In this document: in pieces, positions 1 to 46,202 of the stretch
How positions within the stretch are numbered: position 1 is the stretch's first letter
How the letters are laid out: each line of letters starts with the position of its first letter
IMG/VR virus record: IMGVR_UViG_3300024273_000663
Coordinates: 1-46,202 of that record
From: a virus
DNA: 46,202 bases
Strand: one strand, 5' to 3'
Position numbers and translations under genes: made by a program
The notes under the pieces: generated by a model
Database searches by the model: none
The model's input: the letters and a program-made list of their open reading frames with translations, nothing else
What the model was told of the DNA's origin: nothing

Positions 1-2
1 TA

Positions 3-137
3 TACATAAACGACCTCAACGAAAAGATAACTATTAAAAAGTTAGCTGAGCACTTTGGCTGTACCATTAGAACAATACATCGTAACATGAGTAACGAATT
101 AAAGAAAGAAAAAGAATTATTAAACCAAAATTTATGA
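3..137 (+). CDS. C-terminal end of a helix-turn-helix DNA-binding protein (partial)
   Basis: An open frame enters from the left edge and ends with TGA at 135-137; 44 residues are visible. The segment ITIKKLAEHFGCTIRTIHRN has the spacing of a helix-turn-helix: a first helix (KKLAEHF), a turn with Gly-Cys, and a recognition helix (TIRTIHRNM). After it comes a short charged helix rich in Lys and Glu. Its stop overlaps the start of the downstream sigma factor (ATGA), so the two are probably translationally coupled and regulate early transcription together. The start and the rest of the protein lie outside the window, so the family cannot be named beyond HTH. The HTH reading comes from the pattern alone. 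Confidence 0.6.
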   Translation, partial: YINDLNEKITIKKLAEHFGCTIRTIHRNMSNELKKEKELLNQNL

Positions 138-913
138 AAAGTTACAATATACCAAATTACATAAGGTACAAAGAAGACATCAAAGAATCTAACAAAAACA
201 GCTACAACAATGATTTTCAATCATATTCTAGAGATAAGTTAATAGTTAAATTTTTGCCTTTGGTAGAAAATTTAGCTAAAAAGTTTTCAACAACGCAGCA
301 AGCTTCTGGAACATTAGACATAACAGATTTAATGCAAGAGGGTAGTGTAGGACTAATACAAGCCGTTGATAAGCTTAATTGGGAAACAATAAATAATTCA
401 GAATTTCCAGAGCAGACAATTAAATCTTTTTTAGCAAAAAGAATTAAAGGAGCAATACGTAGGTCTATAGACATCCACAGGGGGTCAATAAAAATACCGG
501 AGCATAAACTAAATGAAATAAGGAATAACCCTGATAATCACGAGTTAGCGGCTCTTTTCTTTAATAGCATATTTTATAGCACTGACGATAAGCTAAGCGA
601 CAATGACGAAGAATATTCTTTTGAAGCTGGTGATGCAATAAGTCACTATACTGATGAGTCTTCTGATTATAATATAGATTTAATGAATAAATATTTATTA
701 AGTTTAATGCGATCTAATTTAACAGTGAAACAATATGATGTTGTAAGATTGTTCTACGGGTTAGACTGCGACAAGATGCCAGCAAAAGAAATAGCAGCTC
801 ATATCGGGCTAACTGCCACGACGGCTACAGTTATAGTATCTCAAATAAAAAGAGAGGCTATAGACTGCTTAATAGCCAACGTCGATTCCTCGCAAGTGCT
901 TGATTACCTATAA
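134..913 (+). CDS. Phage sigma-70 family RNA polymerase sigma factor
   Basis: This 259-residue protein has the two conserved parts of a sigma-70 factor. Region 2 lies at about residues 33-115, with the core-binding segment DITDLMQEGSVGLIQAVDKL at 62-81 followed by a basic helix (FLAKRIKGAIRRSID). Region 4 lies at about 195-250 (LTVKQYDVVRLFYGL, then an HTH in KEIAAHIGLTATTATVIVSQ). No clear region 1.1 or 3 is visible, so it resembles alternative sigma factors. It would bind the host core RNA polymerase and redirect it to phage promoters. No phage RNA polymerase was recognised in the window, which makes a recruited host polymerase likely for late genes. The linker between regions 2 and 4 is unusually acidic and Asn/Asp-rich. 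The start overlaps the upstream stop by ATGA. Confidence 0.85.
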   Translation: MKSYNIPNYIRYKEDIKESNKNSYNNDFQSYSRDKLIVKFLPLVENLAKKFSTTQQASGTLDITDLMQEGSVGLIQAVDKLNWETINNSEFPEQTIKSFLAKRIKGAIRRSIDIHRGSIKIPEHKLNEIRNNPDNHELAALFFNSIFYSTDDKLSDNDEEYSFEAGDAISHYTDESSDYNIDLMNKYLLSLMRSNLTVKQYDVVRLFYGLDCDKMPAKEIAAHIGLTATTATVIVSQIKREAIDCLIANVDSSQVLDYL

Positions 914-983
914 GTTAAACTTAATAATGCTACAAAATACGTAATTATATTAATATAGAGTCTAAACAATTAAATCAAACATA

Positions 984-1166
984 ATGGAAAAACTAGTGTC
1001 TCACGAAATAAGTCGTAAGAAAGACGGAACAAAAGTTGTAAGAAATTTTTTCTTTAACGACGACAAAACGAATTACATGACTTTAGCTCACTCTTATTTT
1101 ACAAGAGAAGAAAGAAAAAAAGCGAAAGCTATGGCAAAAGCAGATGAAAAATATTTAAACAATTAA
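984..1166 (+). CDS. Small basic hypothetical protein
   Basis: I do not recognise this 60-residue protein. It is rich in Lys, Arg and Asn. Its N-terminal half looks like a short beta hairpin (KDGTKVVRNFFFND) and its C-terminal half like a charged helix (TREERKKAKAMAKADEKY). It has no membrane segment or cysteine. It starts 70 nt after the sigma factor, behind an A/T-rich leader ending AAATCAAACATA, and is followed 9 nt later by the annealing protein gene, so it probably belongs to the recombination operon. A role in DNA handling would fit its charge, but that is only inference. Confidence 0.65.
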   Translation: MEKLVSHEISRKKDGTKVVRNFFFNDDKTNYMTLAHSYFTREERKKAKAMAKADEKYLNN

Positions 1167-1175
1167 ATCAAATAT

Positions 1176-1727
1176 ATGGAAGAAACGAAGACCTTAAATG
1201 AGAAGCTGGCAATTATCCAGACAAAGTTTAAATCGAAAAAGAGTAGATTTAATTCATTCGGTAAGTATAACTTTAGATCAGCTGAAGACATACTTGAAGC
1301 TACTAAGCCTTACCTTATTGACCTAGGAGTATCTGTTGTTATAACAGAAAGAATAATACCAAGTAGCTCTGTTATGTTTCCTATCTTAGAATCGACAGCG
1401 ACAATATCTGACAACTTAAGTGCTATACAAGCTACTGCGATAGTCGGAATTGATCTTGATCAAAAAGGAATGCAGATGCCACAAAAGTTTGGTTCAGCGT
1501 CTAGTTATGGTAAAAAGTATGCTTTAGGAAATTTATTCTTAATTGACGATACACAAGACGCGGATCACGGCAAAGCTAATCCTGCTCCAAAAGTTAAAAT
1601 AGATATTAATTCAGAGACTTATACAAAAGCTTCTGCTTATATCAAGGACCAAGCAACTTTAGATATTATACTAAGCAAGTATGATGTTAGTCCGGATGCT
1701 ATAGCTGCCTTGAAAAAACTAATCTAG
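1176..1727 (+). CDS. erf: ERF-family single-strand annealing recombinase
   Basis: This 183-residue protein matches the ERF family of phage single-strand annealing proteins, which coat ssDNA and anneal complementary strands in phage recombination. The family pattern is visible at the N-terminus (LNEKLAIIQ, then FNSFGKYNFRSAEDILEA) and in the core KFGSASSYGKKYALGNLFL followed by an acidic DDTQDAD. The short C-terminal region (about 145-183) is a variable helical tail. The next gene encodes a RecE-like exonuclease and the one after it an SSB-like protein, the standard partners in a two-component recombination system. Length is normal to slightly short for the family. Confidence 0.88.
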   Translation: MEETKTLNEKLAIIQTKFKSKKSRFNSFGKYNFRSAEDILEATKPYLIDLGVSVVITERIIPSSSVMFPILESTATISDNLSAIQATAIVGIDLDQKGMQMPQKFGSASSYGKKYALGNLFLIDDTQDADHGKANPAPKVKIDINSETYTKASAYIKDQATLDIILSKYDVSPDAIAALKKLI

Positions 1728-1730
1728 CGT

Positions 1731-2462
1731 ATGACAAAAGAAGAGATACTAAAAAAATTAGAGAATGACGAAGACTACTACGGTAAATTTGGCCAACAGT
1801 TCTTAAGCAACTCTAACATATCTACTTTATTGACTAACCCATTATTGTTAGGCGAACCACAACCGCCAAACATTAATTTTGCAATCGGAGGTTACTTCCA
1901 TACTGCAATATTAGAACCTGATAAGCTTGACAAATATAGAATAATTGACGCCACAACTAGAAATACTAATAAGTATAAAGAAGAATCAAACGGCGAAATG
2001 TGTTTGTTAAGTCATGAGGTTGTTAAGTTAAAGACTATGATAGATAAGATGATGTCAAACAAAGTTTGTTATGGTTTAATTAAAGGTTTCCAAATTGAAT
2101 ACGAAAGACCTGGTATATCAGATATACACGGCGCGATCTGGAAAGGTAAAGCCGATATTATAAACCACGATGAAGGATTAATAGTTGATTTAAAAACAAC
2201 TTCTGATATTTCATCTTTTGCTTACTCTGCAAAAAAGTACAATTACGATAGCCAAGCATACATATATAGGAAACTATTTGGTTACGATTTAGTATTTATG
2301 GCAATTGACAAACAGACACATCAGATAGGAATATTTGATTGTTCTGAAACATTTTTAAAGAATGGAGAAGACAAAGTTATGAAAGCGATAGACGCTTACA
2401 ATTTATTTTACAAAACAAAGGGGTTCGATCCTCAGCAACATTTATTAACAAAAACCTTATAA
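1731..2462 (+). CDS. RecE-like PD-(D/E)XK exonuclease
   Basis: This 243-residue protein resembles the C-terminal nuclease domain of RecE (PDDEXK_1/DUF3799 type), a 5'-3' dsDNA exonuclease that makes ssDNA for the annealing protein. Visible family features are an early GGYFHTAILEPDKLDKY segment, the acidic metal site GKADIINHDEGLIVDLKTT (Asp, then D-x-K), and the QAYIYRKLFG helix with the conserved Gln-Ala-Tyr. The gene begins 3 nt after the annealing protein stops, so the two are co-translated. The D-x-K form of the E-x-K motif is normal for this family. It could also act as a Cas4-like nuclease, but the neighbour favours RecE. Confidence 0.85.
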   Translation: MTKEEILKKLENDEDYYGKFGQQFLSNSNISTLLTNPLLLGEPQPPNINFAIGGYFHTAILEPDKLDKYRIIDATTRNTNKYKEESNGEMCLLSHEVVKLKTMIDKMMSNKVCYGLIKGFQIEYERPGISDIHGAIWKGKADIINHDEGLIVDLKTTSDISSFAYSAKKYNYDSQAYIYRKLFGYDLVFMAIDKQTHQIGIFDCSETFLKNGEDKVMKAIDAYNLFYKTKGFDPQQHLLTKTL

Positions 2463-2482
2463 ACAAATAAAATAGAAAAATT

Positions 2483-2800
2483 ATGGCAAGTATTATTAAA
2501 GGAAGCATCAATTTAAACGAAATCCCTAAGCACAAAATCATTGACGGCAAGAAAGGAAAGTATTTACCAATCACAATTACAATCAACGATGAAGTTGACC
2601 AATTTGGAAATCAAGGTCCAATGATGGTTGAGCAATCAAAAGACGAGCGTGACGCTAAAGCTCCTAAAGTTTACTTAGGTAATGTAAAAGTAGTATGGAC
2701 TAACGGAGCAAACGTAGCGGCAGCACCTAGGCAAGACGCAGGCGGACAACAAGCTCCACCGCAAATGGCAGCAGCTCCACTTGATGACTTACCGTTCTAA
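2483..2800 (+). CDS. SSB-like single-stranded DNA-binding protein with acidic C-terminal tail
   Basis: This 105-residue protein has a beta-rich N-terminal part (about 1-75, including KYLPITITIND and VYLGNVKVVW), a Gly/Pro/Gln/Ala-rich flexible linker (about 78-98), and a C-terminus that reads LDDLPF. That ending matches the acidic tip of bacterial SSB (consensus DDDIPF), which recruits replication and repair proteins. The fold of the first part is probably an OB fold, but it is divergent and shorter than normal SSB. It follows the annealing protein and exonuclease and precedes the primase-helicase, where an SSB is expected. The SSB assignment rests mainly on the tail and context. Confidence 0.7.
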   Translation: MASIIKGSINLNEIPKHKIIDGKKGKYLPITITINDEVDQFGNQGPMMVEQSKDERDAKAPKVYLGNVKVVWTNGANVAAAPRQDAGGQQAPPQMAAAPLDDLPF

Positions 2801-2819
2801 CAATAAACAGTGTCGTTAG

Positions 2820-2848
2820 TTGGCACCGCTCGAGAGGTTATATATAAG
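2820..2848 (+). promoter_or_regulatory. Possible sigma-70-type promoter
   Basis: TTGGCA at 2820-2825 and TATAAG at 2843-2848 are separated by exactly 17 nt. Each hexamer differs by one base from the classical -35 and -10 consensus. It lies just after the SSB-like gene and would start a transcript near 2855. Bacteroidota primary sigma factors usually prefer a different -7 element (TAnnTTTG), so this could instead be used by the phage sigma factor or be chance in AT-rich DNA. Confidence 0.3.
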
Positions 2849-2854
2849 AATCAA

Positions 2855-2950
2855 CTTTAATATAGCGTGATTGATAGCTTTCGAGTCCAATCGCTTTATA
2901 ACACACTTAATTAAATCAGCAGTAACCGTAAAAAAGTTACTGCTTTTTTT
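2855..2950 (+). ncRNA. Candidate small RNA or terminated leader between SSB-like and primase genes
   Basis: The 175-nt gap 2801-2975 has no convincing coding frame but has a promoter-like pair at its start and a strong terminator at its end. In between, a bulged hairpin can form from 2864-2873 with 2888-2895 (AGCG..ATTG pairing with CAATCGCT). The predicted transcript would be about 95 nt. It could be a free-standing small RNA, or an attenuated leader controlling the primase-helicase gene, whose start lies 25 nt past the terminator. Both readings are inference. Confidence 0.35.
2918..2950 (+). terminator. Rho-independent terminator
   Basis: A perfect 9-bp stem, AGCAGTAAC at 2918-2926 and GTTACTGCT at 2936-2944, encloses a 9-nt loop and is followed by a run of T to 2950. 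It ends the recombination gene cluster. It also shows that the primase-helicase does not start upstream of this point. Confidence 0.85.
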
Positions 2951-2975
2951 AACAAATAACAACAATGACATTCCT

Positions 2976-4688
2976 ATGAGTATAGAGACACAAGAAATTA
3001 ACGGTTTTCAGATTGACAAATTTAATCAGCACAGCTTAGAGGAAGGCAAGTCGCAGGGTATATGCCCTATCTGTTCGCCTGATAGAAAACCTAAAAACGA
3101 GAAAGCTAAATGCGCTTCTTACGACTGGACAAGAGGTATTGGTACTTGCCATAATTGTAGTAAGTCATTTCAAATGCACACTTATAAAAGAAAGGGTTCA
3201 ACTGAGAAAGTATACGTAAGACCAGAGGTTGCTATACATAAAGAAGTAGGCTCTAAAGCAGTTGAGTGGTTTCAAGCAAGAGGAATATCAGAACAAACTC
3301 TTAAGGATTTAAAAGTTGGCGAAGCATCCGAGTTCATGCCTCAGACTGGTAAAAGCGAAAATGTTATTCAGTTCAATTATTTTATGGGCGATCAGCTTAT
3401 AAATATAAAGAGCAGAGACGGTAGGAAAAACTTTAAGCTTCATAAAGGAGCAGAAAAAGTGTTCTACAATATTAATAGCATCGTAGGCTTTGATTACTGT
3501 GTTATCGTAGAAGGCGAAATGGATGTTTTAGCGCTGCATGAAGCAGGAATAACTAACGCAATATCTGTGCCAAACGGAGCAACGCTCAATAGCAACAATC
3601 TAGACTATTTAGATGGCTGTATTGATTACTTTGAGGACAAGACTAAGATTATTATAGCTGTTGATTCTGATCCAGCTGGGCTAGCCTTACAGAACGAATT
3701 GATAAGAAGACTAGGCTCAGAAGATTGTTATATTGTTACTTTCGAAGATTGCAAAGATGCAAATGAATATTTAATAAAGTATGGCGCTGAAAAGCTGTCA
3801 CAAAGAATAGCTAAAGCTAATCCAGTACCACTAGAGAACGTATTAACATTTAAAGATATAGAAGATGACGTTACAGACTTTGTTAGAAACGGTTTCAAAC
3901 CTGGCTTCCAAGTTGGCTTATCTAATTTTGATAGTATTTTTTCTACGTACACTGGTCAATTCATTACTGTTACCGGTATTCCATCTTCTGGTAAATCTGA
4001 TTTTGTAGATCAAATGGTTGTTGGATACAATAACAACTATGGTTGGAAAACAGCTTATGCTTCTCCAGAGAATCATCCTACTTACTTACACGCTCATAAA
4101 CTAATGAGAAAGACGTGGCAAGGTATGCCAGGCGTAGACGATATTAATACTGAAAAGTGGAATCAAATTGCAAGCCACGTTAATGACAACTACTTTTTTA
4201 TAGATATGGAAAGATACACTCTTGAAGCTGTATTAAAGAAAGGCGCAGAGCTTGTTAAGCGTAAAGGAATTAAATGCTTAGTTATTGATCCGTTCAATAA
4301 AGTACGATCTAACGATGCTTCTGGTGATGTTAATGTTTACACTTTAGAGTATTTAAGCAAGATTGAAATATTTGCTAAGAAGTACGAAGTATTGGTTATG
4401 GTTGTCGCGCATCCAACTAAGATGTACAAAGATAGTAACGGTAAGATTGAAGAGCCTACAATGTATAACATTAAAGGCGGCGGAGAATGGTATGACGCTT
4501 CATATCACGGCTTACTTGTTCACAGAAACTACGAAGACAAGACTGTCAAAGTTAAGGTGCTGAAGTGTAAGTTTCAAAATCTTGGAGAAAACGGCGCTGA
4601 ATGCCATTTTAAATGGGAGCCAAATTCTGGTGGATTTATACCTCATGAAGCTCCAGTTGGTAGCAATGAAAAAATGCCATGGGAATAA
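2976..4688 (+). CDS. Bifunctional DNA primase-helicase (T7 gp4-like)
   Basis: This 570-residue protein combines primase and replicative helicase. At the N-terminus is a zinc ribbon with Cys30, Cys33, Cys58 and Cys61 (CPIC and CHNC). Next is a TOPRIM domain (VIVEGEMDVLALHEAG, then IIIAVDSDPAGLAL). The C-terminal half is a RecA-type DnaB-like helicase with Walker A GIPSSGKS, Walker B CLVIDPF and a following VMVVAHPTKM segment. It would unwind DNA and prime lagging strands at the phage fork. I place the start at ATG 2976. The longer frame from a TTG at 2871 would place the terminator at 2918-2950 inside the gene and adds residues without domain character. The next gene begins immediately after the stop. 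Confidence 0.92.
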   Translation: MSIETQEINGFQIDKFNQHSLEEGKSQGICPICSPDRKPKNEKAKCASYDWTRGIGTCHNCSKSFQMHTYKRKGSTEKVYVRPEVAIHKEVGSKAVEWFQARGISEQTLKDLKVGEASEFMPQTGKSENVIQFNYFMGDQLINIKSRDGRKNFKLHKGAEKVFYNINSIVGFDYCVIVEGEMDVLALHEAGITNAISVPNGATLNSNNLDYLDGCIDYFEDKTKIIIAVDSDPAGLALQNELIRRLGSEDCYIVTFEDCKDANEYLIKYGAEKLSQRIAKANPVPLENVLTFKDIEDDVTDFVRNGFKPGFQVGLSNFDSIFSTYTGQFITVTGIPSSGKSDFVDQMVVGYNNNYGWKTAYASPENHPTYLHAHKLMRKTWQGMPGVDDINTEKWNQIASHVNDNYFFIDMERYTLEAVLKKGAELVKRKGIKCLVIDPFNKVRSNDASGDVNVYTLEYLSKIEIFAKKYEVLVMVVAHPTKMYKDSNGKIEEPTMYNIKGGGEWYDASYHGLLVHRNYEDKTVKVKVLKCKFQNLGENGAECHFKWEPNSGGFIPHEAPVGSNEKMPWE

Positions 4689-5042
4689 ATGGGTAGTGGA
4701 TCTAAAAAGAAAAAAGGTGAAATTGATATGGGCAACTATACTGGCACGCCTTCAGAGCTAACTGCTTATTACTGGTGTGTGCATAACGGTATAACAATAT
4801 CTCCATCCGCTAAAAGCACAACTGAGTGGTTTTTAGTCATATCAATAAATGGTAGATCAAACATTAGTCCAGTAGCTTATGAAAAGTTAGCTATATGGAA
4901 GCAGATGTTTAAGTATTACATTTACTATTACGCTAAATATAGTGGGCTATCGCCACCTGTACAAGAAGAGGTTGTTGTAATTAAGAAAGCTAAAAAAGTA
5001 AAAGCAAAAGAAAATAACAATAATAATCAAACACTATTCTAA
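4689..5042 (+). CDS. Hypothetical protein, replication operon
   Basis: I do not recognise this 117-residue protein. It has a lysine-rich start, a central aromatic stretch (KQMFKYYIYYYAKYSG) that looks like an amphipathic helix, and a Lys/Asn-rich, probably disordered tail. Its ATG follows the primase-helicase stop with no gap, and the thymidylate-synthase-family gene follows after one base. A second ATG at 4728 (MGNYTG) is an alternative start that would drop the basic leader. The context suggests a replication accessory protein, but nothing in the sequence shows a function. Confidence 0.7.
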   Translation: MGSGSKKKKGEIDMGNYTGTPSELTAYYWCVHNGITISPSAKSTTEWFLVISINGRSNISPVAYEKLAIWKQMFKYYIYYYAKYSGLSPPVQEEVVVIKKAKKVKAKENNNNNQTLF

Positions 5043-5043
5043 T

Positions 5044-5817
5044 ATGGCAAAACCAAGTTACGAGTTACAATACAAAAACATTCTTAACAAATGTTTGAAT
5101 TACGGAACGCAAAGAGATGATAGGACCGGAGTTGGTTGCAATTCAATTTTCAATGCAAGTATAAGCATAGACGTTTCTGAATACTTTCCTGTAATAACCG
5201 GTAGAAAAATGTTTAAAAAAACATTTGACACAGAGTTCTTATGGTTTATAAACGGCGAAACTAATATACAAAGATTCAGGGATGCTGGCGTTAAGATATG
5301 GGATTCCTGGGCAGATGAGAATGGCAACCTTGGACCAGTGTATGGACATCAAATGCGCAATTTTAACGATCAAAATATAGATCAAATGCAAACGTTAATA
5401 GAAACATTAAAAAGCGATCCAGACAGCCGTAGACACATAATCAGCTTATGGAATCCTGCTCAGATACACGAAATGAAATTGCCTCCGTGTTATTTGTACT
5501 TCCAATTTTTTGTTGAAGGCAAAAATCTTAATATGTTCACTGTTCAAAGATCTGGCGATGTATTTTTAGGAATACCGTATGATGTTGCTTTATTCACAAA
5601 AATACTATTGTATGTTGCTAGTGAAGTTGGATTAAGAGCTAATATACTAGATATACAGATAGTGGATGCTCATGTCTACAACAACCAGCTGGATGCTATA
5701 CATAAATATCTTGCTGAAGATAACTTTGAGCTGCCAAGGTACATTTATGAAAACGGAGAGTTAACGCTCATTAATTACAAACACGGCCCAGTAATATCAG
5801 CAAAAGTGGCTATTTAA
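5044..5817 (+). CDS. Thymidylate synthase-family pyrimidine methylase, possibly dCMP (hydroxy)methylase
   Basis: This 257-residue protein is a full-length ThyA homologue that transfers a one-carbon unit from methylene-tetrahydrofolate to C5 of a pyrimidine nucleotide. Conserved parts are the phosphate-binding DDRTGVG, EFLWFINGETN, IWDSWADENGNLGPVYG, the paired arginines in DSRRHIISLWNP, the catalytic Cys in LPPCYLYFQF, and RSGDVFLGIPYDVA. Two positions are unusual. The residue after the catalytic Cys is Tyr where ThyA has His. The Asn that selects dUMP (Asn177 in E. coli, in LPFNIA) is Asp here (IPYDVA). Asp at that position is the hallmark of T4 dCMP hydroxymethylase. The enzyme may therefore act on dCMP and modify cytosine in phage DNA; an ordinary dTMP role is not excluded. 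Confidence 0.85.
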   Translation: MAKPSYELQYKNILNKCLNYGTQRDDRTGVGCNSIFNASISIDVSEYFPVITGRKMFKKTFDTEFLWFINGETNIQRFRDAGVKIWDSWADENGNLGPVYGHQMRNFNDQNIDQMQTLIETLKSDPDSRRHIISLWNPAQIHEMKLPPCYLYFQFFVEGKNLNMFTVQRSGDVFLGIPYDVALFTKILLYVASEVGLRANILDIQIVDAHVYNNQLDAIHKYLAEDNFELPRYIYENGELTLINYKHGPVISAKVAI

Positions 5818-5826
5818 CTAAATATA

Positions 5827-6717
5827 ATGGAAAAAGAAAATAAAATTCTCTATATTTATCACATTTTTGGTAAAAAAATTGGAGTAACGCGTGATCTTAA
5901 ATATAGACTGACGTCTAAGCAAGGCTATCTGCCAAGCGAATATGAAGTTTTAGAATCTAGTACTGATATTGATTACATATCTAAGCGAGAACTAGAACTT
6001 CAATCCATCTACGGATATACCGTAGACAGACAAACTTACAAAAATTTAATTAAATTAAAACAAAACGAAGAAGCTATGAATCTAAATGTAACAGAACAAA
6101 CGACTACATTCCCATTCCCTATGAACAAATTAAAGGGCAACTTAATGGATAATATTGGTTTTGGTTTTCAAACGCAATTTGGCGATTACACGCTAACATC
6201 TCCAATGGTGCAATGGATAATGGAGAACGCTAATACTTCAATGTTTAACGAGCAACGCACCTATGTTTATAATAAAGCGTTAGAGCAATTTACACACCCA
6301 GTTAAGAAGCCTTCTAATACTGATAAAATGCAAAAACCGTTGTTTCAACCGTTGTTCCAAAAACCAAGCACTTTCCATGAGATTAGATCTTGGGCTGAAG
6401 CAAGGGGTATATACAAAGATGGTGATTCTAAAACTCAGTACATAAAACTTCAAGAAGAGTCTGGAGAATTAGCAAGAGCTATTCTTAAAAAAGACAGAAA
6501 AGAATTAATTGATGCTATTGGCGATATGGTTGTTGTGTTGACTAACTTAGCCGCGTTAGAAGGCTTGCTGATTGAAGATTGTATTGCTGAAGCATACAAC
6601 GTTATAAAATCCCGCAAAGGTAAAATGATCAACGGTACATTCGTAAAAGATGCGCCACAAACACAGAATGGAATACTAAAAGGCGTATTGTCATCCCACT
6701 TAAACTCTACATTATAA
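5827..6717 (+). CDS. GIY-YIG-like domain fused to MazG-like nucleotide pyrophosphohydrolase
   Basis: This 296-residue protein has two recognisable ends. The first 70 residues (YIYHIFGKKIGVTRDLKYRL) resemble a divergent GIY-YIG nuclease-type fold, though the key motif is degenerate. The C-terminal part (about 182-275) is an all-alpha MazG-like domain: the metal-binding motif is QEESGE with Glu210, Glu211 and Glu214, then Asp229 and Asp233 in DAIGDMVVVLTN. MazG enzymes hydrolyse NTPs or ppGpp-like nucleotides to monophosphates, so this protein may adjust the nucleotide pool or alarmone level during infection. The middle (about 80-180) is Phe/Pro/Asn-rich and unassigned. It lies between the ThyA homologue and a second MazG-like gene, and its stop overlaps the next start by one base. 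Confidence 0.75.
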   Translation: MEKENKILYIYHIFGKKIGVTRDLKYRLTSKQGYLPSEYEVLESSTDIDYISKRELELQSIYGYTVDRQTYKNLIKLKQNEEAMNLNVTEQTTTFPFPMNKLKGNLMDNIGFGFQTQFGDYTLTSPMVQWIMENANTSMFNEQRTYVYNKALEQFTHPVKKPSNTDKMQKPLFQPLFQKPSTFHEIRSWAEARGIYKDGDSKTQYIKLQEESGELARAILKKDRKELIDAIGDMVVVLTNLAALEGLLIEDCIAEAYNVIKSRKGKMINGTFVKDAPQTQNGILKGVLSSHLNSTL

Positions 6718-7034
6718 TGAAAAAAAAGCTAATTACTTTCAGAGACCCGGTCGTTGAAACTCTTGTTGATAAGTTTGTTGATAGATCTGACGTTGGATTC
6801 GCAAAGTACGGTAGCACATTGCGCGACGATAAATCTGACCTGTTTGTTTGGCTTAATCATTTGCAAGAAGAATTAATGGATGCTTCTTTATACTTACAAA
6901 GATTAAAAGAAGAGATTTCAACATTACGTGAAGAGCGTGATTTACTACAAAGCATTAAAAATTTAGAAGTAGTGGAAGCGTTCCACGAAAGAGGACATCA
7001 TTATTCGTTTACAATAGATGAAGAAGATCAGTAG
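6717..7034 (+). CDS. Small helical protein, possibly MazG-like
   Basis: This 105-residue protein is mostly helical. The segment GFAKYGSTLRDDKSDLFVWL followed by HLQEELMDASLYLQRL resembles the short phage-type all-alpha NTP pyrophosphohydrolase pattern, with an E-E-x-x-D arrangement that could bind metal. A coiled coil (residues about 60-85) follows. It overlaps the MazG fusion gene by one base (TAATG) and the next nuclease gene by 17 bases, so it is tightly coupled to both. The MazG-like assignment is tentative. Confidence 0.6.
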   Translation: MKKKLITFRDPVVETLVDKFVDRSDVGFAKYGSTLRDDKSDLFVWLNHLQEELMDASLYLQRLKEEISTLREERDLLQSIKNLEVVEAFHERGHHYSFTIDEEDQ

Positions 7035-7464
7035 AAAAAAAGGACCTGTAGTAGCGAAGAAGGTATCATATGATGGTATCAACTTCGCCTCCGGGCTTGA
7101 GAAGTATATGTACATTTGTTTAAAAGAAAATAATATATCAGCGCAATATGAATCCAATACTTTTGAGTTGGTTACTGCTTTTGAATTTCAAAACAGTTGC
7201 TTCGAACGGCAAGCCAATGGTAAAAATGAATTTATCGACAGGGGGAATAAAAAAGTACTTAACATAAAGTACACACCAGATTTTATTGGCGAAGATTTTA
7301 TTATAGAAACAAAAGGCAGAGCCAACGAATCATTCCCATTACGCTGGAAGTTATTTAAAAAATGGATGACCGACAACGGTGATAAAAGAACATTATACAA
7401 ACCACAAAATAAGGACGAATGCGAAAAAACAGTTCAAATGATACTATCAATGAGAAACTCTTAG
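7018..7464 (+). CDS. T7 endonuclease I-like / DUF1064-like PD-(D/E)XK nuclease
   Basis: This 148-residue protein carries a PD-(D/E)XK nuclease core of the type in T7 endonuclease I and DUF1064 proteins. The pieces are the early Glu in FASGLEKYMY, the metal-binding Asp in KYTPDFIGEDFIIETKGRAN, the E-x-K in the same stretch, and a basic helix (RWKLFKKWM). Members cleave branched DNA such as Holliday junctions, which would resolve recombination intermediates before packaging. The start lies inside the upstream gene (17-base overlap). The reading end overlaps the start of the 56-residue gene that follows. Confidence 0.75.
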   Translation: MKKISRKKGPVVAKKVSYDGINFASGLEKYMYICLKENNISAQYESNTFELVTAFEFQNSCFERQANGKNEFIDRGNKKVLNIKYTPDFIGEDFIIETKGRANESFPLRWKLFKKWMTDNGDKRTLYKPQNKDECEKTVQMILSMRNS

Positions 7465-7589
7465 CTAGAAAACGTTATGCTGAAAGGAAATTTGATCAGT
7501 GGGCACATTGGTCTTTCCGTGTAAATGGTAAAATAAAATATAAGGACATAATTGAAATGCAAAAAGAATTTAATTTAATAAACAAATAA
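7419..7589 (+). CDS. Small basic hypothetical protein (56 aa)
   Basis: A 56-residue frame starts with ATG at 7419 inside the nuclease gene, in another frame, and ends with TAA at 7587-7589, just before the next gene. It contains a basic helix (NEKLLARKRYAERKFDQW), a WSFRVNGKIKY beta-like piece and a closing amphipathic helix (DIIEMQKEFNLINK). It fills an otherwise empty 128-base gap and has ordinary composition for this genome, which supports it being real. The exact start is uncertain because only the first ATG in frame was used. I do not recognise the family. Confidence 0.55.
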   Translation: MRKNSSNDTINEKLLARKRYAERKFDQWAHWSFRVNGKIKYKDIIEMQKEFNLINK

Positions 7590-7592
7590 ACT

Positions 7593-7778
7593 ATGAAGAA
7601 ATTTGCTATAATAATAGGAGCTATTATTTTGTTAGCTTTAGTAGGCGAGATTAAGTGTATTGTAAAAGCGGCTAGCTGTAACTGGGACCCTATAGGTAAA
7701 GCAGAAGTTATTTACACCGCGTCTGCATTTACTGGCGCTGGAGCTGTTGTTGGATGGATTAATATTGAAGATAAATAA
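7593..7778 (+). CDS. Small membrane protein
   Basis: This 61-residue protein has an N-terminal hydrophobic helix (FAIIIGAIILLALVG, about residues 4-18) and a second, weaker hydrophobic stretch (VIYTASAFTGAGAVVGWI, about 39-56). The two cysteines at about 22 and 29 lie between them. It probably sits in the inner membrane, or the first helix is a signal anchor. It is in the early operon, far from the lysis genes, so a role in host takeover is more likely than lysis. The function is unknown. Confidence 0.65.
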   Translation: MKKFAIIIGAIILLALVGEIKCIVKAASCNWDPIGKAEVIYTASAFTGAGAVVGWINIEDK

Positions 7779-7781
7779 ATC

Positions 7782-7928
7782 ATGGAAAAAAAAGAAAAGT
7801 ACTGGAGTATCACAATAGGATTTTATCCTGGAATACTATTTGGCATTAGAACCTACGAGGAACCGGATTACAATACGCATGTTCTATATTTGCCATTTGT
7901 AGATATAGCCTTTGAGATAGATAAATAA
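7782..7928 (+). CDS. Small conserved-type phage protein (48 aa)
   Basis: A 48-residue frame begins at ATG 7782, 3 nt after the upstream stop, and ends with TAA at 7926-7928, 25 nt before the reductase gene. It is rich in aromatic residues (SITIGFYPGILFGIRTYEE, then THVLYLPFVDIAFEI) and looks like a small beta protein. Proteins with this pattern recur in phages of marine Bacteroidota as far as I recall; I cannot name a function. Spacing, leader type and composition support it as a real gene of the early operon. Confidence 0.65.
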   Translation: MEKKEKYWSITIGFYPGILFGIRTYEEPDYNTHVLYLPFVDIAFEIDK

Positions 7929-7953
7929 TAAATAAAAAAAACATAAATAACAA

Positions 7954-9822
7954 ATGAGTTTAACGCTAGACAAGCAGATCCTAAGTGATATTACAGTATA
8001 TACAAAATACGCAAAATACGTACCTAGTAAAGAAAGACGTGAAACGTGGCACGAATTAGTAACCAGGAATATGGAGATGCATATCTCTAACTTTCCGCAT
8101 ATGAAAGAAGCAATTGAGCAAGTTTATGAAAATTTTGTATTCAATAAAAAAGTTTTACCTTCGATGCGAAGCCTACAGTTTGGTGGTAAAGCTATTGAGC
8201 TTAATAATGCTCGCATGTATAACTGTGCTTTCCTACCTGTTGATAGTATTCATAGTTTTTCTGAGACTATGTTTTTATTGCTTGGAGGTACTGGGGTTGG
8301 TTACTCGGTGCAAAACCACCAAATAGAAAAGCTGCCTGAAATTAGAAAGCCTAATTACGATCGTAAAAAAAGATACGTAGTTCAAGATAGTATTATAGGC
8401 TGGGCTGATGCTGTTAAGGTATTGTTTAAGTCTTATACCGGAGCTCTAACATCGCATATCGAATTTGACTTATCTGATATCAGGCAGAAAGGCGCTTTGC
8501 TTATCACAGCTGGCGGTAAAGCTCCAGGGCCAGAGCCATTGCGCATTGCGCTTGTCAAAATAGAAGCTATATTGCGCAACAAAGCGGACAGAACCAAACT
8601 TACTGATCTTGAGTGTCACGATATTCAGTGTCACATAGCTGACTCGGTGTTAGCGGGTGGTATCCGAAGAGCAGCGATGATTAGTTTATTTGACTTAGAC
8701 AGTAGCGCAATGCTTAACTCTAAGGCTGGATCATGGTGGGAAGAAAATCCGCAGAGAGGTAGAGCTAACAATTCAGTTGTACTAGTAAGGCATAAGATTG
8801 ATAAGAAAACTTTCGACAAAGTATGGGAGCGTATTGAAGCGTCTGGATCTGGCGAACCCGGCATATATCTTACTAATGACAAAGACTGGGGAACTAATCC
8901 TTGTTGCGAAATTGCCTTAAGGCCAAATCAGTTCTGTAATTTAACAGAGATTAATATGTCTGACATTGAAGATCAAAATGATTTCAACGCTAGATCTTCC
9001 GCAGCCTCGTTTCTTGGAACATTACAAGCTGCTTATTCAGACTTCCATTACTTAAGAGACATATGGAGAAAGAACACTGAAAAAGATGCGTTACTAGGCG
9101 TATCTATGACAGGTATTGCGTCTAAATCAAACTTAGAATTAAATTATGAAGAAGCAGCGAAACACGTTAAGGAGACTAATAAGAGCATTGCTAGTATGTT
9201 GGGTATTAACGCTGCTGCTAGGACAACCGCTGTCAAGCCAGCAGGTACTACAAGTCTCGTACTTGGTACTTCTTCTGGTATTCATGCTTGGCATAATGAT
9301 TATTACATTCGAAGAATGAGACTAGGCAAGAATGAAGCGATCTATTCCTATCTTGCTATACACCATCCAGAATTGCTAGAAGATGAATACTTTAATCCAA
9401 CATTACAATCAGTCATATCTGTGCCTCAGATGGCTCCTGAAGGAGCTATAACGCGATATGAATCAACATTAGATTTGTTAGAAAGAGTAAAGCTGATTTC
9501 AAAAGACTGGGTTAAGCCCGGACACATTAAGGGAAACAATACACACAACGTTTCTTGTACCGTGTCTGTTAGAGATGATGAATGGAAAATTATCGGGGAA
9601 TGGATGTGGGCAAACAAAGATTACTACAATGGTCTATCAGTGCTACCTTACAACGGCGGAACATACAAGCAAACGCCATTTGAGGATTGTACTAAAGAAG
9701 TATACGAAAAAATGATGCTAACCTTAAAAGATGTTGATTTGTCTGGGGTTGTCGAAATACAGGATAACACAAACTTTACTGACGCTGTGGCCTGTGGCGC
9801 TGGAGGATGCGAAATTGTATAG
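7954..9822 (+). CDS. nrdJ: Class II (adenosylcobalamin-dependent) ribonucleotide reductase
   Basis: This 622-residue protein is a monomeric-type B12-dependent ribonucleotide reductase, which makes deoxynucleotides from ribonucleotides for phage DNA synthesis without oxygen or a radical-generating subunit. Family segments in order are VLPSMRSLQFGG, MYNCAFLP (first active-site Cys), FLLLGGTGVGYSVQ, the catalytic region NPCCEIALRPNQFCNLTEIN, AVKPAGTTSLVLG, and a C-terminal Cys pair in ACGAGGCEIV that passes electrons from thioredoxin. It is a little shorter than the Lactobacillus enzyme, as in other phage versions. It starts behind a leader ending ATAAATAACAA. The cell would need to supply cobalamin. 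No glycyl-radical motif or NrdB-like partner is present, so class I and III are excluded. Confidence 0.92.
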   Translation: MSLTLDKQILSDITVYTKYAKYVPSKERRETWHELVTRNMEMHISNFPHMKEAIEQVYENFVFNKKVLPSMRSLQFGGKAIELNNARMYNCAFLPVDSIHSFSETMFLLLGGTGVGYSVQNHQIEKLPEIRKPNYDRKKRYVVQDSIIGWADAVKVLFKSYTGALTSHIEFDLSDIRQKGALLITAGGKAPGPEPLRIALVKIEAILRNKADRTKLTDLECHDIQCHIADSVLAGGIRRAAMISLFDLDSSAMLNSKAGSWWEENPQRGRANNSVVLVRHKIDKKTFDKVWERIEASGSGEPGIYLTNDKDWGTNPCCEIALRPNQFCNLTEINMSDIEDQNDFNARSSAASFLGTLQAAYSDFHYLRDIWRKNTEKDALLGVSMTGIASKSNLELNYEEAAKHVKETNKSIASMLGINAAARTTAVKPAGTTSLVLGTSSGIHAWHNDYYIRRMRLGKNEAIYSYLAIHHPELLEDEYFNPTLQSVISVPQMAPEGAITRYESTLDLLERVKLISKDWVKPGHIKGNNTHNVSCTVSVRDDEWKIIGEWMWANKDYYNGLSVLPYNGGTYKQTPFEDCTKEVYEKMMLTLKDVDLSGVVEIQDNTNFTDAVACGAGGCEIV

Positions 9823-9878
9823 TTACTTAGGAACACAGTGCTGGATTTATACTTTACACATAAACAAAAATAAATAAT

Positions 9879-10079
9879 ATGAAAGAAACAACACTAATTG
9901 TAATGAAAAACAAAATTGAAGCGCTAACTAATGCGCTTCAACAAGTTGTTCAAGAACAGCAACATTTAAAAACCTTTGCTGTCGGCACTTTTGAATCTGT
10001 AAAACTTATGCCTGGATATGCTGAAGCCTTAGAGTCTTTAGCAATTAAAGCCAGTGTAAAATATGAATCAGAAAAGTAG
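9879..10079 (+). CDS. Small coiled-coil hypothetical protein
   Basis: This 66-residue protein is almost wholly helical. Residues 8-33 (KNKIEALTNALQQVVQEQQH) have a heptad pattern of a coiled coil, and the rest is a short amphipathic region. It is the last gene of the plus-strand arm, 56 nt after the reductase and just before the bidirectional terminator. I do not recognise it. Confidence 0.6.
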   Translation: MKETTLIVMKNKIEALTNALQQVVQEQQHLKTFAVGTFESVKLMPGYAEALESLAIKASVKYESEK

Positions 10080-10101
10080 CCTTGGTTATTTTGAATTAAT
10101 T

Positions 10102-10134
10102 AAAAAAGGGACCACATTAGCGGTCCCTTTTTTT
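10102..10134. terminator. Bidirectional rho-independent terminator between convergent arms
   Basis: AAAAAAGGGACC at 10102-10113 and GGTCCC followed by seven T (10122-10134) form a GC core of six pairs extended by A-T pairs, with an 8-nt loop. The A-run and T-run make it work on both strands. It stops the early arm from the left and the late arm from the right. The stop codon of the giant late gene (10133-10135) overlaps its T-run. Confidence 0.92.
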
Positions 10135-13100
10135 ATTTTTGATTGCTAATAAACTTTTCAACAATATTAACAGCATTTATAGAATCTTTTATTCTTTTAT
10201 TCTTTTTTCTAGTTTCTTTAGAATTAAAAGTTTTTATTCTTCTATCGATAATGCTATCTACTTTCTCGGAGGCTAGCTGCTCTTTAGTTAACTTTGAGAC
10301 CCTCACTTTTTCATAAGCTATTTCCTCAATCTTTTTTTGAGCTCTGGTTTCTTTTGATTTTACTTTACCTTCTTCTTTTCTTGTTCCTTTAGCGTCCGCT
10401 TCTATTTTATTATCAGCTTTATTTTCTATACCAACGCTCCAAGGTGTCCATCCTAATCCAACTGTAACCCTTTGCCAAGCTTGATTCTCAGAATTTAATA
10501 CCTGAGAAATATTTTCTACTTTAGTGGCTAATCTAGACATTGGTACATTTGTGATAGCTTCTATTTCTAGCCCTGCGATGTTGTACATTGGCCCAAGATG
10601 AACTCTACCGTCTTGCATAACTCCCCAACCTCTTGCCTCTATCAAGTCTTTGTCATATTTGCTTTGTTGCATACCACTATACATTTTTCTAAGTTTAGAC
10701 CCAATCGGCGGTGATATGTTGGCTGCCTCAAGTACAACCTTTGCGTAATCAGCCTTGTAATTTTTATCTTTCTCGTCAAGATACTTTTTAGCTACATTCT
10801 TTAAGGTAGCAACTATAGCTCCCCCCACGCCAGCTCCTCTTAATACACTATCTAAAACGCCATTTGCTATAGCAATTGATTTTTCTTCTTTCTTTTTAGC
10901 TAAAGCTTCTTCGTCATCGTCGTCAAAAGCTAATGCGAACAAACCGTTTTGCAAGCTAGAAAATATAATATTCTGGATGGCTAAGTAATAAACTATTTTT
11001 GATATATGCGTTTTTGCGTCTCCTCTTCCATTTCTAAGATCTAGATAAGATTTTTTCACGGACCTAGCCTGCTGCATAGTGGTATTTTGGAATGCAAGTA
11101 CTAATCTTCCGGCCGCTGACGCTTGCTGCTTAGATATATCCTTAGGGTCTCCAGACTGTTGCGTTTCGTCAGATACTTTTGAGAAATCTGCCCAAGCAAG
11201 AGTTTCTGCTTCTGCTTCTGTCTTGCCTTCTTTCAAATATGTTTTTATCCTATTCCTGTAGAACGGGGCTCCACCGGCCGATATTGCAAAACTATCCGCT
11301 ATTTGTGTTGGAGCGTATCCTAGCTTAAGTAAATAGGCAGTTAATGCTTTTGCTTTGCTTTGGCTTCCTCTAACCGCGTTTGCTATTTCTGCTGCCTGTA
11401 TGTCGTCTTTAAGGCCGCCTCTTCTTTCTTTTAATTTTGAAGAATTAAATATTGTAGCAAAATCACTCCAGTACTGCTTTTGATTTGCAAAGGCTGCTGC
11501 TGCGGCAATTGGGTTATTGTCTCTGAAATTTAAAAAATTGACTGCGCTAGTTAATTGCAAAGCTGCTGATCTAGTGTTCAAAAACATTATTGTCCCGACA
11601 GATCCATTTACCCAGCTGCTCCAGGCGCTAGTTTCTGAATCGCCGCCATAACTTCTATTCTTACCATTAGACATCCTATATACTACATCTTCTATCGCTA
11701 CTCTTACGTTAGTTCCATAGACCGCTTCTATTTTGTTCATGTTAGGGCCAACTAGCTTGCCGGCTTCCCATTTGCCAAATACTTCAGACGCGTTGTCAAT
11801 AAATTCACTTAAAAATTGTTTTCTGCCTTTACCTTCTGTTAGGTTATACAAGTCTGAAACTATTGTATCCGCATCCCAATGAGACGATGGATCCATCCAC
11901 CCTGAATCTTGCCTACTAGCGGCCATCATGCCCTCTTTGAAAGCCAAAAGCTTTGGGTCACTGTTGACTAAGTTAACTAGCTTGTTAGTATCTCTTTCAG
12001 ATAGCCCAGGGATCTCTGTGCCGGCTCCATTCCATATTGCAACACGAAGAGCTTGATCAATTGTGAAGTCTCCATCTGGCGTGAGTTTTTCAATTTTCTT
12101 ACTAACGCCGGGGAAAGCTTTTAATAATGCTTTGTAGTCATTTTTTATCGACTGCCTAGCATTGTCCATTAGTATTATACCATCAGCATAAGGCTTAATT
12201 AGCGTTTCTGAAAAAAACTTTTGATGCGCTTCACCTTCTTTGCCTTTGCCCATAAAGTTGTATAGCAACAATTCAAAATCTTGCGCTGCCGGCGGAACGT
12301 AAAAGTCGTATTTATTTTTACTAGATCCTCTTCTTTTAGCAACGATGTCTGAGAAAACCTTATAGTTCTCCATACCCTTAACGTCTTCAATTATCTGATT
12401 GAAGTCTTGGCTAATTGACTGGCTTTGCTTAGCGCTGCTTGCCGAAGCTAATGCGTTTGTTATTAAAGCCATTAGACCGCTTGTATTGTCGAGCGATAGG
12501 TTTGTTTTTGTATTTATTTTTTCTACGTTAGGAAACATTCTGAAATAAATAGTGTCGACTTTCCTATCGTACCTAGTTTTATAGTTAAATGTAGCATCTA
12601 ATGGAGTTATTCCTTCCACTAACCTTTTGTCCGAAATAGATTGGTTATTTTTACCGCCAATAGCATATAACCCGGCAGAATCTGTACCTCCTATCTGTAT
12701 TAAGCCAACGTCTTTGTACAAGCTATTGAATATTTCAGGGCTAGCGTTCTTGTAGTCTAGAGACCCAAATACGTTATTAGGCATAAAGTACTTGGAGTAA
12801 TTTATTAACTCCTTCATAGCAACTCGTCTTTCTTCGGTATTGCCGAATGAGTTCGGTATTGTTATATTGCCTGATCTTGTAGTTTCAAATTTTATGCCTG
12901 TTTGCTTACTAGCTTCTTCTATCGCTCCTAATATATTATTAAAGTATATTTTTTGATCTCTTATAAATTCTTCATATAGCGCTGTTGTACCAAGATTTTT
13001 AGAGAGTGTAAATTCGTCATTAAATTTACCGTCTTTAAATAAGTTTTTTAAGCTTAAGCTACTGAATTGGGCATGGACATTTAGTTTAACCTCTATTAAG

Positions 13101-16100
13101 TATTCTTTGCCAGATATTTTTACTACAATATCTCCCTTTATATTTTTAGAGATTTTTATGTCTGACTTTTTTGTTACTTTATTTAAAAAAGATTGTAGTC
13201 CCTTTTCATACCTATCACCTGCGTTTGCAGCTTGTTGGGCTTGTATAGCAGCTATTAACCCCGCATTAAATAGATCGTCGACTAAAATGTTTATAGTAGC
13301 CATGTTAACGTCTGTATCTTTTGAGATTGCCTCTTTAAGATCGGCCCACTCCTTAGTGTCCATGCCTATATTAACCATGCCGCCCCATAAATCCAAAACT
13401 CTATTTTTAGCTTTAGCATCAGTAAGCCTTTCGATAATAGTGTTAACGCTATTATCTATTTTTTCAGAAAGTTTAACATTACCTCTTTCCATCTGTTTTA
13501 TCATCTGGACAATTGTATTCTCGGCAATCTCAGCGCCTTGTCTAGTCTGGTTAGCTGATAATGCTTGATACAATTCCCCCTCAACAGTAAGGTCATTACT
13601 TATAATATCAAACGCAAACTCTTCTGCTACTGCCTTAGCCAAAGCTTCTTTTCTACCTCTTATTGGGTTTCCGCCAGGCTCGAGTATTTGCGATAAAAAA
13701 ACTTCGTTAGAAATGTTATTATTAACATTGGGCAGTCTTCTAGATAGTTCCGCTCCTGATGTTCGCCCTGCGTTATCAGTAGAAACGCTTTCACGATCTA
13801 TTTTTTTACCAACCCAGTCCGGAAAGTTAGTCCACTTGCCATCAATTCTTTTTTGTATAGCTTGCGGAATGCCTCCTTTACCGTCTAAGCCCATAAGAAA
13901 GGTTGTAGTCATATTCTCTAGAACATACTTTTTATGCTGTATTGACCAGTTTTTTAGTTGGTTATCTTTTTTACCACCCATAGCTGTTTTTATATCAATG
14001 TCTATTTGCTTACCAACGTTATCCCGAATTTCAGCTATTAACGGAGTTACGGTACGGTTCATTGATATAGGAGCGTCTATCCTTGAGCCAAGAGTCCTTA
14101 ATATTGTTAATAACTTCTTTTTTGCAGACTCCACAACGGCAGGCCCAAAAACACCTAAATCTATAGCGTTTTTGTATTTTGGCTTTTCTTCTGCTCGCTC
14201 CATTACATTTTGATCTGCTGTTTCTGTAGCGGTAAGTCCGACTTCCTCCGATGCATCCTTATTAAATTGCGAATCTAGCACTCTCCTAGACGCGGTAATA
14301 GCTCTAACTGGTAGGTATTTATTTATATAAGCGGCTAACGGAGCACCTTTATCCGGATTATATTTTTTTATTAGGTATAGTATACCTCCTTCACCAGTCT
14401 CAACCTCGTCCATCAAAAGCTCTCTGTCAAATCCCGGTGCATCTCTACGCTTATCTACTATTTTTTTAGTAATAGGCTTGAATAGCTGTATTATGTCAAA
14501 AGCGCCGTCGACTCCTTTTGTTTCATATATACTTTGAACTTTGTCTGAAGATATTGAGCCTTTTTCTTTTCGTATAATTTCTTTAGCTTCTATTTCTTCT
14601 TTTGACAAAACTTTTGTTTCAGAATCTTTTTTAGGTTTAATGTCGCTTGCGTTAGTTTTATTTTTAGCAGCGACAGGTTCAGGCACGCCAAACTCTTCTT
14701 CATACTCTAATTTAGCCATTTCTTTCTCAAAGTACTCTATATCACCGTCATCAGACAATTTGTCTTCAAGATTACTCATTCTATCATCTATGGACAGCGA
14801 GGCTTTAGGAAGCGAAACATCTGTAGTAGATTTGGCATTTTTAGATATATCTTTAAATGCTTTGTTAAATTTGCCCTTTTCAAAACTTTTATTATAGTCC
14901 CTAACAAAGTTAAAAACATCTTTTCCGGAGTCCCACCTTATATTTATTATGCCTGCATCTTGTAGAAGGTTCCTTATTAGGTCTCCAATTTTTACAAATA
15001 CTGTTTCATTATATTTTATATCACCTCTGCTTAACGCTTCTGATAGCAAAGTAATTGTTTCCTCAAAAGTGTCTCCTTTTTTATTATCCAAAGCCTTTTG
15101 TATCACCGCTAGGTATGAATCATATTTTTCTTTATTAATAGATCCATCCTCGAGTTTACCGTCAATAGACTCTTTTGCTTTTTCAAACTGTGTCTGCGTT
15201 TCTGCTAATTTCTCAGAATAACCAGCCATCCTTTCATTAAACTCTTTGCCGCTTGTGGCGTCCTTGCCAATAAGGTCTTTAATATAAGCCTGAAGGGCTA
15301 CACCTGCTTTTTCCTGCAACTCCGGATTAGAGCCAAAAGCTTTAGATAATATTCCGTGTAGCACCTCGTGCTGACCTGTCGTAAATAATAAGCTAGCTTT
15401 AGCCGCTTGTTTATTTACTATAGCAACATAGCGCCCAGTTTTTAGCTTAACGAATGTACCAGGCGATTTTGAATAATCAGCCATTTGCTCTGCGGAAATT
15501 TCGTTTTCAAGAGGGTTTGCTTCAAAAAACGCTAGAGCTTCAGCCTCGTTGCTCACCGGAATAAAGTCAGTGTCATTGCTTAGCCCAAGTTTGTCTATTG
15601 CTACCTTAGCCCTTTCAACGTCAAGCTTTATGTCATTATCGTATTTAGCTGATTTAGCTTCACCGATTACAGATTCTATTTGCGAATTTATCTCTTGTAC
15701 TTTATTATTCTGGGACTTTGTTAACGTTGGATCTCCAATGCTTTTTATAACCTTAACTAATTTTACTCGCTCCTTTAATAATTCTGTAGTCTTAACTTTG
15801 TCGCTGGCCGAAAGATCAAGTTGGTTTAATTGATTTGCCACAGAGTACGTCATATTGAACTCTTCTTTTATTTTTTCACCTTCTTCTTTTGTTATTTTTT
15901 CAGATGCTACATCATTTTCAATTTGGCTATTTAATATTTTATTTGCGCCAGGTATTACAGCAACAGCTATTTGCGCTTCTGTAACAGGTGTATTTGGGTT
16001 AAATAGTTCTATGGCTGTGCCCGCCTCGCTATCTTTTAATTGAATATTTACTTTTCTTGCAACAACTCCATCTTTAAAAGACTCAATACCCTTGGCTATG

Positions 16101-17584
16101 CTTACAGGTGAACCCCAAACGCCGCCTCCGGCTACTCCGAGTATGAATGAGTCCATCGCTCCTTCTAATGCCGGCTTGCCTTTTATAAGATTTTGGGTTA
16201 CTGTAGTAGCCACCTCCTCAATGCCTTCCCCTAGCATAGCTATAGGAGCTCCGTATTTTTTTATAGCGGTTTGATAGGCTACAACAAGGCCTTTCTTAAA
16301 AATATCTTGTCCGATTTCAACACCCTCTTTTCGTACTATGTCTCCATAAACCTTTCCTAGACTACCGCCTGTTATTGAAGAGAATACGCTCTCGGCTCCG
16401 GCCATGCCAAGGCCCATCATAGTGTTGCCTATTTCGGAGTTTCCTGGGTTTTCTTCTCTAATCTCCCTTGTCGCAGGTCCGGCCATTGCGGCGGTTGATA
16501 TAGCTGCTAGCTTAGCCATGCTGAAATTAGCGCCACCTACCATAAACGCGGCGCTCATTGGGGCACTCTCTGCAAGGCCTGTGCCTATTAAAGCGAACGC
16601 ATCTAAGTAATTACGGTCCTTTATATTCTGGGTTATGCTTACAGAATCGTAGTTAGCGTTGTCATAAATATCATTACCCTTTTTTATATCGTTCTGCTCT
16701 TCTATGAAATAATCCATAATAGGGTTTGACGTGCCAAAGGACTTGTCGAATTTGTCAGGGGACGCTTCCCACCGCTTATCACCAGATGCATACGCATAGG
16801 CATTTTGAGGTATAGCCATTACAGAATACGCCGTCTCGGGCATAGAAGCTATAGATTCGCCAACGTAATTCAAGCCTTTAGCTAATCCGGAAGCTGCCCG
16901 CTGAATATACCATTGATTAGCAAATTTATCTTTCGTAGCTGCCGCGCTATCAAGTATTTCTTTAGATTTTGATTCTATCTCCGCTGCGCCTATTTTTTTT
17001 CCTTTTAACGGATTAGAGCCGGTTAATAATGATCTAGACGACACGTTGTTTATATCAATTTTTTGCTCAGGCGATAAGTCTTCATATTGCATACCGCTAA
17101 AAGACTTTATGGCGTAGTCCTCGTCTTCTTTGGACACGGACTTGTTTTTTAAACCAGCCCTACGGCCGCCTGCTTCTATAAAATCTATATCTTTACTTTT
17201 AATCTTTTCGCCTAATTGATTAGCAAAAGTTTTAGGGTTATATTCCCTAATTGATTTATCGCTAGCGCTCTTAACAGATGCAACTGTTTTTGCTGGCTTA
17301 ACCAACTCGTCTATGCCTAAAAATTCGTTTAACCCATCTGTTTTAGAGAATGGGTTATCTTGTGATGCCGAAGAAGGTTTCGCCGATTTGGAAACCGTAT
17401 TTTTTACGTCTGCAGTGGCACTTTTCTCCGCAGATTTCGACTTCTTTCCCGGCCCTCCAATACTTGGTGTTGACAGTCCATTAAAAGAAAGCACATCATC
17501 AAATGATATGCCGTTTTCTTCTGCTGTCGATTTTATAAAATCCTCAGTGTATACGTTGCCGTCTTTGTCTGTGTAATCAGCCAT
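10133..17584 (-). CDS. Giant multidomain virion protein (putative ejected cargo, 2483 aa)
   Basis: This 2483-residue protein is the last gene of the late arm and by size and position is probably packed in the virion and ejected, as the giant proteins of podovirus-like phages are. Several patches are recognisable. Residues about 320-500 are Gly/Ala-rich and hydrophobic. HEVLH at 739-743 (TTGQHEVLHGIL) is a zinc-peptidase HExxH motif. Residues about 1034-1110 (ILYLIKKYNPDKGAPLAAYI) resemble sigma-factor region 2. Residues about 1460-1510 hold a PD-(D/E)XK-like nuclease patch (Asp1485, then EVK at 1498-1500, in KEYLIEVKLN). The segment after about 1950 resembles phage large polyvalent protein regions. 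Long Lys/Glu-rich linkers separate them. No DxDGD polymerase motif was found. Activities are predicted from motifs only; the coding frame is certain. Confidence 0.85.
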   Translation of the reverse strand: MADYTDKDGNVYTEDFIKSTAEENGISFDDVLSFNGLSTPSIGGPGKKSKSAEKSATADVKNTVSKSAKPSSASQDNPFSKTDGLNEFLGIDELVKPAKTVASVKSASDKSIREYNPKTFANQLGEKIKSKDIDFIEAGGRRAGLKNKSVSKEDEDYAIKSFSGMQYEDLSPEQKIDINNVSSRSLLTGSNPLKGKKIGAAEIESKSKEILDSAAATKDKFANQWYIQRAASGLAKGLNYVGESIASMPETAYSVMAIPQNAYAYASGDKRWEASPDKFDKSFGTSNPIMDYFIEEQNDIKKGNDIYDNANYDSVSITQNIKDRNYLDAFALIGTGLAESAPMSAAFMVGGANFSMAKLAAISTAAMAGPATREIREENPGNSEIGNTMMGLGMAGAESVFSSITGGSLGKVYGDIVRKEGVEIGQDIFKKGLVVAYQTAIKKYGAPIAMLGEGIEEVATTVTQNLIKGKPALEGAMDSFILGVAGGGVWGSPVSIAKGIESFKDGVVARKVNIQLKDSEAGTAIELFNPNTPVTEAQIAVAVIPGANKILNSQIENDVASEKITKEEGEKIKEEFNMTYSVANQLNQLDLSASDKVKTTELLKERVKLVKVIKSIGDPTLTKSQNNKVQEINSQIESVIGEAKSAKYDNDIKLDVERAKVAIDKLGLSNDTDFIPVSNEAEALAFFEANPLENEISAEQMADYSKSPGTFVKLKTGRYVAIVNKQAAKASLLFTTGQHEVLHGILSKAFGSNPELQEKAGVALQAYIKDLIGKDATSGKEFNERMAGYSEKLAETQTQFEKAKESIDGKLEDGSINKEKYDSYLAVIQKALDNKKGDTFEETITLLSEALSRGDIKYNETVFVKIGDLIRNLLQDAGIINIRWDSGKDVFNFVRDYNKSFEKGKFNKAFKDISKNAKSTTDVSLPKASLSIDDRMSNLEDKLSDDGDIEYFEKEMAKLEYEEEFGVPEPVAAKNKTNASDIKPKKDSETKVLSKEEIEAKEIIRKEKGSISSDKVQSIYETKGVDGAFDIIQLFKPITKKIVDKRRDAPGFDRELLMDEVETGEGGILYLIKKYNPDKGAPLAAYINKYLPVRAITASRRVLDSQFNKDASEEVGLTATETADQNVMERAEEKPKYKNAIDLGVFGPAVVESAKKKLLTILRTLGSRIDAPISMNRTVTPLIAEIRDNVGKQIDIDIKTAMGGKKDNQLKNWSIQHKKYVLENMTTTFLMGLDGKGGIPQAIQKRIDGKWTNFPDWVGKKIDRESVSTDNAGRTSGAELSRRLPNVNNNISNEVFLSQILEPGGNPIRGRKEALAKAVAEEFAFDIISNDLTVEGELYQALSANQTRQGAEIAENTIVQMIKQMERGNVKLSEKIDNSVNTIIERLTDAKAKNRVLDLWGGMVNIGMDTKEWADLKEAISKDTDVNMATINILVDDLFNAGLIAAIQAQQAANAGDRYEKGLQSFLNKVTKKSDIKISKNIKGDIVVKISGKEYLIEVKLNVHAQFSSLSLKNLFKDGKFNDEFTLSKNLGTTALYEEFIRDQKIYFNNILGAIEEASKQTGIKFETTRSGNITIPNSFGNTEERRVAMKELINYSKYFMPNNVFGSLDYKNASPEIFNSLYKDVGLIQIGGTDSAGLYAIGGKNNQSISDKRLVEGITPLDATFNYKTRYDRKVDTIYFRMFPNVEKINTKTNLSLDNTSGLMALITNALASASSAKQSQSISQDFNQIIEDVKGMENYKVFSDIVAKRRGSSKNKYDFYVPPAAQDFELLLYNFMGKGKEGEAHQKFFSETLIKPYADGIILMDNARQSIKNDYKALLKAFPGVSKKIEKLTPDGDFTIDQALRVAIWNGAGTEIPGLSERDTNKLVNLVNSDPKLLAFKEGMMAASRQDSGWMDPSSHWDADTIVSDLYNLTEGKGRKQFLSEFIDNASEVFGKWEAGKLVGPNMNKIEAVYGTNVRVAIEDVVYRMSNGKNRSYGGDSETSAWSSWVNGSVGTIMFLNTRSAALQLTSAVNFLNFRDNNPIAAAAAFANQKQYWSDFATIFNSSKLKERRGGLKDDIQAAEIANAVRGSQSKAKALTAYLLKLGYAPTQIADSFAISAGGAPFYRNRIKTYLKEGKTEAEAETLAWADFSKVSDETQQSGDPKDISKQQASAAGRLVLAFQNTTMQQARSVKKSYLDLRNGRGDAKTHISKIVYYLAIQNIIFSSLQNGLFALAFDDDDEEALAKKKEEKSIAIANGVLDSVLRGAGVGGAIVATLKNVAKKYLDEKDKNYKADYAKVVLEAANISPPIGSKLRKMYSGMQQSKYDKDLIEARGWGVMQDGRVHLGPMYNIAGLEIEAITNVPMSRLATKVENISQVLNSENQAWQRVTVGLGWTPWSVGIENKADNKIEADAKGTRKEEGKVKSKETRAQKKIEEIAYEKVRVSKLTKEQLASEKVDSIIDRRIKTFNSKETRKKNKRIKDSINAVNIVEKFISNQK

Positions 17585-17604
17585 AGCTATTAAATTTTAT
17601 TTTA

Positions 17605-18810
17605 TTATTTACTTACTTTTAATTTACCAGTGTTTTTACCTCCATATGCTTGCTGCAATCCTTTTGCAAATGCGGTTGGGTCAGACTTGCCGTTTGAAGG
17701 CACCTCTTCCGCGGTTGGTTTTCTAACCTCCTCGGTCTTGGGGTTGTACATGTAACCTACACCTTTACTAACAACATATTGAAAATCTCCTGGCGATTCT
17801 ACTGCAATGTTTTGTTTTTTATCTCCATACAATGCTGCTCTTTTCCTGAGTGCTTTGTCTATAGACGCTTGTTCCATTCTTCTTTTTTCAGCCATACCTT
17901 GATTAGCCACATCTGTTCTAGCTTTGACTAATCTATCTATAACCTTTGATCTTATATTATCAATTTCTCCATCAGCACCCTTATTAGCATCCCATATATT
18001 ACCAATGTCTCTCATACCAAGCTCTGACTCAAAGTCGTACACTATTGACTTAAGAGATGAAGGGTCTTGCAACGCCTGCTCTAGTTGCATCCTATACATA
18101 TTGTTTTCTGTACTTGTTGGCATAACTCCAGATTTGTATACGGACTCATTGCTTTTTAATAGCGTATTAGCAAGTTCATAGTCCTTATACATGGGAGCGG
18201 GAGCATCATTAAACGATACTAAGTTGTCATCTATGTTAAACCCAAGATTACCACCTTCTGTTATTTGCATGGGGGAGTCATACTTAGCATCGCTTTTTTT
18301 ATCGCCATCACCATCATAAAATCCGTACATAATCATTGATGCTCTATTGCTATCTGGATCCATGCCTTTAGAAAGCGAATTGCTTACTTGATCTTGCGCA
18401 TAATCCATTTTACTTTGCTTGTACGCTTTTAATTGCTCTGCTAAGTTAGTAAAGCTACTATTAACGCCGTTCATTACATCTACGTACTCCATGTATTCTG
18501 CGGAAGAACTATCTTCTAGCTTAGCAACCTTCCTAGCTGCTTCCGCATATTTTGATCTTTCACCAATAAGGAATCCTCTCATAGCCGATGTTTCTGAACC
18601 TGAAAAAGAACTAAAATCCATTCCAGTCTTCATCTTACTCATATACTCATTTACAGTGTTTTGGTACTGATCATTTTTTTTTACAGTCTGCGGCTTTCCT
18701 GTTGTTTGTTCAGGGGTCATTAGTCCTTTGCCAATCATATCCCCGATGTCCACAAAAGATTTACTTTCGCCTAATCTTTTTGCTCCTTCTATTAACGCGT
18801 TATTTGCCAT
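17605..18810 (-). CDS. Putative virion protein upstream of the giant gene
   Basis: This 401-residue protein is helical and polar, rich in Ser, Met, Lys and Asp. It has two long likely coiled-coil parts (about 75-140 and 250-320) and an acidic DGDGDKKSD turn near 175 that could bind calcium. I chose ATG 18810 (MANNALIEGAKRLGE). A start at 18846 would overlap the upstream gene and adds a lysine-rich extension, while 18810 has the A/T-rich leader usual here. It lies between a putative internal virion protein and the giant protein, so a virion or ejection role is likely. No enzymatic motif was seen. Confidence 0.7.
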   Translation of the reverse strand: MANNALIEGAKRLGESKSFVDIGDMIGKGLMTPEQTTGKPQTVKKNDQYQNTVNEYMSKMKTGMDFSSFSGSETSAMRGFLIGERSKYAEAARKVAKLEDSSSAEYMEYVDVMNGVNSSFTNLAEQLKAYKQSKMDYAQDQVSNSLSKGMDPDSNRASMIMYGFYDGDGDKKSDAKYDSPMQITEGGNLGFNIDDNLVSFNDAPAPMYKDYELANTLLKSNESVYKSGVMPTSTENNMYRMQLEQALQDPSSLKSIVYDFESELGMRDIGNIWDANKGADGEIDNIRSKVIDRLVKARTDVANQGMAEKRRMEQASIDKALRKRAALYGDKKQNIAVESPGDFQYVVSKGVGYMYNPKTEEVRKPTAEEVPSNGKSDPTAFAKGLQQAYGGKNTGKLKVSK

Positions 18811-18820
18811 AATTTTATTT

Positions 18821-19441
18821 TTATTCTTTACCCAACCATGCTCCAAGTTTCCCGCTCTTCATAGCAGAACCTGCCAACCCGGCAACGCCTCCTACAATAG
18901 CTTTAGTTGCCCCAGCTCTAGCGTCATTAGCCGCTCCTAAGCGCTGTTGAGACATACCTAGCATTGTATCTACCTTATCTTTTTCGTCTGCTCTAGATTG
19001 GTATTCTCCTTGTATTTCGTTAGATTGTAGCTGAGCAGCCATCTGCCTTTCAGCAGCTTGATTACCTGCTTCTTGTTGCCCAATAGATACGGCCGCGCCT
19101 TGTGCGTTTTGCGTTTGCTGATTAGCTAAAGACTGCGCTAATGCCGCAATACCAGAGCCGCCCGCTGCACCCTTTAAGGAGTCCATTGTATTAGCCATGC
19201 CTTGGTTTTGCTGCTGAGAAATAAAGTCAGCCTCTTGCGTATTCACGGTTAAATCTTCGTAAACATTTTGTTGGTCTTTATATAGGTTAGACGTATCAGC
19301 GCCTTCCATCCTTGCTTTATTCCTACCGAACTCACTTTGAGCGGTAGCTTGTTCTCTTTTTCTTTTGCCACTCCCAATCATTCCACTTGCTATTCCGGCT
19401 AGCCCTTGGACTGCTCCCATAGCTGCTCCTAATGGTATCAT
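18821..19441 (-). CDS. Putative internal virion (ejection) protein
   Basis: This 206-residue protein begins with a Gly/Ala-rich hydrophobic stretch (GAAMGAVQGLAGIASGMIG), continues with a Gln/Ala-rich coiled coil (about 60-160), and ends with a second Gly/Ala-rich hydrophobic patch (IVGGVAGLAGSAMKSG). That layout matches podovirus internal proteins such as T7 gp14, which leave the capsid and help form a channel through the cell envelope. The match is by architecture and position beside the giant protein, not by detailed similarity. Confidence 0.65.
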   Translation of the reverse strand: MIPLGAAMGAVQGLAGIASGMIGSGKRKREQATAQSEFGRNKARMEGADTSNLYKDQQNVYEDLTVNTQEADFISQQQNQGMANTMDSLKGAAGGSGIAALAQSLANQQTQNAQGAAVSIGQQEAGNQAAERQMAAQLQSNEIQGEYQSRADEKDKVDTMLGMSQQRLGAANDARAGATKAIVGGVAGLAGSAMKSGKLGAWLGKE

Positions 19442-19473
19442 AATTATATAGTTTTATAAGTTATTATCACGTA

Positions 19474-19800
19474 TTATTTACTGCTTTCAACTACCTCGCT
19501 GCCAACCGCAAACAACTCAGCTTCTGATTCTGAATTGTTCATAAATTGAATTTCAGCGTAGTAGCCTTTAATACCGCTAGTGTTAACTTCAGCGGTTTTG
19601 CTAAATAGTATAAAACTTGATAAGCTAGGCCTTGAGCTATTAGGTGCTATTTCTACATCTATAGATTTGCTGTGTGCTGCTACTATTGCCCCGATATACG
19701 AAATGTTGTCACCGTTTACATCGTCAGTGTAGTAAGCTATATCGCCTACCTGCACGGATACGTTTATAGGCTTAAGGAAAGTTAATGTTATTGTTGCCAT
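19474..19800 (-). CDS. Small beta-rich virion-associated protein
   Basis: This 108-residue protein is predicted to be mostly beta strands (ATITLTFLKPINVSVQVGDI; then GYYAEIQFMNNSESEAELFA). It has no cysteine and no membrane segment. Genes of this type sit in the tail-protein run of similar phages as far as I recall, and here it lies between the internal protein and the Ig-like protein genes. A structural role is inferred from position only. Confidence 0.6.
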   Translation of the reverse strand: MATITLTFLKPINVSVQVGDIAYYTDDVNGDNISYIGAIVAAHSKSIDVEIAPNSSRPSLSSFILFSKTAEVNTSGIKGYYAEIQFMNNSESEAELFAVGSEVVESSK

Positions 19801-19801
19801 A

Positions 19802-20005
19802 TTAGTTGTTAATTAGCCATAGGTTACACTCATCAACGGTATTTAATACTGGGCTATGATCGCAATATTCATCGACATAGTATATAGCCACATATTTATC
19901 TTCATTTCTATCTTTATATATTACATACCCAATAGCCCAAAACTCTATATTTGGGCTATTTAGATTACTATACATAAATGTTGTTGCTTGTTTTATTTCA
20001 ATCAT
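19802..20005 (-). CDS. Small hypothetical protein
   Basis: This 67-residue protein is rich in Tyr, Asp and Asn and looks like a compact alpha/beta protein (WAIGYVIYKDRNEDKYVAIY, then a Cys-containing end DECNLWLINN). It begins 5 nt after the Ig-like protein stops and ends 1 nt before the next gene, so it is part of the late operon. I do not recognise it. Confidence 0.55.
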   Translation of the reverse strand: MIEIKQATTFMYSNLNSPNIEFWAIGYVIYKDRNEDKYVAIYYVDEYCDHSPVLNTVDECNLWLINN

Positions 20006-20010
20006 AATTA

Positions 20011-22398
20011 TTAAACGTTAGGTGTTGTGGTATCCGCGTTGTTTAATACACCTAAGCCTGTTGCTAGGTCGTATGTTAATGTTGCTAATCTCCATCCAGT
20101 AGTAGTGGATTTGCTTGTGCCGTCTGGGTCTCCAGGAGCATAAGGACCTGGTATTACTAAACTAACAGAGTCTATGCTCAATGTTTCTGTAGCTGTCGGG
20201 TTCTCCCATATAAATCCATTTTTTACAGGTGTTCCACCTTTCCACAAGGTGCAAGCAGCTTTAACAGGCTGTATTCCGGTAGTGCTATACCAGAAACATC
20301 TAAAGTCCCCTACGATAACATCCTCAGTCGGGTAAGCTGCTTTAAATTGGTTAATATCCATAAGAACAGATTCAAATCCTGTTCCTGTGTTATCGCCTCC
20401 CCAAGTCATAATCGGGATTCCAGTTGTAGGCCAAGCGGAACTAACAGACCACCCTAGCATATCAGGCTGCGTTGTTTGTCCGATATTAGGGCTTACTATT
20501 CTTGATCTTGTATCTAGGTCTAACCCGTCGATAAACTCATAGGTCACCATAACCCAGTCTGCATAAAATTGGAAGCTACTTTCGCCTAGCTCAAACTCAA
20601 CAATAAGCGTGTTGCCTGTCGAATCAGTTATTTCAACAATATAAGCAGTGGAAGCTTCTAGTCCAGTTAACTGTAAGGGACTAACTGCTGTAAGAACAGG
20701 AGGGGGGCCGTCTACTGTGTATGTAAACGGGCCAGCGTTACCGGTAAAGTATATTGTAGCAGTACCATTGGTACCTGATCCGTTAGTAGGATCTGTGGTA
20801 GTATAACTGTCTAGTACTAAAATTGAAGGTGTATCAAACTGTAAAACATTTCCATAATCGGTGCCGGCCTCGTTAGTGGCATAAGCTCGTACATAGTGGG
20901 TTGTAAGTGATGCTATAGGACTAACTTGACTAGCGTAGTCGGATGTTCCGGTTCCGTCATTAGTAGAGCCTGATATGCTCAAGAAGTTATCGGTGCTCCA
21001 CTCAACGCCTTTTGCGGTAATAAAGCCGCCGTTGTCAACGAGGGTGTTTCCTCCGCTACTAGCAGATGTGCTTTGTATATTTGTAACCGCCGTTGTATTA
21101 AGTTGCGGTGTAGTAATTATAGTTAACAAACTTGTTAAGTCTAGTACCGTTTCCATATTTGTTCCACCGTAAATCTCTACGCTGCCGCTTACGGTGATAA
21201 CTCCAGTAGTAGCCGGATTTTCTAAAGTGATATTAGCTGTCGGATAAAGAGTAGTGCCTCCGTTAAATAAAGGATTAATATTACTCCACTCGTTAATCGT
21301 AGGCTGCGCGGACAATACTAGTATTGTATTGCCGGTTAGCGGAGGAACTGGTAATATATTCCACGGAATATCTATAGTAAAAGCTTCGTCTCCAGCTGCC
21401 GGGGCCTTAAATGCTGTAAAAGATTTCACAACAGTGGCTACGCTACCAATGCCTGCATTAAACAATACATTGAAAGCAACTTCGGTGTCTAGCCTTTGCT
21501 CTATTGTAAAAGGATTCTGTTGTATAAATGGCGTCGCCAAGTCGCCGGACAGTTCTATTGTGTATGTTGTATTAACAGCCACTTCTGGAAACACTATTTC
21601 TAATGCAAAAACACCGGACGGGCCCATTACACTGTTAGTAACTAAGTCTACCCCATTCATATTGATAGTGAATGTAGCTCCAGGATTACCGAACACTTGC
21701 ATTATTCGTGTATCACCTGCTGGTATAATGCCAGCGGTACTTATAGAGTAGCTGGCAATCTCGATAACAGGCACGTATATTTCATAAGCGCAAGCGTCCA
21801 ATGACCATATATCCCCAGCTATATTAGCATTAGGGAAAGTATACACTATAGTAAAATCAACTTCTATTAAATTACCCTCTATATCAAAAATTTTACTTGA
21901 CAACAGCGAGTAATTATTTATATTCCCTGAGGCTAATGATAAGACAGGGGTTGTTGGAAAATAATATCCTAAGTCTGCTACTGTTGGTACTGTTAATACA
22001 TTTACAGTAGCGCCAAATACCCCGGCACCACTATAAGCGTTTGGATAAGCACCTATATTGCAAGTGACGCCGTCGGATATAGAACCACTTATGCTATACG
22101 TAATCAGTTCTGCAAAACCGTTTATGCAAAATGGCAACGGAACATCAGCCTGAGGCATTATAAACGGCGAAATAAAAGTTATTGTAGCGTCAACGTCTAG
22201 TCCGTTCTGTGCAAATGTAATATCGCTTATGCCAGTAGGCAGTGGCAATATTGCGCTAAAGTTAGCAGCAATTATATTGTACCCTGTATTAGGGGTTAAT
22301 ACCACTAGCACAGTTGGGTGTAATACGCTTATATCTGCTCCGGTTGTTTCGTTAAAGCTAGTTATACTGGCCGTGAAGTTATCTAATTCTGTTATCAT
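20011..22398 (-). CDS. Large virion protein with Ig/fibronectin-III-like repeats
   Basis: This roughly 795-residue protein is almost all beta strands, rich in Thr, Ser, Asn, Ile and Pro and nearly without Lys or Arg. Around residues 430-525 is a fibronectin-III-like module (GGFITAKGVEWSTDN and THYVRAYATNEAGTDYGNVL), a form common in Bacteroidota surface proteins. Other segments (YTIELSGDL; AYIVEITDSTGN) look like further Ig-like repeats. Such modules in phages bind polysaccharide or decorate the particle, so a host-attachment or tail role fits. I chose ATG 22398; the earlier ATG at 22419 overlaps the upstream gene by 7 bases. It follows the giant tail protein gene directly. Confidence 0.75.
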   Translation of the reverse strand: MITELDNFTASITSFNETTGADISVLHPTVLVVLTPNTGYNIIAANFSAILPLPTGISDITFAQNGLDVDATITFISPFIMPQADVPLPFCINGFAELITYSISGSISDGVTCNIGAYPNAYSGAGVFGATVNVLTVPTVADLGYYFPTTPVLSLASGNINNYSLLSSKIFDIEGNLIEVDFTIVYTFPNANIAGDIWSLDACAYEIYVPVIEIASYSISTAGIIPAGDTRIMQVFGNPGATFTINMNGVDLVTNSVMGPSGVFALEIVFPEVAVNTTYTIELSGDLATPFIQQNPFTIEQRLDTEVAFNVLFNAGIGSVATVVKSFTAFKAPAAGDEAFTIDIPWNILPVPPLTGNTILVLSAQPTINEWSNINPLFNGGTTLYPTANITLENPATTGVITVSGSVEIYGGTNMETVLDLTSLLTIITTPQLNTTAVTNIQSTSASSGGNTLVDNGGFITAKGVEWSTDNFLSISGSTNDGTGTSDYASQVSPIASLTTHYVRAYATNEAGTDYGNVLQFDTPSILVLDSYTTTDPTNGSGTNGTATIYFTGNAGPFTYTVDGPPPVLTAVSPLQLTGLEASTAYIVEITDSTGNTLIVEFELGESSFQFYADWVMVTYEFIDGLDLDTRSRIVSPNIGQTTQPDMLGWSVSSAWPTTGIPIMTWGGDNTGTGFESVLMDINQFKAAYPTEDVIVGDFRCFWYSTTGIQPVKAACTLWKGGTPVKNGFIWENPTATETLSIDSVSLVIPGPYAPGDPDGTSKSTTTGWRLATLTYDLATGLGVLNNADTTTPNV

Positions 22399-22412
22399 GT
22401 ATATTATATTAT

Positions 22413-25400
22413 TTAACAATCTGGGTTTACAAATACGGATACTTTATATACTGTAGGGGTTACATCGCCCGTTATCGAAGATGCTCTGCCTATTCCTTGA
22501 ACATTAAACTCCCTGGTATCAACATTGTTATCGCAATTGGTATTAAAAAAAGTTTCAACACCTCTTATATAGCTGAACTTTTTACCTTCTTTGTCAATAA
22601 ATTCTTTCACGGTACCCTCTTGTAGGTCGGTAACTATTGAGTTTGTATACCATCCTTTTCTAACAGATTGAGACGAAGGCGTTAAGCTTTTTGCCTGTAA
22701 TTGAGCCAAAGAAAAGCTTTGTGAACCATACCCGGTAACGCTGTACACATGCTCTAGTGCATCAGAGCCAGTATAGTTAACCGTATTAAAAGACTTCACT
22801 GTAATAGGGTCATCATTTAATATCATGGTAAACGAGCTTTCATAATACTTACCTAGTAAGGCGTCCGATTGACCAATGCCATAAAAATTATTGTGAAGAG
22901 CGTTTACGTTGTGTTCCCATATTTTCCCGCTGCTAAACGTGTAGTATGCGCTGTTTAAGGATAAGCCAGACTCTGGTATATATACCTTTCTACTTGTCCA
23001 TCCACCAACTTCTTCTTTGAATGACAAGGTAGTCCTAGTGGTAGGTAAAGAATTCAAAAAAGCAGAACAGTTAGTATCTTTGCTTGTTCTATCAACCTTT
23101 CCTACGCCTAATAAGTTTTGCCAATAAGGGGACAGTGTATTTAAAGTAACGTTATACTCCTTAGCGTTCATGTCCCAAGAACCGATTATATTTTTATTTA
23201 AGGTTAGATTGTCATTGAAGAACGCATCCATTCCTTTGTCAGCAATCTCGGTAATGCCGTCTTGGGATAGCCTTATCACCGTGCCTCTAGCTTTGTCTGT
23301 AAAATATATTCTATATCCATATTCAGCAAATGATTCTGGATTAGTGGATATACCAAACTCTCCGGAGTAGGATGTTGCTTGCCCTAGAACTCTATTACTA
23401 GAGGTAAGGTTGGTGCTGCCGTCGGCATTGTATAAAGCGTCTTTGTCTGTTAATATATACAAACATTTATCCTCACACAGCGTTATTAAATTTGTATCTC
23501 TTGATCGTAATTTTTGTATTGATCCGTATTCTGGCAATAGGTCCTTTGTAATTGCCTCAGCTTGTATAAATTGGTTTAAGTCATTGACTCCAGACATCGA
23601 ATTGAATAGCTGCGAGAATATTAAAGATGTATATTTAATTTCTGCTTTATGCGGTTCATCTAGCGGAGCGGAAACGACTGGACCTTTGTCTATAGTGGGA
23701 GCGTTATAGTCATCCCTGATTCTGTTTGATTCAACCCCATTGCCGTAAGAATAACAATTGAACCAATTTAGAGCTTTAGGCGTACCAGAATCGCTTATAG
23801 GAAATGCTCCTGAAGCTTGATGGTAGATATCTATATCAACAGCCTCTCTAGGCTCTGTCTCAAATATAGCTGGGTTTGATGAAGACAATATATTGTTAGA
23901 ATCAACTCTAACTTCTTTAACAACTTCAATGCCTGTTGCTGTAAATCCCCCTTCAAACGGTTTATTTAGAACAACTCTAACTGCTTTTCTTGAGTTACTT
24001 TGTGTTGTCTTTAAAAAACTACCGCATCCGCCAAACCCTCTTCTTCCAAAAAAAGTTTCTGTTTGCACAACAATGTACACGTCACTTTTATTTCCGCTTG
24101 CGTCAACAAATCTAATTTTAGTATTTGTAGAGTTAAGGTAAAGGTCTAACAAAGGAGTTGAAGACGTAGACGGGTCCACCGTCTTGCCGTCGCCAAACCC
24201 GGCAAAAGCAACACCAAACCAAGTCTGGTTAGGAACAGGTCTTCTTATGCGATCGCTCCAGCTTCCAGCGCAGCTTTTAGCATACGGATCTGTCCACCCT
24301 AGCCCTTGCACACCTGCGGTAGAAGTGCCGGGGCCTTCGTTAGGCACAGCGATGGGAACGTCGTTGGATTCTAAGATAGCGTAGGTCGGTTGAAAGCCAG
24401 CAAATGAGGATATTACGTAGTTATCAAAATTAACATCTCTATTTATTTTTGCAAAAAACCTACCCTCATACTCAGGCTTTGACTCTACAACTTTTTCTTT
24501 TATGTTTATGGTAAACTTATCGTCTAAATCTAAGCTATCTAAGAACGCAGCCTCAGGCCCTAAAGGCTCTTGCAAGGTAACTCGATATGAAGTTGGGGGG
24601 TCGCCTATTGGCCCACCTGCTGATATTTCATACTCGTAAGTTGCATTACTTCCCTGGCTTATTATTATAGAGTGGTTTGCTGAGAACCCCTGATTAAACG
24701 CTGTGTTTTGGTCAATAGTCGGTCCTTTAAAGCTAAACTGTATAACGTCTACGCCAGGATTTGACGAGCTTAACGCCGACACTTCCGCTTGAGCGATACT
24801 TATGGTGGTAGTTGCTATGAAAGCAGGCGCTTCATTTTCGATAGCCAAAACCTTAAATCTAGCTTTAGCAGGCACAGCCGCGTCATTATCGTGGGATTTT
24901 TTTAGTATCAAATATGAATCTTCGGATATTTTATTTCTTTCAGACGACGGGAACGATAGCCATATATTACCGTCTTCTGCAAAGTAAAATCTATCTAATG
25001 CTAAATTATAATATTCATTAGCCCCTTCCTTAACAAAGTATTTAAAATGTGTTGCAAAACTGGGTATGTTTGTTCCTCCCAGCTGGGCTATTATACTATT
25101 TATTTTATTTGACGCTACAATAGGCACAAAAAACGAGCTGTTGTTAGATGTAAATATAGGAGTTTCTCTACCGTACTCGTCCAGGAAGTTAACCCCCACC
25201 TGGTAAGTTCTAATAGACTTTAGTGAAGGAATAGGTAATCTAGATATTCTAGTTAGGATTCCATCGCCAGACTCAGGATCTACCTCAACTGGGTGTATAT
25301 TTTGTTGCAAAGAAGACAATATAATAGGCTCTATAACGTCATATTGCTGAGTGTAGTTGCCGTATACTAGTCTATTAGCTGTTATTTCTTGTGCTTTGGC

Positions 25401-26801
25401 TAACCTAGGGACATTGTCATAAGGCCTTAATAGCTGGTTTGAATTTATAATAGCCCCAATGACTTCACTAATAATTGTAAAGGTTGTTACGTTTTTGTCT
25501 GTTATGTTGTCTACAACGTATACGGAACTTGAATTAGACGCTTTAAATAGTATTTCTATTTCTTCAACTGACTCATCTCCCCAGTTTAGATCGCTTAATA
25601 CTATTTGTCTAGCGTTATTCACCATGCCTGTATTATAGCCATCGCTTGATAAATATTTAAACTTACCGCCTACAAAAACAACTTCTGTAAAAGGAGAAAA
25701 TCCAGACACTTGGTTGTTATTATATTTCCATCTATATGAAAACCTTGGAAAAATATATTCAAAAAGGACAGCTTCTTCTATAAGCAGAACGCTCCATTGC
25801 AATACATCTGGTAAACGAGGTATTGTTGAAGATATAGATTGTATTCTGCATTGCAAAGTGTTACCAATAAGCAAATTGCCGTTTTCATCTAACGGCCCTA
25901 CGATTAATAACTTTAAGCCGTACGTGGTAACCTCGTTAGTCGCGCTTACAGTTTCCGCTTCAAGAGTTATTAAGTCTAAGTTTTTGTAGTTGTCAATAGC
26001 TGGCGTTGTCACGATAGTTACACTGCCTTTTACACTGTCCTCAACGTATGTTGGTAGAGAACTATACACTAGCGGTTGTAATGGATCGGGTATGTAGGTA
26101 AAGTTTTGAGTGTTGAAGCCATTTATTATAGGTGTTCCAGTATAAGCTGTAGACAGAGGCAATAATCCTGTGCCATTCCCGCCTCTTCCACTAGCATTAG
26201 CAGTAACAGAGGGGGCTAATAAAGGTCTTTTTCTTATAACGGTTATATCCGACTCGACGAAGCCTCTATTGTATATTGTCGAATGAACCAGAAAGCTTGT
26301 TGTGGAGTTAACCCAATCACTTATGGTTATGTTTTTTGGCTCAGTTTGATTATCTGTCCAGAGTAGCATGCCTTCTAAAACATTTATACCGGTTATTAAA
26401 TAATCCGGGCTAAATTTCAAAATATCTTGAGTGTCTACTAGTAACGGCGCTGTGATCTTTGTCGTGGTATTGTATGAGGCTATTACGCTAGCCGTGTCAG
26501 ACGATATAAACCAATATACATATTCCGTAGCATTGTCAGCAATTGAACCGACACAGACAGCGTTTTGCAATGATGATATATATCCAGAACTCCACTCGGT
26601 AAATAACTCAGTAGATGGATTATATGTTTTGTTTTTTTTCTCTAATGTGCCCTTTATGTTTTGGAATGTGCCTACCTGAGATGTTGCTGAAGTTGCAATT
26701 TGCAAATTCAACGCGTCTCTATACTCGCCATTTGGCACTAACCTTTCGTCAAGGTCCTTGTTCATTTTACCGGCGGTAAAGCCATGTACTAAATCTGCCA
26801 T
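22413..26801 (-). CDS. Very large tail (muzzle-like) protein
   Basis: This 1462-residue protein begins MADLVHGFTAGKMNKDLDER, an N-terminal pattern (GKMNKDLDER..NGEYRDALN) that I recall as typical of tail proteins in marine and crAss-like Bacteroidota phages. The body is mostly beta structure with scattered Cys in Gly-rich turns (GGCGSFLK). In crAss-like phages the protein at this place forms the lower tail, called the muzzle. It follows two ring-like proteins and precedes the Ig-like protein, which fits a tail position. The muzzle name is inference; a large tail structural protein is well supported. Confidence 0.75.
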   Translation of the reverse strand: MADLVHGFTAGKMNKDLDERLVPNGEYRDALNLQIATSATSQVGTFQNIKGTLEKKNKTYNPSTELFTEWSSGYISSLQNAVCVGSIADNATEYVYWFISSDTASVIASYNTTTKITAPLLVDTQDILKFSPDYLITGINVLEGMLLWTDNQTEPKNITISDWVNSTTSFLVHSTIYNRGFVESDITVIRKRPLLAPSVTANASGRGGNGTGLLPLSTAYTGTPIINGFNTQNFTYIPDPLQPLVYSSLPTYVEDSVKGSVTIVTTPAIDNYKNLDLITLEAETVSATNEVTTYGLKLLIVGPLDENGNLLIGNTLQCRIQSISSTIPRLPDVLQWSVLLIEEAVLFEYIFPRFSYRWKYNNNQVSGFSPFTEVVFVGGKFKYLSSDGYNTGMVNNARQIVLSDLNWGDESVEEIEILFKASNSSSVYVVDNITDKNVTTFTIISEVIGAIINSNQLLRPYDNVPRLAKAQEITANRLVYGNYTQQYDVIEPIILSSLQQNIHPVEVDPESGDGILTRISRLPIPSLKSIRTYQVGVNFLDEYGRETPIFTSNNSSFFVPIVASNKINSIIAQLGGTNIPSFATHFKYFVKEGANEYYNLALDRFYFAEDGNIWLSFPSSERNKISEDSYLILKKSHDNDAAVPAKARFKVLAIENEAPAFIATTTISIAQAEVSALSSSNPGVDVIQFSFKGPTIDQNTAFNQGFSANHSIIISQGSNATYEYEISAGGPIGDPPTSYRVTLQEPLGPEAAFLDSLDLDDKFTINIKEKVVESKPEYEGRFFAKINRDVNFDNYVISSFAGFQPTYAILESNDVPIAVPNEGPGTSTAGVQGLGWTDPYAKSCAGSWSDRIRRPVPNQTWFGVAFAGFGDGKTVDPSTSSTPLLDLYLNSTNTKIRFVDASGNKSDVYIVVQTETFFGRRGFGGCGSFLKTTQSNSRKAVRVVLNKPFEGGFTATGIEVVKEVRVDSNNILSSSNPAIFETEPREAVDIDIYHQASGAFPISDSGTPKALNWFNCYSYGNGVESNRIRDDYNAPTIDKGPVVSAPLDEPHKAEIKYTSLIFSQLFNSMSGVNDLNQFIQAEAITKDLLPEYGSIQKLRSRDTNLITLCEDKCLYILTDKDALYNADGSTNLTSSNRVLGQATSYSGEFGISTNPESFAEYGYRIYFTDKARGTVIRLSQDGITEIADKGMDAFFNDNLTLNKNIIGSWDMNAKEYNVTLNTLSPYWQNLLGVGKVDRTSKDTNCSAFLNSLPTTRTTLSFKEEVGGWTSRKVYIPESGLSLNSAYYTFSSGKIWEHNVNALHNNFYGIGQSDALLGKYYESSFTMILNDDPITVKSFNTVNYTGSDALEHVYSVTGYGSQSFSLAQLQAKSLTPSSQSVRKGWYTNSIVTDLQEGTVKEFIDKEGKKFSYIRGVETFFNTNCDNNVDTREFNVQGIGRASSITGDVTPTVYKVSVFVNPDC

Positions 26802-26809
26802 AAGTATTT

Positions 26810-27736
26810 TTAGTGTTTAATCCATTTAGATTGATTCTTCATAAGCTGAGCCATTAATGTTGTTTTAAGGTTAGATAATCTAATCTTCGCATTTCTTTTA
26901 GCTGCTGTTAATTCGCGTTTGTATCTTGCAACAATATATTCCTGCGGATTAGCTCTAGTGGATAATACTGCATAAGCAATATATTTGTATATAGCGTCTA
27001 TCGCAAATTTATGCACTGTCATATCGTTATCTGACCCTAAGCCATCACTTATATATTTTAGGGTAACTATTCTGCCTCTTATATCAGAACTAAACCTAAT
27101 AACACCTTTTATTTTATCAATATAGAATGTGCCATTAGCCTGAGCAGTTTCCGGATTTAACCCATATCTTCTGCCATAAGCATATAAGCCTATTAAATCT
27201 GGGTTGTTAGCGTAGTTCCATAGTCCGTTAGGGGCTAAAGGCGTACTAGAACCGCCGGTGGATTTATCCCATCTTTTTAAAGTCTCTGACTCATTAGCTA
27301 TTGTTACTTCTCCGCTGTTGTCAAAAGTATACTCATGTGATTCGTCTTGTATATAGGGGGTTGGGTTGCTGGTGACTTCGGTTCTGTAAATAGGTCTTTC
27401 AATACCTTGAGAATCTGTCCAAGAAATTTTTGTGTAGTTTACATAATCTTGTGGTAATATCATGTACAGCCCAGGTGGAACTTCTATTTCTATTGCTTTA
27501 TCTTGGGGCAGGATATCAAAACTAAACTCCTGTATCGCGCGCATAGCGTGAAACTGTACGTCCGTTCTTTTTATTTTAGATATTATTTTATCTTCGCCAA
27601 CATACATTATCATAAAGTTATTTATAATATCGTTTATTGGCACAAACTGGTAATTGCCGTACTCCTCGTCATTGCTATTCCATGCGCCGTCGGGGCCTAA
27701 GTAGTATTCTTCTTCCGTTTTGTCTATCAGTCCCAT
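26810..27736 (-). CDS. Putative tail connector/ring protein 1
   Basis: This 308-residue protein has an acidic Tyr-rich start, a conserved-looking helix (DVQFHAMRAIQEFSFDIL), a beta region (LYMILPQDYVNYTKISW), an aromatic loop rich in Asn and Gly, and a basic C-terminal helical end (RYKRELTAAKRNAKIRLSNL). The pattern FHAMRAIQEF followed by LPQDYVNY recurs in connector proteins of Bacteroidota podoviruses as I recall. Proteins here form the ring between portal and tail. It stops 8 nt before the large tail gene starts and follows the other ring-like gene by 3 nt. Confidence 0.65.
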   Translation of the reverse strand: MGLIDKTEEEYYLGPDGAWNSNDEEYGNYQFVPINDIINNFMIMYVGEDKIISKIKRTDVQFHAMRAIQEFSFDILPQDKAIEIEVPPGLYMILPQDYVNYTKISWTDSQGIERPIYRTEVTSNPTPYIQDESHEYTFDNSGEVTIANESETLKRWDKSTGGSSTPLAPNGLWNYANNPDLIGLYAYGRRYGLNPETAQANGTFYIDKIKGVIRFSSDIRGRIVTLKYISDGLGSDNDMTVHKFAIDAIYKYIAYAVLSTRANPQEYIVARYKRELTAAKRNAKIRLSNLKTTLMAQLMKNQSKWIKH

Positions 27737-27739
27737 TTA

Positions 27740-28492
27740 TTAAGATTTTTCTTGTTGAGTGTTTTGAGCTTCGATTCCATTTGCCACTTGATACAGCCCA
27801 AGATCTTTTATGAGCAACCCGGCTAATTCTAATACTTTAATAACTAGTTCAGTTTCTTCTGATTCATGCAATTGAAAATTAACCGATGTACTTGAATCGT
27901 ATAAAGCTTCTCCATATACCATTTGGTAACTCCATTCCACTTCAACTGGTGAAGATATGTAATTACAAGATACACCTAAAATTATTTCAGCGTTACCATA
28001 TATTTTGTATCCGCTATCATTTGCTATAAAAACAGGTCTTGAGTTTGATGGCTTAGTGTACGGCGACTGGGCTATATACAAATATTCATTGTAGTTCAGT
28101 CTTTCGGCTTCTACAGGTATAATTGTATTAACTACAGTATTAGGCGTGGGGTAAAGAGACTTCGAAGTAACGGTGTTGTTATAAACAATAGTACCAAGTC
28201 TATATAGGTTTGCAGGAGCATTCCAATATCCAGAGCCAGGATTATACGCCATAGACGCATTTGACTCGAATATATTTATTTTTTCATTTAGGATATTAAG
28301 CATATCCGAAAACTCAGTGCTATTGCCTGACATTCTACCGAACTGATTAATATCATAAAAATATTGCTCAAATAAATCTAGTTGAGCTTGATTAGCAAAT
28401 AAGTTAAAATCTTGCGGGGTGAGATACCCTCTTTGCTCCTTGTTAAGTATTGCTAACACTCTTTGATAAACAGTATCTACGCTTACAGCCAT
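27740..28492 (-). CDS. Putative tail connector/ring protein 2
   Basis: This 250-residue protein starts MAVSVDTVYQRVLAILNKEQ, followed by RGYLTPQDFNLFANQAQLDL, a helical opening that I recall from structural proteins of similar phages. The rest is alpha/beta, with a Pro/Asn-rich loop (about 85-115) and an acidic closing helix. I chose ATG 28492; a start at 28531 would add 13 residues and run into the terminator hairpin at 28517-28541. Together with the next gene it probably builds the neck of the particle. It is the first gene after that terminator, so it may have its own promoter. Confidence 0.65.
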   Translation of the reverse strand: MAVSVDTVYQRVLAILNKEQRGYLTPQDFNLFANQAQLDLFEQYFYDINQFGRMSGNSTEFSDMLNILNEKINIFESNASMAYNPGSGYWNAPANLYRLGTIVYNNTVTSKSLYPTPNTVVNTIIPVEAERLNYNEYLYIAQSPYTKPSNSRPVFIANDSGYKIYGNAEIILGVSCNYISSPVEVEWSYQMVYGEALYDSSTSVNFQLHESEETELVIKVLELAGLLIKDLGLYQVANGIEAQNTQQEKS

Positions 28493-28516
28493 AATTTGTT
28501 TTTTATTATTTATAGT

Positions 28517-28541
28517 AAAAAGGCCACCCATAAGGCAGCCT
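28517..28541 (-). terminator. Rho-independent terminator after the capsid-auxiliary gene
   Basis: On the minus strand AGGCTGCC and GGTGGCCT form an 8-bp stem (two G-T pairs) with a 5-nt loop, followed by TTTT. It lies between the stop of the 284-residue gene and the ring protein start, and would separate head from neck transcription. Confidence 0.7.
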
Positions 28542-28561
28542 AACTACTATAATGAGTAATC

Positions 28562-29416
28562 TTAAAGTCTTTTTTGTATTGCCTTAAATACTTCCATACC
28601 TTCATCGGTTTTGAAGTAAGCAGACAACGCTGAATACGGGTGTTCGTCAAATGGAATAGTCATAAGCTTTCTTCCGCCAACGCCGTAGGTAAATGTTCTT
28701 TGGTCGCCTGATAAAGCTAGTATGCCAGCTTCAACAGCTCTAATACCTATATTTCTTAATTGTGTATTGTCATCAGTGGCTAGCTGCATAAATTTTTCTG
28801 GATAGTTTCTAGCAAACACGAGTAAATCTCTTTTTAACTCTTTAGATGATAGCTTAGTGACCTTAGAGCCCATTTCAACTCTTAGTATACCTTCGGCTTC
28901 ATCAATATCCATATCCTTTGCCATATTTAATGCTTCCAGCTCAAATTCTATCCAATCAACTTCGTTAGTTGCAATGGCTTCTGACTGGTACTCTTTTATT
29001 ACCCCAGATATAGCGGCCGGATGGTACAGTGACAAAAATTTTTGTAATGCTACTTGTTCCTTTGGAACTCTAATCGCTCCGTTCTTTAAAACAATTCTGC
29101 CAAGTATTACTTGCCCCTCTTGTTCGTCAACAAAAACTGACCTTTGGTTTGTGGCATATCTTAACTCTCTTTGGTATCCCTTTTCAGGATCGAACCACAG
29201 CAACGATTTAACGTTACTATGCTTTGTTGGGAGCGTGTAAATTAATGGCTTCCTACCAGTAGTTAATTCATATAACCTATCTTTTATAACCCATTCATCT
29301 TTTTTTGGAGTAGCTTTTACTTTTTCAGTATCTATTCCTGTAAATGTGGTTTGCACAGTATCTTGCGCGTATTCTTGCTCGCTTTTTTCAGCTTTAGCTA
29401 TTACTTGTTTTGCCAT
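28562..29416 (-). CDS. Capsid-associated hypothetical protein
   Basis: This 284-residue protein follows the major capsid gene. Its first 35 residues are Lys/Glu/Gln-rich and probably disordered; the rest is mixed alpha/beta (LLWFDPEKGYQRELRY; LRNIGIRAVEAGILALSGDQ), and the end KTDEGMEVFKAIQKRL is helical. Position right after the capsid gene, enclosed by a hairpin on each side, suggests a high-level, separately tuned transcript for a head protein such as a decoration or stabilising subunit. I do not recognise a family with a known function. Confidence 0.6.
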   Translation of the reverse strand: MAKQVIAKAEKSEQEYAQDTVQTTFTGIDTEKVKATPKKDEWVIKDRLYELTTGRKPLIYTLPTKHSNVKSLLWFDPEKGYQRELRYATNQRSVFVDEQEGQVILGRIVLKNGAIRVPKEQVALQKFLSLYHPAAISGVIKEYQSEAIATNEVDWIEFELEALNMAKDMDIDEAEGILRVEMGSKVTKLSSKELKRDLLVFARNYPEKFMQLATDDNTQLRNIGIRAVEAGILALSGDQRTFTYGVGGRKLMTIPFDEHPYSALSAYFKTDEGMEVFKAIQKRL

Positions 29417-29454
29417 AATATAATATAATTTAATAATTTAGAAAAGTAATAATC

Positions 29455-29477
29455 GCCCCCGTATATACAACGAGGGC
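29455..29477 (-). terminator. Stem-loop after the major capsid gene (possible terminator)
   Basis: On the minus strand GCCCTCGT and ACGGGGGC pair over 8 bp (one G-T) around a 7-nt loop. It lies 23 nt past the capsid gene stop. The following bases (GATTATTACTTTT) are only partly T-rich, so it may stop transcription weakly or protect the 3' end of the capsid message. Confidence 0.5.
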
Positions 29478-29499
29478 AACTACTACAATAAAAATAATA

Positions 29500-30966
29500 C
29501 TAGGTTGCTTTGAATAACACGAAGTTGTTCGCGGCTTGAGTACACATTGTTCTTTCAGATAAGAAATGAACATTCATCTTATCAGAGTCGCTTGTGTAGT
29601 TTCCTCCAACTGAACCAGTAACCCAAGATTTTAAACGTCTGTCGTCTGCCTCAGAAGAGCGGTAGCGAATATGTAAAAATGGTCTTGATATGTTCTGTCC
29701 TAATTGTTGGTCATAAACTGTAGAAGTCCCGGCTGGAACCAATACTCCTTTAATATCATTGATAAGTCCACGAGTTGTAGAATCATTCAAATATTTCCAG
29801 TCAGTTTTATAAAAATCGTAAGCACCTCTACGGAATCCAGAGAATCCTAAGTTTAATGCCATATCCTCAGAATTGTCAAATACACCATAAGATGTACCGC
29901 CAGCTCCGTAAGAGTTTTGAGCAGCAAGCATATTATCGATAGAAAGAGAAGTAGCTCTGTCTAAGAACAACATATTTTCTTCAATTGCTCCTTGCTTGTC
30001 TAACTCAGAAAGGATAGTATCAAATTCGGCAATACCAACTCCTCCTGCAGCTCCGAAGTCTGGGTCATTGTAAACAAGCCCTCTTTCTTCTAGTGCTCCA
30101 AATAAACCTTGAGTTCCTTGGATGTTTCCGCCTCCTGGATTTTGAGCTGTATTAGCTACAATTGTTCCAGCTGCTTTTTCTGCTTCAACCATTGCCATCT
30201 CTAGGTAGTCCTCAAAACGGATACGAGCCTCATGCTCTGATTTCAAGTACCATAAGTAACCTCCAGTTCCAATTTCAGTAGTAACTTCTACCCATCCGAT
30301 TTGAGCTACGTCAGAACCGTTCACAGTGTACTTGTCTCTTAAGATAATTGGCTGATTGCTGTATGAAGTGAAAGATGCATCAACTGAGTTTCCTGCAGCT
30401 TCAGAACCCTTTAAGTACTCAGAACCGTAAACGAATAAGCTAAGCGGAGCTAATTCAGTAGCGCCTTGTAAAGCCGCGGTAAAGTTGCTGTTAGCATTAT
30501 CATAAACAGAGATGTTGTAAGTTTGTACACCTGCAGCTAAAGCTCCAACAGAGTTAACGTAAGCTTTATTAGTTACGTTACCTAAGGCAACAACTAAAGT
30601 CATACCTGCTCCAAGCAACGGTGCTTTGCCATCCGCTCCTGGAGATGGTAACCCAATTGTTTGTCCGCCAGCCCCAGCAGGAGAGTTAGAAATAGCTGTG
30701 TCATAAGCAATGTGCAATCTTCCTTGTTCTGACCATACTACCTGGTCTGAGGCCATTGGCATTTCAGCGCCAACCATACGCAAGAATCCAGCGATTGTAC
30801 GATTACCGTAACGCTCAATTTCTTTTTCGTACACCTCAGGTAAGAATTGTTGTGTCCAGTCCATATCTGCCAAAGACAAATAGTTGTCTCCAAATAAACC
30901 TTTTACAGGGCGTGGAGTTAAATGTGATAAATTTGCCAAACTAGCCGGCGACGTTTCAAATGCCAT
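29500..30966 (-). CDS. Major capsid protein (HK97-fold type, crAss-like class)
   Basis: This 488-residue protein has the size, composition and location of a major capsid protein. It opens with ANLSHLTPRPVKGLFGDNYL and continues with a helical N-arm (QQFLPEVYEKEIERYG), a Gly/Ala/Asn-rich central part and a charged end (HIRYRSSEADDRRLKSWVTG). It lies just after the acidic scaffold-like gene and two genes after the portal, the normal order. Length close to 490 matches the capsid protein of crAss-like phages. No protease domain is present. The HK97 fold is inferred from gene order and size rather than read from the sequence. Confidence 0.8.
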   Translation of the reverse strand: MAFETSPASLANLSHLTPRPVKGLFGDNYLSLADMDWTQQFLPEVYEKEIERYGNRTIAGFLRMVGAEMPMASDQVVWSEQGRLHIAYDTAISNSPAGAGGQTIGLPSPGADGKAPLLGAGMTLVVALGNVTNKAYVNSVGALAAGVQTYNISVYDNANSNFTAALQGATELAPLSLFVYGSEYLKGSEAAGNSVDASFTSYSNQPIILRDKYTVNGSDVAQIGWVEVTTEIGTGGYLWYLKSEHEARIRFEDYLEMAMVEAEKAAGTIVANTAQNPGGGNIQGTQGLFGALEERGLVYNDPDFGAAGGVGIAEFDTILSELDKQGAIEENMLFLDRATSLSIDNMLAAQNSYGAGGTSYGVFDNSEDMALNLGFSGFRRGAYDFYKTDWKYLNDSTTRGLINDIKGVLVPAGTSTVYDQQLGQNISRPFLHIRYRSSEADDRRLKSWVTGSVGGNYTSDSDKMNVHFLSERTMCTQAANNFVLFKAT

Positions 30967-30977
30967 AATTTTTTATT

Positions 30978-32159
30978 TTAAATTTTCTTAAATGTTTTAA
31001 TTCTCAATTTTGATTCAGCTGCTCCTGTATCAACTGCTCTCACTTGCCATCCATTAACCTGCTTAACATCTTGGTGAACGCCGCGAACGCCCATTTCAAT
31101 ATTTTTAGCTCTGGATGTACTATCTTTTATAGCGTCGGCTTTACCCTGCTCATAAAAGTGCTGTGCAACAGAATCTGCATTCATAGCTGTAAACAAACCC
31201 TTGTGATAACCTTTAGCGTCTGACATTTCATTTTTTTCGTCCAAGAACTTCTTGATAAAATTGTTAATGTCGCTTTGATTGCTTTTTACTTCGGGAGCAT
31301 TTTTAACATTAAACCTATACTTTTTTTCTCCGACTTGGAAATCAAAACCTTTGAAGTCCTCAGAAAATACTTGATCTGTTTTTTGTAAAAATGTTTGTGT
31401 TTGTTTTTCAGCTAGTTTAGTAGCTTCTTCATTATCTTTATTATATCGGTTAAAGAATTCAACCGCTTTTTGTTGCTCAGGCGCTAACTTTACACCTGAT
31501 TTAATTTCACTATAGTATTTACTTTTCAGCGTCTCTAAATGAGACTTTGCTTTTTGTAATTCTTCTTTTTGCGCAATCTTCTTTTTCTTAATATCTCTTT
31601 CGTCATCAACATCTTCGTCAAATGAAAAGTTTTCTTCCATTAAAAAATCAATTTCTTCAGGATCAAGGTGCGGCTTTGTATTTTGATAATACTCTTTTAA
31701 AAGCGAGTAGTTGTCTAGTTTACTATAATCTGTATTCAGTTTTACGTAGTCTTCTAACGTGCCGTTAGTTTCTGCCATAAAGTCAATTACTTTCTGTATA
31801 TTTTCAGGCAACTCAATTCCTGAGGCTTTACTATCTAGCACTGCCTCTTTTATTTCAGATTGCAATTCAATTGCAGGCTTAGCGGCGCCATCTGGCAATT
31901 CGTCCTCAATTATTTCCTCGATAATAGAAGAAAGGGTCGCTGGAACATCTACTGTACCTTTCTCCTTTTCTTCAGGAATATCTATATCTGTAATTACAGG
32001 TTTTATTTCTATATCTGTTGCTGGCAAATCGGGGGTTTCAATAACAGGCTTTTTGCCTATTTGACTAAAGTCTACCTTTATTGTTCCGTCAGATAGTACT
32101 GACGTGCCATTGCTGTCAGCTACAACATCTGCAGTTTTTAATTCTTCTTTATTTTCCAT
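30978..32159 (-). CDS. Putative scaffolding protein
   Basis: This 393-residue protein is strongly acidic and Lys/Glu-rich. It has an N-terminal disordered part (about 1-110, rich in Asp, Ile, Pro), a central helix with coiled-coil character (about 180-250, DDERDIKKKKIAQKEELQKA) and a charged end. No enzymatic motif is seen. A long acidic helical protein between portal and capsid genes is the usual profile of a scaffold that guides procapsid assembly. The start has the usual TATTTTATC-type A/T leader on the minus strand. Confidence 0.7.
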   Translation of the reverse strand: MENKEELKTADVVADSNGTSVLSDGTIKVDFSQIGKKPVIETPDLPATDIEIKPVITDIDIPEEKEKGTVDVPATLSSIIEEIIEDELPDGAAKPAIELQSEIKEAVLDSKASGIELPENIQKVIDFMAETNGTLEDYVKLNTDYSKLDNYSLLKEYYQNTKPHLDPEEIDFLMEENFSFDEDVDDERDIKKKKIAQKEELQKAKSHLETLKSKYYSEIKSGVKLAPEQQKAVEFFNRYNKDNEEATKLAEKQTQTFLQKTDQVFSEDFKGFDFQVGEKKYRFNVKNAPEVKSNQSDINNFIKKFLDEKNEMSDAKGYHKGLFTAMNADSVAQHFYEQGKADAIKDSTSRAKNIEMGVRGVHQDVKQVNGWQVRAVDTGAAESKLRIKTFKKI

Positions 32160-32191
32160 GATAAAATATTATATAAGTATTAGTTTTATTA

Positions 32192-34621
32192 TTACCTAGG
32201 TTCAAAGGAACCTAAGTCAAATCCGCCGCCCATTACGTCATTCCCTGAAGATTCAAAGTTTTTTGGTGGTGAATTTTTTTGCCTTTGATCTATTAGCTCG
32301 CTTTGTTGCGTAGCCTGCATCTTAACCCGGTCATCTTTTCTGTCTTGATCTTCTTGTAACTTCTTATTTGCGGACTCAGCTTCTATACCACGCAACTGCA
32401 TGTTATATTGAAATTCAATTTCCATTAACTGTTTTTTAGCGTCAACTTCAACCTGTATTCTTCTTTCCTCAATAGAACCTTTAAGATTTTCAAGCTGAGA
32501 CTTAGTTTGATACATAGCTTGATCTTTTTGTATTTCTGTCTGCGCAGCCGCTTGTTGCATTTGCATATTCGCTTGAGATTGAGCTTGTATATTCGCTTGC
32601 TGCTCTGCTTGAATTCTTTCCTGTCTTTTCTTTTGCCTTACTTTTAGCAACTGATTAGCTAGTTTTATATTCCTAACTTCTCTAATATCTATTGCATCAG
32701 ATAGGTCTATTAATCCCCCTGACAATGCTACTTGTATATTGTTTTCTAGCATTGCTTTTTCTTCATCATCCGGAGTTAGTTCCAGCGCTATCGCAAAATC
32801 ATGAATATGTAAATCTTTTAACTCATCTAAAGTAGCTACGTTAAACCCACCTATTTTTTGAATAAATGCTTCTTTAGCCGGATGGTATTCCAGTATGTCT
32901 GATATTCTTAGGGATAAGCACTCCGCTAGCTCCTGAGTTAGAAATAACCCTGAATCAAGTATATGTCTTGTTGCAGTATTTGAATTTGCAGCTGCTAACT
33001 TTTGTATTCCAACCAACGCTCTAGGATCTGGAGAGCTACCGTCTCTAGCTTCGTTTAAGCCGGTTACATCTCTTATCATTTGTAGATAATAGTTGTATGT
33101 CTGTATAAGCGTTTGTAGCTTTGCTCCGCCACTTCCGGTAGGGACTTCTTGTATTGGTACTTTGCCAGGATTCATATCCCCGTCTTGCGTGAATGATCTA
33201 CCTATTATTGACCCAGTTTGGAAGAACATATTTAAAGCTTCTTGTGGGTTGTAATTTGTACCGTTTCCTAAATCAACTTCGTTTATACCATCAGCATCAA
33301 GATAAACACCATCAGGTATCATTCTTTGTAGTACTTGCTGCATTTTCAAATGGGTGATTTGTATCATGTCCGCAAATCCAGTGCATCTTCCCACAAGCGA
33401 TTCAATTCTGCCTTGGTACATTCTTGGAGCAGTGATACTATAGTTCATTTTTACTTTAGTTTCATCGCTCTTAGGGCGCATCATATTTTTTGCTAAATCC
33501 CACTTAAGCATTATTTCTGTACCAAGTACCATTACGCCTTCGTATAACACTTCAATAGATCTAGACATTTTTCCGAACTGCGCCTCGTATTCCTCAATAG
33601 GAGGGTCAAATTGATCGTCCCTTAATATTATTTTTGAAGCTCCCGTAGCTGTTTCTTTAACTTTATAAACTTCATTCATATAAGTTTTAAAATTAAAATA
33701 CAATAACTGTACAACGTTTGAATCTCTATTGTTGGCTCCACCGCTAACGTTGTTGTCCATAACGCCATAGTTCTGAGAGCCTTGTTGCTGTATTGCTTCC
33801 ATTTCGGCCTCTGAGAGGTTCGGAAATTGTTTTTTAATTTCATTTAAAGGAACAAACTTAACTTCGCCAACATAATATATATCTTGAAAATAAGGGTCTT
33901 CAGTATAAGAATAGACAACATAGGCAGGATCAACGTAATCAACAGTTACTCCCTCTGACTCTGTAAAGTTATTTTTAACAACGCCTATACCAATAGTGGT
34001 AAGATCGTAGTAAAATCTTTTCTTTGTTAATCCGTATCTATTACCATCTAATATAGTGTTAATAGCTATCTCTTCTGCTATTTCAATACCTTGCTTGTAA
34101 CTTAGCTGCATGTGCAAGTCGAGCTCTTCCTGGGAATCTGGCAGTTTTTCAGGCGGGTTTTCAAATAAATTTATACCAAAGTTTTCTTGTGCAAATTGGT
34201 TTAATTCTGCAGTTTGCAAATCCCTAATAATAGACTCTAAATATTTTGTTCTTTTACTAACCCCATAAGGATCCTGAGAATACGCTTTTAAATCAAATGA
34301 TCTTTCCGCAATTCCGTTAACAACAATATCTACAAATTTAGATAATATCGGAACTGGTTTCCAGTCAAGATTTAAGTATGATAGATCGCCGTTTATAGAT
34401 AGCTCATCTTTGTATTTTTGTATCGGCTGCTCGCCTCTAGCGTATAGTCTTAAAGCATGAAAAGTATTTTGATTGCTTCTATATCTAGTTGTTCCTGAGT
34501 TGTTAGAAAACCACTCATTTGAGATAGCCCTACCAACTTGAAGCCCGTAATCTAACGACACCTTTTCTTTGTCGCTAACTACTTGACTTGGAAAAAAACT
34601 ATTTACTACTCCTTTAGCCAT
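32192..34621 (-). CDS. Portal protein
   Basis: This 809-residue protein lies directly after the large terminase gene and before the scaffold-like gene. Its first two thirds are alpha/beta with features of a phage portal (YRSNQNTFHALRLYARGEQP, a Tyr-rich middle and the segment NYYLQMIRDVTGLNEARDGS, typical of portal stems). The last 170 residues form a Gln/Ala-rich coiled coil (QQANIQAQSQANMQMQQAAA) and a Lys/Glu helix, with a disordered tail. The portal is the dodecameric DNA gate at one vertex and binds terminase. Size near 800 matches crAss-like portals. Its stop is 32 nt from the scaffold start. Confidence 0.85.
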   Translation of the reverse strand: MAKGVVNSFFPSQVVSDKEKVSLDYGLQVGRAISNEWFSNNSGTTRYRSNQNTFHALRLYARGEQPIQKYKDELSINGDLSYLNLDWKPVPILSKFVDIVVNGIAERSFDLKAYSQDPYGVSKRTKYLESIIRDLQTAELNQFAQENFGINLFENPPEKLPDSQEELDLHMQLSYKQGIEIAEEIAINTILDGNRYGLTKKRFYYDLTTIGIGVVKNNFTESEGVTVDYVDPAYVVYSYTEDPYFQDIYYVGEVKFVPLNEIKKQFPNLSEAEMEAIQQQGSQNYGVMDNNVSGGANNRDSNVVQLLYFNFKTYMNEVYKVKETATGASKIILRDDQFDPPIEEYEAQFGKMSRSIEVLYEGVMVLGTEIMLKWDLAKNMMRPKSDETKVKMNYSITAPRMYQGRIESLVGRCTGFADMIQITHLKMQQVLQRMIPDGVYLDADGINEVDLGNGTNYNPQEALNMFFQTGSIIGRSFTQDGDMNPGKVPIQEVPTGSGGAKLQTLIQTYNYYLQMIRDVTGLNEARDGSSPDPRALVGIQKLAAANSNTATRHILDSGLFLTQELAECLSLRISDILEYHPAKEAFIQKIGGFNVATLDELKDLHIHDFAIALELTPDDEEKAMLENNIQVALSGGLIDLSDAIDIREVRNIKLANQLLKVRQKKRQERIQAEQQANIQAQSQANMQMQQAAAQTEIQKDQAMYQTKSQLENLKGSIEERRIQVEVDAKKQLMEIEFQYNMQLRGIEAESANKKLQEDQDRKDDRVKMQATQQSELIDQRQKNSPPKNFESSGNDVMGGGFDLGSFEPR

Positions 34622-34622
34622 A

Positions 34623-36836
34623 TTATTTTTTTATTATTTCTGATGTTGATCCGCTTTGCGAATATTTTGCAATACTTAAACTTATTGATGTTTTTTGGAC
34701 TGGTGCATTTGGTCTATACAATTCCTTATTACAAGCCATAATAGCTAAACCAGAACTGATTGCAGCGTCGTATTTTGTTCTATTATTTATATCAAACTTT
34801 GCCCAATCATTCAAAGTATCTGAGAAGTACATTGTGCCGTAATCCCCATCTTCTTTTAAGCCTACATATCTATCTATATACATTTCTATTGCCGCAGCAT
34901 GAGCCTGCTTCATATCCTCGCTCGAGTTTGGCACTCCTCCAATTTCTTTTTCAGTAACAGATAACTTATTCCATATCTTGTCAGGTCTGTTAATCGAGTA
35001 CCCTCTATAGCCCCTTCTTTTAAAATAATATAATAGTCTTGGCTTATTATTTTCTGCTAGTATAGGCATGCCGTAAAACACACACGCCATCAACACATCT
35101 TCAAAAAATATTTCAGCTGTTGGAGGCCTTGACACATATTCTAAGAAAAACGTACTTGGCGGAGCGTCTTCCATATTGAATTTTGTTAATCCGTGCAGAG
35201 CTCCTTTAGAACCTCTATTATCTGTTGTTCCAGATATATCATAGCTGTCGCATCCAAATGCGCCAACGTGCTCATTTCCAGGGTACTTAAGTCCATTTTT
35301 AATTATTTGCTTATTTTGCATTTCGGCGGACGGTGTCCACGTAACTAAAAATCTACCTTGCGGGTTTGGTGAAAACAATACTTTTGTATCTTTAACGCCA
35401 TTTTGCCATTGAAAACTGCCCTTTGTTATAACAGCAGTTGTTTTAAGATCCTCGTTATAATCTATTTGTTCGTATATTTTAGCTAAGTTAAATATACTAT
35501 TTTGTGTTTCATCTCTAAACGCGTGCTCCTCTGTCCTTGGAAACTGTCTGTAATATTCATTTAAGGCATCTTGGTCTCCTTTTAAGCCTTCAGCTTCATT
35601 TGACCAGTGCTCTATAACTCCTGTGTCAATAGTGTCCCCTTGTGGTCCAATAGTAGGACTGGTTGGCGTATTAAATACTGGAATTCCATAAGAATCAATA
35701 AATCCCTCGTAATTCCATTCCATAGGAATAAATAAAGAGTATAAGCCAGATCTGGTTTGCCCGTTTGCATTTCTTTTTGTTACGTCAGAGCTTGAATATA
35801 ATTTTTTAAAATTTTCACCACCTCTATCTAAAGAGTTGGAAGTTGATCCCATTAAACATTTACCAATTATTCTCGATCCTAGTCTTAACGTTGTCTTAGT
35901 TACCCTCCAGTTGTTTAAAATATTATTAGGTCTTTCCCATTTTCCGCTTTCATCGTGAACTAGTAGCTTTAGCTTTTCACCATCGTAGGCATTGTCACCT
36001 GTATTTTTCCAGTCAATTGTTGTATCAAGCCCTGCCAGCACTTCTAGCTTATTACTATCTCCAAGCTTTTTTCTAGTTAATTTAGAAGCCGGGACACGGT
36101 AAGCAAGTTCTGTTTTCGGCCGGTCCATACCGTCCTGAATAGGTTTAAAAAAGAAGGGGTAGTTAACTGATATTGGGACAACTTTGTCCGTAAACATCTT
36201 CTTAGCATCACCCCCCGATTTTGATAATATACCATACCTTGAATCGCTAGATATAGTGGCTAAATTTACAATTTCTCCGGACGCCATAAATGAAAATCCA
36301 GATCTTCTATTTTTAAGATAGCATAGCCCGTAGCACCTATAATCTGCTTTGCAAGCTTCCCAGAATATGTAGAATAATCTATTTGACTCTCTAAAGTCTG
36401 GTTGACCTACGTCAATCTTTGACCACTGTAGATACATGTAATGAGAGCCCGTAACGTAAGAGGCTTTCCCATTATTATTAAACCAGTGTCCATTTTCTCT
36501 CCTTGTAAATTGTTCGTCGATATAAACTCCCCACTTGTCTTTAAACGAGTCCGGATAATCTCTCCAGTCAAATATGCTGTTTATAGATTTAAGCTCCTTA
36601 GGATAAGCCTCAGGCGTCCATTTATCAGCTGTCTTATCTATTTTAGACGGAGCTTTTGGCAACGCTATCTTTAAATTTTGTATTTGATATATTTCGCCTA
36701 TTTCCCCGGTCTTACTTATAACAACAACGTCGTGCTCTTTATTGTACCCATAGTCCCATTTTTTAGACTTGTTAAGTCTTGATATGGTGTTTTCCCTTAT
36801 GGGAGTTACTACTGCGTAAAGTGATTGCTCGTACAT
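34623..36836 (-). CDS. terL: Terminase large subunit
   Basis: This 737-residue protein is the packaging motor ATPase and nuclease. A non-classical Walker A is visible at 175-182 (KNRRSGFS, in LCYLKNRRSGFSFMASGE), a Walker B near residue 290 (LKLLVHDESGKW, Asp-Glu), and the nuclease aspartates begin in HVGAFGCDSYDISGT in the C-terminal half. The basic RR in place of the GK of a standard P-loop is a known style in terminases of this type. It starts one base over the stop of the small upstream gene (TAATG) and precedes the portal by 1 nt. Confidence 0.88.
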   Translation of the reverse strand: MYEQSLYAVVTPIRENTISRLNKSKKWDYGYNKEHDVVVISKTGEIGEIYQIQNLKIALPKAPSKIDKTADKWTPEAYPKELKSINSIFDWRDYPDSFKDKWGVYIDEQFTRRENGHWFNNNGKASYVTGSHYMYLQWSKIDVGQPDFRESNRLFYIFWEACKADYRCYGLCYLKNRRSGFSFMASGEIVNLATISSDSRYGILSKSGGDAKKMFTDKVVPISVNYPFFFKPIQDGMDRPKTELAYRVPASKLTRKKLGDSNKLEVLAGLDTTIDWKNTGDNAYDGEKLKLLVHDESGKWERPNNILNNWRVTKTTLRLGSRIIGKCLMGSTSNSLDRGGENFKKLYSSSDVTKRNANGQTRSGLYSLFIPMEWNYEGFIDSYGIPVFNTPTSPTIGPQGDTIDTGVIEHWSNEAEGLKGDQDALNEYYRQFPRTEEHAFRDETQNSIFNLAKIYEQIDYNEDLKTTAVITKGSFQWQNGVKDTKVLFSPNPQGRFLVTWTPSAEMQNKQIIKNGLKYPGNEHVGAFGCDSYDISGTTDNRGSKGALHGLTKFNMEDAPPSTFFLEYVSRPPTAEIFFEDVLMACVFYGMPILAENNKPRLLYYFKRRGYRGYSINRPDKIWNKLSVTEKEIGGVPNSSEDMKQAHAAAIEMYIDRYVGLKEDGDYGTMYFSDTLNDWAKFDINNRTKYDAAISSGLAIMACNKELYRPNAPVQKTSISLSIAKYSQSGSTSEIIKK

Positions 36837-37114
36837 TACTTAGATCTTCTTTCAGCGAACCCCGCAAATTGCTTTTCTTCTTTATCTTCCTTTGGCTTAT
36901 CGTCTAATATTCTTTGCTCTTCTTCAATACGGTTAAGTATTTCAAAGGCGTCAAATATAGCTAGCTTTTTTGTAGCAGCAGCGTTCTTTAGCTTGTCAGC
37001 AGATAAATCGTCGTCTCCGTTATTTAAAATCGCTTCTTCTGCAACTTTAATTAATTCTAAAACCGCCTTATGTCCAGCTTGGATTATATTCTTCTTCGTC
37101 TCCTTTACATTCAT
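36836..37114 (-). CDS. Small helical protein, possible terminase small subunit
   Basis: This 92-residue protein is helical with an N-terminal basic part (MNVKETKKNIIQAGHKAVLE) and a core helix pattern (KLKNAAATKKLAIFDAFEIL) followed by a charged, disordered end. It lies just before the large terminase and shares a TAATG overlap with it, the usual place for a DNA-recognising small terminase. No clear HTH was seen, so the assignment rests on position. It overlaps the upstream gene by 47 bases, so its true start may be further inside. Confidence 0.5.
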   Translation of the reverse strand: MNVKETKKNIIQAGHKAVLELIKVAEEAILNNGDDDLSADKLKNAAATKKLAIFDAFEILNRIEEEQRILDDKPKEDKEEKQFAGFAERRSK

Positions 37115-37649
37115 ATTCGATTGTGATTAAATTTGTGGGTACGCGGTATAACCTCTGCCCTTCTATCATAAATTCATATTCCATACCAGGCCTGAACCCA
37201 ACTAACTTCCCAACTTTTACGTTGTCATTACCATACTTTACGATGCCTCTAAAAGGTATTTCCTTGTCCATAGAAAAAATATCATTAGACTTTAACGGTT
37301 TAACAAAACAATATCCATCCAAAGCTTTCCACTTACCGTTTCTTTTATAAGCATATATTTGGTCTGGTTGTACTAAGTAAATATCCTCTTTATAAAAATT
37401 TTTACTATTCTTCTCTTTGCCTCTTACGTCTCTAAACCTTCTAAAAACATTGTGATGCACTATTATTTCGTCGCCAGGTAGTATAATACTGTTCCCGACA
37501 AATGGTGTATTAGTAACTACTCCAATTCTGTTAGTATATTCGTGATTTTGTAATTCTGTATTTAATATTAAAGAACTTTCGCCAACTTTTATTTCGCTTG
37601 TAGTTCTCCCCCCTTTAGGCGATACTAAATAATCAAAAACGCTTTTCAT
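37068..37649 (-). CDS. Beta-rich protein with GroES-like segments
   Basis: This 193-residue protein is mostly beta structure. The part IGVVTNTPFVGNSIILPGDE followed by IIVHHNVFRRFRD has the barrel and PGDE turn pattern of a GroES subunit. A second similar stretch appears near the end (FRGIVKYGNDNVKVGKLVGF). It could therefore be a tandem GroES-like protein, distinct from the obvious GroES at 40910-41173. It lies next to the terminase genes, with a 47-base overlap into the small gene. A virion assembly factor is plausible, but the chaperonin link is from pattern only. Confidence 0.5.
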   Translation of the reverse strand: MKSVFDYLVSPKGGRTTSEIKVGESSLILNTELQNHEYTNRIGVVTNTPFVGNSIILPGDEIIVHHNVFRRFRDVRGKEKNSKNFYKEDIYLVQPDQIYAYKRNGKWKALDGYCFVKPLKSNDIFSMDKEIPFRGIVKYGNDNVKVGKLVGFRPGMEYEFMIEGQRLYRVPTNLITIEYECKGDEEEYNPSWT

Positions 37650-37651
37650 TA

Positions 37652-37873
37652 TTAATATGATATATCGTACTCTACTGACAGAGCCATGTTTTTATTAAAG
37701 TCTTTCCAGGCCATTGTTAAATCACCTTTCGATATATAGATAGAGTACTTGTCTTCATCTTCTATTATATTGGTTATAATATGACCGCCATACACTTCTT
37801 GCCCAACGGCATAGTGCATAGCGTCATTTTTATAATCCCTACCTACGCTAATCTTACGTATTATTTGCAACAT
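37652..37873 (-). CDS. Small hypothetical protein
   Basis: This 73-residue protein (MLQIIRKISVGRDYKNDAMH onward) is alpha/beta and acidic toward the end. I placed the start at 37873, which overlaps the upstream gene by 20 bases; a start at 37900 would add nine residues and overlap by 47. The GQEVYGGHIITNIIEDEDKY segment looks like a small beta barrel. It has no known family and lies 2 nt from the GroES-like gene. Confidence 0.55.
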   Translation of the reverse strand: MLQIIRKISVGRDYKNDAMHYAVGQEVYGGHIITNIIEDEDKYSIYISKGDLTMAWKDFNKNMALSVEYDISY

Positions 37874-38123
37874 CAGAAATTTCGCCTGTTGATAGGTCAA
37901 TATTAACCGGCCCGTATTCTGCCTCTAGAGTAGCTTGTATTTTTTTCATTTCCTCGGCTAATCCAGCCAAAGTATGCAATAGCTCATGTTTATGCGCTTC
38001 CAAACCTCCTACTTGTAATTGCACCTTATTAATAGCTGTAACTTTTTCATTTAGCGTAGCCAGCTCTTCTGCTGTGATAACTCTGTTTGCAGTTGCAATA
38101 ACATCTTCTTTAACTTTTTTCAT
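37854..38123 (-). CDS. Small coiled-coil protein
   Basis: This 89-residue protein is helical with heptad spacing (about 10-70, VITAEELATLNEKVTAINKV and AGLAEEMKKIQATLEAEYG). The end YGPVNIDLSTGEISD looks like a beta hairpin that recurs in proteins of related phages as I recall. No function is known. It is in the run of small head-assembly-side genes and starts behind an A/T-rich leader. Confidence 0.6.
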   Translation of the reverse strand: MKKVKEDVIATANRVITAEELATLNEKVTAINKVQLQVGGLEAHKHELLHTLAGLAEEMKKIQATLEAEYGPVNIDLSTGEISDVANNT

Positions 38124-38135
38124 TTTTGATTTAAT

Positions 38136-38297
38136 TTAATTATTGTTTTTATATGGAAACGCTTTATTTAACGCTTCTTTTCTTCTATCACAGCCGCAGT
38201 CTTTTTTTGTCACTGCGGCTATTTTTTCCACTATTTTTTTAATCCCTGTTGCGGTAGTTATTTTTTCTATTGTATCACCTAATCCTTTTGATTCCAT
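38136..38297 (-). CDS. Small conserved-type phage protein (53 aa)
   Basis: A 53-residue frame starts at ATG 38297 and ends with TAA at 38136-38138. Its sequence opens with GLGDTIEKITTATGIKKIVE and has a closing DCGCDRRKEALNKAFPY with a C-x-C pair that could bind metal. Proteins with the pattern GLGDTIEKxTxATGIKK then DCGCDxRK occur in Bacteroidota phages as I recall. The start is 5 nt past the previous stop, and the composition is like its neighbours. The function is unknown. Confidence 0.7.
   Translation of the reverse strand: MESKGLGDTIEKITTATGIKKIVEKIAAVTKKDCGCDRRKEALNKAFPYKNNN
38192..38220 (+). repeat. 9-bp inverted repeat with T-run inside a late gene
   Basis: AGCCGCAGT at 38192-38200 and ACTGCGGCT at 38212-38220 form a perfect stem with an 11-nt loop. 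On the plus strand it is followed by ATTTTTT, so it looks like a rho-independent terminator pointing against the gene it lies in. Confidence 0.6.
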
Positions 38298-38301
38298 AAT
38301 A

Positions 38302-38547
38302 TTAACATTTCCAATTTCTTCTAGCTATGTCATTTGGACAATCTCCGTTTTTATCTGGGTCTTTACATTTCTTAATACCAGCAGATCTAGCGCAGTACGA
38401 GTCTCTACGAGATCCGCCTCCAGGCTGCGGAGCTTTAAGGTCACCACCTGTTTTACTATTATATGCTTTTCTTTCTGAAGCACTCATTCCGGCTTTATAA
38501 GGTTTAACTCTTTTAGCGGGAGAACTAGGGGACATTTTAAAAGCCAT
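38302..38547 (-). CDS. Small Cys-containing protein (DUF6321-like), SPxK motif
   Basis: This 81-residue protein is basic with a start MAFKMSPSSPAKRVKPYK. A central Gly/Pro/Lys-rich segment (YNSKTGGDLKAPQPGGGSRR) is followed by a Cys-containing end (SYCARSAGIKKCKDPD and the closing NWKC). The order LKAPQPxGGSRRxSYCARxxG resembles the DUF6321 family of phage and virus proteins; its function is not known. It shares the SPAK motif and MAFKM opening with nearby genes. The ATG overlaps the upstream stop by one base. Confidence 0.7.
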   Translation of the reverse strand: MAFKMSPSSPAKRVKPYKAGMSASERKAYNSKTGGDLKAPQPGGGSRRDSYCARSAGIKKCKDPDKNGDCPNDIARRNWKC

Positions 38548-39617
38548 TATTTAAAGTATTTCATTTTCATTGGTGATTTTTTATTAAAAAATCCGTTGCT
38601 CTTTTTATTCGCAACCGCTTTAAGCTGTTCCTCGGTATCAGCAACTTCGGATTTAGACGTGGTTGTTGGGGTTGGTTTTTCAAACTTCTTAACATCCTGG
38701 CTTTTAGTTGTTCCTAAATCTCCAGCTTTATTTTTATCAAATTCCTGACTAGCTCGGTAGTCAATAGATTCTTTTTGGTCTTTAATTGTCGAGTCTGATT
38801 CCTGTAACAACTCCTGATTACTTTTAACATTTTTATTTGAGTATCCGCCAGACTCACTCGCTTTCAAATTTTGAGCGCTTTGATTTTTTGAAGCTTGTAT
38901 CTCAGATTTGATAATCTCTCCTCTTTGGGATCTTTTATTCTCTTTTATTTTTGCTTTACCTTCTTTGAAGGCTTTTTTGCCTTCGGGGGTAGACTTATCT
39001 GCATTTGCTCGCAAGCTACGCATATCATTTCTTTTTTCTTGTCCGGTGAGGTTTTTTATATTTCTAACATTGCCTCTTCTATCTAGTGCTGTTTGAGCAT
39101 CTCCCTCTTCCCTCTTATACAAGTCTCCTTCTGCTTTACCAAAAAGACTAGTGCCTGGAACAGTTGTTGTTACTGATTCTTTTGAAGCTACAGCGTCCTT
39201 AGCTTTTGCCCCAGCTAGTTCTTTATTTGCTTTATCGGTTTCTGCTTTAGATGGCTTGTAGTCTGGGCCAAGATTTTTCTTACCTTTATTAAGCGCGTCA
39301 ACATTAGACGTTACCTTCGATCCCGGCGTTGTCAATTGCTGCCCCGCTCCCGTACTTTTGTTTACAGATTGGTATTTAGAGCCGCTTATCATACCGGAAT
39401 TAGATTCTTTTGCCTCGCTCCCTTTTGCTAATGGATTTTTTTTATCTTCCTTAGTTTCTTTGAATGGAGACGACTTCATTTTTGCAGGCGATGGCGAACT
39501 ACCTGTTCGGCTGTTGCCAGAAACCCCTGCTGCTCCAACGTTAAGTATAGGTTCTGATACTTTCTTACCGAATAAGCCTTTGCTTACTCTTGCGGTGATT
39601 GGTGTATTTTTTGACAT
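38547..39617 (-). CDS. Large disordered basic protein with SPxK motifs
   Basis: This 356-residue protein is low in hydrophobic residues and rich in Lys, Ser, Asn, Gly, Asp and Glu, so most of it is probably disordered. Its opening is MSKNTPITARVSKGLFGKKV, with SPSPAKMKSSPFK at 41-53 and a C-terminus KKSPMKMKYFK. Residues about 190-260 are Arg/Lys/Glu-rich and helical (EGKKAFKEGKAKIKENKRSQ). The SPxK motif also appears in four neighbouring proteins. It may bind nucleic acid or act as an assembly factor in the head, but neither is shown by the sequence. Confidence 0.65.
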   Translation of the reverse strand: MSKNTPITARVSKGLFGKKVSEPILNVGAAGVSGNSRTGSSPSPAKMKSSPFKETKEDKKNPLAKGSEAKESNSGMISGSKYQSVNKSTGAGQQLTTPGSKVTSNVDALNKGKKNLGPDYKPSKAETDKANKELAGAKAKDAVASKESVTTTVPGTSLFGKAEGDLYKREEGDAQTALDRRGNVRNIKNLTGQEKRNDMRSLRANADKSTPEGKKAFKEGKAKIKENKRSQRGEIIKSEIQASKNQSAQNLKASESGGYSNKNVKSNQELLQESDSTIKDQKESIDYRASQEFDKNKAGDLGTTKSQDVKKFEKPTPTTTSKSEVADTEEQLKAVANKKSNGFFNKKSPMKMKYFK

Positions 39618-39627
39618 ATTTTTTTTA

Positions 39628-39957
39628 TTAGTTTGTTTCAGTTTCGGTTAGGTTAGCAGCTTTTGGCTTTGCTTTTTTTGGATTGAATACTTTGCTAACT
39701 TCTGCGCCAACATCAACAAATTTTTTGTTCATATCTCCAGCGCCAGCAACTAGCGAGTCATTCATTTTAAGAGGAGAACACTTTTGTGTTATAGGCGTTC
39801 TTTTGGACATTGCCTGCTTAGCTTCTGCTAACGAAACGTTTTGCCCGCCTTCGCCTTGTCTTGGTCCCGGGGCAGATAGCTCTTGCGCTCCATTTCTATT
39901 CTGTTTACTAGCTACGCCGCTTGATAACCTAGAACTATTTCTAATTGTAAATGCCAT
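39628..39957 (-). CDS. Small disordered protein with SPLK motif
   Basis: This 109-residue protein is Ser/Asn/Lys-rich. Residues 51-57 read SKRTPIT, close to the opening of the 356-residue protein (SKNTPIT), and SPLKM lies at 61-65. The C-terminus is basic, then Asn/Thr/Glu-rich. No domain is recognised. The shared short motifs suggest that this gene and its neighbour arose by partial duplication. Confidence 0.6.
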   Translation of the reverse strand: MAFTIRNSSRLSSGVASKQNRNGAQELSAPGPRQGEGGQNVSLAEAKQAMSKRTPITQKCSPLKMNDSLVAGAGDMNKKFVDVGAEVSKVFNPKKAKPKAANLTETETN

Positions 39958-39962
39958 ATCTT

Positions 39963-40310
39963 TTATTTTTTATATGCTTCAGCTTCCCATTCAAAATCGG
40001 GGTGCCCTTCGTTCATGTCGGATCTTCTATATATTTTAGCTGGTGACTTAGTGTCCTTTTTCCATATAACGGAGTCATCTGTATATTGTAATCTTCCTTG
40101 AGCCATTTGGTCAAGATGAACTTTTTCGTGCTCAACTGCTTTTTCTACTTTGTTATTCGGTAGCTTGCTGTTGATAAATATAGTTCCGTCTCTATTAGCC
40201 TCAGCCTCAATGCCATTGCCTAGATCATCCTTCTTAAATACAGGTGTATTATTAGTTGATGAATCGTGTGTTCCAAATATGTTGTTTTTTGGAGCCATCT
40301 TAAATGCCAT
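39963..40310 (-). CDS. Small HExxH zinc-metallopeptidase-like protein
   Basis: This 115-residue protein has HEKVH at 61-65 (AVEHEKVHLDQM), a zinc-binding HExxH motif, and a downstream Glu cluster (FEWEAEAYKK; Glu107, Glu109, Glu111) that could supply the third ligand as in gluzincins. Its opening MAFKMAPKNN and the SPAK motif at 89-92 tie it to its neighbours. It is very small for a peptidase, so it might be a domain that needs a partner, or a catalytically inactive relative. It lies in the late head-side cluster, where a maturation protease would fit; that is inference. Confidence 0.65.
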   Translation of the reverse strand: MAFKMAPKNNIFGTHDSSTNNTPVFKKDDLGNGIEAEANRDGTIFINSKLPNNKVEKAVEHEKVHLDQMAQGRLQYTDDSVIWKKDTKSPAKIYRRSDMNEGHPDFEWEAEAYKK

Positions 40311-40311
40311 A

Positions 40312-40461
40312 TTAGCGCTTTGCTTTTTTAGCAGGAGACTTCTTTTCAGAGTTGATCTCGGCTCTTTCCATAAATTTAGGCTCTTTATTTTTTTTACTAT
40401 CTTCTTTACTAGTAACTTTCTTAGCCACCGTTTTTTTAGCTATTTGTTTATTGGCCGCCAT
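40312..40461 (-). CDS. Small lysine-rich protein with SPAK motif (49 aa)
   Basis: A 49-residue frame from ATG 40461 to TAA at 40312-40314 encodes a very basic protein (about 16 Lys). It has KQIAKKTVAKKVTS at the start, a short acidic middle, and ends KKSPAKKAKR. It fills the gap between the HExxH gene and the winged-helix-like gene with 1 nt to the former. It shares SPAK with its neighbours and could bind DNA through charge. The lysine-rich composition makes a random frame possible but less likely, since spacing and motif agree. Confidence 0.6.
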   Translation of the reverse strand: MAANKQIAKKTVAKKVTSKEDSKKNKEPKFMERAEINSEKKSPAKKAKR

Positions 40462-40478
40462 AACTTTGTTTTTTTAGT

Positions 40479-40919
40479 TTATCTTTCTTGATCTTTTATC
40501 ATACCGTCAATAGCTTTGTTAAATACTTTATCCGTGTATGTTTTATTTTTAAAAAATGTACTTCTATAGGACGTTGGTAAATCTTCTTCGCCTAAAAGTA
40601 TGTTATACATCCTTGTTATTAATCTTTTTGCTTTTGATGAAGTTTGGTAAACTGTAAACTTCATGGTTGTTCTGTTTCTTTCTCGCCATACATCAATCCA
40701 TCCGTTCTTACGAAGACGTTCCCATCTTACTTTATCCCAAGAGTATGTGTATGCTCCTTCTATGAAATCATTACGTGTAAAATGTTTTTTGCAATCTAAA
40801 TATATTAGCAATTCTAGATCAGCGTCATTTAAACCATAAGTTTTACAGGCCCATTTGCGAACAAGCCTGTAATACTTTAATAAATTCATATCCCTTAAGT
40901 CAGTATACGTTAGTCGCAT
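40479..40919 (-). CDS. Putative winged-helix DNA-binding protein
   Basis: This 146-residue protein is helical and basic. Residues 15-90 (YYRLVRKWACKTYGLNDADL, then FTRNDFIEG and VRWERLRKNGWIDVWRERN) follow the order of a MarR-type winged helix: helical opening, recognition helix, then a beta wing with the basic RERNRTTMKF. A helical tail (KAKRLITRMYNILLGEEDLP) may dimerise it. It overlaps the GroES start by 10 bases. It may regulate the late arm, or be a structural protein; MarR-like fold is inference from pattern. Confidence 0.6.
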   Translation of the reverse strand: MRLTYTDLRDMNLLKYYRLVRKWACKTYGLNDADLELLIYLDCKKHFTRNDFIEGAYTYSWDKVRWERLRKNGWIDVWRERNRTTMKFTVYQTSSKAKRLITRMYNILLGEEDLPTSYRSTFFKNKTYTDKVFNKAIDGMIKDQER

Positions 40920-41173
40920 TCAATTAGAACAACGTCGTTAATTGTTATAACAAAATATAATTCGTCATCCCATTCAATTCCGTGTCCGGCGTGCTTATCA
41001 TATCTGATAATATCTCCTGGGTTTAAGAAGTCAATTTTTTCGCCAACACTAATTATTCTACCTTTTAAGTATCTAACATCGTGATTTTGGCTTTGTGTTA
41101 TTTCAAGACCAGCTATAGACTTTGGAGCTTCTTTAATTTTGTCTATAACAATAAAGTGGTTTACTGCTTTCAT
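40910..41173 (-). CDS. groES: Phage co-chaperonin GroES
   Basis: This 87-residue protein has the GroES barrel pattern: FIVIDKIKEA at the start, GRIISVGEKIDFLNPGDIIR, the YDKHAGHGIEWDDELYFVI strand and a closing DVVLIECD. GroES caps GroEL and encloses the folding chamber. The mobile loop is present but differs from the host type (SIAGLEITQSQ). It lies immediately downstream of GroEL (the two are adjacent without a gap) and overlaps the winged-helix gene by 10 bases, so the two chaperonin genes are expressed together. Confidence 0.85.
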   Translation of the reverse strand: MKAVNHFIVIDKIKEAPKSIAGLEITQSQNHDVRYLKGRIISVGEKIDFLNPGDIIRYDKHAGHGIEWDDELYFVITINDVVLIECD

Positions 41174-42766
41174 TTATCCTCGCATGTTTGAAATTATACA
41201 ATCTGCTGATGATATTGTTGTTGCAACACTAACTGCGTTTTTTAAAGCCGCTTTAGTTACTAAAACCGGATCTATAATACCGTTGCTAACCATATTCTTA
41301 TAACAACCACAAGTGGCATCTACTCCAACGCCAATCCATTCCCTGTCTTCTAAATCTTTATCCGCTTCAACATAATCTTTAGGCGATAACATATCTTCAA
41401 AACCTGCGTTTTCTAATATTGTGTGATAAGGGGATTGTATTGCTTTTAATAATATATCATACCCAGCCCCTTTTGATTCGATGACTTGAGAAGCGTTTAA
41501 TAAAGCAACGCCGCCGCCAGGAACAATACCTTCTATCAAAGCAGCTTTTGTAGCGTGCAAAGCATCTTCTACTCTGTCTTTCTTTTCTTTTAATTCAACA
41601 GCTGAATCAGCTCCAACGTAAAGGACACCTACTTTACCAGTAAGCATCGATAAACGCTGTTCAAGTTTTTTCTTAATATAACCGTTTGTTTCTTTTGCAA
41701 TTTTAGATTCAACTTCTTCAATTCTACTTGAAACATCTGCGTCAATGTCTTTAACTTGTAGTATAGTACTCTTAGAGTCCGTAACAGATTTAATCACTTC
41801 GCCTAAAACATTTATATCTATAAGGTCTAAATCATCTCCCAACTCTTCGTTAATAACAGTAGCGCCAGTTAATAAAGCAAGATCTTCGATAGTATCTTGT
41901 TTTGTCGGTCCAAACCCAGGCAAATCAACAATATTAACCTTAATGTTCCCCTTTACTTTGTTTGTTAATAAAGTAGCGTAGGGTTGCTGTTCGACTGTTG
42001 CGATTATTAATAAACTTCTTTTTGTTTTAACAACGTGTTCTAATATTCCTTGTATTCTTCTTATATTTGGTATTGGTGAACTTACTATTAAAACTAGTGG
42101 GTTTTCTAAAACAGCAGTTCCCTTATCTTTATCCGTCAATAAATACGGAGACTTGATACCTGAATCAAATTGAGTTCCCTCTACAAAATCAATATATGTT
42201 TCGTTTGTCGGTGAATCTTCCATTAATACTACACCATTCCTACCAACTTTTTCGAAAGCTTCGCCAATTTTCTCGCCAAGCTCCTTGTCGTTATTACAGC
42301 TAATATAAGCAACCTGCCGTAGCATTTCACCTTCAACTTCAATACTAATTTCTTCTAGGTAACTGGTAACTTCATCAGCGCATTCCAGAATTTGCTCCCT
42401 AACGTCTCTAATTTTTTCATTACCCTTGTACTCGTTTATGTTTTTAAGTAAAGAGTAAGCTAAGACAGTGGCGGTAGTTGTACCATCCCCTGCCTCTCTT
42501 ACTGTATTGCTGGCTGCCTCTTTTATTAAAGTAGCGCCTATATTCTCGACCGGATCCATTAAGACTACGCTTTCTGCAACGGTTACACCGTCTTTTGTTA
42601 TCACCGGCCTACCCATAGCGTCCTCATATATCACGCATTTTCCTGATGCACCCAAAGTGCTTTTCACTGCGTTTGCTAATTTTTCGACGCCATTCATTAT
42701 TTTATCCTTTGCTTCGCTGCCGAAACTTAAGTCTTTTACAATTTGACTTGGTAAGTTGAAATCCAT
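41174..42766 (-). CDS. groEL: Phage chaperonin GroEL
   Basis: This 530-residue protein is a complete group I chaperonin subunit. ATP-site motifs are DGTTTAT at 94-100, the KDGVTVAESV stretch near 58-67 and GGGVALLNAS in the C-terminal equatorial half; the DRVEDALHATKAA segment carries the conserved Asp needed for hydrolysis. The usual Gly-Gly-Met tail is absent, and the end reads CIISNMRG. Phage GroEL folds phage proteins, most likely the abundant capsid or tail proteins. It leads the pair with GroES. Its leader holds repeated TTAAATAAAAT elements typical of this genome. Confidence 0.95.
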   Translation of the reverse strand: MDFNLPSQIVKDLSFGSEAKDKIMNGVEKLANAVKSTLGASGKCVIYEDAMGRPVITKDGVTVAESVVLMDPVENIGATLIKEAASNTVREAGDGTTTATVLAYSLLKNINEYKGNEKIRDVREQILECADEVTSYLEEISIEVEGEMLRQVAYISCNNDKELGEKIGEAFEKVGRNGVVLMEDSPTNETYIDFVEGTQFDSGIKSPYLLTDKDKGTAVLENPLVLIVSSPIPNIRRIQGILEHVVKTKRSLLIIATVEQQPYATLLTNKVKGNIKVNIVDLPGFGPTKQDTIEDLALLTGATVINEELGDDLDLIDINVLGEVIKSVTDSKSTILQVKDIDADVSSRIEEVESKIAKETNGYIKKKLEQRLSMLTGKVGVLYVGADSAVELKEKKDRVEDALHATKAALIEGIVPGGGVALLNASQVIESKGAGYDILLKAIQSPYHTILENAGFEDMLSPKDYVEADKDLEDREWIGVGVDATCGCYKNMVSNGIIDPVLVTKAALKNAVSVATTISSADCIISNMRG

Positions 42767-42843
42767 TTTGATTTATTTAATTTTATTTAATTTAATTGCC
42801 TATGACTGTATTATTACGCGATAGCCGGGTATGTTTAATTCTT

Positions 42844-43308
42844 CTACTTCATAAAGTATATTTTTAAAATTGCTTTATAAACCACAATAATAACTGGTAT
42901 TAGCAGTAGCCATAGATACACAAAATAGTTTGCTTTTTTATCAATTTTTTTTTCCTTAGCCTGAATAGAATACGCTTGCTTAACTTGGGTTGTTTTGAGC
43001 ACCTTTTTAGACACAATTAATTTGGATGTATCTACTACTATAACTCTTTGCTTTCTACTCGTTAATATAGCGTTCTTGTACTCCACACCAGCTATAAACA
43101 TTGGCATTGAATCTATAGCCGGCCTTATCTCCATCTCTAGTAGCAATTCATCTCTAAAAACGTTTGTATTGCTAACCGACAACCCATCAATAGCTAACGC
43201 TACTAAGGAATCATTGCTTTGCTTACTATCTAGTTTTAAAACGTTCGTTTTCCTGGACGCGCATGAAAGTACCAATACTGCGCCAGCTAATAATAGCAGC
43301 TTTTTCAT
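42844..43308 (-). CDS. Lipoprotein with C-terminal membrane anchor (unimolecular spanin-like)
   Basis: This 154-residue protein begins with a lipoprotein signal (MKKLLLLAGAVLVLSC, lipobox LVLSC, Cys16) and ends with a membrane helix (YFVYLWLLLIPVIIVVYKAI, about 127-146). The roughly 110 residues between are polar and partly helical. An outer-membrane lipid anchor at one end and an inner-membrane helix at the other is the layout of a unimolecular spanin (as in phage T1 gp11), which fuses the two membranes in the last step of lysis. It lies at the end of the lysis cassette. A general lipoprotein of the envelope is the alternative. Confidence 0.65.
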   Translation of the reverse strand: MKKLLLLAGAVLVLSCASRKTNVLKLDSKQSNDSLVALAIDGLSVSNTNVFRDELLLEMEIRPAIDSMPMFIAGVEYKNAILTSRKQRVIVVDTSKLIVSKKVLKTTQVKQAYSIQAKEKKIDKKANYFVYLWLLLIPVIIVVYKAILKIYFMK

Positions 43309-43694
43309 TACGATATAATAACTAAAGTTATTTCTTTTGCCAACTGCATTTTTTTAAACAACGCGTCAAAAGCTTTTCTAGACTTGCCGATAAAGTTTTT
43401 ACTTTTTGTTTGCCCAACTAATATACACCCCTCGGTATCGTGATTTGTATTACCAGAATGTATTCTTACACCCTCGAATTCTGGTACGTTTAGTAACAAA
43501 GGCAATAGTCTTTTAAATCTATTAGATTTATTTATAATAACTTTATACCTGCCTTCCTTTATAGCGGTCTCGCCTTTTATCTTTACTTTTCTTTCAGTGT
43601 CTTCTAATGTGTAACATTCAAATACCCCGTCAACAAGCAGTTCACCTATTGTTGATATTTTTGTTTTATGCAGCCTTTTAATTGTTATTAGCAT
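43308..43694 (-). CDS. DUF5675-type protein, putative lysis enzyme
   Basis: This 128-residue protein matches the DUF5675 pattern. It has a beta-rich start (ECYTLEDTER), KEGRYKVIINKSNRFKRLLP, and the signature GVRIHSGNTNHDTEGCILVG, with His79 and Cys90, similar to the His and Cys of L,D-transpeptidase-like (YkuD) folds. The family is thought to work on peptidoglycan, so it is a candidate endolysin here; activity is not shown. It overlaps the small membrane gene upstream by 17 bases and the spanin-like gene by one base (TAATG). Confidence 0.75.
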   Translation of the reverse strand: MLITIKRLHKTKISTIGELLVDGVFECYTLEDTERKVKIKGETAIKEGRYKVIINKSNRFKRLLPLLLNVPEFEGVRIHSGNTNHDTEGCILVGQTKSKNFIGKSRKAFDALFKKMQLAKEITLVIIS

Positions 43695-43857
43695 TTTTAT
43701 TTTTTATGTTAAGTTTTATCCAGTCATATATTTTCATGCTAGTGAATACTATTGATATTACCAGTAGCATTATTTTTAGTGTTGCTTCCAAATGTGTTAA
43801 GCTCATTAGCAATGTTAGCGCGTTTAGCGTATAAACCCTAGAAGATCCCTGATCCAT
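43678..43857 (-). CDS. Small membrane protein of the lysis cassette (59 aa)
   Basis: A 59-residue frame runs from ATG 43857 to TAA at 43678-43680. It contains a single hydrophobic helix (about 28-45, KIMLLVISIVFTSMKIYDWI), a polar start and a basic end (KLNIKNKNANNN). It shares a TAATG overlap with the holin-like gene and overlaps the DUF5675 gene by 17 bases, so the three are translated as a unit. It may be a second holin or an antiholin; only the membrane helix and position support this. Confidence 0.6.
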   Translation of the reverse strand: MDQGSSRVYTLNALTLLMSLTHLEATLKIMLLVISIVFTSMKIYDWIKLNIKNKNANNN

Positions 43858-44063
43858 TATTCTTTTGTTTTACCTTTAGCAGCCATTAATTTCTCCACTA
43901 TAGTTGTTATTCCTTCTACTGCTATATAAGCTGTAGCTATTATTACCCAGTCTGCAGAGTCAAGCGTTCCCATAAAGAGAGCGCTTGATCCTATACAGAA
44001 CACTAATAATTTTCTACTAACCCATTTGCTTAAGTAAAAGTCTAATTTTTCTTTTGCGCTCAT
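43857..44063 (-). CDS. Holin-like membrane protein
   Basis: This 68-residue protein has a basic amphipathic start (KEKLDFYLSKWVSRKL), two hydrophobic helices (about 19-35 LLVFCIGSSALFMG and 38-57 DWVIIATAYIAVEGITTIVE) and a basic end (KLMAAKGKTKE). That size, charge and two-helix layout fit class II holins, which open the inner membrane for the lysis enzyme. It is the first gene of the lysis cassette on the late strand. Its A/T-rich leader is short (26 nt after the previous gene). Confidence 0.7.
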   Translation of the reverse strand: MSAKEKLDFYLSKWVSRKLLVFCIGSSALFMGTLDSADWVIIATAYIAVEGITTIVEKLMAAKGKTKE

Positions 44064-44089
44064 TTGTTATATTTGGTATACTGGCTGAT

Positions 44090-44455
44090 TTATACTGCGG
44101 CTGGTTCTTCGACTGGGTCAATAGGTCCTTCAGCTGGGCCGCTAGGCTCGCCTATAGACTCAAATGGTTCTACAACAGGTATGATATACTCTCCCGTAAT
44201 TGTAACGTTTAACTGCTTTGCGACCCAGTCCCATGCATACTCATCCAAGTTCCATCCTTCGTAATCAGGGCCAGCCATGGTTAAGTTGCCTTGGGCTAAA
44301 ACGTCTCCAGTATGCCCAGATTCACTTTGATTCATTAATGAATAGTAGAATGTTGCCGATGTGCCAAGGTTAACACCCACAGCTCTAGCTTCTAAAACAG
44401 ATGCTTGTATTGTTACTCCGTTTGCCCATGTTGAAATTGGATCGATTGTTTTCAT
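44090..44455 (-). CDS. Small beta-rich protein near the tail genes
   Basis: This 121-residue protein is beta-rich with an acidic, Pro/Glu-rich tail (VVEPFESIGEPSGPAEGPID). The core (SATFYYSLMNQSESGHTGDV; YEGWNLDEYAWDWVAKQLNV) has no cysteine. It sits between the methyltransferase-like and holin-like genes and is preceded on its strand by an A/T-rich tandem repeat. It could be an assembly or accessory tail protein. I do not recognise it. Confidence 0.6.
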   Translation of the reverse strand: MKTIDPISTWANGVTIQASVLEARAVGVNLGTSATFYYSLMNQSESGHTGDVLAQGNLTMAGPDYEGWNLDEYAWDWVAKQLNVTITGEYIIPVVEPFESIGEPSGPAEGPIDPVEEPAAV

Positions 44456-44463
44456 AATTATTG

Positions 44464-44496
44464 TTTGTTATTTATTTGTTATTTATTTGTTATTTA
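44464..44496. repeat. Three tandem 11-bp A/T repeats
   Basis: The unit TTTGTTATTTA occurs three times without gap (44464-44474, 44475-44485, 44486-44496). On the minus strand it reads TAAATAACAAA repeated ahead of the 121-residue gene (start 44455), so it supplies the A-rich leader used instead of a Shine-Dalgarno site. The last three bases are the stop codon of the upstream gene. Confidence 0.85.
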
Positions 44497-45030
44497 TTTT
44501 GTTAGCCAATGATGTGTGATTGGAGAGGACATAGCGCCTCCTGCATTTAAGTTAGAAGAGAATCTTAAAAATAGCGCTTGGAATTTTTCATCTGTAATGC
44601 CATTTGAAGCCCATGCTGTGTCTATAATAATTAAATCATACTTTTCAGAAGTGATGTGTTCATGTATGTCCCCGTGTATGAGGTTTATCATAGGATTTAA
44701 ATGCCCTGAAAAAATATGATAGTCTATAACCTCTTGGCTAATTTCTACAACATCTATCTTACTACATTTATTAACTTCTGATAATTCATTTGGGATTAAG
44801 CCAAGTCCTAAGCCTGCTACCAATACTTTATCATACTCAAATCCTGTAAAGTTATCTTTAAGCAATGACGAGCAAGAGGCGCACTTCCCTAAAAGCACTT
44901 CTGCATATTCAGCTTCATTTTTTATCCAATCTCCATTAGAAAATTTTATAAATGAAATTCCATCTGAATCTTTGTAGACATCAAATTCTGTGCCTGAGTA
45001 ATCTTGTATAATGCTATCTAAAATTTTCAT
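44494..45030 (-). CDS. SAM-binding methyltransferase-like (spermidine-synthase-like) protein
   Basis: This 178-residue protein has a Rossmann-type fold. The nucleotide-binding strand and loop VLVAGLGLGLIP lie at 69-80, an acidic strand end IDVVEIS at 92-98 would hold the ribose, and IHGDIHEHITSEKYDLIIID at about 118-137 gives the later motifs. This order matches spermidine-synthase-like methyltransferases. No catalytic base specific to spermidine synthase was seen, so it may be a methyltransferase or only share the fold. Its place between tail genes is unusual and could mean modification of a tail protein. It ends in the tandem repeat. Confidence 0.7.
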   Translation of the reverse strand: MKILDSIIQDYSGTEFDVYKDSDGISFIKFSNGDWIKNEAEYAEVLLGKCASCSSLLKDNFTGFEYDKVLVAGLGLGLIPNELSEVNKCSKIDVVEISQEVIDYHIFSGHLNPMINLIHGDIHEHITSEKYDLIIIDTAWASNGITDEKFQALFLRFSSNLNAGGAMSSPITHHWLTK

Positions 45031-45046
45031 ATTATTATCTATTTAA

Positions 45047-45493
45047 TTATTGTAGTGAGCAAATAGCCGCATTAGAAACAACTCCGCTACTACTTATATA
45101 CCCCTTAGTCTGTGCGGGGCTTCCATTTGTAGGAGCAAAGCCAAAAAATCCTTGCGGTGCAAAAGCTGTTCCTGCTGAATTTGAATATACTATATTGCCA
45201 TCGACCGGGAGATAACCGGTGCCATTGTGCCATAGCCGTAGGTTTGTTGTATAACTACAAGAAAAAAACCCTGCTTTTGATGAAATATTCGTTCTGTAAA
45301 AAGAAGTTAAAGCAGGAGGCGCTGTATAGTTCCTAAAGTTTAATAAAGAATTTTTTGATCCAGAATACGAGGCGTCCCAACCGCCTTGCGAATTAGCTGT
45401 AGTAACACATTGCGCTAAATTCGTGTTTGAGGGTAGTCCCAGCGCAAGACGCACATCCTGCATTGTAAAGGTTGTTGTGTTTGGTACTGCCAT
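45047..45493 (-). CDS. Putative tail-tip protein
   Basis: This 148-residue protein is Ser, Thr, Asn and Gly-rich with many aromatic residues. Its opening TTTFTMQDVRLALGLPSNTN is followed by a Gly-rich turn and the segment SLLNFRNYTAPP, seen in tail-end proteins of Bacteroidota phages as I recall. The Cys-containing rest (SKAGFFSCSYTTNLRLWHNG) is beta-rich. It overlaps the fibre stop by one base (TAATG), so the two are co-translated. A receptor-side role is inferred from position. Confidence 0.65.
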   Translation of the reverse strand: MAVPNTTTFTMQDVRLALGLPSNTNLAQCVTTANSQGGWDASYSGSKNSLLNFRNYTAPPALTSFYRTNISSKAGFFSCSYTTNLRLWHNGTGYLPVDGNIVYSNSAGTAFAPQGFFGFAPTNGSPAQTKGYISSSGVVSNAAICSLQ

Positions 45494-46202
45494 TATATAC
45501 CTGCTTTTTCTAGTCTAGCTTCCAATTCGGCTATCTTAGCTATTAATAAATCAATGTACGCGACGGATTTAAAACCGTCTTTATCAGTTCTTACAAATTC
45601 AGGATGTTTAATTTCTAATTCTTGAGCTATAACCCCGTAACGTTTTTCACTATCCCCTTTTAAGTTAAATGTTTTCCAGTCTACGTTTATAGACTCCTTT
45701 TCTACTAAAGCAATATTCTCTTTTAACCTTTTGTCTGAAGATAATATAAAGTTTGTAGCTGTAACAGTTGAATTAAATGTAGCAGACCCTGTTGAAGATA
45801 TAGCCGCAACATTTCCTGAAGCATGTCTAAATATCCACCCTCTAGTATTTGCTCCGCTCATTGTAAAGTACGTTGCCCAATCTCCTGATACTACACCATA
45901 GGTTCCTTTATTTGCTGTTGTAGCAAACATTAATCCATACGGTGGTTCTGCTGATCCTGTAGGTCCACTATATAAAGATATCCCTCTTCCTGTTCCATCG
46001 CTTTGAATAACTCCAAGTGAGTTTGCTCCTGCATTTCCAATTACAGTTAAAGACCCTGTGGAATTTAAAGACATTTTATATGTATCTCCTCCTGCAGGTC
46101 TAAACTCTAAGCTTCCTCCATTTTGTTGGCCTATATCATATTGAGTAGCTCCATTCTTTTTAAAGCTTAAATATGCCCATCCATCTGTAGAATCTATAGA
46201 TA
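45493..46202 (-). CDS. Tail fibre with C-terminal S74 intramolecular chaperone (partial, 5' end outside)
   Basis: The frame is open to the right edge, so the start lies outside; 235 or more residues are visible. The beta-rich, Gly/Asn/Thr-rich body (YGLMFATTANKGTYGVVSGD) looks like a trimeric fibre shaft. The last 80 residues are a peptidase S74 chaperone domain: the Ser-Asp and Lys dyad in SSDKRLKEN, then YGVIAQELE and a final coiled coil (SVAYIDLLIAKIAELEARLE). This domain trimerises the fibre and then cuts itself off between the Ser and the shaft. An internal ATG at 46074 is not the start, because coding continues upstream of it. Confidence 0.85.
   Translation of the reverse strand, partial: SIDSTDGWAYLSFKKNGATQYDIGQQNGGSLEFRPAGGDTYKMSLNSTGSLTVIGNAGANSLGVIQSDGTGRGISLYSGPTGSAEPPYGLMFATTANKGTYGVVSGDWATYFTMSGANTRGWIFRHASGNVAAISSTGSATFNSTVTATNFILSSDKRLKENIALVEKESINVDWKTFNLKGDSEKRYGVIAQELEIKHPEFVRTDKDGFKSVAYIDLLIAKIAELEARLEKAGI

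Follow-up and report, generated by a model that had tools for sequence, protein, structure and literature searches.

Does the gene at positions 5044-5817 of this viral DNA encode a thymidylate synthase, or an enzyme that acts on dCMP? The window, by which we mean the whole stretch of 46,202 bases that was analysed, encodes a terminase with 61% identity to that of the Manatee Spring podovirus MW202828 and 47% identity to those of Flavobacterium Elemovirus phages, and this kinship points to a Bacteroidota-type podovirus as its source. The record is probably incomplete, since the records of many relatives are 58-68 kb long. The closer of these relatives, MW202828, carries a ThyX gene (L042:7959-8633) and no ThyA gene. 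A PADLOC run found nothing.

A ThyA homologue with two altered active-site positions

The open reading frame is intact and encodes 257 amino acids, which align with residues 3-243 of E. coli ThyA. The family model PF00303 covers the whole domain (254 bits), and PHROG 160 is matched with 278 bits. The product also matches the NCBIfam thymidylate synthase model TIGR03284 above its cut-off, so that routine annotation would name it thymidylate synthase. The gene and the positions that matter for its assignment are listed below; residue numbers such as 177 and 147 follow E. coli ThyA.

5044-5817, + strand: ThyA-fold enzyme of the Asp177/Tyr147 class, predicted dCMP C5-methylase (5-methyl-dCMP synthase), from PF00303, PHROG 160, the E. 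coli alignment and relatives
5308-5310, + strand: Trp corresponding to E. coli W83, which closes the active site (alignment; Trp in 107/107 alignable class members)
5479-5481, + strand: Leu corresponding to E. coli L143 (alignment; role of the position from PMC6400193)
5488-5490, + strand: TGT, catalytic Cys149, corresponding to E. coli C146 (alignment)
5491-5493, + strand: TAT, Tyr150 at the position of E. coli His147 (alignment; relatives)
5581-5583, + strand: GAT, Asp180 at the position of E. coli Asn177, the base-specificity residue (alignment; relatives)
5803-5814, + strand: C-terminal Lys-Val-Ala-Ile tail, which closes over the folate in ThyA (alignment)

The preliminary description of this locus had read an Asp in place of Asn177 and a Tyr instead of the His beside the catalytic Cys, with the remaining folate and phosphate sites kept, and the alignment bears out all of this. 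Unchanged relative to E. coli are R21, E58, W80, W83, V93, Y94, R126, R127, L143, C146, R166, D169, H207, Y209 and the C-terminal Val-Ala-Ile, so that catalytic, phosphate and folate residues are conserved. Both substitutions are invariant across 38 close relatives (38/38, 70-80% identical), while the outgroup sequence L040 has Asn and His, so that this is no sequencing error. Compared with its relatives, the gene shows fewer non-synonymous than synonymous changes.

Tyr147 occurs together with Asp177 in viral genomes

Degenerate DNA patterns of fixed spacing were run over 2.9 million IMG/VR viral contigs. The combination of Tyr147 with Asp177 was found in 118 stretches and that of Tyr147 with Asn177 in none, which indicates that, for these fixed-spacing patterns in IMG/VR contigs, Tyr147 occurs only with Asp177. 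His147 was found with either residue, with at least 120 matches for the Asp177 pattern and at least 120 for the Asn177 pattern. The matches listed yielded 346 distinct ThyA proteins (E. coli included), with 108 in class DY (Asp177/Tyr147), 115 in class DH (Asp177/His147) and 121 in class NH (Asn177/His147).

Asp177 is present in the window and in all 108 DY members, Trp83 in all of the 107 that are alignable there, Leu143 in 105/108, and the ThyA tail in 87 of the 99 that are long enough. The other catalytic residues are invariant or almost so across the 108 members, and this conservation argues that the DY enzyme is not decaying. Among the matches listed, DH enzymes have Asp83 in 80/115 cases and keep the tail in 8/109. 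Examples of that class are found at loci L162, L201 and L213, with the same MazG partner as described below for the window, and one might guess that DH enzymes are chemically different, perhaps hydroxymethylases. In the tree, the DY sequences are well supported together with one small DH clade (97), and the main DH clade is placed elsewhere, beside an Asn177 sequence. Asp177 probably arose more than once; for a single origin over all phage lineages, the test gives no rejection (p-AU 0.197). DY and DH phages have surrounding replication genes in common.

Both positions are linked to a measured DNA phenotype. The MetaGPA study selected phage DNA by its resistance to cytosine deamination. Among its 433 thymidylate synthases, no positions distinguish cytosine-modified from unmodified contigs better than 177 and 147; the text does not give the residue at 147, and PRA-PH/MazG-type domains co-occur with the thymidylate synthases of modified contigs (PMC8670742).

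A MazG-fold gene accompanies the ThyA homologue

The gene that begins 9 bases 3' of the ThyA-like gene encodes a protein of several domains, and is followed by a smaller gene.

5827-6714, + strand: partner protein with a GIY-YIG-like N-terminus, a middle domain and a C-terminal MazG/dCTPase-fold NTP pyrophosphohydrolase domain; predicted dCTPase (PF03819, PF01503, pairing)
5827-6069, + strand: N-terminal GIY-YIG-like domain of the partner (separate model with pLDDT 88; I-TevI matches)
6370-6612, + strand: MazG-fold domain of the partner (predicted structure, invariant acidic residues)
6717-7034, + strand: small conserved protein from this gene run, with no demonstrable MazG identity (all PHROG matches of unknown function)

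The mention of MazG-like enzymes in the plural in the preliminary description holds for the first of these genes, whose product matches PF03819 (28.7 bits, cut-off 22) and, also above cut-off, PF01503. It does not hold for 6717-7034, whose product has no Pfam family above cut-off and no assignable domain; relatives of this small protein lie near 14 DY lineages and, among the matches listed, near 21 DH lineages.

The acidic metal site of the partner (E210, E211, E214, D229 and D233) is invariant in 63 relatives. In the predicted structure (pLDDT 88), the best matches of the MazG domain are MazG, phosphoribosyl-ATP pyrophosphohydrolase and dCTPase, at Z 8 to 10 (for instance Z 9.6 with 1vmg, over 81 aligned residues at 2.5 A). 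Mouse dCTPase with 5-Me-dCMP is among these fold matches, tied with MazG and HisE proteins, so the fold does not fix the substrate and dCTP is a predicted one. The partner is like mouse dCTPase and MazZ of cyanophage S-2L in its MazG fold and acidic metal site, and MazZ serves a phage with a substituted base in a comparable manner. It differs from both in its extra GIY-YIG-like and middle domains, and in that its dCTP substrate is predicted. For the N-terminal domain, the best structural matches are to I-TevI (Z 5.5 with 68 residues aligned at 3.2 A, and Z 5.2), with no significant Foldseek match; a Lys stands in place of the Tyr of the YIG motif, one of the two catalytic tyrosines. Endonuclease II of T4, which cuts cytosine DNA, is a GIY-YIG enzyme, and by analogy a link of the partner's domain with the breakdown of host DNA is conceivable, but the YIG motif here has the Lys.

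Of 50 DY lineages, 42 have the partner immediately 3' of the ThyA-like gene and on its strand, as do, among the matches listed, 60 of 72 DH lineages; among the same matches the partner is near 1 of 107 NH lineages, which encode ordinary ThyA. For this pairing, Fisher's test gives p < 1e-28, a value that is overstated because phage lineages share ancestry. An apparent ThyA-MazG fusion at locus L143 is missing both the tail of ThyA and the partner's beginning; it thus looks like a deletion or an assembly join, and was left out as evidence.

Gene content of the Asp177/Tyr147 phages

All 29 of the longer DY records contain one ThyA-family gene each and the MazG partner, and none contains ThyX, DHFR or a dCMP deaminase; a deaminase was found in 1 of 20 DH records. 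A phage seeking dTMP would be expected to keep the deaminase, and a phage wanting modified dCMP would not. DHFR was found in 0 of 49 phage records, which counts against a dCMP methylase. A search for TET/JBP oxygenases gave 0 matches, as it did in the control genomes. The Asp177 enzymes of MetaGPA are like that of the window in Asp177 itself, in a differing residue 147 and in the co-occurrence of PRA-PH/MazG-type domains, but unlike it in that they often occur with carbamoyltransferase and dCMP deaminase (PMC8670742).

The preliminary description had proposed that the enzyme is directed at dCMP and that a MazG enzyme could help to clear unmodified nucleotides. Both proposals are well supported by the residue coupling, the invariance, the gene pairing, the absent dCMP deaminase and the MetaGPA phenotype association (PMC8670742), and the enzyme is, in our judgement, probably dCMP-directed.

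Methylation or hydroxymethylation

The best-known phage enzyme with Asp177, T4 gp42, has in common with the product of 5044-5817 the ThyA fold and this residue, and in the same phage gp56 removes dCTP. It is unlike the window's enzyme in having Thr147, Val83 and Asp143, no C-terminal tail, and a glucosyltransferase gene next door. From the structure of this dCMP hydroxymethylase, two signatures of hydroxymethylation were proposed, namely Asp145, which corresponds to E. coli L143, and the geometry of Ser94 and Tyr96; in addition, Val85 replaces W83 and the C-terminal tail is missing (PMC6400193). Asp at position 143, the water-activating position three residues before the Cys, is found both in T4 gp42 and in gp29 of SPO1, a dUMP hydroxymethylase. 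None of the T4-type signatures (Asp143, Ser94-Tyr96 geometry, loss of W83, loss of the tail) is present in the product of 5044-5817; for the V93 column, the equivalence of Ser94 with Val93 was taken from PMC6400193, as our own alignment shows a T4 Asn there and is one residue off. The absence of these signatures, together with an intact hydride-transfer site, favours a methyl over a hydroxymethyl product. The preliminary description had left open which of the two is made; the first alternative gains from this comparison and the second loses, and if dCMP is the substrate, methylation is the probable outcome.

The alternative would be a dCMP hydroxymethylase in which water captures the C5 methylene, so that the DNA would contain 5-hydroxymethylcytosine, as that of T4 does. 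Asp177 is common to this type of enzyme, and the MetaGPA screen would be expected to enrich both DNA with 5hmC and DNA with 5mC (PMC8670742). In view of the missing T4 features, and with no glycosyltransferase or carbamoyltransferase among the annotated frequent neighbour families, we consider this unlikely.

The engineered E. coli ThyA N177D and L. casei TS N229D carry the same Asn to Asp exchange, with the rest of the ThyA active site intact, and are dCMP methylases (cited in PMC8670742); the natural DY class differs from them in also having Tyr for His147. As a proxy for the dCMP methyltransferase of Xanthomonas phage Xp12, the DNA of which contains 5-methylcytosine (PMC7653180), gp63 of Stenotrophomonas phage AXL1 was used, a phage for which 5-methylcytosine DNA has been inferred (PMC9206674). 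AXL1 gp63 is like the window's enzyme in its ThyA fold, Asp177, folate dependence and adjacent nucleotide pyrophosphohydrolase gene, but is only 26% identical, has Pro147, Phe83 and Asn143, and lacks the ThyA tail. The two pyrophosphohydrolases could not be aligned in a two-sequence BLAST, AXL1 gp63 adjoins dCMP deaminase and DHFR genes that the window's group is without, and in the tree AXL1 is on a long branch away from the window's clade. Since AXL1 has Asp177 without W83, L143 or tail, a natural dCMP methylase need not have these features. Judged from the sequence, their presence in the window fits well with methylation, as in the engineered enzymes.

Asp177 is thus an established determinant of dCMP use (N177D/N229D; Asp in T4 gp42 and AXL1), which supports a dCMP methylase. 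The reading that we prefer, with a probability of roughly two in three, is that 5044-5817 encodes a 5-methyl-dCMP synthase which, together with the dCTPase, gives phage DNA containing 5-methylcytosine.

A parallel in Candidatus Uhrbacteria

When the DY pattern was run against 84,980 bacterial and archaeal genomes, 14 matches came up, of which 4 are real ThyA proteins. One, accompanied by the same MazG partner, is on a phage-like contig in a Bacteroidetes MAG; the others are from three Candidatus Uhrbacteria, which we count as one evolutionary event.

L417:2377-4531, L423:5366-7545 and L425:2087-4526: gene runs of the Uhrbacteria Asp177/Tyr147 ThyA, in the order ThyA, DHFR, dCMP-type deaminase (in L425, ThyA at 2087-3127 and the deaminase at 3624-4526)

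With the trait columns removed, the tree places the Uhrbacteria DY group within Asn177/His147 sequences (support 99), and the double substitution therefore arose independently there. In each of the three genomes, the DY enzyme is the only ThyA found, and no ThyX was found in these drafts, in which a second synthase could be missed. Within this phylum, 29 genomes with an Asn177 enzyme served for comparison: a DHFR-like ORF flanks the gene in 24 of them, and a deaminase fragment in 1. The simplest reading is that dCMP is methylated first and then deaminated to dTMP, and the DHFR in the run argues for methyl chemistry; on a second reading, dUMP would be accepted by DY enzymes. The separate origin beside DHFR and deaminase counts in favour of a dCMP methylase.

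The second reading has a counterpart for the phage enzyme, which could still be a thymidylate synthase using dUMP, or dUMP and dCMP, with Tyr147 compensating for Asp177. The three Uhrbacteria with DY as the sole synthase found imply that enzymes of this type must in some way sustain dTMP synthesis, and the ThyX of MW202828 shows that a niche for a phage dTMP enzyme exists. We nevertheless hold dUMP use to be improbable, since the N177D/N229D mutants switch to dCMP (cited in PMC8670742), the dCMP-type deaminase of the Uhrbacteria flank, lacking in 28/29 Asn177 relatives, fits methylation before deamination, and ordinary phage ThyA is without the MazG partner in all but 1 of 107 lineages among the matches listed.

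Finally, 5-methyl-dCMP could be deaminated to dTMP by a host deaminase, the aim being thymidine supply instead of DNA modification. A thymidylate route of this kind was reportedly described for Xp12 by Kuo et al. in 1982, and the Uhrbacteria operon has the genes needed. For the phage this is very improbable, as a deaminase is found in 0/29 DY records and the published association of Asp177 is with modified DNA (PMC8670742).

Proposed pathway

The 5-methyl-dCMP synthase would act in a route that includes one further gene of the window.

7954-9822, + strand: class II (adenosylcobalamin-dependent, RTPR-type) ribonucleotide reductase (PHROG 367, 425 bits)

Its product scores 247 bits against TIGR02505, under the curated cut-off of that model, and it is the likely source of dCTP. 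In the order of steps that we infer, the reductase would supply dCTP, and the MazG-fold partner would cut dCTP to dCMP, so that the normal precursor disappears and the methylase receives its substrate. Following the thymidylate synthase mechanism, Cys149 would attack C6 of dCMP, methylene-tetrahydrofolate would donate the methylene at C5, and a hydride passed on by tetrahydrofolate would leave the methyl group and dihydrofolate, with Asp180 (Asn177) and Tyr150 (His147) allowing cytosine to be read instead of uracil. A kinase, presumably the host's, would make 5-methyl-dCTP, and replicated phage DNA would then contain 5-methylcytosine, which would block many restriction enzymes. Full replacement of cytosine with resistance to restriction is a plausible prediction for this phage.

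More tentatively, Asp177 with Tyr147 may mark a separate natural class of dCMP methylases with at least two origins. In uncultured Bacteroidota-type podoviruses, with the GIY-YIG-MazG dCTPase as partner, it would replace cytosine by 5-methylcytosine; in Uhrbacteria, as sole thymidylate synthase with DHFR and deaminase, it would convert dCMP to 5-methyl-dCMP and on to dTMP, so that a cell would run the thymidylate pathway in inverted order. For the phage enzyme behind 5-methylcytosine, Xp12 has so far been in practice the one model. If true, a large and phylogenetically separate class would be added, recognisable by two residues, sequence would separate dCMP methylases from hydroxymethylases, and a dCMP methylase with a dCTPase would form a recurring two-gene module; annotation pipelines would label all DY enzymes thymidylate synthase. 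Should the Uhrbacteria reading also be true, thymidylate would be made, in part of a bacterial phylum, by a route hitherto tied only to phage infection.

Palindrome avoidance and other genes of the window

Avoidance of palindromes served as a proxy for resistance to restriction. No 4-base palindrome is strongly depleted in the window, and the Cellulophaga relatives show little or no avoidance. In MW202828, GATC occurs 0 times against about 126 expected (42 kb examined, L041) and CCGG is also absent, and one Elemovirus genome is almost without CATG, GGCC, CCGG and CGCG. In DY lineages L079, L127, L139, L144 and similar loci, avoidance of GATC or CATG is almost complete, which is odd, since protection of all cytosines would not lead one to expect it. 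Class medians of palindrome avoidance do not differ (p 0.43).

Beside the tail-end genes, positions 44494-45030 of the window encode a small AdoMet methyltransferase-like protein of the spermidine synthase type (weak match). The product of 41174-42766 is GroEL-like, a chaperonin by sequence, and GroEL is annotated in the relatives MW202828 and elemoB.
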